From: an uncultured Bacteroidales bacterium
GTDB taxonomy: Bacteria; Bacteroidota; Bacteroidia; Bacteroidales; FEN-979
Assembly: GCA_903925275.1 (NCBI GenBank)
Contig: CAIYES010000562.1
Coordinates: 1-33,908 of the forward strand
DNA length: 33,908 nucleotides
Direction of reading: 5' to 3'
Shown: positions 1 to 33,908 of the stretch, piece by piece
Layout: the number at the start of each line of letters is the position of its first letter
Position numbering within the stretch: position 1 is the first letter of the stretch
Translations under genes and position numbers: made by a program
Notes under the pieces: model-generated
What the model saw: the letters and a program-made list of their open reading frames with translations, nothing else
Told to the model about the DNA's origin: nothing
Database searches by the model: none

Positions 1-4
1 ATGA

Positions 5-57
5 AATACCCATAAGAATAAAGTTCATGCAAACCGTGAATGATAATTATGGGTATT
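5..57. repeat. inverted repeat upstream of the TMTC-like gene
   Basis: An 11-base arm (AATACCCATAA, 5-15) is exactly complementary to 47-57 (TTATGGGTATT), with a 31-base spacer. No T-run follows, so it is not a classical intrinsic terminator. It could be an operator or the end of an upstream transcript; which one cannot be decided from the sequence. Confidence 0.45.
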
Positions 58-90
58 CCATATGACCATTAAAATAGGAATTATTAACAT

Positions 91-1773
91 ATGAAAACCA
101 AGAAAAAGAGTGACATCCGTGGCGGAAAAGTAATCCAGGGAGGCCTTGAGAGCCGGTTTTCCAATACCACATTCTCAATCCTGCTGCTGATATCCGTCAC
201 CTTCATGGTCTATTCCAGGTCGCTGTTCCTTGACTTTACAAAACTTGATGATTCAATTTTTATCGTCGAGAACGCCCAATTCAATTCCGATGCAAAAAAT
301 ATTGGCGTTTCTTTTCACCGGGGGCTGTTTAATCCGACAAAGGATGCCTATTACCGTCCCGTTTTTCTGGTCGATTTCATTGTTGAATCCCGCATCTTCG
401 GCATCAACCCCGCGGGGTATCACTTCACCAACCTGCTATTTCACATATTTTCCGTGACGCTATTGTTCCTGTTTTTCAGAAAAATCAAAATTCCCCCGGC
501 TGATTCATTTCTGCTTTCCATGCTGTTCGCGGTACACCCGGTACTTACACAGGCAGTGGCCTGGATTCCGGGCCGAAACGACATGCTGTTAATGATATTC
601 TTTCTCTCCTCGTTTATCTTGCTGCTCAAATACCTTGAAAAACCTACACCTCTAATCCTGTTGCTGCATTCACTGATTTTTCTGACTGCACTCTTTACCA
701 AAGAAACCGCCATTATTATTCCGGTGATCATTGGCGGATTTTCTGTTTTCTATTTGAAATGCGGATGGAAAAGATTAATTGCTCCAATGATATGCTGGAT
801 AGCGGCAGTTGCCTTATGGATGCTTGTAAGGTCAACTGCAACACTGTCGAACGAATGGGTCTCTCCATCCGTGATGTTACATACAGGTATTGACAGAATG
901 GGCGTTATTCTTCAATATCTCGGGAAAATCTTCTTCCCGGTAAACCTCACTGTGTTTCCGATTGCAGAAGATGTCACCCTGATGTGGGGCATCCTGGCTT
1001 TGGCCGGATTCACGGCATTGCTCATTTATTCAAAAAGTTATTCCAGACCACTCACCTGGCTGGGATTATGCTGGTTCATCGTCTTTCTCATCCCGGTGCT
1101 GATTGTTCCCAAATCCTTAAACGATCAGGTTTTTGAACATCGTTTGTATCTTCCGGTGATCGGGATCCTGATCATGCTCAGCCAGGCATTTCCCTTCGGC
1201 GGGAGGCTGAATCCAAAGATTAAATTTGCCGTCGTTTCTGCAGTTGTACTGATTTTTTCGATTCAAAGTTTCATCCGCACAAGTTACTTCAATGACCCTG
1301 TAACTTTTTGGACACATGCCGTGAACGGATCGCCTCATTCAGCCTATGCGCGAACCCTGCTTGGCACCAAGGTGGAAAATCCTGCCGATCGTGAACGCCT
1401 GTTCAAGGAGGCGCATGTGCTTGATCCAACCCTGAAAAATCTGAATTATTACCTGGGAAAAGTCATGTTTGAAAAGAAACAGAATGACAGTGCAGCAATG
1501 TATTTCAGACAGGAACTTGTTCACAACCCTGTTTCTGATGCATACTTTTTACTGGCTCAGATCGCATTTGCCAACAACAGTCTCGATAGTGCAGCAGTAA
1601 ACCTTGAGAAAGTCATTGAAATTGACCCGATCAATCCCCAAGCCAACCACAATTTAGTACTACTCTATTACCAGCAGGGACATTTGGATCGTGCCCGCAG
1701 AGTCCTTCATGCCATGCAACTCAATGGAATGGATGTTGATAAAGAGCTTCTTCAGATGGTCAATAAAAAGTAG
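91..1773 (+). CDS. TMTC-like multi-pass glycosyltransferase with C-terminal TPRs
   Basis: This 560-residue integral membrane protein has a short Lys/Arg-rich cytoplasmic head followed by about 9-11 hydrophobic segments between residues 27 and 405. It ends in a soluble TPR region (about 430-550, with units such as NYYLGKVMFEKKQNDSAAMY and AYFLLAQIAFANNSLDSAAV). The motifs YYRPVF near 88, NLLFHIFSV near 114 and HPVLTQAVAWIPGRNDML near 148-165 are typical of the TMTC/DUF1736 branch of GT-C enzymes, which in eukaryotes transfer mannose from a lipid carrier to Ser/Thr. The acidic residues in LDDSIF of the first extracytoplasmic loop fit a GT-C catalytic loop. Donor and acceptor are not known here. 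The gene stands alone, converging on the operon to its right. The ATG at 91 starts just before the first membrane segment. Confidence 0.75.
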   Translation: MKTKKKSDIRGGKVIQGGLESRFSNTTFSILLLISVTFMVYSRSLFLDFTKLDDSIFIVENAQFNSDAKNIGVSFHRGLFNPTKDAYYRPVFLVDFIVESRIFGINPAGYHFTNLLFHIFSVTLLFLFFRKIKIPPADSFLLSMLFAVHPVLTQAVAWIPGRNDMLLMIFFLSSFILLLKYLEKPTPLILLLHSLIFLTALFTKETAIIIPVIIGGFSVFYLKCGWKRLIAPMICWIAAVALWMLVRSTATLSNEWVSPSVMLHTGIDRMGVILQYLGKIFFPVNLTVFPIAEDVTLMWGILALAGFTALLIYSKSYSRPLTWLGLCWFIVFLIPVLIVPKSLNDQVFEHRLYLPVIGILIMLSQAFPFGGRLNPKIKFAVVSAVVLIFSIQSFIRTSYFNDPVTFWTHAVNGSPHSAYARTLLGTKVENPADRERLFKEAHVLDPTLKNLNYYLGKVMFEKKQNDSAAMYFRQELVHNPVSDAYFLLAQIAFANNSLDSAAVNLEKVIEIDPINPQANHNLVLLYYQQGHLDRARRVLHAMQLNGMDVDKELLQMVNKK

Positions 1774-1845
1774 AGATCCATGCTGGTAGTGACGTTGGGA
1801 GAGAAAGAGATCGGGAGTATGCTGTCTAATGATGTCTTTGCAGGA

Positions 1846-3123
1846 TCAAGGCAACTGACTTCCCTGTTTGAACAGCGGTAACACCAGCAGGGTAAGGGAT
1901 AATCCGATGAGAATAACAACGGTGCCCCAGCCGATGATGTTCTGAATGGGGCGGTTTGTATATTTCCCCATGATTTTTTTGTTATTGACCAGCAGGATCA
2001 TACACACCAGCACGACAGGCAGCAGGATGCCATTGATGATCTGAGTCCAGAGGGTTATGGCAATCAGGGGGGCATTGGGAATGAGAATGATGATAACTCC
2101 CAGGATAATTATGCCCGTGTAAAGCACATAAAATTCGGGAGCTTCTTCCCATTTTTTATCAATGCCCGCTTCAAAACCAAAAGCTTCGCACACATAGAAT
2201 GCGGTGGCCAGCGGGAGGATGGTAGCCGAAAAAACCGATGCAATGAACAGCCCGAAGGCAAAAACATGCGATGAAAATGCACCTGCCAGCGGTTCAAGTG
2301 CCATGGCTGCATCCCTTGCCTCATTGATGACCACACCCTTTACATGCAGGGTTGATGCGCAGGCTACGATGATGAAGAAGGCAACGACTACGGTAGCGGT
2401 GCAGCCAACGATAATGTCAATCAGGGTATATTTATATTGCTGGATTTTAAGTCCTTTCTCAATTACCGACGACTGCATATAAAACTGCATCCAGGGGGCA
2501 ATGGTGGTTCCGATAATTCCAACAATGACCATCAACGATTTATGATTGAAATCCATTTGCGGCCTGATAATTGATTTTCCTATTTCTGTCCAGTCGGGTT
2601 TTCCCATCAGCGCCGACACGACATACATCAGCAGGGAAACGCTGAATATTAAAAAAATACGCTCTGCAATTTTATAGCTTCCCTTCACCACCAGGAACCA
2701 TACCATCAGTGCCACAATGGGTACGGAGATATATTTGCTGATAGAGAATACCTCCATACTCCCGGCCACTCCTGCGAATTCGGTGGTGGTATTTCCAATG
2801 TCTGCCAGTAGCAACCCTATGAAAATAAAGAAGGTGACTTTCACGCCGGCATTTTCGCGGATCAGGTCGGCCAGCCCTTTTCCGGTTACGATCCCCATGC
2901 GGGCATTCATCTCCTGAACGATAACAAGGACTATGAAAGACGGGATAAGGGTCCAAAGGAACTTGTAACCATACATGGCACCGGCAACAGCGTATGTCGT
3001 GATGCCACCGGCATCATTGTCGACACTGCCTGTGATGATGCCAGGGCCAAGAATGGCAAGAAAGAATGCAAGATTCCTCCAGATTGATTTCCGTCTGATT
3101 TTTGAAGCTATGCGGGGACTCAC
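1846..3123 (-). CDS. NRAMP-fold divalent metal transporter with non-canonical metal motifs
   Basis: This 425-residue membrane protein has about 11 hydrophobic segments, the usual size for NRAMP/SLC11 proton-coupled metal importers. The first helix reads GPGIITGSVDNDAGGI (26-41), and alignment to the family puts DAGG (37-40) where canonical NRAMPs have DPGN: the Asp is kept and the metal-coordinating Asn is lost. In the sixth helix the MPH motif is replaced by APW (209-211), so the soft Met ligand that favours Mn2+/Fe2+ over Ca2+/Mg2+ is absent. NRAMP-related proteins lacking that Met have been described as Mg2+ transporters, so Mg2+ is a plausible substrate; this is inference. The gene begins 4 bases after the stop of the MgtE_N/CBS gene and is surely cotranscribed with it. 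Confidence 0.85.
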   Translation of the reverse strand: MSPRIASKIRRKSIWRNLAFFLAILGPGIITGSVDNDAGGITTYAVAGAMYGYKFLWTLIPSFIVLVIVQEMNARMGIVTGKGLADLIRENAGVKVTFFIFIGLLLADIGNTTTEFAGVAGSMEVFSISKYISVPIVALMVWFLVVKGSYKIAERIFLIFSVSLLMYVVSALMGKPDWTEIGKSIIRPQMDFNHKSLMVIVGIIGTTIAPWMQFYMQSSVIEKGLKIQQYKYTLIDIIVGCTATVVVAFFIIVACASTLHVKGVVINEARDAAMALEPLAGAFSSHVFAFGLFIASVFSATILPLATAFYVCEAFGFEAGIDKKWEEAPEFYVLYTGIIILGVIIILIPNAPLIAITLWTQIINGILLPVVLVCMILLVNNKKIMGKYTNRPIQNIIGWGTVVILIGLSLTLLVLPLFKQGSQLP

Positions 3124-3127
3124 CTGT

Positions 3128-4402
3128 TTACCTTGTTTTTCTTCTGCTTAACAAATCTTCCACAATGTCCTCAACCACTACAACCCCCTCCATCTGCCTG
3201 TTCTTGTTGATAACGGGCACGGCAAGCAGGTTGTATCGCGAAACGAGTTCGGCAAGAGAATCTACTTTGTCGTCATCGAAAACGGTTACCGCATGCTTGT
3301 TCATGATCTCCTTCAGATGGCACGACGGATCAGCAATGACGAGTTCCCCCAACGAGATGGATGACAGGAACCGCTCGTTTTTATCGGTCACGATGATAGC
3401 ATAAATATGTGCAGGTTCGGGTCGCTGCCGGCGCAGTTCTGCCAGGGTTTCATTCACGGAGAGATCTTCGTTGAAGGTGTAGTAATCGGTCGTCATCAGA
3501 GATCCTACGAATTTGTTCGGGTATTCAAGCAGTTCCCTGACCTCTTCCGAGGATTCCTTTTCCATCTCCTCCAGCAGTTTCTCGGCTTTGTCATCGGCCA
3601 ATGCATCGAGAAGGTCGGCTACTTCGTCGGCAGGCATTTTTTCTAGTACGTCGGCAACCTTCTCAACCGGCAGACTTTCCACGATATGTATCTGGGCGTG
3701 TGGTTCCAGTTCTTCCAGTACATCAGCAGCAGTTTCCTCGTCGAGCGAGGCAAAAATATAGGTACGTGTGGCTTTGTCGAGATCTTCAATAATATCGGCC
3801 AGATCGGAAGGGTGCAGTGTGTTGAGCTTGGAGGATGGTTTGGAAAGCTTGATGTTTGCATTTGAAAAATCAACAGCAGCAATGTCATCCCATAAAATGA
3901 ATTTTCCGGGAATATCCATGCTGAAAGGGTCAAGCACCGTCCGGATGGGTTTGTCAATGCCAATTCTTCTCAACAATCCCTCTATGCCTACGTCTACGGC
4001 AATGGCATAGGTTCCGGCAGGGATCATCACCAGCCTGACATCATTCACCCTGACCAGCTTTCGGCCATTGATATCCACAATCTGTTTATCCTGGATATTT
4101 TCAGCCAGCCACAGGCAGTTTGAAAACGAAGATGGCGAAATATCATGAACTTCGAGACAGGTGATTCTGAGTTTACGCTTGAATTTCTTGATTTCGAACG
4201 ACGAAAAATCAAGCACCCTGAAATCCTTTCCGTTTTTAACCTTGATGGCTACTACACGCGGACGGATAGGTTCACTTTCGCTGCCTGGTACCGGCGATTG
4301 GTCAATCAGAAAATCTTTGATTTTTCCCAATACTATTCCATCATCGGAGATATATTTTATCCCCAGAATCTGACTTAAATAGAAAGTAATCTGAGATGTC
4401 AT
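3128..4402 (-). CDS. soluble PRC-barrel / MgtE_N / CBS-pair metal sensor protein
   Basis: This 424-residue protein has no membrane segment. Residues 5-85 (SQILGIKYISDDGIVLGKIKDF) and about 105-180 (DKQIVDINGRKLVRVNDVRL) look like two PRC-barrel-like domains. Residues 195-295 are an acidic helical MgtE_N superhelix (HPSDLADIIEDLD, ADVLEKMPADEVADLLDAL), and 300-420 are a CBS pair. In MgtE Mg2+ channels the MgtE_N and CBS domains bind Mg2+ and gate the attached channel, but here the channel domain is absent and the next gene encodes an NRAMP-fold transporter. The likely role is therefore a separate cytosolic subunit that senses Mg2+ and controls that transporter. The ATG at 4402 follows a strong GGAGG ribosome site and a leader of about 140 nt. 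Confidence 0.85.
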   Translation of the reverse strand: MTSQITFYLSQILGIKYISDDGIVLGKIKDFLIDQSPVPGSESEPIRPRVVAIKVKNGKDFRVLDFSSFEIKKFKRKLRITCLEVHDISPSSFSNCLWLAENIQDKQIVDINGRKLVRVNDVRLVMIPAGTYAIAVDVGIEGLLRRIGIDKPIRTVLDPFSMDIPGKFILWDDIAAVDFSNANIKLSKPSSKLNTLHPSDLADIIEDLDKATRTYIFASLDEETAADVLEELEPHAQIHIVESLPVEKVADVLEKMPADEVADLLDALADDKAEKLLEEMEKESSEEVRELLEYPNKFVGSLMTTDYYTFNEDLSVNETLAELRRQRPEPAHIYAIIVTDKNERFLSSISLGELVIADPSCHLKEIMNKHAVTVFDDDKVDSLAELVSRYNLLAVPVINKNRQMEGVVVVEDIVEDLLSRRKTR

Positions 4403-4403
4403 G

Positions 4404-4462
4404 CAGGCCTCCTTCTTTTGTTATCCGCTGAATTGAAGGATGCAAGCCTGTAAAATTCAGGC
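4404..4462 (-). promoter_or_regulatory. possible switch pairing in the leader of the metal transporter operon
   Basis: On the transcript, CAGGC (4450-4446) can pair with GCCTG at 4462-4458, giving a small hairpin with loop AATTTTA. It can equally pair with a second GCCTG at 4408-4404, between the GGAGG ribosome site and the ATG. The two pairings exclude each other, as in translational attenuators. The stems are only 5 bp, so this is suggestive only. Confidence 0.25.
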
Positions 4463-4472
4463 AGGACTCCGA

Positions 4473-4523
4473 TCAGTGCAGGGGTGGATTGTTCTGAATG
4501 CTTCGGTCAGGGAAGTCGTCCAT
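4473..4523 (-). CDS. candidate 16-residue leader peptide upstream of the metal transporter operon
   Basis: Between the promoter at 4549-4556 and the operon start at 4402 lies an ATG-to-TGA frame encoding MDDFPDRSIQNNPPLH. It starts about 20 nt after the inferred transcription start and ends about 70 nt before the main start. The peptide opens with two Asp, contains an FPD segment and ends with PP. Enterobacterial Mg2+ transporter leader peptides (MgtL) are also short and rich in acidic residues and proline, and their translation senses Mg2+ through ribosome stalling or destabilisation. The likeness is in composition and position, not homology. A chance ORF this short is quite possible. Confidence 0.35.
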   Translation of the reverse strand: MDDFPDRSIQNNPPLH

Positions 4524-4548
4524 TTTGAATGTTCCAAAAATTGTGATG

Positions 4549-4556
4549 CAAAGATA
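4549..4556 (-). promoter_or_regulatory. Bacteroidota -7 element for the MgtE_N/NRAMP operon
   Basis: On the minus strand the sequence reads TATCTTTG followed by C, an exact TAnnTTTG element. Transcription would start near 4542, leaving an untranslated leader of about 140 nt. The upstream -33 position falls inside the 8-bp minisatellite at 4561-4608. Confidence 0.6.
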
Positions 4557-4560
4557 TAAA

Positions 4561-4608
4561 AAATGGTGAAATGGTGAAATGGTGAAATGGTGAAATAGTG
4601 AAATGGCG
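4561..4608 (+). repeat. minisatellite of six AAATGGTG units
   Basis: Six consecutive 8-bp units run without interruption: four exact AAATGGTG copies, then AAATAGTG and AAATGGCG. The same unit recurs at 6164-6195 and 23895-23966, and in reverse orientation inside lnt at 12050-12081. Confidence 0.95.
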
Positions 4609-4681
4609 AAAAAGTTTGCATATTTGCGGTCTGATCAGGAGGTCAGAAAAAACTGAAGAAAAATTACATATTCCCTGGCGT

Positions 4682-5074
4682 ATGAAAAAGATCCTGATTA
4701 TAATGTTGCTGGTCTATGCAGCGGCAGCCTGTACAAAAAAAGACGAAGTGATTGTCCAACTCCCCAATCAGTATCCAATGACCCCTTCATATCTGTTCCC
4801 GGCCAACAACGCTTCCAATCTGCCGGTTCAATTTGAGTTTACCTGGGCTGCATGTACTGACCCGCAGGGTGATCCGGTATCATACGATGTTGTTGTGGCA
4901 AGCACACATGACTTGTATTCACCTACAGCCTATACGTACAATCTCACTGAGCCTAAATGGAGTTCATGGAATTTTAACTACGGAACCTATTACTGGCAGG
5001 TCACCGCCCGGGATAATCATAACAATATCTCACAAGGCCCGGTTTGGGTTTTTACAGTGGGCTCCGGGAAATAA
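4682..5074 (+). CDS. small lipoprotein with a fibronectin III / Ig-like fold
   Basis: This 130-residue protein starts MKKILIIMLLVYAAAAC, a lipoprotein signal with the lipobox Cys at residue 17, followed by TKKDE. The mature part looks like a single beta-sandwich: PANNASNLPVQFEFTW, SYDVVVAS and GTYYWQVTARDN are characteristic of FnIII-like domains, where a Tyr-Trp-Val strand is typical. It is probably anchored to a membrane and exposed; the ligand is unknown. The ATG at 4682 is chosen over the in-frame ATG at 4598 because only this start gives a signal peptide, and the longer one begins inside the minisatellite. Its last 45 bases overlap the 3' end of mutY on the other strand. Confidence 0.7.
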   Translation: MKKILIIMLLVYAAAACTKKDEVIVQLPNQYPMTPSYLFPANNASNLPVQFEFTWAACTDPQGDPVSYDVVVASTHDLYSPTAYTYNLTEPKWSSWNFNYGTYYWQVTARDNHNNISQGPVWVFTVGSGK

Positions 5075-6127
5075 AGGGAATTTTTCCGACAGGTACTTTT
5101 CAACCGGCCTCGGGAATGGATAATGCCAGAGCTCATTCAACGGAACGGCCAGGAAAGGCAGGTCGATTTTTTCGGTTGAATGAAACCGGTAAAACATCAT
5201 CTGCAGTTTCTGATGGGTCAAAAGACAAGTGCTGGGCTCCGAAACACCCAGGTATTCAGTCTGATCCGTATGAAGGGCCTTGCCGAATTCTCTTTCATAA
5301 GCAGGCCATCCTTTCTCTGCTCCGCTGGTTTTCTCAGCCTGGGGAAAGTCATACAGATTTTTCCAGATATCTTTTCCCGTGCGTTTATTCAGAAAGATGT
5401 AAACCCTGTTTTCATGCTCAAACGTAGCGACCAGGTAATGAAAATATCGATGCCGCAACGGAGGCTTTGTCGCCCTTGCGGGGATAGATTCAACCTGTCG
5501 GAGGGCAAATGCAAGGCAATTGGTTCTGAAGATGCAATGCACGCAATCAGGATTTGCCGGTGTACAAACTCTGGCGCCAAATTCCATCATGGCCTGATTG
5601 AAATCACCCGGGTACCGGTGATCGATGTTATCAACAGCAATATCCAGAATTTTCCGTTTTGTTGACGGCAGATCAACCGATTCCACGATACCGTACAACC
5701 TGGTCATAAAACGCAATACGTTGCCATCGACAACCGGATATGGAAGATTGAATGCGATGGAGGCAATCGCCGCAGCGGTGTAATCGCCCACCCCTTTCAG
5801 GTTGCGTATGGAAAGATACGTATCCGGAAAAGTCCCACCGTACAATTCCACAATCATCCGGGCGGTTGCATGCAAATTCCTTGCCCGGGAATAGTATCCA
5901 AGTCCTTGCCATAGTTTCAGCACCTCCTGCTCGTCTGCTTCGGCGAGTCGGGCCACTGTTGGCCAGGCAAGCACAAATTTTTGATAATACGGCAAACCCT
6001 GATCGATGCGCGTTTGCTGCATAATGATCTCCGAGATCCAGATCAGGTATGGATCCTTCGTTTGGCGCCAGGGAAGATCGCGTTTGCTTTTTAGATACCA
6101 GCATAGCAGCTGTCTGGAAAAGTTCAT
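5030..6127 (-). CDS. mutY: A/G-specific adenine glycosylase MutY
   Basis: MutY removes adenine mispaired with 8-oxoguanine in base-excision repair. In the 365-residue product, the N-terminal helix-hairpin-helix glycosylase domain shows SEIIMQQTR with the catalytic Glu33, LKGVGDYTAAAI as the hairpin, and VVDGNVLRFMTRLYG with the catalytic Asp134. The iron-sulfur loop C-X6-C-X2-C-X5-C (Cys188, 195, 198, 204) is complete. The C-terminal half (from about 230) is the NUDIX-like 8-oxoG recognition domain. The start at 6127 is preferred: a TAnnTTTG promoter lies 19 bases upstream at 6146-6153, and the longer in-frame extension to 6220 merely translates a minisatellite. The 3' end overlaps the lipoprotein gene tail-to-tail. 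Confidence 0.95.
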   Translation of the reverse strand: MNFSRQLLCWYLKSKRDLPWRQTKDPYLIWISEIIMQQTRIDQGLPYYQKFVLAWPTVARLAEADEQEVLKLWQGLGYYSRARNLHATARMIVELYGGTFPDTYLSIRNLKGVGDYTAAAIASIAFNLPYPVVDGNVLRFMTRLYGIVESVDLPSTKRKILDIAVDNIDHRYPGDFNQAMMEFGARVCTPANPDCVHCIFRTNCLAFALRQVESIPARATKPPLRHRYFHYLVATFEHENRVYIFLNKRTGKDIWKNLYDFPQAEKTSGAEKGWPAYEREFGKALHTDQTEYLGVSEPSTCLLTHQKLQMMFYRFHSTEKIDLPFLAVPLNELWHYPFPRPVEKYLSEKFPLFPGAHCKNPNRAL

Positions 6128-6145
6128 GCGGTTTTTTAGAGATGG

Positions 6146-6153
6146 CAAAGGTA
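6146..6153 (-). promoter_or_regulatory. -7 promoter element for mutY
   Basis: The minus strand reads TACCTTTG followed by C, an exact TAnnTTTG. Transcription would start near 6139, about 12 nt before the mutY ATG at 6127, which supports that start codon. The 8-bp minisatellite lies immediately upstream. Confidence 0.6.
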
Positions 6154-6163
6154 GAAGTAAAAT

Positions 6164-6195
6164 AAATGGTGAAATGGAGAAATGGTGAAATGGTG
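6164..6195 (+). repeat. minisatellite of four AAATGGTG units
   Basis: Four contiguous 8-bp units (AAATGGTG, AAATGGAG, AAATGGTG, AAATGGTG) lie between mutY and the HU gene. They are the same element as at 4561-4608 and sit in the same place relative to a minus-strand promoter. Confidence 0.9.
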
Positions 6196-6275
6196 ACCCA
6201 AGGAAATAATCCGGGATCATAAATACGACGCAGGAATTAAATTTGGCATTATTTCATTGTATATCAAAAAATTCA

Positions 6276-6283
6276 TATATTTG
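6276..6283 (+). promoter_or_regulatory. -7 promoter element for the HU-bS22-rng operon
   Basis: TATATTTG followed by C is an exact TAnnTTTG. It predicts transcription from about 6290 and a 60-nt AT-rich leader before the HU ATG at 6352. A TTG at 6257-6259 could serve as the -33 element, though the spacing is a little short. Confidence 0.55.
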
Positions 6284-6351
6284 CAACCCGTTTTCCGGTA
6301 TTAAAAGACATTCATTAACAACAATATATAACACTTTAATATCAAACAAAC

Positions 6352-6642
6352 ATGACAAAAGCAGAAATTGTAGCAGAAATTGCTAATAAGACTGGCATTG
6401 AAAAAGTTGCCGTTCAGGCCACTGTTGAAGCTTTCATGGATTCCATCAAGAATTCGATGACCACAGGTCAAAACGTTTACCTAAGAGGTTTTGGAAGTTT
6501 TATTATCAAGAAAAGAGCTGAAAAGACAGGGAGAAACATTTCAAGGAACACCACATTAATCATTCCCGCCCACAACATCCCGTCTTTCAAGCCGGCCAAG
6601 ACTTTCGTAAATAAAGTAAAATCACACGTTAAAGTGAAGTAA
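6352..6642 (+). CDS. HU family nucleoid DNA-binding protein
   Basis: This 96-residue protein matches HU along its full length: the helical dimer body (MTKAEIVAEIANKTGI, VEAFMDSIKNSM), the GQNVYLRGFGSF turn and the beta-arm region ending IPSFKPAKTFVNKV. HU bends and compacts DNA as a dimer. At the arm tip, canonical HU has RNPxTG with a Pro that wedges into DNA; here the tip reads GRNISRNTT, so that Pro is missing. Related Bacteroidota HU proteins often show the same change (from memory). It is first in a probable operon with the tiny basic protein and ribonuclease G. Confidence 0.92.
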   Translation: MTKAEIVAEIANKTGIEKVAVQATVEAFMDSIKNSMTTGQNVYLRGFGSFIIKKRAEKTGRNISRNTTLIIPAHNIPSFKPAKTFVNKVKSHVKVK

Positions 6643-6663
6643 TAACTTCTAAGCTGATTTATT

Positions 6664-6753
6664 ATGCCAAGTGGTAAGAAAAGAAAGAGACATAAGATGG
6701 CAACGCACAAGCGGAAAAAACGCTTGCGCAAGAACAGACATAAGAAGAAATAG
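6664..6753 (+). CDS. 29-residue highly basic protein, bS22/mS38 (AURKAIP1/COX24) type
   Basis: A 90-base frame from ATG 6664 to TAG 6753 encodes a peptide made almost entirely of Lys, Arg and His. It begins MPSGKKRKRHKMATHKRKKR and continues with LRKNRHKKK. The pattern KRKRxKMxxHKxKKRxRKxR resembles the COX24/AURKAIP1 C-terminal domain found in the small ribosomal proteins bS22 (Actinobacteria) and mS38 (mitochondria), which thread into rRNA. I therefore expect a ribosome-bound protein; the assignment rests on pattern and remembered family features. It lies 21 bases after the HU stop and 81 before rng, an arrangement I believe is conserved in Bacteroidota. It is easily missed by length cut-offs. 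Confidence 0.75.
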   Translation: MPSGKKRKRHKMATHKRKKRLRKNRHKKK

Positions 6754-6790
6754 CCTTCCTGCTGCTGCAATTCCTTAAGTCATCCACGGT

Positions 6791-6809
6791 TACTGGTATA
6801 TTACCAGTA
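6791..6809 (+). terminator. hairpin with short T-rich tail just upstream of rng
   Basis: TACTGGTA (6791-6798) and TACCAGTA (6802-6809) form a perfect 8-bp stem with a 3-nt loop, followed by CTATTTTTATAA. The hairpin lies 25 bases before the rng GTG. It could be a weak terminator or attenuator separating rng from the HU genes, or an RNA-processing site. Confidence 0.5.
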
Positions 6810-6834
6810 CTATTTTTATAATACATGGAAAACT

Positions 6835-8385
6835 GTGAATAAGGAATTAATCATCAATTCAACATCCTCGGAAGTTGAAATCGCCTTACTTGAAGATAAG
6901 CTTCTCGTAGAATTGAATAAAGAGAAATCCAACAACGAATATTCTGTTGGCGACATCTATTTTGGCAAGATCAAAAAGATCATGCCGGGGTTGAATGCTG
7001 CTTTCGTGGATGTTGGTTATGAAAAGGATGCCTTTTTACATTACCTTGATCTTGGTCCCCAGATTCAGTCGCTGCTGAATTATATCAAGGCATGTCAGTC
7101 GGGTAATGGCAGTTCGCTGTCCATTGCCGATTTCGAAATGGCCACGGATATCCAGAAGACCGGTAAGATCGCCCAGGTACTCAAGCCCAACAGCAATATC
7201 GTGATACAGATCGCGAAGGAACCGATTTCAACAAAGGGGCCTCGCGTTACCTCCGAGATTGCTTTTGCCGGCCGGTATTTGGTGTTAATGCCATTTTCCG
7301 ATAAAATTTCTGTTTCCCAAAAGATTAAAAGCTCGGAAGAACGGAACCGGTTAAAACGGCTTATTACCAGCATCAAGCCGAAAAATTGCGGGATCATTAT
7401 CCGGACAGTTGCGGAAAACAAATTGGTTGCCGACCTCGATTCCGATTTGCGAAGCCTGTATAAACGATGGGAAATCATTACCCAGAAACTGGCAACCGCT
7501 AAACCACCACAAAAAATCATCGGTGAAATTGACCGTACTTCGGCCATACTGCGCGACGCCCTCAATGAATCATTCAACAACATCGTGGTGAACGACCAGG
7601 TGCTGTACGAAGACATCAGAACCTATATCCAGCGGATTGTTCCTGATAAGGTCAATATTGTGAAGCTGCATACTGGCAAGGTTCCCATTTTCGACCAATA
7701 CGGGATCGACAAACAGATTAAAAATTCGTTTGGCAAAATTGTGACCATCAAAAGCGGCACCTACTTGGTGATCGAACACACCGAAGCGATGCACGTAATC
7801 GACATCAACAGCGGCCACCGGGTGAACCAGGACCAGAACCAGGAGACCAACGCCATGGAGGTGAACATTGAGGCCGCAACGGAAGTAGCCAGGCAATTGA
7901 GGTTACGCGATATGGGAGGAATCATCGTGATCGATTTCATCGACATGACCCAGGGTCTTAACCGGCGAAAATTGTTTGAAAAGCTGCGCGATGAGATGAA
8001 ACGCGACCGGGCCAAACACTCCATCCTGCCTCCAAGCAAATTCGGACTGGTGCAGATCACAAGACAGCGCGTTCGCCCGGAAATGAATGTCCAGATTCTT
8101 GAAAAATGTCCTGCCTGTGATGGTACCGGTCAAATCAGGCCTACCATCCTGCTTACCGACGACATCGAAAACAACCTGGGCTACCTGATCCGGGAACAGA
8201 ATGAGAAAAAATTGACCTTGATGGTGCATCCTTATGTTTATGCCTTCCTCACCCACGGATTGTTCAACTTCAAATGGAAATGGTGGCGCAAATTCGGACA
8301 GCGCATCCACATCAAAACACAAAATGCATCACACTTTCTTGAGTATCATTTCTTTAATAAGAATGGAGACGAGATAAAGATGTAA
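6835..8385 (+). CDS. rng: ribonuclease E/G family endoribonuclease
   Basis: This 516-residue RNase G-type enzyme cuts single-stranded AU-rich RNA, including rRNA precursors and mRNA. An S1 RNA-binding domain occupies about 38-120 (GDIYFGKIKKIMPGLNAAFVDVG). The catalytic DNase I-like region carries the two metal-binding Asp residues, VIDINSGH (Asp323) and IIVIDFIDM (Asp367). The zinc-link CPAC (Cys425, Cys428) that joins dimers follows. There is no long RNase E-like scaffold tail. The start is GTG at 6835: no in-frame ATG is available, and MNKELIIN is a family-like N-terminus. A 9-bp minisatellite begins within its TAA stop. Confidence 0.93.
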   Translation: MNKELIINSTSSEVEIALLEDKLLVELNKEKSNNEYSVGDIYFGKIKKIMPGLNAAFVDVGYEKDAFLHYLDLGPQIQSLLNYIKACQSGNGSSLSIADFEMATDIQKTGKIAQVLKPNSNIVIQIAKEPISTKGPRVTSEIAFAGRYLVLMPFSDKISVSQKIKSSEERNRLKRLITSIKPKNCGIIIRTVAENKLVADLDSDLRSLYKRWEIITQKLATAKPPQKIIGEIDRTSAILRDALNESFNNIVVNDQVLYEDIRTYIQRIVPDKVNIVKLHTGKVPIFDQYGIDKQIKNSFGKIVTIKSGTYLVIEHTEAMHVIDINSGHRVNQDQNQETNAMEVNIEAATEVARQLRLRDMGGIIVIDFIDMTQGLNRRKLFEKLRDEMKRDRAKHSILPPSKFGLVQITRQRVRPEMNVQILEKCPACDGTGQIRPTILLTDDIENNLGYLIREQNEKKLTLMVHPYVYAFLTHGLFNFKWKWWRKFGQRIHIKTQNASHFLEYHFFNKNGDEIKM

Positions 8386-8501
8386 ATGCAGACAATGCAG
8401 ACAATGCAGACAATGCAGGCAATGCAGGCAATGCAGACAATGCAGACAATGCAGACAATGCAGGCAATGCAGGCAATGCAGGCAATGCAGGCAATGCAGG
8501 C
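8385..8501 (+). repeat. minisatellite of thirteen 9-bp AATGCAGRC units
   Basis: Thirteen contiguous 9-bp units, AATGCAGAC or AATGCAGGC, start on the last base of the rng stop codon. The variants lie in blocks (AGAC x3, AGGC x2, AGAC x3, AGGC x5), suggesting growth by block duplication. The rest of the gap to trpS (8502-8586) is AT-rich with repeated TTTTTAATT and holds no gene. Confidence 0.95.
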
Positions 8502-8586
8502 AATGAATTGTATGGATGGGTTTTTGGAAACGGGGTGATCTTCTTCTTAAATTTTTAATTCTTAATTATTAATTTTTAATTCATCA

Positions 8587-9582
8587 ATGGATATAGTTGT
8601 CAGCGGAATTCGCCCAACCGGGAATCTTCATCTCGGGAATTATTTCGGGGCTTTGAAAAGTTTTGTGAAGATGCAGGAGGAAAATCATTGCTATTTCTTC
8701 ATTGCCGACTATCATTCACTTACCACACACCCTACACCTGCCGATCTTCACGGGAATGTGAAGACTGTTCTCGTTGAGTTTCTGGCCTGCGGCCTCGACC
8801 CGGAAAAGGCGACGCTTTATATACAGAGCGACCTGCCGGAAACAGCCGAACTGTACCTGCTGCTGAACATGAATGCATACGTTGGCGAACTGGAACGCTG
8901 CACCTCCTTCAAGGAAAAGATCCGCACCCAACCGCAGAACGTCAATGCCGGCCTGCTCACCTACCCTACGCTGATGGCGGCCGATATCATCATTCACCGG
9001 GCACACAAGGTTCCGGTCGGAAAAGACCAGGAACAGCACCTGGAGATGACCCGCACCTTTGCCAACCGGTTCAACCGGGTTTACAGTGTTGATTATTTTC
9101 CCGAACCCGTTGCCTACAATTTCGGCGAGAACCTTGTCAAAATCCCCGGGCTGGATGGCAGCTTGAAAATGTCGAAATCAGACAATGAAAACAGCTCCAT
9201 TTTTCTGGCCGACACTCCGGAGGTAATCCGTAAAAAGGTGATGAAAGCTGTAACCGATTCAGGCCCGGCAAATCCGAATAATCCGCGTTCACAAGGTGTT
9301 GTGAACCTGTTCAGCCTTATGAGCTACTTTTCCTCCCCCGATACGTTGAAGCATTTTGAGGACTCCTATCAATCAGGCACTATCCGCTATGGCGATATGA
9401 AAAAACAGCTGGCCGAAGACATTATCCTGTTTACCTCACCGCTCCGGGAGAAGATAATGATGCTCGCAGCAGATGAGGTATACCTGAAAAAAGTGGCTTC
9501 CATGGGTGCAGAAAAAGCCAGGGCTTCGGCTGCAAAAACCATCCGTGAAGTCCGGGAAATCATCGGATTCAAACCTTTTTAA
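8587..9582 (+). CDS. trpS: tryptophan-tRNA ligase
   Basis: This 331-residue class I aminoacyl-tRNA synthetase charges tRNA-Trp using ATP. The N-terminus MDIVVSGIRPTGNLHLGNYFG carries the HIGH-type signature HLGN at 15-18. The second ATP-binding signature, KMSKS, is intact at 194-198 (GSLKMSKSDNENSS). Length and order match bacterial TrpRS: Rossmann core, then the C-terminal anticodon-binding helices. The stop codon overlaps the ATG of hflX by one base (TAATG), so the two are translationally coupled. Confidence 0.96.
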   Translation: MDIVVSGIRPTGNLHLGNYFGALKSFVKMQEENHCYFFIADYHSLTTHPTPADLHGNVKTVLVEFLACGLDPEKATLYIQSDLPETAELYLLLNMNAYVGELERCTSFKEKIRTQPQNVNAGLLTYPTLMAADIIIHRAHKVPVGKDQEQHLEMTRTFANRFNRVYSVDYFPEPVAYNFGENLVKIPGLDGSLKMSKSDNENSSIFLADTPEVIRKKVMKAVTDSGPANPNNPRSQGVVNLFSLMSYFSSPDTLKHFEDSYQSGTIRYGDMKKQLAEDIILFTSPLREKIMMLAADEVYLKKVASMGAEKARASAAKTIREVREIIGFKPF

Positions 9583-10760
9583 TGATCGATACAGCGCCCA
9601 TCAAAGAAACCGCTGTCCTGATCGGATTGTCAACCCATTCTCAAGATATGGACCGGACCCGGGAATATCTTGATGAACTGGCTTTCCTGATTGATACGGC
9701 AGGTGGAATTCCCGTAAAACGGTTCACCCAGAAACTGGATCATGCCGATTCAAGAAGCTACGTCGGAAGTGGAAAATTGAAGGAAATCAAAGCGTGGATA
9801 ACTGAAAACCCGGTGGATATGGCAGTGTTCGACGATGAACTCACGCCAAGCCAGATCCGCAACATTGAAAACGAATTGCAATGCCGGATCCTCGACCGCA
9901 ACAACCTGATCCTCGATATTTTTGCCCGCCGTGCCGTAACCTCCTATGCCCGCACACAGGTGGAACTTGCCCAGAATGAATACCTCCTTCCCCGCCTGAC
10001 CCGCATGTGGACCCACCTTGAGAAACAACGGGGTGGTATCGGTTTGCGCGGCCCGGGAGAGCAGGAAATTGAAACCGACCGGCGTATACTTCGTTACCGG
10101 ATCTCCCTGTTGAAAGAAAAACTGGAGGAGATCGACAAGCAAAAGGCGACCCAGCGGAAAAACCGCCGCGACATGGTGCGCGTTGCCCTGGTGGGCTACA
10201 CCAACGTGGGCAAGTCAACCATCATGAATGTGCTCAGCAAATCGGAAATCTTTGCCGAAAACAAACTCTTCGCAACCCTCGATACCACTGTGCGCAAAGT
10301 AGTGATCGAAACCCAGCCCTTTTTACTTTCCGATACCGTAGGCTTCATCCGTAAACTTCCCCATTCACTTGTTGAATCGTTCAAATCAACCCTGGATGAA
10401 GTGCGTGAAGCCGATATCCTCATTCATATAGCCGACATCAGCCACCCTGCCTTTGAGGAACAGATCAACGTGGTAAAACAAACGCTCACCGATATCAACG
10501 CATCCGGAAAGCCAACCATCATGGTATTTAATAAAATCGATGCTTACCGGTTCGTTGAAAAGGATGCCGACGATCTTGGCCCGGTTACAAAGGAAAACCT
10601 GTCGCTTCAGGATCTTGAAAAAACATGGATGGCATATGAAAACCTGCCGTCGCTGTTCATTTCAGCTACGTCAAAACAAAATATTGACAAGCTTAGGGAG
10701 ATACTTTACCGTGAGGTGAGGAAAATTGTCATGGTGCGGTATCCTGAAAATCAATACTAA
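9582..10760 (+). CDS. hflX: ribosome-associated GTPase HflX
   Basis: HflX binds 50S or stalled 70S ribosomes and helps split or rescue them under stress. In this 392-residue protein the N-terminal HflX domain (about 10-115) contains SYVGSGKLKEIKAW. The linker motif GGIGLRGPGEQEIETDRR (151-168) is diagnostic. The GTPase domain shows G1 GYTNVGKS (205-212), G3 DTVG (251-254) and G4 NKID (317-320). It follows trpS with a one-base overlap and converges on the DUF2442 gene. Confidence 0.95.
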   Translation: MIDTAPIKETAVLIGLSTHSQDMDRTREYLDELAFLIDTAGGIPVKRFTQKLDHADSRSYVGSGKLKEIKAWITENPVDMAVFDDELTPSQIRNIENELQCRILDRNNLILDIFARRAVTSYARTQVELAQNEYLLPRLTRMWTHLEKQRGGIGLRGPGEQEIETDRRILRYRISLLKEKLEEIDKQKATQRKNRRDMVRVALVGYTNVGKSTIMNVLSKSEIFAENKLFATLDTTVRKVVIETQPFLLSDTVGFIRKLPHSLVESFKSTLDEVREADILIHIADISHPAFEEQINVVKQTLTDINASGKPTIMVFNKIDAYRFVEKDADDLGPVTKENLSLQDLEKTWMAYENLPSLFISATSKQNIDKLREILYREVRKIVMVRYPENQY

Positions 10761-10804
10761 AGTAGTAATCCCGGTAGCAATCAGGAAACGAGGCCGCAAA
10801 TTTC

Positions 10805-11065
10805 CTATCTGAAAACCAGCGGAAATGATTCCGGTTGAGAAAGTGCCTGAAGTTCGATGTCAATATCTAAACTTTCCCAGCGGAGTTGTGCAGGCGGTAT
10901 AAACCTGAAACTGAAAATTTGTTTGACAGATGCATCTTTAAACCCCGGGTATTCCTCGAATGGGATAAAATATTCTTTGTCGTCTGCGAGGACCCAGAAA
11001 CCTAAATCAGAAATGTTCGTTACACTATATTCCGAAATGTAAATTCCATTTTGTGATAAATCCAT
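10805..11065 (-). CDS. DUF2442 domain protein
   Basis: This 86-residue protein fits the DUF2442 pattern: a beta-rich N-terminus (GIYISEYSVTNISDLGFWVL, EYFIPFEEYPGFKDAS) and the terminal LRWESLDIDIELQAL segment, whose W-x-LDxDIxLxxL is the family hallmark. Function is not established; family members commonly sit beside DUF4160 genes, as here, and such pairs have been suspected to act as toxin-antitoxin-like units. The ATG at 11065 is preceded by GGAGG at good spacing and is preferred over a TTG at 11083. Its start lies within the continued DUF4160 frame, implying translational coupling in the ancestral pair. Confidence 0.7.
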   Translation of the reverse strand: MDLSQNGIYISEYSVTNISDLGFWVLADDKEYFIPFEEYPGFKDASVKQIFSFRFIPPAQLRWESLDIDIELQALSQPESFPLVFR

Positions 11066-11264
11066 TTTTGTTTTCCTCCACAATTCTGATTATTTCAGTC
11101 AATTCACCCGACGTAAGATTATAGGAATCAGTTTAGGCGACTACAGGCTCGAGCCATATTTTCGCCGTACCTTCAGTTGTCGAAACATGCACAAGCCTGC
11201 GTTTTTCTTCACGACTATTAAAGAAAAAACGATATCTGCCGGTAAACAGTATTGTCGGTGACAT
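11025..11264 (-). pseudogene. DUF4160 gene interrupted by an in-frame TAA
   Basis: From ATG 11264 the frame gives SPTILFTGRYRFFFNS, then EEKRRLVHVS and AKIWLEPVVA, typical of the DUF4160 N-terminal half. It meets TAA at 11133-11135 after 43 residues. The same frame then continues TDSYNLTSGELTEIIRIVEE and ends with TAG at 11025-11027. That continuation matches the helical second half expected of a DUF4160 protein of about 80 residues. A single nonsense change (for example TTA to TAA) explains the break; no frameshift is needed. Either the gene is dead or only a 43-residue fragment is made. The continued frame overlaps the start of DUF2442. Confidence 0.7.
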
Positions 11265-11278
11265 ATAGTACAATTATG

Positions 11279-11286
11279 CAAAGATA
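11279..11286 (-). promoter_or_regulatory. -7 promoter element for the DUF4160-DUF2442 unit
   Basis: The minus strand reads TATCTTTG followed by C, an exact TAnnTTTG. It lies about 15 bases upstream of the DUF4160 ATG at 11264. Confidence 0.5.
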
Positions 11287-11437
11287 ATGAATATTAATAA
11301 AAAATCAGGAAGACCCGTTTTCCATGTTCATCGTTCACAAGGTAGTTACAAACCCGCACCAGTAGCCGTTGTCATACTTGACCTGGATAACTTCTTCAAC
11401 GACCTTGATCCTGCCAGTGGTGTGACCAGAAATTTCT

Positions 11438-11445
11438 TACATTTG
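11438..11445 (+). promoter_or_regulatory. -7 promoter element for lnt
   Basis: TACATTTG followed by C at 11438-11445 is an exact TAnnTTTG. Transcription would start near 11452, downstream of the ATG at 11287 and 18 bases before the TTG at 11470. This argues that lnt starts at the TTG. Confidence 0.5.
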
Positions 11446-11469
11446 CGTTTCATTAAATATTCTTTGGTT

Positions 11470-13110
11470 TTGAAATTCCGGAAATTTCATCTGATCCTGT
11501 TAAGCCTCCTCAGCGGTGTGATCCTTTCACTGGCCTGGCCTGAGCGGGGATTTCCCGGTCTGCTTTTCATCGGACTGGTGCCATTGCTGGCCGTTGATGA
11601 TTATATAAGCCGCCATCCCAAAAAATTTGTCAGATTCAGTGTGCTGATTTACACATATCCCGGTTTTTTCATCTGGAACCTGCTGACTACCTGGTGGATC
11701 GCAAATTCCACCCTGATCGGCGCCGTCATGGCCATCGTGCTGAATGCACTGTTTATGTCCATCATCTTCCAGTTGTTTCACTGGTCGAAAAAATATCTCC
11801 GGTACAGGTTTGTTTCATTTCTTGGCTTGGTGTGCTACTGGATTGCCTTGGAATACCTGCATCTCAACTGGGATCTGAACTGGCCCTGGCTCAACCTTGG
11901 CAACGGGTTTGCAGCATACTACAACTGGGTGCAGTGGTATGAGTACACCGGTGCTTTGGGGGGAACGCTGTGGGTGCTGGTGGGTAATATTTTGGCATTC
12001 ACCATATTTGACGCATTAATCCTGCAAAAGGCAAAAAAGCCCAATTTTTCACCATTTCACCATTTCACCATTTCACTATTTCTTTTTCTCTGGATCATTG
12101 CCCCCATCATTTTATCATACACTATCTACACCACCTACAAGGAACAGTCCCATCCGGTGACTTTTGTGGTTGTACAGCCGAATATCGATCCATATTCGGA
12201 GCAGTACGCATTACCACCTCCCGTGGTGATTGGGAAGATCATGGACCTTGCAAATTCAAAACTCGACAGCAATACCAATTTTCTGGTGGCTCCCGAATCG
12301 GCCATCCAGGAAAACATGTGGGAAAATGATTTGCCATCCTTTCCCAGTATCAGGTTGTTGAAAGAGATTAATGTTCATTATCCAAACCTGAATATGCTGA
12401 TTGGCGGATCGACCTTTTACCAGTTTCGTCAGGATGAACGATTGCCGCGTACCGCCCGCAAATTCACCGATACCGGTGGTCATTACAACGCTTACAATAC
12501 AGCCATCATGTTCAACTCGCGTGATTCGCTGCAGTTGTATCATAAATCGAAACTCACCCCTGGTGTAGAGATACTGCCATCATTCAAAGGTTTCAAGTGG
12601 CTTGAAAACTTCGCCATCGACCTTGGTGGAACCGTTGGCAGTCTTGGGATGGATTCAATCCGGAAAGTTTATACCACGGTGAAAGCTGTGAAAGTTGGCC
12701 CGGCCATATGCTATGAGTCGATTTTTGGGGAATTTTTCGCCCAGTTTGTAAGAAATGGTGCACAAATCATGATCATCATAACCAACGACGGCTGGTGGGG
12801 CAATACCGCCGGTCACAGGCAACACTATGACTTTGCACATCTCCGGGCTATTGAGACACGCCGGAGCATTGCCCGGTCGGCCAACACCGGGATCTCGGCC
12901 TTTATCGACCAAAAGGGCGACGCTTTGCAGGAAACAGCCTACTGGGTGCCTGCCGTGATCAAAGGAACGCTGAATGCCAATGACCGGATCACTTTTTATG
13001 TTGAACATGGCGATTATATTGCAAGAATACTTACCTACCTCGGCGGACTTTTACTTATCACGGCTTTAGTGGTTTTTGTCCAGAAAAAATATAAGAAAAT
13101 CAAGCTTTAA
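11470..13110 (+). CDS. lnt: apolipoprotein N-acyltransferase
   Basis: Lnt adds the third acyl chain to lipoproteins in the inner membrane. The protein starts MKFRKFHLILLSLLSGVILS if initiated at TTG 11470 (546 residues). About six N-terminal membrane segments lead into a periplasmic nitrilase-fold domain (from about 230) and a last C-terminal segment. Catalytic residues fit the Glu-Lys-Cys triad: Glu276 in VAPESA, Lys359 in YHKSKLTP and Cys414 in GPAICYES. The upstream in-frame ATG at 11287 adds 61 residues unlike any Lnt and lies upstream of the likely promoter, so I reject it. Four 8-bp repeat units (12050-12081) are translated as SPFHHFTISL in the loop before the last N-terminal membrane segment. 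The nitroreductase gene follows by 21 bases. Confidence 0.9.
   Translation: MKFRKFHLILLSLLSGVILSLAWPERGFPGLLFIGLVPLLAVDDYISRHPKKFVRFSVLIYTYPGFFIWNLLTTWWIANSTLIGAVMAIVLNALFMSIIFQLFHWSKKYLRYRFVSFLGLVCYWIALEYLHLNWDLNWPWLNLGNGFAAYYNWVQWYEYTGALGGTLWVLVGNILAFTIFDALILQKAKKPNFSPFHHFTISLFLFLWIIAPIILSYTIYTTYKEQSHPVTFVVVQPNIDPYSEQYALPPPVVIGKIMDLANSKLDSNTNFLVAPESAIQENMWENDLPSFPSIRLLKEINVHYPNLNMLIGGSTFYQFRQDERLPRTARKFTDTGGHYNAYNTAIMFNSRDSLQLYHKSKLTPGVEILPSFKGFKWLENFAIDLGGTVGSLGMDSIRKVYTTVKAVKVGPAICYESIFGEFFAQFVRNGAQIMIIITNDGWWGNTAGHRQHYDFAHLRAIETRRSIARSANTGISAFIDQKGDALQETAYWVPAVIKGTLNANDRITFYVEHGDYIARILTYLGGLLLITALVVFVQKKYKKIKL
12050..12081 (-). repeat. AAATGGTG minisatellite inside the lnt coding sequence
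   Basis: Four 8-bp units (CACCATTT x3, CACTATTT as read on the plus strand) are the reverse complement of the intergenic AAATGGTG minisatellite. The unit is not a multiple of three, so gain or loss of one or two units would shift the lnt frame. Confidence 0.9.
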
Positions 13111-13131
13111 CACCCTACCTCTGCTCCGCTC

Positions 13132-13770
13132 ATGACATGGGAATTGCTGGAGAAGAAGGCTAACCTGGAAAACATGAAAAAAGAGGCTACAACAGCATAT
13201 CCGATAAACGATCTGGCAAAAAACCGATGGAGCCCGCGGGCGTTTCTTGCCAAGCCGGTTGAACAAAATAAACTGATCAGCCTGTTTGAGGCTGCACGCT
13301 GGTCGGCTTCAGGTGGCAACGAACAACCCTGGCGATACATCCTGGGGGTGAATCCTGATGCCACATGGCAAAAAATATTTTCCGTCTTAGATCCAGGTAA
13401 CCAGATTTGGAACCAGAATGTTCCGGTACTGATTCTCGCTTGTGGCAACAAAATATCTTCATGGGATGGCGGTATCAGTCCCTTTTTTCAATATGATGTT
13501 GGGCAATCAATCGCTCATTTGAGCCTGGAAGCCATGCATCAGGGACTTCATGTGCACCAGATGGGCGGGTTTTCTGCAGATATATCCCGCGAATTATTTG
13601 AAATCCCGGAAAATTTCGGAGTACTTACGGTAATTGCTGTCGGTTATATCGGGAATCCCGAAACACTGCCTGAAAAATTGAACCAGCGTGAAGTTCAGGA
13701 ACGGACACGAAAAGAACTTTCTGAAATTTTATTTAGCGGGAAATTTGGGGAAAACGCTTCAATTTTTTAA
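13132..13770 (+). CDS. nitroreductase family flavoprotein
   Basis: This 212-residue FMN-dependent nitroreductase-fold protein carries the family FMN-binding pattern NRWSPRAF near 23-31 and WSASGGNEQPWRYI near 60-73. The mid-region DVGQSIAHLSLEAMHQGLHVHQMGGF corresponds to the conserved helix and substrate pocket. The end region GVLTVIAVGYIG carries the C-terminal strand seen in the family. Members reduce nitro, quinone or other compounds with NAD(P)H; the natural substrate here is unknown. It lies 21 bases downstream of lnt and is probably cotranscribed with it. The in-frame ATG at 13174 is an alternative start. A 9-bp minisatellite begins in its stop codon. Confidence 0.85.
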   Translation: MTWELLEKKANLENMKKEATTAYPINDLAKNRWSPRAFLAKPVEQNKLISLFEAARWSASGGNEQPWRYILGVNPDATWQKIFSVLDPGNQIWNQNVPVLILACGNKISSWDGGISPFFQYDVGQSIAHLSLEAMHQGLHVHQMGGFSADISRELFEIPENFGVLTVIAVGYIGNPETLPEKLNQREVQERTRKELSEILFSGKFGENASIF

Positions 13771-13813
13771 TGCAAACAATGCAAGCAATGCAAATAATGC
13801 AATTAATGCAGGG
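13769..13813 (+). repeat. degenerate 9-bp AATGCANNN repeat
   Basis: Five consecutive 9-bp units (AATGCAAAC, AATGCAAGC, AATGCAAAT, AATGCAATT, AATGCAGGG) begin on the last two bases of the nitroreductase TAA. The unit is a relative of the one after rng at 8385-8501, but more diverged. Confidence 0.85.
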
Positions 13814-13852
13814 AAATGCAGGAAATAAATAATGAAAGTACGGGGTAATGAC

Positions 13853-13923
13853 TTAACACTTAACACTTAACACTTAACACTTAACACTTAACACTTAACA
13901 CTTACTGCCTATTGCCTACTGCC
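13853..13923 (+). repeat. two adjacent 7-bp minisatellites, TTAACAC and TAYTGCC
   Basis: Seven exact TTAACAC units (13853-13901) are followed by TACTGCC, TATTGCC, TACTGCC (13903-13923), just before the M28 peptidase gene. No TAnnTTTG element is evident here, so how the gene is expressed is unclear. The gap 13771-13939 contains only repeats. Confidence 0.95.
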
Positions 13924-13939
13924 TAACACACACTAACCT

Positions 13940-14935
13940 ATGAAATACTTTACACTCCTTATCGCGATAGCTCTCCTTGCCGGAAGTTGCAACCAGCCGA
14001 TTAAGCAGAAAACTGTTCAGGAGGATTCAACCGCAGTTAAAACAGCTGTGGCTGTTCCTGCATTCAATGAAGACTCCGCTTACGAATCAGCTCGTGTACA
14101 ACTTTCATTTGGGCCCAGGGTGCCCAATACCCCAGCCCATGAAAAATGTGCATCCTACCTAACCGGTAAACTTAAAGGATATTCTGAAAATGTCATTGTT
14201 CAAAAGGGGAAAATACTTGCTTATAACGGAACGCCGCTGAATTTTCAGAATATTATCGCAAGCTGGAAACCAGGAACCAACAACCGTATTCTACTCTGTG
14301 CCCATTGGGATTCACGGCCCTGTGCCGACCACGACCCCGATCCAAAAAACCGTAAAAAGCCTGTTGATGCTGCCAACGACGGAGCCAGCGGTGTGAGTGT
14401 GTTGCTGGAAGTTGCGAGGCAATTGAGCCTGGCTAGTCCTTCAGTTGGTGTCGATATCCTTCTATTCGACGTTGAAGATTATGGTCCACCGCAGGATATT
14501 ACAATAAAGAATTCCGATCAATACTGGGGGCAGGGAGCACAATATTGGGCCAACAATCCGCATAAAACCGACTACTTTGCCAGATACGGAATCCTGCTTG
14601 ATATGGTCGGCGCCAAAAACGCAACGTTTCTGATGGAAGGACTTTCCATGGAGTATGCTTCCGACATCGTAAAATCGGTTTGGGCTGCGGCCAACCGGAT
14701 TGGCTATTCCTCTTTTTTTCTCTTTGAGCAGGGCGGATACATCACCGATGATCATGTTCCCCTCAACAAAATCAGGAATATCCCTACCATCGATATAATC
14801 CATCTTGATAAAAACAGTGAAACCGGTTTTTATCCATACTGGCATACCACCGGCGATACCTTTGATAAAATTGACAAAAATACCCTCAAGGCCGTGGGAC
14901 AAACATTATTGACGGTTATTTTCGAAGAGAAATAG
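13940..14935 (+). CDS. M28 family metallopeptidase / glutaminyl cyclase-like lipoprotein
   Basis: This 331-residue lipoprotein has signal MKYFTLLIAIALLAGSC with lipobox Cys17. The mature domain is an M28 fold with candidate zinc ligands in order: His122 (CAHWDS), Asp147 (AANDGASG), Glu179/Asp180 (DVEDYG), Asp221 (LLDMVG) and His302 (YWHTTGDTFDKID). Family members are zinc aminopeptidases or glutaminyl-peptide cyclotransferases; the single compact domain and HWDSRP...DGASG spacing fit the cyclase-like branch. In T9SS bacteria such cyclases convert N-terminal Gln of exported proteins to pyroglutamate, which would suit the secreted cargo in this window, but that is inference. The gene converges on the PIN-PhoH gene. 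Confidence 0.85.
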   Translation: MKYFTLLIAIALLAGSCNQPIKQKTVQEDSTAVKTAVAVPAFNEDSAYESARVQLSFGPRVPNTPAHEKCASYLTGKLKGYSENVIVQKGKILAYNGTPLNFQNIIASWKPGTNNRILLCAHWDSRPCADHDPDPKNRKKPVDAANDGASGVSVLLEVARQLSLASPSVGVDILLFDVEDYGPPQDITIKNSDQYWGQGAQYWANNPHKTDYFARYGILLDMVGAKNATFLMEGLSMEYASDIVKSVWAAANRIGYSSFFLFEQGGYITDDHVPLNKIRNIPTIDIIHLDKNSETGFYPYWHTTGDTFDKIDKNTLKAVGQTLLTVIFEEK

Positions 14936-14990
14936 CCACCCGCCTCCTGCCCCTGCAATGCCGGAGTGATTGAGTTGGGCGTTGACGGGG

Positions 14991-16328
14991 TTACAACAAC
15001 TCATTGGCAAGGTTTGCCAACTCCGATCTTTCACCTTTCTCAAGCCGCACATGGGCATAGATGTCGTGTTTTTTCACTTTGTCAATCAGCATTGAAAGTC
15101 CGTTCGATTGCGCATCGAGGTAAGGTGTATCTATCTGATAAATATCTCCCGTAAAAATGATCTTGGTATTTTCCCCGGCGCGTGTAATGATGGTTTTAAC
15201 TTCGTGAGGAGTAAGGTTCTGTGCTTCATCCACAATAAAACAAACATTCGAAATACTTCGTCCCCGGATATAAGTCAGGGGGGTAATCACCAGTTTTTCG
15301 TTTTCCACCGCGTCGGTAAGCACTTTGTATTCCTTGTCTTTTTCACTATACTGGCTCTGGATAAATTTCAGGTTATCCCACAGTGGCTGCATGTAAGGAT
15401 CTAATTTTGACTTGATGTCACCGGGCAGATAACCAATATCTTTATTGCTTAAAGGGACGATGGGCCTTGCCAGAAAAATCTGTTTGAAATTACGCTTTTG
15501 TTCAAGTGCCCCAGCCAGGGCAAGGAGTGTTTTTCCGGTACCGGCAATGCCCTGGAGGGTTACCAGTTTTACATTGGCGTTGAGGATTGCATGAAGTGCA
15601 AATACCTGTTCGGCATTGCGGGGGTTTATTTTATAACACGCTTGTTTTTCGATCTTCTCGATACGCTCACTGATGGGGTTATAGAACGCAAGGACTGACG
15701 TTTTACCATTTTTAAGGATAAAATAGTGGTTCGGGATGGGGTTTTTGATACCGATGTCTTCGGGGAGGCACCAACCGGCCTCATATATTATGTCGATAAT
15801 GGTTTTATCGAGCCCTTCGACAAGTGATTTCCCGGAATACAAGCCATCGACATCCTTAATCTTCCCTGTTTCGAAATCCTCTGCAGGGATATTGAGTGAT
15901 TTCGCCTTCAAACGCAGGTTCACGTCTTTGGAAACAAGGATCACCTTTTTCAAGGGGTTTTCTGCCATCATTACCAGTGCTGCATTCAGAATCCGGTGAT
16001 CCGGCTTGTTTTCTCCAAACACCTTAACGGCGTCGAGTTCACTCTGCTCATTCATCACAACTTTGAACTTCCCTCCTTTTGGCATTCCCAGGGAGATCCA
16101 CCTTGTCAGGGTTGCCTTATTTGATAACCGGTCGATGATCCGGATGAATTCACGTGCCTCAAAATTGATGTTATCATTGCCCTTTTTAAAATTATCGAGC
16201 TCTTCAAGCACGGTGATCGGAATAGCCACATCGTTATCATCAAAACTACAGATTGCATTGTGGTTGTATAGAATTACCGATGTGTCGAGCACAAATATCT
16301 TCTTCGCTTTGAGGTTTGTTTTTACCAT
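14991..16328 (-). CDS. PIN-PhoH fusion ATPase (PhoH2/YlaK type)
   Basis: This 445-residue protein joins a PIN ribonuclease-like domain (about 10-160) to a PhoH ATPase (about 235-445). PIN acidic residues are visible: Asp15 in VLDTSVIL, Glu42-Glu43 in VLEELDNF, Asp110 and Asp135. PhoH shows Walker A GIAGTGKT (260-267) and Walker B FIVDEAQNLTP, with the downstream motif IIFTGDIYQID. PhoH2 proteins are RNA helicase/nuclease candidates that unwind and cut RNA. The gene is transcribed alone from a TAnnTTTG promoter at 16349-16356 and converges on the M28 gene with 55 bases between stops and no clear terminator. Confidence 0.93.
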   Translation of the reverse strand: MVKTNLKAKKIFVLDTSVILYNHNAICSFDDNDVAIPITVLEELDNFKKGNDNINFEAREFIRIIDRLSNKATLTRWISLGMPKGGKFKVVMNEQSELDAVKVFGENKPDHRILNAALVMMAENPLKKVILVSKDVNLRLKAKSLNIPAEDFETGKIKDVDGLYSGKSLVEGLDKTIIDIIYEAGWCLPEDIGIKNPIPNHYFILKNGKTSVLAFYNPISERIEKIEKQACYKINPRNAEQVFALHAILNANVKLVTLQGIAGTGKTLLALAGALEQKRNFKQIFLARPIVPLSNKDIGYLPGDIKSKLDPYMQPLWDNLKFIQSQYSEKDKEYKVLTDAVENEKLVITPLTYIRGRSISNVCFIVDEAQNLTPHEVKTIITRAGENTKIIFTGDIYQIDTPYLDAQSNGLSMLIDKVKKHDIYAHVRLEKGERSELANLANELL

Positions 16329-16348
16329 GAGGCAGAGGTTATATCTTT

Positions 16349-16356
16349 CAAATGTA
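16349..16356 (-). promoter_or_regulatory. -7 promoter element for the PIN-PhoH gene
   Basis: The minus strand reads TACATTTG, an exact TAnnTTTG. It predicts a start near 16342 and a leader of about 14 nt before ATG 16328. Confidence 0.55.
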
Positions 16357-16443
16357 AGGTAAGAATTGCGGATAACAGCATACCAATAACGGAAGATATA
16401 AACACCTTGTTGTTAAAGCAGGCAGGTTGATTTAAAATGAATC

Positions 16444-16556
16444 ACCTCGCTTCAGAGCAGCGAGGTATCAATTGAATTCTATTTTATAATCCGCTGCTAG
16501 CAGCGGGAATTAACCCAAATGACCCCACCCCATCCCCTCCCCTTGAAGGGGAGGGG
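16444..16556. repeat. three successive palindromes in the PhoH-LruC gap
   Basis: The 309-base gap 16329-16637 holds no gene. It contains an 8-bp stem with arms ACCTCGCT (16444-16451) and AGCGAGGT (16459-16466), the perfect 16-base palindrome CCGCTGCTAGCAGCGG (16491-16506), and CCCCTCCCCTT (16534-16544) pairing with AAGGGGAGGGG (16546-16556). The third resembles a GC-rich repeat seen widely between genes in Bacteroidota (from memory). The gap ends in a terminator at 16587-16608. Confidence 0.8.
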
Positions 16557-16582
16557 GGCAGGGGGAGAGGTCATATAATATT

Positions 16583-16608
16583 AAAAAGCCGCTCCAAGCG
16601 GAGCGGCT
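16583..16608 (-). terminator. intrinsic terminator of the LruC-domain gene
   Basis: Read on the minus strand, AGCCGCTCC and GGAGCGGCT (16608-16600 and 16595-16587) form a perfect 9-bp GC-rich stem with a 4-nt loop, followed by TTTTAA. It lies 30 bases after the stop at 16638. Confidence 0.85.
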
Positions 16609-16637
16609 TCAACACAAAAAACACAACCAGAAAAAGA

Positions 16638-18668
16638 TCAGGGAGCATAGATAAAGGCGGCATCACGGTATCCCGGATTAGCCTTGTACCAGTTATAGTA
16701 GGTCTGGCCATTTGATTCAACCCATGGAACGAACTTAAGATACACCTTGGTGATTTGATTTTTCTCCGTAGGATATTCATAGTTATCGGAGATGTCAAGT
16801 ACCCAGGGCAGGTTGTTTTTTGTTACATAGTAACGACCGGCGTTAATCTGGCTGTCATCACCTTTGGTTCCGAAATATGACATGTTGGCAAGGTCGGTAG
16901 GTGGATTGTTAATCATATGGATTTCTTTTCCCCTTTCCATATTTGAGATGAGGAATGGGTTGTAAGGCGGCACACCCATGATCGACAGACTTGTTGGGGT
17001 CGTCAGGTTTACTAGGATATGCAGGGTATCGGGTTCGACATAGATACCTCCGGGGGTCGTATTCACACCGATGCCACCATCGCCCGGATATTTTAAAAGG
17101 TTAAAGCCATTGTCGAAGGCGATGATCGTGGCTTTTGACTGTCCGGCTTCGGTACCATTGGTGTTCTGAACAATGTAATTCTCTTCGATATCCATTCCTG
17201 TCACGCTGCTGATCAGCGATGGACTAACCGGTAACTGAATGCCAAATCCGCTGTGTAATGAGGCCCCGATGGCTTTGAGGATGATTGTGGCTTTGATTTG
17301 CACTACCTTATTCTGTCCATTTGTGATCTGGTTGAAACTGTAATCGATAACCATGTCATTCATGTCATAATCTCCCTGGCTTGGCCACAGGTCTTCAAAT
17401 GCGAGTGTCCCCAAGGTGCCTTCAGCCGGATAGAAATTGTTGAATGCCTTCGTCGGATCGGTGGGATAATCGTCGAAATTATTGGATATGCCGTCATTGT
17501 CAGTATCTGTCTGCGTATAGTTCGGCAGAGGGATATTCGTGGTCTGGATGCCCTGGATTGGATTTGCAGTCACATAAAATACCGCATCATTAAAATCATT
17601 ATCCGACCCTCCATCCCTGCGCATATCTTCAAAACCGAGCAAAAATTTGCCCCGGCCTATATCGTTACACAGAATCGTATGTTGTTTCTTATCTGGGTTG
17701 CTTTCAGGGTTAAGGTTTTTATTGGAATAAAGTAAGCCGATACCGTTTGTGATTGTTCCATTGCTCCACCCATTGGCGATAAGCGTCCAGCCGATGGTAG
17801 TTCCTGCAGGGAAAACACCCAGATGTACCCGGTTGCCTGAAGCAAGTCCGCCGCCACTGCCGGCAAATGAAACGTTTGGAAAGATCACGTGGATCGAATC
17901 GATGGCGGCAGGGTTGGCAGGCGGACTGCCGGTAGCGTATCTGTAATATCCCAGAACATTACAGTATCCTGCCCCTTCATGGACAAATGTAACCCACACA
18001 TCCGAAGGTTCTTCAACGATCAGGTTCTGCACATTGGCAGCAGCAAAATACTGTGGATGCGAGGTTGTCAGGTTTAAGTATTCCGGCAAGGTGGCATTGA
18101 TATCTGCAAGCATTGATGCATCGATTGGATCGTTTGTTTGCGTAAGGTAGTTGGGAACACCGTTTGATTTGTAGGTTCCCATCGGATAGACATTGTTCAG
18201 CGTCGATTTGAAGATGCCGCCATCTTTCAGGTTAACTACCGGATGTTTTCCGCCCAACTGGCAGGAGAGGGAACCATTCCTGATACTGAATTTCTGAGCA
18301 TTGGCAAAGCCAATGGCCGTAGTGGCCACAACAACCGAATCAAGATGAGCCGGAAAAATATAATCAAGCGTATAAAATCCATTAGCATCGGTAACCCCCG
18401 AAACGAAGCACTTGCCTCCCATTTCCGGATAGTCATTGTATATACCTACCCTTATATTCGATATTGGATTGCCCATGTTATCGAGGGTGCGAATATTGAT
18501 TCCCACATCCGTTATGGTTTTAAATAAAAAACCGGAAGGGACATGCATGTCAGTAATAGAAGTACTTTGCTGTACGTCGGGAGTTGCTGCTTTCCTGCAG
18601 GAGGGAATGATCAGGACAATGATCAAAAGTGTCAGAATAAAAATGATGGTGTTTATTTTTGTTTTCAT
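16638..18668 (-). CDS. LruC-domain surface lipoprotein
   Basis: This 676-residue lipoprotein has signal MKTKINTIIFILTLLIIVLI and lipobox PSC with Cys24. Residues about 45-130 form a carboxypeptidase-regulatory-like beta domain (NIRTLDNMGNPISNIRVGIY). A DUF4114-like part follows, with FLLGFEDMRRDGGSDNDFND near 345. The calcium-loop-like sequence DTDNDGISNNFDDYPTDP comes next, then the LruC domain with FEDLWPSQGDYDMNDMVIDY near 425 and beyond. Acidic D-x-D-x-D loops suggest Ca2+ binding. LruC proteins were first named in Leptospira; function is unknown and surface or adhesive roles are guesses. The start at 18668 is chosen over 18704 because it begins the signal peptide. It has a sigma-54-type promoter and lies downstream of a sigma-54 activator gene. 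Confidence 0.8.
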   Translation of the reverse strand: MKTKINTIIFILTLLIIVLIIPSCRKAATPDVQQSTSITDMHVPSGFLFKTITDVGINIRTLDNMGNPISNIRVGIYNDYPEMGGKCFVSGVTDANGFYTLDYIFPAHLDSVVVATTAIGFANAQKFSIRNGSLSCQLGGKHPVVNLKDGGIFKSTLNNVYPMGTYKSNGVPNYLTQTNDPIDASMLADINATLPEYLNLTTSHPQYFAAANVQNLIVEEPSDVWVTFVHEGAGYCNVLGYYRYATGSPPANPAAIDSIHVIFPNVSFAGSGGGLASGNRVHLGVFPAGTTIGWTLIANGWSNGTITNGIGLLYSNKNLNPESNPDKKQHTILCNDIGRGKFLLGFEDMRRDGGSDNDFNDAVFYVTANPIQGIQTTNIPLPNYTQTDTDNDGISNNFDDYPTDPTKAFNNFYPAEGTLGTLAFEDLWPSQGDYDMNDMVIDYSFNQITNGQNKVVQIKATIILKAIGASLHSGFGIQLPVSPSLISSVTGMDIEENYIVQNTNGTEAGQSKATIIAFDNGFNLLKYPGDGGIGVNTTPGGIYVEPDTLHILVNLTTPTSLSIMGVPPYNPFLISNMERGKEIHMINNPPTDLANMSYFGTKGDDSQINAGRYYVTKNNLPWVLDISDNYEYPTEKNQITKVYLKFVPWVESNGQTYYNWYKANPGYRDAAFIYAP

Positions 18669-18697
18669 ATATGTTTCTTTGTTTATGAAAAACCATG

Positions 18698-18713
18698 TGC
18701 ACACATTATGCCA
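18698..18713 (-). promoter_or_regulatory. sigma-54 (RpoN) promoter for the LruC-domain gene
   Basis: The minus strand reads TGGCATAATGTGTGCA, with GG and GC separated by exactly 10 bases. It matches the -24/-12 consensus TGGCACG-N4-TTGCW at nine of twelve fixed positions, including all of TGGCA and TGCA. Transcription would start near 18688, about 20 nt before ATG 18668. No TAnnTTTG element is present. The neighbouring gene encodes a sigma-54 activator, which strengthens the call. Confidence 0.6.
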
Positions 18714-18852
18714 TTTTTATTGAAAAATATTATTGTATTGATAATGAGTGAATTAAAAAATACCAAATTAATGAACTTTCTCATATCGGGATAGTTTTCC
18801 CGTTTTTAGAAAATAAAAGTGAGCCTGAAAAAAATTATATCAATAGAAAGGA

Positions 18853-20193
18853 TTATAACCGGTTCTCCTGTTTCATTCGATAGATCGTCGATTTACCAAT
18901 TTTCAGTTTCTGCGAAACAATGGCAATGTCCTTGTACTTGTTCAGGTACATGCTGATGATCCGGGCACAATAATCATCCAGCGATATCTCCTCTTCAAAA
19001 TAAAAGCCGGTATTGTTAATCACAGGAAAGGTGATATCACTTGACTGGAGTACGTCACCTTCGGCCATCACCGCGGCAACTTCGACCACTGCTTTGAGTT
19101 CTCTGACATTTCCCGGGTAGGAATAAGCCAGGAGTTTTTCTTTCAGCCCTTCTGAAAATGTAAGTTTCTTCAATTTGTTTTCAGCGCAGAACACATCCGA
19201 GAAATGTTTTGCAAGCAAAAGGATATCATTTCCTCTCTCCCGCAGAGGAGGCAGCGGGATGGGAAGGCCAAGAAGCCGATAATACAAATCTTCACGGAAG
19301 GTCCCTTTTCTCACCTCTTCGGCAAGGTCCTTGTTTGTTGCGGTAATGACACGGATGTCGAACTTTACGAGTTCCTTTCCCCCGATCCTGGTCACTTCCC
19401 TTTCCTGCAATGCACGGAGTAGCTTCGACTGCATCTGCACCTCCATTTCACTGATCTCATCCAGGAAAAGCGTCCCACCGTCAGCCTCTTCGAATTTCCC
19501 TGTTTTGCGTGCCATCGCCCCGGTAAATGCCCCCTTTTCATAGCCGAAAAGTTCGCTTTCCAGCAGATCCTTCGGAATGGCTGCCATGTTCACTGCAACA
19601 AATGGCTTCTTGCGTCGCGACGATGCATAATGGACAGCTTTGGCAACAAGTTCCTTTCCTGTTCCGGTTTCCCCGGTAATAGACACAGTGATGGCTGACC
19701 GGGATGCCCTTTCAATCAGCGAATGCAATTTGATGACTGCCGGGTTCTGCCCGAGGATGGTCTTGTCGAATTCAAATTTCCGCCCTACCTCCTCCTGCAA
19801 GATCTCTATCTGCTTCTGAAAATTAAAATGTTCCCTGATCTTGAGGATGACATTCCATAGCCTTTGTCTTGTATTTTCTTCCTTTGTAAGATAATCATAG
19901 GCTCCCTCTTTGAGCAGTTTCACTGCAGTAGCAACATCTTCCTGTCCCGAAACAATTATTACCTGGATGTCAGGATTGTATTGCTTGATCCGCTTGAGGA
20001 TATCACTGCCGGTAAGGTCAGGCAATGAATAATCAAGTGTGATGACTGAGGGGTTCCGGTAAAGGTTCTTCAGCAGATCCTGTCCGTTGGAAAACAGTTG
20101 CACATCATAATCGGGGTTGAGCGACAGATGGTGCTCAAGGATCTTACCGAAAATAGGGTCGTCCTCAACAATAAAAATAGAAAAGTCACTCAT
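18853..20193 (-). CDS. sigma-54-dependent response regulator, NtrC/AtoC type
   Basis: This 446-residue activator has three parts. The receiver (1-120) has the acidic pocket Glu10-Asp11-Asp12, phospho-acceptor Asp54 (ITLDYSLPDL), Ser82 and Lys104. The AAA+ domain (about 145-385) has Walker A GETGTGKE (174-181), the sigma-54 contact loop GAFTGA (221-226) and Walker B GGTLFLDE (239-246). A short Fis-like helix-turn-helix lies at the C-terminus (about 420-446, IAIVSQKLKIGKSTIYRMKQ). It should open sigma-54 promoters when phosphorylated. No histidine kinase gene is in the window, so its input is unknown. It follows the 172-residue unknown gene by 13 bases, and its likely target, the LruC gene with a GG-N10-GC promoter, is the next gene downstream. 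Confidence 0.95.
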   Translation of the reverse strand: MSDFSIFIVEDDPIFGKILEHHLSLNPDYDVQLFSNGQDLLKNLYRNPSVITLDYSLPDLTGSDILKRIKQYNPDIQVIIVSGQEDVATAVKLLKEGAYDYLTKEENTRQRLWNVILKIREHFNFQKQIEILQEEVGRKFEFDKTILGQNPAVIKLHSLIERASRSAITVSITGETGTGKELVAKAVHYASSRRKKPFVAVNMAAIPKDLLESELFGYEKGAFTGAMARKTGKFEEADGGTLFLDEISEMEVQMQSKLLRALQEREVTRIGGKELVKFDIRVITATNKDLAEEVRKGTFREDLYYRLLGLPIPLPPLRERGNDILLLAKHFSDVFCAENKLKKLTFSEGLKEKLLAYSYPGNVRELKAVVEVAAVMAEGDVLQSSDITFPVINNTGFYFEEEISLDDYCARIISMYLNKYKDIAIVSQKLKIGKSTIYRMKQENRL

Positions 20194-20206
20194 AATCGAA
20201 TATTTG

Positions 20207-20725
20207 TCAAACAGTCGCTTCGATTTCGATAATCATATCCTGTGGAGCGGTGTTATTCCCGCCAAAATAAGGATAGAGCCGGAAACAAAGATTGGGGTCG
20301 GGATGCAGATTATCCATCAGTACAGTAACCCCGTTGACCGTGATGGCATATTTGTTTCCCTGAACTTCAATACATCCGGTACAGGATTGTCCTACCTGAA
20401 CAGAGGTGATATACTGGTAGGTAAATTTGGGGTCTGCCGCTTTTTGATCATAGGTATAACCATAAATTTTTATTTTCCCATTGACAGTAAAATCGGGGGC
20501 CCATGTTAATCTTACCGAGTTGCTATGGACACTAAGCCCATAGGCAATGCCGGTAAGTTTATTCAGGTCATTGTCGTCGTTGTTCCGCGGAGGAGCCCAC
20601 CAGCATGAGCTTTGCAAAACAAACCTTACGGAATATTTCTTTAATTTCCAGCCAATGTCTCCGAGTCTTTCAAAAATACTCATGGAGCAATAATGGTTTC
20701 CTTTTTTAATCAGGTACTGTTTCAT
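20207..20725 (-). CDS. conserved-looking protein of unknown function, cotranscribed with the response regulator
   Basis: This 172-residue protein begins MKQYLIKKGNHYCSMSIFER and has no signal peptide or membrane segment. It is rich in beta-type patches (SVRLTWAPDFTVNGKIKIYG, NKYAITVNGVTVLM, LCFRLYPYFGGNN) and has four Cys, including CTGC near 115. The pattern of a KKGxHY start, then LNKLTGIAYGLSVHSNSVRLTW, reminds me of a Bacteroidota family of unknown function with an SARFGWR segment, but I cannot confirm this. A beta-sandwich fold is likely. It sits 13 bases upstream of the response regulator on the same strand, so a role in that regulatory pathway is possible. Confidence 0.7.
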   Translation of the reverse strand: MKQYLIKKGNHYCSMSIFERLGDIGWKLKKYSVRFVLQSSCWWAPPRNNDDNDLNKLTGIAYGLSVHSNSVRLTWAPDFTVNGKIKIYGYTYDQKAADPKFTYQYITSVQVGQSCTGCIEVQGNKYAITVNGVTVLMDNLHPDPNLCFRLYPYFGGNNTAPQDMIIEIEATV

Positions 20726-20905
20726 GGCGTATAAGTTTTAATCAAAATTACAAAGTTTTAACTAAAGTTGGATCATTTTTCAAATAAAGGTAAAATTAAG
20801 CTAATTTTATGCACTCATGACCGAAACGTTTTTATGCCGTAAAAATGTGCATGATGATCACAGGCAAGGAGAACGACATAAACCGATCTGTTTACTTTTT
20901 CCAGT

Positions 20906-23893
20906 ATGAACCTACCTTTTAATATGCAGAACCCGACGAAGAAACTATTCCTTCTTGACGCCATGGCGCTGATCTACCGGGCTTATTTTGCCTTTAATAA
21001 AAATCCCCGGATGAGTTCGAAAGGAGTTAATACCTCCGCCATCTTTGGTTTTGCCAACGTTTTGCTTGATCTTTTGAAAAACGAGAAACCCACACACATC
21101 GGGGTGGCTTTTGATACCATGGCACCCACGGTGCGTAAAGTCGGATTTGAAGCCTATAAGGCACATCGCCAGGAAACACCTGAAGATATCATCAAATCGC
21201 TTCCTTACATTCATGAGTTGATTGAAGGATTCAACATCCCGGTTTTGTTTGTCGACGGGTATGAAGCCGACGATGTGATCGGAACCCTGGCCAAACAGGC
21301 CGAAAAAAATGGGTTTATTACCTATATGATGACTTCCGATAAAGATTTCGGACAATTGGTAAGCGATAAAACATTCATTTACAAACCCGGAAAATTCGGC
21401 AGTGATATCGAGATCCTCGGCGTGAAGGAAGTTTGTGAAAAATTCAGCATCAGCCGGCCTGAACAAGTAATTGACATACTGGGACTATGGGGTGATGCCT
21501 CCGACAACATCCCGGGGATTCCGGGGGTCGGAGAGGTGACTGCGAAAAAACTCCTGGCAGAATTTGATTCAGTAGAAAATCTCATTGCCAATGCAGATAA
21601 AATCGTTAATGAAAAATTACGCCAAAAGGTGATTGAATTCAAGGATCAGGCGCTGATGTCGAAGCAACTTGCCACCATCATTCTCGATGTTCCGGTTGAA
21701 TTCGACGAAACCAAACTGATCATGGATCATCCCGATGAAGCCAGGTTGAAAAAACTCTTCGACGAACTTGAATTCCGTACTTTCGGACAGCGCGTTTTTA
21801 CCTGGCTGTCGATGAAGGATCAGGAAAATCAGGAAGTTCAAACTTCAAAATCCGATTCCGGAAATACAACTCAAGTACCTGGTTCACAACATGATCTGTT
21901 TTCCAATTCGGCCGATTCTTTTCAAACTGAAATTCCAATTCCGAAATCTGAAATCCGAAATCTGAAATCTGAAATCCCAAATCTGAAATCTGAAATCCGA
22001 AATCCGGAATCCGAAATCCGAAATCTGAAATCTGAAATCCGAAATCTGAATTCCGAAATCCGGAATCCGGAATCCGAAATCCAGGACATTTCATCCTCAC
22101 CCCACCGATATATCCTTGCTGATACTAAAGAAAAACATGCTGACCTCATAGCAAACCTTGAAAAACAAACTTCATTTTGTTTCGATACTGAAACTACCGG
22201 TGTAAATCCAAACACAGCGGAACTTGTCGGAATGTCGTTTTCCTGGCAACCGCATGAGGCATATTATGTTCCGCTTCCTGAAAATTACAACGATGCACTT
22301 TTTATCGTCACAGGGTTTAAACCTGCCTTGGAAAATGAAAATATCCAGAAAATCGGTCAGAATCTGAAGTTTGATATTTCGATCTTACGATGGTACGACG
22401 TGGTTGTAAAAGGGCCGCTGTTCGACACCATGATGGCACATTATCTCATTCAGCCTGATATGCGGCATGGAATGGATCTCCTGGCCGAAACCTACCTGAA
22501 TTATAAACCTGTATCCATTGAGACCCTGATCGGAAAAAAAGGGCTGAACCAACTCAGCATGCGTACGGTCGATATTGAAACAGTGAAGGAATATGCTGCA
22601 GAGGATGCCGATATTACTTTCCGGTTGAAACATGTTTTCGAGCCCATGCTCGAGGAAACTGATACCCGCGGACTGTTTGACAACATTGAGATACCGCTGA
22701 TCCCTGTGCTGGCATCCATGGAGGCCGAAGGGGTCAGGATCGACCCGGTTTCGCTGAATGAATTTTCATCAGAACTTGAAAAGGAGATCCAAATCCTTGA
22801 AAGCGCTATTCACACGGAAGCTGGAACCACCTTCAATGTTTCATCGCCAAAACAACTTGGTGAAATACTGTATGAAAAATTACGGATCGTTGAAAATCCG
22901 AAAATGACAAAGACCAAACAATACAGTACCAGTGAGGATATACTTTCGAAATTAGAACACAAACATCCCATTGTCAACAAAATTCTTGAGTACCGGTCGC
23001 TTACAAAGTTAAAATCAACCTATGTGGATGTGCTGCCCACCCTGATCAATCCGCGCGATGGAAGGGTGCATACTTCCTATAACCAGGCCGTTGCAGCTAC
23101 AGGCCGCCTGAGTTCCAACAATCCGAACCTTCAGAATATACCTGTGAGAACGGAAAAAGGCCGCGAAATCAGAAAAGCTTTTGTACCACGGAATGAAAAT
23201 TATTTGCTGCTTTCATCCGACTATTCCCAGATCGAATTGCGAATAATAGCTCACCTGAGCCAGGATGCTGGAATGATGGAAGATTTCACACTGGGACTTG
23301 ATATTCATTCCGCTACAGCCGCCAAGGTATATAATGTTGGTCTCGATGAGGTGACGAAGGAGATGCGGCGTAATGCAAAAATGGTCAATTTCGGGATCAT
23401 CTATGGAATTTCTGCCTTTGGCCTGGCTGAGCGGCTCAACATCGCGCGGAAAGAAGCCGCTGAGATAATCAACCAGTATTTTGTGAAATACCCGGGCATA
23501 AAAGTTTACATGGACAGTACCATTCAGTCAGCACGCCGGAACGGCTATGTGGAAACCATGATGAAGCGTCGCCGCTACCTGCACGACATCACATCGGGGA
23601 ATGCCACGATCCGCAGTTTTGCCGAACGCAATGCTATTAATGCGCCCATCCAGGGAACCGCTGCCGACATGATAAAAATTGCCATGATCAATATCTTCAG
23701 GGAGATGCAGCACCGGCAATTGAAATCCCGGATGATCCTTCAGGTGCATGATGAATTGGTTTTCGACGTTCATAAAAATGAAATTGAAACGATCAAACCA
23801 CTCGTCATGGAAGGCATGCAAAACGCCATCCGCCTGGATGTTCCTGTGCTGGTGGAGATGAATACAGGGAATAACTGGCTGGAGGCGCATTGA
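20906..23893 (+). CDS. polA: DNA polymerase I
   Basis: This 995-residue PolA contains all three activities. The 5'-nuclease domain (about 12-300) starts KKLFLLDAMALIYRAYFAF, with GYEADDVIGTLA and the helix-hairpin-helix GLWGDASDNIPGIPGVGEVT. The 3'-5' proofreading exonuclease (about 410-590) keeps Asp427 and Glu429 (FDTETTG), Asp490 (NLKFDIS) and YAAEDADITF. The polymerase has motif A DYSQIEL (Asp772), motif B around Lys825 (KMVNFGIIYG) and motif C VHDE (Asp949). Length exceeds the usual 920-950 because the linker (about 346-393) is encoded by twenty 7-bp repeats. ATG 20924 is an alternative start. An AAATGGTG minisatellite begins two bases after the stop. The 180-base divergent gap upstream holds no other gene. 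Confidence 0.97.
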   Translation: MNLPFNMQNPTKKLFLLDAMALIYRAYFAFNKNPRMSSKGVNTSAIFGFANVLLDLLKNEKPTHIGVAFDTMAPTVRKVGFEAYKAHRQETPEDIIKSLPYIHELIEGFNIPVLFVDGYEADDVIGTLAKQAEKNGFITYMMTSDKDFGQLVSDKTFIYKPGKFGSDIEILGVKEVCEKFSISRPEQVIDILGLWGDASDNIPGIPGVGEVTAKKLLAEFDSVENLIANADKIVNEKLRQKVIEFKDQALMSKQLATIILDVPVEFDETKLIMDHPDEARLKKLFDELEFRTFGQRVFTWLSMKDQENQEVQTSKSDSGNTTQVPGSQHDLFSNSADSFQTEIPIPKSEIRNLKSEIPNLKSEIRNPESEIRNLKSEIRNLNSEIRNPESEIQDISSSPHRYILADTKEKHADLIANLEKQTSFCFDTETTGVNPNTAELVGMSFSWQPHEAYYVPLPENYNDALFIVTGFKPALENENIQKIGQNLKFDISILRWYDVVVKGPLFDTMMAHYLIQPDMRHGMDLLAETYLNYKPVSIETLIGKKGLNQLSMRTVDIETVKEYAAEDADITFRLKHVFEPMLEETDTRGLFDNIEIPLIPVLASMEAEGVRIDPVSLNEFSSELEKEIQILESAIHTEAGTTFNVSSPKQLGEILYEKLRIVENPKMTKTKQYSTSEDILSKLEHKHPIVNKILEYRSLTKLKSTYVDVLPTLINPRDGRVHTSYNQAVAATGRLSSNNPNLQNIPVRTEKGREIRKAFVPRNENYLLLSSDYSQIELRIIAHLSQDAGMMEDFTLGLDIHSATAAKVYNVGLDEVTKEMRRNAKMVNFGIIYGISAFGLAERLNIARKEAAEIINQYFVKYPGIKVYMDSTIQSARRNGYVETMMKRRRYLHDITSGNATIRSFAERNAINAPIQGTAADMIKIAMINIFREMQHRQLKSRMILQVHDELVFDVHKNEIETIKPLVMEGMQNAIRLDVPVLVEMNTGNNWLEAH
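21943..22082 (+). repeat. twenty-unit GAAATCY minisatellite translated within polA
   Basis: Twenty contiguous 7-bp units, mostly GAAATCC or GAAATCT with GGAATCC and other single-base variants, lie inside the polA reading frame. Three units equal 21 bases, so the peptide repeats every seven residues as SEIRNLK or SEIRNPE. Ile and Leu fall at heptad a/d-like spacing. The unit has the look of intergenic Bacteroidota simple repeats. Confidence 0.95.
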
Positions 23894-23894
23894 G

Positions 23895-23966
23895 AAATGG
23901 TGAAATGGTGAAATGGTGAAATGGTGAAATGGTGAAATAGTGAAATAGTGAAATAGCGAAATTTTG
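23895..23966 (+). repeat. AAATGGTG minisatellite downstream of polA
   Basis: Five exact AAATGGTG units (23895-23934) are followed by AAATAGTG x2, AAATAGCG and AAATTTTG, so the copies decay in one direction. The array starts one base after the polA TGA. The remaining gap to 24033 is AT-rich with TTAATTTTTAATT and no gene. Confidence 0.95.
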
Positions 23967-24033
23967 AAATTTTTGTTTTGATCTTTGCGTTTTGTTTTCG
24001 TAATTTGTATGATTAATTTTTAATTGCCTAGTA

Positions 24034-25137
24034 ATGACTTACAAAAATGACATCCGTGTAGTGATGACCCTTGATGCCGGGGGCACCAACTTCGTTTTTA
24101 ACGCTGTTCAGGCTGAACAGGAAATTCTTGAACCCATCACCCTGTCGGCAAAAGACGATAACCTCGAAGGGGTTTTAAATAAAATCATCGATGGGTTTAA
24201 TCAGGTTCAGTCGAAACTGTTGCCAAAACCGGTAGCCATCAGTTTTGCATTTCCCGGTCCGGCTGATTTTGAGAACGGGATTATCGGGGATTTGCAAAAC
24301 CTGCCATTCTTCAGGGGCGGGGTGGCGCTGGGCCCCATGTTGCAGGAAAAATTCGGCATCCCTGTGTTCATCAACAACGATGGTGATCTTTTTGCATACG
24401 GAGAAGCCATCTCCGGGCTGCTTCCGGAAATCAATAAAAAGCTTGAAGAGGCCGGAAATCCGAAACGGTATAAAAATCTTTTCGGAGTTACTTTCGGCAC
24501 TGGTTTCGGGGGAGGTATTGTAACCCGCGACGGCATGCTTCTGGGCGACAATTGCTCTGGCGGAGAGATCAACCGCATGCGAAACCGTACATTTAAAAAC
24601 TGGGATACCGAGGAGAGCGTCAGCATTCGAGGCATCAAACGCGAATATGCCAACAATACCGGCCTGAACATCGCTTCATGTCCCGAACCAAGAGATATTT
24701 TTGAAATCGGAATGGGAAGGGCAAAAGGAGACCAGGATGCAGCGCTCCATGCCTTTGAAGCCTTTGCACGCGATGCTGCCGATGCCCTGGCCAATGCCAT
24801 CACTCTCCTCGACGGACTGGTAGTGATCGGAGGTGGTTTATCAGGTGCATACCCCATTTTCCTGCCGAAATTAATCGAAGAGATGAATTATCCCTTCGAT
24901 ACCATGTCGGGCCTGCCCCTTGAACGCATGGAGGTGGTTGCATACAACCTTGAGGATGCAAATGAACTACGGTCGTTCCTTACTTCAACTTCGATAGAAA
25001 TTCCGGTTCCTTTCTCAAGCAATACCGTTAGTTTCGACCCTAACAAGAAAATTGGCGTGGGTGTTTCCCGTCTTGGTACTTCAAAAGCGGTTTCCATTGG
25101 AGCCTATGCATATGCATTGGCGAAACTCGACCATTGA
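24034..25137 (+). CDS. ROK family sugar kinase-like protein
   Basis: This 367-residue actin-fold protein has the N-terminal phosphate loop LDAGGTN (13-19), the substrate/catalytic segment INNDGDLFAYGEA near 112, the second phosphate loop GVTFGTGFGGGI near 149 and the adenosine motif VVIGGGLSGAYP near 267. ROK proteins phosphorylate hexoses such as glucose or N-acetyl amino sugars, or act as repressors. There is no helix-turn-helix, so a kinase is more likely. The zinc-binding CxCGxxGCxE of many ROK kinases is absent; its place reads GDNCSGGEINRM. The C-terminal region is longer than usual, with an insertion around 285-340. The exact sugar cannot be inferred. Confidence 0.85.
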   Translation: MTYKNDIRVVMTLDAGGTNFVFNAVQAEQEILEPITLSAKDDNLEGVLNKIIDGFNQVQSKLLPKPVAISFAFPGPADFENGIIGDLQNLPFFRGGVALGPMLQEKFGIPVFINNDGDLFAYGEAISGLLPEINKKLEEAGNPKRYKNLFGVTFGTGFGGGIVTRDGMLLGDNCSGGEINRMRNRTFKNWDTEESVSIRGIKREYANNTGLNIASCPEPRDIFEIGMGRAKGDQDAALHAFEAFARDAADALANAITLLDGLVVIGGGLSGAYPIFLPKLIEEMNYPFDTMSGLPLERMEVVAYNLEDANELRSFLTSTSIEIPVPFSSNTVSFDPNKKIGVGVSRLGTSKAVSIGAYAYALAKLDH

Positions 25138-25217
25138 AACGGTCTATAACAATTGAAAAAAAAATTATTCCCTAACAATAAATTTATGAAAATTTGCATT
25201 TGACTATGTTTTTTAAT

Positions 25218-25225
25218 TAATTTTG
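25218..25225 (+). promoter_or_regulatory. -7 promoter element for the Omp28-like gene
   Basis: TAATTTTG followed by C is an exact TAnnTTTG, with TTTG at 25193-25196 or 25199-25202 as -33 candidates. Transcription would start near 25232, about 37 nt before ATG 25269. Confidence 0.6.
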
Positions 25226-25268
25226 CGAAAAGGAATATTATTCACAAGTAAAACTAAAAATCCAATCT

Positions 25269-26585
25269 ATGAAAAAAATTGTACTTTCTTTATTATTTCT
25301 GGTTGCAACGATCATGGTTGTTGCTCAACCAGTTCCGCGCCAGATGGTGCTTGCGGAAGATTTCACAAGTACCTTGTGTACTTATTGTCCTGGAGGGGCT
25401 ATGGGAATGGACGACCTCCTAACTAATGGGAAACTTGTTGCGGTAATCGCAGAACACAGCAATTTTGGCGGCTCCGATCCTTTCAAAAACGTTTATTCCC
25501 TGGCCCGGAACTCAATGTATGCTGTTCAAGCGTATCCATCAGTAGGTTTTGATGGCTTGAAAATGTATTGTGGCGGAAGTCATACATCTTCCATGTATAC
25601 ATCTTATTTGCCTTTTTACAATTATTTGATTGCACTTACCTCACCTGTAGCAATGACAATGGCTGTCAGCCATACCGGTTTAAGTTACACGGCTGTTGTT
25701 ACTTTAACTAAAACCGATGTAATCCCGTCTACGAGTAACATTCTTTATTTCTTCGTTACTCAATCGAATATTACATATAACTGGGAAGGTCAAACTCATC
25801 TGGAACACGTAAACAGACTGATGTCTCCTGATCAAAACGGAGTAGCTGTTGATTTTACATCCGGAGATGTGCAAACCGTAACGCTGAATTTCACTATGGA
25901 TGCTGCCTGGCCAATAGAAGATTGTGAATTTATTGCTGCACTCCAGGATAAGGACGCCGGCCAGGGAAACCAGACCGGAACCACCAGTGGATATCCAATA
26001 AAAGCATACAAGGTTATTCAGACGATAAAACAAGGTGCCATCGACCTTACTCCTGATTTTTCTGCCCCTTCCACCAGCATCCTGATCAACACACCTGTTG
26101 TTTTCACCAACTCCACCAGCGGTGGCTATATCGGGGTTCCGGAAACTTATGAATGGCTTTTCCCGGGCGGTACACCAAATACTTCTACGGATAAAAATCC
26201 CGTTGTATCATATGCCGATCAGGGAACTTATGATGTTTCGCTGATTGTGAACAGAGGCGGCCAGATTGATACCCTCACAAAAACGGCCTATATGCAAGTC
26301 AGTTACCCGGTCGGAATCCAGGAAAACCAGACCGTCATTGTATCCAAAGTCTCTCCAAATCCCAGCAATGGCATCTTTACACTCGATGTTTACAGTGGGA
26401 AAGCCATTACCGTTAACGTGTCAGTTATCAATGCCATCAATGTTCCCGTATATCAGGAAACCGGAATTTCATTCATCAACAGGTTAACCAAAAAAATCGA
26501 CCTCAGCACCGTTGCAAAAGGAATCTATTTTGTTGTTGTTGAGCAGGAAGGAAATAAAACAGTGAAAAAAGTCATCATTAATTAA
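25269..26585 (+). CDS. Omp28-like thioredoxin-fold protein with PKD domain and T9SS sorting signal
   Basis: This 438-residue exported protein has a Sec signal (MKKIVLSLLFLVATIMVVAQ). The N-terminal domain resembles Omp28-related proteins, a thioredoxin-like fold: LAEDFTSTLCTYCPGG contains a CxxC at Cys37-Cys40, followed by VAVIAEHSNFGGSDPF and the AYPSVGFDG segment. A PKD-like domain lies at about 265-345 (PVVFTNSTSGGYI, PVVSYADQGTYDVSLIVN). A type A T9SS C-terminal domain ends the protein (SPNPSNGIFTLDV to GIYFVVVEQEGNKTVKKVII). It should be exported across the outer membrane by T9SS and be anchored or released. Redox activity is possible from the CxxC but unproven. An intrinsic terminator follows at 26604-26635. 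Confidence 0.85.
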   Translation: MKKIVLSLLFLVATIMVVAQPVPRQMVLAEDFTSTLCTYCPGGAMGMDDLLTNGKLVAVIAEHSNFGGSDPFKNVYSLARNSMYAVQAYPSVGFDGLKMYCGGSHTSSMYTSYLPFYNYLIALTSPVAMTMAVSHTGLSYTAVVTLTKTDVIPSTSNILYFFVTQSNITYNWEGQTHLEHVNRLMSPDQNGVAVDFTSGDVQTVTLNFTMDAAWPIEDCEFIAALQDKDAGQGNQTGTTSGYPIKAYKVIQTIKQGAIDLTPDFSAPSTSILINTPVVFTNSTSGGYIGVPETYEWLFPGGTPNTSTDKNPVVSYADQGTYDVSLIVNRGGQIDTLTKTAYMQVSYPVGIQENQTVIVSKVSPNPSNGIFTLDVYSGKAITVNVSVINAINVPVYQETGISFINRLTKKIDLSTVAKGIYFVVVEQEGNKTVKKVIIN

Positions 26586-26603
26586 TAAAGCTCAATTTGA
26601 GGA

Positions 26604-26638
26604 AGAAGCCGTTCCGTTGAAATGGAACGGCTTCTTTA
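26604..26638 (+). terminator. intrinsic terminator after the Omp28-like gene
   Basis: AGAAGCCGTTCC (26604-26615) pairs perfectly with GGAACGGCTTCT (26624-26635), an 8-nt loop between them, then TTA. It lies 18 bases after the stop at 26585 and before the next promoter at 26670. Confidence 0.8.
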
Positions 26639-26669
26639 TGTTCATCCTGGCAGGCAACTATATTTTCCG

Positions 26670-26677
26670 TACATTTG
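26670..26677 (+). promoter_or_regulatory. -7 promoter element for the first C25 peptidase gene
   Basis: TACATTTG is an exact TAnnTTTG. It predicts a start near 26684, 14 nt before ATG 26698. This fixes the start codon and excludes the longer frame from 26617. Confidence 0.65.
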
Positions 26678-26697
26678 TCCTTAAGAAAAACAAAATC

Positions 26698-28812
26698 ATG
26701 AAAAAAGTTATTACATTCTTCGCCTCATGTTTCCTGGTCATTAGTCTTATGGCAGGCAACGTTGAAAAAGTGTTCACCTTTTCTCAATTCAATGTCGTAC
26801 AGAATGGACAGCATCAGTCTGTAACCCTCGACCATACCATGCTTGCAGGACTCATTGGAGAACCCATGCTGCCCTACCATCAGGTGGCTGTAATGCTCCC
26901 CCCGGGAGAAAAAGCAATCGCCATCCAGATTACCGGCGAAGACCTTACCTCCATCCCGGGTACATTTGATCTCTTTCCTCAACAGGCAATGCGGCCAATT
27001 TCGAAAGGTTCCTCCGGAGAATTTATCAAAAAAGAGGCGGTGTACCGTTCTGTTGCCAACTATCCGGCCGTACCAACCGGCCATCTCATTAATTCATATC
27101 TGAATGGCTATGCCTTTGCGCTGTCGACATTTACACCGGTGATTTATAATCCGGCCGGAAAAATTGTTTCTTATTACCGTAAGGTAACCGTGCACATCAC
27201 CACCCAACCGGATGCTGCTGCTGAACTTGCACTGAAAAATCTTACATTATCACCGAATGCACTGAAGCGGGTTCGCCTCTTCGCCCAGAACCCGGAGATG
27301 ATGAGCCGGTATCCCGTAAAAAACGCTTTGAAAACGAGCTACCAGATCCTTATTATCACACCGAACCAGTTTCAGGGCGGGTTTCAGGATCTTGTGAATT
27401 ATTACAACGCAAGGGGAGTAACCTCCCAGATTGCAACGACCGAATCGATCGATGCCGGCACGGGTGGCCTGGATTTACAGGATAAGATGCGCAATTATAT
27501 CATCAACGAATACCAGACCAATGGAATTGAACAGGTTGTTCTTGGCGGAGATGTTGAACATGTGCGTTACAGGGGACTTTATTGTTATGTGATGTCCGGT
27601 TCAACCCCATATGAAGATTACGGTATACCGGCTGATATTTATTATTCTGCTTTGGATGGTAACTGGAATAGCAATGGCGACGATAAGTGGGGCGAACCCG
27701 GTGAAGACGACCTGCTGCCGGAGTTGTCGGTAGGCCGGATGTCGTTCAGCAATGCACAGGAACAGGCCAACATGGTACACAAATCAGTATCATACCAGGG
27801 CAGCCCGGTACCGGGTGAAATGAAAAAGCCTTTCTTAGTCTCTGAATTTCTTGACGCCGGTACCATGACCTGGGGGTCTGACTATCTCGAACTGCTGGTA
27901 GACGATCACACCGACAATGGCTATTTCACCCATGGCATCCCTTCTGCCGAAAATAATATTACCAGGCTTTATGATACGCTGATTTCGCCGCCGTCTAATA
28001 TTTATAGCTGGAATGTAGCACAATTATTTGCAGCGATCAATTCAGGCAACTCGTTCATCCACCATTCAGGTCATTCCAACTGGGATTACATGATGCGTCT
28101 TTCAAACTATCAAATCACCAACCAGAATTTCTCACAGGTTAATGGTATCGCCCATAATTATCAGCTTATGTACACCCACGGTTGCATCTGCGGAGCCTTC
28201 GATGAATCCGATTGTATTGCCGAAAACTGCGTCTCCATTTCAAATTTCTTAGTTGGCGGGGTTTTCAATTCAAGATATGGATGGTTCGACCAGGGCACAA
28301 CCGAAGGACCCTCCGCCCACATACACCGTGAATTTATCAGCGCGCTGTACAACCCAAGTCCCGATTCAGCCATGGCTGAACTTGGATCGGCGCATACCAT
28401 GTCGAAAATCAAATCAGCCCCATGGATTGGCCTTCCCGGCGAATTTGAACCGGGCGCCCAGCGTTGGTGCCACTATGACTGCAACGTGCTTGGTGATCCG
28501 GCCTTAAAAATATGGATCGACAATCCCACTACCGGAATCTCGGAACTTGCCAACACTTTCACATGTACAGTGTCCCCGAATCCTTGTAACGATCAGGTTA
28601 CGGTCTCTTATGTATTAAATACCCCTTCGATTGTGAGAATGACCCTTCTGAATTCACTCGGACAACAAATTTCTTCAAATTCTTATGATAACATGTTGCC
28701 GGGAAATCATGCAGTTTCCTTCAATATGACAGGGTATACATCCGGCATCTATTATTACCGCATTGACACCAAGGATAATTCTGTCATAAAAAAGTTGATT
28801 GTGGTTAAATAA
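26698..28812 (+). CDS. gingipain-like C25 cysteine peptidase with T9SS sorting signal
   Basis: This 704-residue secreted protein has a Sec signal (MKKVITFFASCFLVISLMAG), a C25 propeptide-like region (about 20-195, EPMLPYHQVAVMLPPGEKAI) and the caspase-like C25 catalytic domain. SYQILIITPNQFQGGFQDLV opens the catalytic core and DDLLPELSVGRMSF follows it. The His-Cys dyad fits His459 (IHHSGHSN) and Cys496 (MYTHGCICGAF), matching the TGHG and ACVNG motifs of gingipains. The end is a type A T9SS sorting domain (SPNPCNDQVTVSYVL to NSVIKKLIVVK). The start at 26698 begins the signal peptide and sits 14 nt after the promoter. Substrate specificity is unknown. A strong terminator follows. Confidence 0.9.
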   Translation: MKKVITFFASCFLVISLMAGNVEKVFTFSQFNVVQNGQHQSVTLDHTMLAGLIGEPMLPYHQVAVMLPPGEKAIAIQITGEDLTSIPGTFDLFPQQAMRPISKGSSGEFIKKEAVYRSVANYPAVPTGHLINSYLNGYAFALSTFTPVIYNPAGKIVSYYRKVTVHITTQPDAAAELALKNLTLSPNALKRVRLFAQNPEMMSRYPVKNALKTSYQILIITPNQFQGGFQDLVNYYNARGVTSQIATTESIDAGTGGLDLQDKMRNYIINEYQTNGIEQVVLGGDVEHVRYRGLYCYVMSGSTPYEDYGIPADIYYSALDGNWNSNGDDKWGEPGEDDLLPELSVGRMSFSNAQEQANMVHKSVSYQGSPVPGEMKKPFLVSEFLDAGTMTWGSDYLELLVDDHTDNGYFTHGIPSAENNITRLYDTLISPPSNIYSWNVAQLFAAINSGNSFIHHSGHSNWDYMMRLSNYQITNQNFSQVNGIAHNYQLMYTHGCICGAFDESDCIAENCVSISNFLVGGVFNSRYGWFDQGTTEGPSAHIHREFISALYNPSPDSAMAELGSAHTMSKIKSAPWIGLPGEFEPGAQRWCHYDCNVLGDPALKIWIDNPTTGISELANTFTCTVSPNPCNDQVTVSYVLNTPSIVRMTLLNSLGQQISSNSYDNMLPGNHAVSFNMTGYTSGIYYYRIDTKDNSVIKKLIVVK

Positions 28813-28860
28813 TTTTTGTTATTTTTTTAACAAGTCCTTCCCGCATATCACTATTATTCA

Positions 28861-28868
28861 TATTTTTG
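28861..28868 (+). promoter_or_regulatory. possible -7 element upstream of the second C25 gene
   Basis: TATTTTTG followed by C is an exact TAnnTTTG. A transcript from about 28875 would pass straight into the hairpin at 28879-28910 before reaching ATG 28941, so this is either an attenuated promoter or a chance match. Confidence 0.3.
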
Positions 28869-28878
28869 CTTCATCTGC

Positions 28879-28914
28879 AACCCTGACATGGCAGTGACCC
28901 TGTCAGGGTTTTTT
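28879..28914 (+). terminator. intrinsic terminator between the two C25 peptidase genes
   Basis: AACCCTGACA (28879-28888) pairs perfectly with TGTCAGGGTT (28901-28910) around a 12-nt loop and is followed by TTTTC. It lies 67 bases after the first C25 gene and 27 before the next start. Confidence 0.85.
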
Positions 28915-28940
28915 CTTCTCAAACCTTTAACAGTAATAAC

Positions 28941-31900
28941 ATGAGAAAATTTACATTTTTTTTATTTGCACTTTTATTTGCTGCCATAAACATGAGTGCA
29001 CAGCAATTTAATTACCCCGATGTTGTCGGAAAACCCGGTTTTACACTGGTTGATTCGAGGGCCAATTCGGTTCAGATCATTTTTTCAGTTCCGTCTTTCT
29101 CAATGGAGGATCAGATAATCAACGGAATTACGATGAAAAACGTCAGTCTGCCGGGAACATTCCTCTTCAACGATGCAGGGATGCCCAACCTGCCGGGAAA
29201 TGGCAAATTCATTGCCATTCCGCAAGGTGCCACGCCGAAAGTGAATATCATTTCACAGCGCACTGAGGTATTCCATCAGGTTGAAATTGCACCTGCCCCG
29301 AGCCTTCCGCTTGATAACGACGATCGTCCACTCGTGGGAATCCCCAACACCCAGGTTTATTCAACCAATGCTTTTTATCCTGAATCCCCGGTAAAAATCT
29401 CTGAAATTTGCCAGATCCGCGGTGTCGATGCTGTCATTCTCGGAGTAACGCCTTTCCAATATAATCCGGTCACGAAAGATCTTGTGGTTTATAAAGATAT
29501 AAAGGTCGAGATTACCTTTGACGGCGGAAACGGCCAATTTGGTGACGAGGCATACCGCAGCACCTGGTGGGATCCGATTTTACAGGATAACCTGATGAAT
29601 TATGCTTCATTGCCTGTTGTCGATTACAATGCCCGCATGCAATCATTAAGCAAATCAAAACGTACCGACGAATGTGAATATATCATCATTTCTCCCAATG
29701 GTGCTGTTTTTCAATCCTGGGCCGACAGTATCCGTAAATTCCGTACCGAGCAGGGGATTCTGACAAAGGTCTTTACCCTTACCCAGGTTGGCGGCAATAC
29801 GGTAGCAGCCATTGAGAACTTCATTAACAATGCCTACAACACATGGACGATTAAACCTGTTGCCTGTCTTTTATTGGGCGATTACGGCACCGATGACACC
29901 AAAAACATCATTTCTCATCTTTATACGCATCCCGACGGTTACCCCAATTTTGCCTCCGATAACAAATATGCAGACGTGACCGGTGATGAAATGCCCGATG
30001 TGGTTTTTTCAAGGATTACGGCCAATGATGCTTCACAGTTGCAGATCATGATTTCCAAATTTCTGAATTATGAACGAACCCCGCCAATAAACCCGCGGTT
30101 TTATGATAAACCAATTACGGCGTTGGGATGGCAGACTGAGCGTTGGTTTCAGCTTTGCTCCGAAGTTGTTGGCGGTTATTTCAGAACCGTACAAGGAAAA
30201 AATCCGCGTCGAATCAACAAAGTATACATTGGCCCCCCCGGTTCAATCTGGTCCAGTGCAACCAACACAAGTACTGTTGTAAATTATTTCGGTCCTACCG
30301 GTCTTAATTATATCCCGCAATCACCGGCTACATTGGGTGGATGGGATACCGGCACTGCTGCTCAGGTTAATGCCGCTGTCGATTCAGGCGCTTTCATGCT
30401 TCAGCACCGCGACCACGGCAATTATACCGGCTGGGGAGAACCAGCTTACACCACCAGCAATATCAGCCAACTTACAAATACCGACCTTACATTTGTATTT
30501 TCCATCAATTGTGAAACCGGAGCTTACCATAACCCATCCGGTTGCCCTTCGGAATGCTTCCAGGAAAAATTTCACCGTTATTTCAAAAACGGACATAATT
30601 CGGGAGCACTTGGCCTTGTTTGTCCGAGTGAAGTCTCTTACTCTTTTGTCAATGATACCTTTGTTTGGGGAATGTACGACAACATGTGGCCCGATTTCAT
30701 GCCCGCTGTTGGCGGTACCCCATCTTCGAGAGGGGCTTTACCCGCCTTTGGAAACGCCGCCGGGAAGTATTTCCTGAAGCTATCCGGATGGCCGTACAAT
30801 ACAAGTGACAAATTAGTTACTTACCGGTTGTTCCACATGCATGGAGATGCATTTCAGGTGCTTTACTATAACATTCCCCAACCGCTTACCGTGGTTCATG
30901 ATACTGCAATACAATACGAGGCAACCTCCTTCGCTATTACTGCCAACGACAGCGCTTTCATTTCTTTAACCCTGAACGATGAAATACTGGCAACAGGTTA
31001 TGGCAGTGCAAGCGGACCGGTAACCTTCACGATACCTGTTATGCCCGTAGGTTCTCAGATGTTGGTGACTGTTACTAAACAGAATTTTTACCGCTACAGC
31101 AACCTTGTTCCGGTTGTTCCGGAGGTAATGACAGCTGATTTTACTGCCAGCACAAACAGCCTTTGCGCAGGCTCTTCTATTGATTACAGTGATTTGTCAG
31201 CAGGTTCACCTACCAGCTGGGCATGGGAATTCGAGGGAGGGATACCGGCAACATCCAGCGTTCAGAACCCGACAGGAATCATGTACAATCAAGCCGGCAC
31301 CCATAATGTATCACTTACCGTTTCTAAGGAGGGCGCCAACCCTGTTACCCTGACCAAACCTGCATTCATTGAGGTTACCAACCTGCCGGTCACGGAATTC
31401 ATGGCGCCTTTGGGTTGCGCTGACCAGTCGCTTCAGTTCACCGATCAGACCAATCCGAATGGCGGTGCGATCAGCAACTGGAAATGGACATTCGGAGATC
31501 CCGGTTCAGGATCATCTGATACTTCATTGGTTCAGAATCCAACCCATACCTACAACGCTCCGGGAACTTATTCCGTGTCGCTGCAATCAACTGTAAACGG
31601 AATGTGTTCCGATATTTTAATGAAGGACATAATGATCATTGCCATTCCTGGAGCCGCTGCAAAACCTGAAGGTGAAACCACTCTCTGCAAAGATATTACC
31701 GGAAAGGTTTATACCACCACCGGAGCAACCGGCGCAACCACTTATTCATGGCTTACTGAACCGGAAACTGCAGGAACTGTGGCTGGTACCGGTACAACGG
31801 CAACACTCTCCCTGACTCCCGGATTTACCGGCACATTCAGCATAAAAGTTCAGGCCGTCAACGATTGCGGAAATGGTGTGTTTTCAGAACTTTTACCGAT

Positions 31901-32465
31901 AACTGTGATTGATGCACCCACCGCTCCATTAAAACCCGAAGGTGTTGACAGTGTGAACCTGAATAAAATAACACAAACTGATTTCACCACTATTGAAGTT
32001 CCCGGTGCCACCAGCTATGCATGGTCGATGACCCCGGAAACCGCGGGGACTGTTTCCGGCACTGCCCTGACAGGCACTGCATTGTGGAACATCAGCTATC
32101 GCGGTATGGTGAGCCTGAAGGTAAAAGCAGCGAACGAATGCGGCGAAAGCCTCTCTTCTGGGGAAAAAACCGTAACCTTATATTCAACAATCGGAATGGG
32201 TGAAAACTCCGGTCTTGGTATAAAAATCTTCCCGAATCCAAACAATGGCCAGTTTAACCTTGAAATCACCTCCGGCATTGTTTCCAGGATAAACATTACC
32301 ATCTGCAATGTACTTGGAAATACTGTTTATTCCGAATCTGCGGTGAACTTCAACGGGAAACTCCACAAGAACATCGATCTATCCGGTTTGGCAAAAGGTG
32401 TTTACCGGTTAAAAGTTGAAGGCGATGGCATCTCGAATTCAATGAGTGTGGTGATCGGTAAATAG
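28941..32465 (+). CDS. large gingipain-like C25 peptidase with PKD and Ig-like domains and T9SS signal
   Basis: This 1174-residue secreted protein has a Sec signal (MRKFTFFLFALLFAAINMSA) and a C25 propeptide-like region (about 25-235). The catalytic domain (about 245-640) carries His492 (QHRDHGNYTGW) and Cys524 (SINCETGAYH). A beta domain (about 650-730) comes next, then two PKD domains (about 733-815, with SPTSWAWEFEGG, and 818-900, with GAISNWKWTFGDPG). Two similar Ig-like repeats follow at about 910-990 and 995-1080, sharing SWLTEPETAGTVAGT and AWSMTPETAGTVSGT. The final part is a T9SS type A sorting domain (FPNPNNGQFNLEI to SMSVVIGK). The architecture fits a cell-surface protease with stalk and adhesion modules. 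A terminator follows at 32490-32527. Confidence 0.92.
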   Translation: MRKFTFFLFALLFAAINMSAQQFNYPDVVGKPGFTLVDSRANSVQIIFSVPSFSMEDQIINGITMKNVSLPGTFLFNDAGMPNLPGNGKFIAIPQGATPKVNIISQRTEVFHQVEIAPAPSLPLDNDDRPLVGIPNTQVYSTNAFYPESPVKISEICQIRGVDAVILGVTPFQYNPVTKDLVVYKDIKVEITFDGGNGQFGDEAYRSTWWDPILQDNLMNYASLPVVDYNARMQSLSKSKRTDECEYIIISPNGAVFQSWADSIRKFRTEQGILTKVFTLTQVGGNTVAAIENFINNAYNTWTIKPVACLLLGDYGTDDTKNIISHLYTHPDGYPNFASDNKYADVTGDEMPDVVFSRITANDASQLQIMISKFLNYERTPPINPRFYDKPITALGWQTERWFQLCSEVVGGYFRTVQGKNPRRINKVYIGPPGSIWSSATNTSTVVNYFGPTGLNYIPQSPATLGGWDTGTAAQVNAAVDSGAFMLQHRDHGNYTGWGEPAYTTSNISQLTNTDLTFVFSINCETGAYHNPSGCPSECFQEKFHRYFKNGHNSGALGLVCPSEVSYSFVNDTFVWGMYDNMWPDFMPAVGGTPSSRGALPAFGNAAGKYFLKLSGWPYNTSDKLVTYRLFHMHGDAFQVLYYNIPQPLTVVHDTAIQYEATSFAITANDSAFISLTLNDEILATGYGSASGPVTFTIPVMPVGSQMLVTVTKQNFYRYSNLVPVVPEVMTADFTASTNSLCAGSSIDYSDLSAGSPTSWAWEFEGGIPATSSVQNPTGIMYNQAGTHNVSLTVSKEGANPVTLTKPAFIEVTNLPVTEFMAPLGCADQSLQFTDQTNPNGGAISNWKWTFGDPGSGSSDTSLVQNPTHTYNAPGTYSVSLQSTVNGMCSDILMKDIMIIAIPGAAAKPEGETTLCKDITGKVYTTTGATGATTYSWLTEPETAGTVAGTGTTATLSLTPGFTGTFSIKVQAVNDCGNGVFSELLPITVIDAPTAPLKPEGVDSVNLNKITQTDFTTIEVPGATSYAWSMTPETAGTVSGTALTGTALWNISYRGMVSLKVKAANECGESLSSGEKTVTLYSTIGMGENSGLGIKIFPNPNNGQFNLEITSGIVSRINITICNVLGNTVYSESAVNFNGKLHKNIDLSGLAKGVYRLKVEGDGISNSMSVVIGK

Positions 32466-32489
32466 ACCACCGGCTGAAATTTATATAGA

Positions 32490-32527
32490 AGAGGCTGTCT
32501 CAGGATTTTTGAGACAGCCTCTTTTTT
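32490..32527 (+). terminator. strong intrinsic terminator after the large C25 gene
   Basis: A perfect 13-bp stem (32490-32502 with 32510-32522; arms AGAGGCTGTCTCA and TGAGACAGCCTCT) with a 7-nt loop is followed by TTTTT. It lies 25 bases after the stop. Confidence 0.92.
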
Positions 32528-32563
32528 AATGTTCCTGCTTGCCTTTTATTGGTAATAAAGAAG

Positions 32564-32571
32564 TATTTTTG
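32564..32571 (+). promoter_or_regulatory. -7 promoter element for the WG-repeat gene
   Basis: TATTTTTG is an exact TAnnTTTG with a TTG at 32539-32541 as -33 candidate. Transcription would start near 32578, 44 nt before ATG 32622. Confidence 0.55.
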
Positions 32572-32621
32572 AGATGAAAAACAATGTGGCATTTCTAATA
32601 CCCCTAATAAAAATCAAGACC

Positions 32622-33908
32622 ATGAATCATTTTTCCAGCTTGACAAGTATCTCTTTCATTCTTCTTTTTTCGGGATTTTTCCTGGCAGGACATGGCCAGA
32701 CATTACCGGTTGACACGACGAAACATCAGTTTAACGTTCAAGTAATCATTCCCTATCAGGAAAATGGACGATACGGCTATAAGGACAGCCTATCGGGTGT
32801 TGTGATCGACAGCGCCAAATATGACACGGCATACCCGTTCTTTAATCTGAAGGGAAAGGTAAAACTGAATAATAAATCTGGAATAATCGACATTGAAAAC
32901 ATTGAAAACATTCCGGTAGTCTACGATACGATTGCATTTCCTGATACAACCTTTCCATTCATCAAAGTGAATCTGAATGGCAAATGGGGATTGTATGACC
33001 GCTCCGTGTTGGTCTTGCCTACAATATATCAGGAAATCAGGGCTTTACCAATAAGTTACGTCAGAGACTATTTTTGTCTTGTTAAAAAAAATAATTACTG
33101 GCAGATCGTTGACCTGGTTAAAAAGAAAACTTTCTCTATCAAATTTGACAGCCTTGTTCTTGACAGTACTAAGCTTCATGTAGAACCATCCTACCTGGTA
33201 AACTATTCTTTCAACGACAATCCATACTATCCATTTATGCTGGATGGCAAATGGGGTTTAATAAATTTTGGCTTCGGGATGATTACGGAAGTTTTACCGC
33301 CAAAATTTGATTCTATGCCTGTGTTTGGGTTCAATAATAACTCCTGGCCTGAAGGGCTTTTTTTCATCGTGAAAAAAGATAACAAAACAGGGTATTACAG
33401 CGAGCGGGGAGAAACAATCTTTCCGCCTGTTTATGATAAAATCGTTCATTACAAATCCGATGAATCATACTACGATGGTGCTTATTTTATTAAGAAAAAT
33501 GGAAAATGGGGGCTCATAAATAGGAACGAGCACTTTATCGTTCCACTAAAATATGATTCGATCATGCCTTTTACCCCTTGTCCGTATAATGGTGAACCTT
33601 CTAAATATTTTTTCGTTAAAGTTCATGACGGATGGAGAATTTATGACCGCTATAAGGCTCGTTATGCCCGTATAGAAAATTCGGGTTCATTTACTTTCGA
33701 CCGGATCATTGATACATTGCAATGCGGTAATGATTTTTCAGAACAAAAATCAAATTTTTACCCCATTCAAAAAAACGGGAAGTGGGGACTTCTTGAAACA
33801 TTTTTTTATAATGGGTTAGGGTTCTTTTTTTACGAACATTGCAATCCGGATTATGACAGTGTTTCTTTACTATACACTGATAATAAAACAACCTTCTTCA
33901 GAGTTGAC
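32622..33908 (+). CDS. WG-repeat exported protein, truncated by the window end
   Basis: The frame opens at ATG 32622 and is still open at the last base, giving 429 residues. It starts MNHFSSLTSISFILLFSGFF, a signal peptide ending near GHGQ. The rest contains WG (KWG) repeats about every 60-100 residues: NGKWGLYDRS, DGKWGLINFG, NGKWGLINRN and NGKWGLLETF, often followed by PxxYDxI segments. WG repeats form beta-propeller-like or solenoid structures in periplasmic or outer-membrane proteins of Bacteroidota, and their role is mostly unknown. Anything downstream, such as a catalytic or sorting domain, lies outside the window. Confidence 0.85.
   Translation, partial: MNHFSSLTSISFILLFSGFFLAGHGQTLPVDTTKHQFNVQVIIPYQENGRYGYKDSLSGVVIDSAKYDTAYPFFNLKGKVKLNNKSGIIDIENIENIPVVYDTIAFPDTTFPFIKVNLNGKWGLYDRSVLVLPTIYQEIRALPISYVRDYFCLVKKNNYWQIVDLVKKKTFSIKFDSLVLDSTKLHVEPSYLVNYSFNDNPYYPFMLDGKWGLINFGFGMITEVLPPKFDSMPVFGFNNNSWPEGLFFIVKKDNKTGYYSERGETIFPPVYDKIVHYKSDESYYDGAYFIKKNGKWGLINRNEHFIVPLKYDSIMPFTPCPYNGEPSKYFFVKVHDGWRIYDRYKARYARIENSGSFTFDRIIDTLQCGNDFSEQKSNFYPIQKNGKWGLLETFFYNGLGFFFYEHCNPDYDSVSLLYTDNKTTFFRVD

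Follow-up and report, generated by a model that had tools for sequence, protein, structure and literature searches.

A conserved, probable sigma-54-type promoter before an LruC-domain lipoprotein gene of Bacteroidales, with an NtrC-family response regulator as its probable activator

Introduction

In an uncultured Bacteroidales bacterium, the gene for an LruC-domain lipoprotein is preceded by a short sequence resembling a -24/-12 promoter and, next upstream on the same strand, by the gene for an NtrC-type activator. This arrangement raises the question of whether the short sequence is a sigma-54 promoter at all and, if so, whether the neighboring regulator is the one that would operate it. A sequence-only reading of this DNA had answered both in the affirmative, proposing a circuit from a signal through the response regulator to a surface LruC protein. 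The window, that is, the whole stretch of 33,908 nucleotides that was analysed, is contig C562 of a 5.65 Mb draft genome made of 574 contigs, the nearest named relatives of which are, according to protein searches, uncultured Bacteroidales/Bacteroidetes drafts.

The polA–phoH locus and its parts

Between polA and a PhoH/PIN gene, the minus strand of the window carries three genes, encoding P0003, an NtrC-type response regulator and an LruC-domain lipoprotein. The features relevant here are the following:

16638..18668, minus strand: LruC-domain lipoprotein gene, 676 aa (Pfam, NCBIfam, translation, fold)
18687, minus strand: predicted transcription start with a leader of about 19 nt, 12 nt below the -12 element
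18698..18713, minus strand: putative -24/-12 promoter element TGGCATAATGTGTGCA, with TGGCA-N8-G kept in place in 10/10 close orthologues
18787..18811, minus strand: candidate activator-binding (enhancer) site TTCTAAAAACGGGAAAACTATCCCG, from half-site and TTCC-N7-GGAA counts
18853..20193, minus strand: NtrC-family response regulator/sigma-54 enhancer-binding protein, 446 aa, GAFTGA (Pfam, NCBIfam)
20207..20725, minus strand: P0003, 172 aa, of no known family, 13 nt upstream of the regulator gene

At E 0.001, P0003 matched no family in either Pfam or NCBIfam. A cluster initially considered as a gene (c12) was dropped, as it corresponds to an ORF antisense to the P0003 homologues. Downstream of the LruC gene, at positions 16520-16570, lies a C-run followed by a G-run (ccccaccccatcccctccccttgaaggggaggggggcaggggg), which is perhaps a repeat element or a terminator.

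The promoter motif and its chance level

The element is present on the minus strand at 18698-18713, where it had been reported, with GG-N10-GC intact and its T placed 45 bp before the LruC ATG (18668). If the C of the motif is taken as -12, transcription would start near 18687, and the predicted leader of about 19 nt is close to the 20 nt originally anticipated. Taken by itself, the motif was rejected as evidence, being near chance in the window and in control upstreams: TGGCN7TTGCW with up to two mismatches occurs 205 times in the window versus 189 ± 14 expected, GG-N10-GC is found in the same upstream range in 24/226 non-LruC control genes and in 13/110 genes of a second control set, and TGGC-N9-GC in 3/226 and 1/110 of these upstreams. 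The genome has one PF04552 (RpoN) match over cut-off. Strict sigma-54 patterns were near control levels in this genome (5 versus 3 and 7 versus 4), and in ten genomes they yielded 65 matches versus 21 in the control, most of those inspected lying inside ORFs.

The motif might be a chance match, with the primary Bacteroidota sigma factor transcribing LruC; that GG-N10-GC is as common as 24/226 in control upstreams fits such an explanation. What lifts the motif above chance is that its place is conserved among LruC orthologues. LruC relatives are present in 33 of the 43 genomes of the family, and the orthologue set comprised the window gene plus nine LruC genes of 61-74% identity. All ten genes (at least 61% identity) have TGGCA-N8-G 45-77 bp before the ATG, within far more variable flanks, and the majority sequence of the ten sites is TGGCAYGGTTNTCGTA. 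At the -12 C position, C is found in the window only, the remaining genes having T (six), G (two) or A (one). Since the C is kept in the window only, the GG-N10-GC that had been described as invariant becomes GG-N10-G here: the GG and the following G stand in 10/10 orthologues, but the C is absent in 9/10. Likewise, the search for GG-N10-GC above orthologous LruC genes that had been proposed as a check recovers GG-N10-G in 10/10 but the GC in 1/10. As a separate observation, LruC relatives reach up to 13 matches in one family genome (G020), and the genome under study has one.

The 15 full-length LruC genes of the family with at most 60% identity (L027-L041) present the opposite picture. TGGCA-N8-G is missing from the nearest 130 bp in all of them, and 12 carry, at -19 to -40, TAnnTTTG, which is known in Bacteroidota as the -7 box of the primary sigma factor (PMC9723704); this is the other point in favor of transcription by that factor. 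Among the ten orthologues, however, the box appears in one (at -47), and nine, the window included, lack it within 110 bp of the ATG. Because TGGCA-N8-G and TAnnTTTG distribute oppositely, one group of LruC genes looks, on the basis of these upstream regions, sigma-54-driven and the other sigma-A-driven. Considering also that all ten orthologues conserve the place, the spacing and the offset-13 G (a G also seen in 22/29 genes phylum-wide, as described below), a chance match appears very unlikely, and a sigma-54-type promoter is the preferred explanation.

Calibration with groES

A further alternative is that the conserved block is the site of another factor, either an ECF sigma factor or a repressor, given that the -12 C is not conserved and that the sites of the relatives are not textbook sigma-54 promoters. 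The groES genes allow a calibration, as in Flavobacterium psychrophilum groES is described as having a promoter of the SM4 (sigma-54) class (PMC9723704). Upstream of groES, TGGCAYA-N5-TG[AT] was found in 19/19 genomes of the genus, a count that leaves out three second-copy loci (L343-L345); in the genome under study, the site is TGGCATAAAATGTGAC (L335, C250), 80 bp before groES. In place of the -12 C, 18 of these genomes have A and one has T, and L330 has a second match, TGGCACTTATCCTGCC, with GC, 18 bp further down. The window LruC site itself fits the TGGCAYA-N5-TG of the groES sites. As the -12 C is also missing at groES, its loss reads as a habit of the lineage rather than as the loss of a promoter, and it follows that searches demanding GG-N10-GC miss sigma-54-type promoters in this lineage. 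This shared deviation in 19/19 genomes, at a gene with a sigma-54-class promoter in F. psychrophilum, and the spacing of TGGCAY-N5-T-N-G, which is that of sigma-54, make the involvement of another factor most improbable.

Several other sequences were noticed along the way. Further upstream of groES, many of the 19 genus genomes share blocks such as ATGTCCAGATT and TGTCAGATTGTCAGCA, which may serve as binding sites for an activator. The sequences TGGCACGTTTGTTGTA and TGGCATGTTTCTTGTA lie just above a CKVCH-motif gene (cytochrome-like; L094:1501) and a similar gene (L106:1501), respectively. A conserved block, TTGGCACGATTTTCG[CT], is located 299-361 bp before a gene whose product starts with MKRI[AL]G, which we take to be HtrA/DegP-like, in 8/10 genomes; it is also found in a ninth (G018), where the ORF listing contains no such downstream gene. 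In all nine genomes (L120:1501-1516, on contig C257 of the genome under study, L095, L113, L119, L125, L132, L133, L137 and L148), mechanical calling places the block within the early portion of an ORF that runs the opposite way. It is likely a second promoter of the sigma-54 type, with either a long leader or a small RNA that is not annotated.

The promoter motif in LruC genes beyond the genus

TGGCAY was found between -115 and -30 in 29 of 90 unique full-length LruC genes. Of these 29, which were not selected for what follows, 22 have G at offset 13, 26 have T at offset 11 and three have C at offset 14; when relatives of at least 61% are removed, G13 is kept in 13/20, each of the other offsets from 7 to 23 reaching at most four. 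The full pattern, TGGCAY-N5-T-N-G, precedes 19/86 LruC genes versus 2/238 other genes whose upstream regions are noncoding (p = 3e-10 when relatedness is disregarded) and 11/76 LruC genes without the close group, counts that are not independent events, as the LruC sequences are related. A fixed consensus score of at least 11 was reached by 26/80 LruC genes versus 12/284 controls, six of these 12 being LruC genes or alternative starts of LruC genes. Loci L165 and L206, which fall outside the strict counts because the start-codon rule chose other ATGs, carry TGGCACAATTCTTGAC under an alternative start rule. When 395 genomes were sampled across the phylum, 17 had an LruC match (the genome under study included), giving 20 loci and 18 distinct upstreams, only one of which (L246) has TGGCAY. 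Sigma-54-type control of LruC is, as judged from these upstreams, present in several lineages and, because of this last result, far from universal.

In L218:1-8076, three tandem genes for LruC-type lipoproteins were observed, each with a sigma-54-like site (TGGCATATATATTGAC, CGGCACGATAATTGTT and TGGCATATAAATTGTT), and directly before them lies a gene for an activator, truncated where the locus ends.

The regulator, its distribution and its linkage to LruC

The gene next upstream on the same strand (18853-20193) encodes, as had been stated, an NtrC-type activator with GAFTGA. It matches the receiver (PF00072) and Sigma54_activat (PF00158) families in Pfam, and its C-terminal end, KSTIYRMKQENRL, has by eye the appearance of an HTH, for which there was no Pfam match. 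No named equivalog (NtrC, AtoC, ZraR) could be assigned, the protein being below cut-off for all 25 NCBIfam models listed of 88.

The notion that LruC lies beside its activator stands for the window, where the regulator is directly upstream, but for the window only among the ten genus genomes with this LruC. In two others, the regulator is two genes from LruC (G012, L080/L158; G025, L082/L156, on the downstream side), and in the remaining seven, it is away from it. Six genomes (that of the window and five others) retain P0003 between polA and phoH. It is followed there by the regulator in G021 and G022, where this LruC is absent, by LruC in G013, G018 and G023, and by both in the window. The window may thus present the fullest, ancestral version of the polA–P0003–phoH locus, or a gain.

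These rearrangements bear on a third alternative, namely that LruC does have a sigma-54 promoter but is driven by another activator of the genome, the neighboring regulator merely reflecting the history of the polA–P0003–phoH locus. The loci with regulator and no LruC, and those with LruC and no regulator, are in agreement with it, as is the fact that, of the 14 Sigma54_activat matches over cut-off in the genome, eight are strong (E ≤ 5e-56). However, the three genomes with P0003, LruC and phoH but no regulator in between (G013, G018, G023) hold a 60-62% identical regulator elsewhere.

The co-occurrence of both elements can be followed more widely. The regulator subfamily (E ≤ 1e-100) occurs in 13/43 family genomes, plus a copy broken at a contig edge in G014/G044. 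Among the 19 genus genomes, ten have the LruC promoter and the regulator, two the regulator only and seven neither (p = 0.0007); without the broken copy, the numbers are nine with both, one with LruC only, two with the regulator only and seven with neither (p = 0.005). Across the phylum, 49 genomes were surveyed, comprising 26 motif-positive ones (score ≥ 10.9) and 23 of 24 chosen motif-negative ones (score < 9; L225 left out), and thus covering neither intermediate-score nor remaining LruC loci. The regulator, called at E ≤ 1e-140 plus the broken copy of G044, was found in 21/26 motif-positive versus 9/23 motif-negative genomes (p = 0.004), with G073 and G083, whose best matches had E values of 6e-89 and 2e-99, counted as lacking it. 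Nine of the 26 and two of the 23 belong to the genus (matched by the same contig places), and without them the association is weak (12/17 versus 8/21, p = 0.058). The presence of RpoN was rejected as a discriminator, since 47/49 genomes have it (25/26 motif-positive and 22/23 motif-negative); L173 is motif-positive without an RpoN match, and its counterpart G011 is 81% complete.

Proximity points in the same direction, considering activators of any kind. An activator is encoded within two genes of 5/27 motif-positive LruC loci (score ≥ 10.9) versus 0/53 other LruC loci (p = 0.003), and directly upstream of 3/27 versus 0/53 (p = 0.04), all of them lower bounds, as certain loci are too short to include two neighboring genes. 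The activators directly upstream of LruC in L204 and L218 are of other subfamilies.

An Hpt-like gene (PF01627, 17.8 bits, below the cut-off of 24.6) lies beside 9/30 regulator loci. There is none beside the window regulator, but seven of the nine further genus genomes that have this LruC show such a gene beside the regulator, which suggests a phosphorelay as the input.

A candidate enhancer repeat

Some 75-100 bp upstream of the -24 box, at window positions 18787-18811, there is an inverted repeat of the TTCC-N7-GGAA type with one mismatch, phased with -24, which is a candidate site for the activator. A TCCC[AG] half-site lies at -77 to -80 relative to the -24 T in 8/10 genus sequences, and six of these eight have a GGGA partner flanking it on one side or on both. 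At least two half-sites within 30 bp occur in 7/10 genus sequences (absent in L018, L022 and L023), compared with a shuffle mean of 0.04 that never exceeded one, the count having been made after viewing the same ten sequences in which the motif arose; two half-sites also occur in 12/115 noncoding control regions, LruC genes being among these controls. An initial count of dyads above -24 was barely higher than the background (best dyad in 6/10, shuffle maxima 3-5).

With at most one mismatch, TTCC-N7-GGAA is found in 6/10 genus LruC promoters. Outside the genus, it is present in 5/12 promoters (ten genomes) with the regulator, against a shuffle mean of 0.17, namely one of two in L162 plus L171, L180, L201 and L211; the other seven lack a good repeat, and so do all five promoters (four genomes) without the regulator. 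The contrast of 5/12 versus 0/5 has p = 0.24, and 2/14 and 3/8 candidates, respectively, had been left out as having no -24/-12 site by the rule. Within Emticicia, L211, with the regulator, has TTCCAAAAAATGGAA, and among the isolates without it (L210, L216 and L229), L216 and one L229 gene have no such repeat. In L221 (Mucilaginibacter psychrotolerans NH7-4), the promoter-like site is TGGCACTGCACTTGTA, the regulator is present (G066) and the best TTCC-N7-GGAA has three mismatches.

A search for the exact palindrome, TTCCCRNNNYGGGAA, in 12 genomes gave 43 places versus 14 for the reversed control. Of the 39 inspected, most lie in ORFs and five have a loose sigma-54 match within 200 bp, the only intergenic one being an LruC place (L261); the other four comprise three known LruC promoters and G023:C573, which was left out. 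The exact palindrome is thus present at four LruC promoters, and no wider regulon is established from this search.

The 5/12 versus 0/5 contrast also argues against an activator other than this regulator, as does, together with the regulators held elsewhere, the fact that even in L204 and L218, LruC is directly preceded by activators, albeit of other subfamilies. All in all, control by a different activator is considered unlikely, and the regulator encoded in the window is preferred.

The LruC lipoprotein

The predicted product starts with a lipobox-like IPSC, followed by an N-terminal beta domain, DUF4114, an acidic DTDNDG stretch and the DUF4842/LruC domain. It matches PF16130 and TIGR04456 (258.9 bits, cut-off 36) and is the only TIGR04456 match in its genome. 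S23 and C24 are invariant in the ten orthologues. The structure model (pLDDT 90.9) matches 3oqq, a putative Bacteroides ovatus lipoprotein (E 1.2e-10), and, weakly, transthyretin-like and pilin domains. In 50 relatives, the acidic motifs D356, D358, N360 and D361, D388, D390 and D392, and D433, D435, N437 and D438 are invariant, and those of DUF4114 and DUF4842 are perhaps calcium-binding. Plausibly, the lipoprotein would act as an adhesin or a glycan binder. Acidic residues after the lipobox cysteine can constitute a surface-export signal, and no clear one can be read in the CRKAATPD that follows the lipobox-like stretch. Neither this nor the inner-leaflet position reported for the LruC protein of Leptospira (PMC5406399) supports the surface location originally proposed. 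The DUF4114 domain of PilY1.1 is described as having a predicted calcium pocket, and the domain is also found in sugar-binding proteins (PMC9109919).

The earlier statement that LruC regulation is undescribed needs qualification, as some expression data exist: the Leptospira LruC-domain gene LIC20172 appears in an expression table of PMC8638967 as 'up AB', with no sigma-54 link in the part of the article available. By their titles, the open papers on the LruC domain concern Leptospira. The Bacteroidota sigma-54 targets named in the accessible part of PMC12316311 are chaperones, proteases and an ABC permease. Supplements aside, the open literature yielded no link between LruC and sigma-54, and hence no earlier description of a sigma-54-controlled LruC target was found.

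A model for the circuit

These observations can be integrated in a model that, on genomic grounds, we hold to be probable: the response regulator would bind TTCC-N7-GGAA and drive LruC through sigma-54 at TGGCATAATGTGTGCA. The original proposal, a sigma-54 promoter on LruC under the control of this type of regulator, thereby gains support from the comparison, to which a candidate enhancer is added. According to this model, a signal entering by a phosphorelay via the Hpt-like protein would lead to phosphorylation of the NtrC-type regulator, which would bind the inverted repeat at 18787-18811; its AAA+ GAFTGA domain would then open the LruC -24/-12 promoter for RNA polymerase carrying the single RpoN of the genome. 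In the relatives, the same regulator would act in trans from another locus.

A broader reading is put forward tentatively. It would recognize a single conserved, mobile, Hpt-fed regulator subfamily of Bacteroidota, with DUF4114-LruC as its dedicated main target via TTCC-N7-GGAA plus TGGCAY-N5-T-N-G. The unrelated activators of L204 and L218 would have taken the target over, which, within this reading, implies that sigma-54 control arose or was kept repeatedly. The circuit offers a handle on the function of the LruC lipoproteins.

Comparison with known systems

Classical NtrC-RpoN circuits combine a regulator with receiver and AAA+ GAFTGA domains, a distal inverted repeat and a -24/-12 promoter. 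The same parts are predicted here, with the difference that the -12 C is not conserved in the lineage. Leptospira LruC (LIC20172; PMC5406399, PMC8638967) shares the LruC/DUF4842 domain and the lipoprotein nature, but it is reported at the inner leaflet of the outer membrane (PMC5406399), and its expression was recorded in a PerRA/PerRB study whose accessible part draws no connection to sigma-54 (PMC8638967). The HsfB-HsfA/PilY1.1 system of Myxococcus xanthus belongs to another phylum, its target is a pilus-tip protein and not an LruC lipoprotein, and the term 'sigma54' is absent from the main text of the article; it is alike, however, in that a surface protein with DUF4114 is encoded by a gene whose promoter is bound by an NtrC-like response regulator belonging to a phosphorelay (PMC9109919).

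The closest setting is the sigma-54 regulon (SM4) of F. psychrophilum (PMC9723704), also a member of the Bacteroidota with one sigma-54 factor and -24/-12 promoters. These promoters precede chaperone genes, a gliding adhesin operon and lipoproteins, and the one of remFG-sprCDBF was tested by mutagenesis. The printed selection of that regulon contains no LruC/DUF4114 protein, and no activator is paired with a target or an enhancer in the part of the article available. Whereas the Bacteroidota sigma-54 activators were, in that account, unmatched to their targets, the present analysis puts forward an activator subfamily together with a likely DNA site and a likely target gene.
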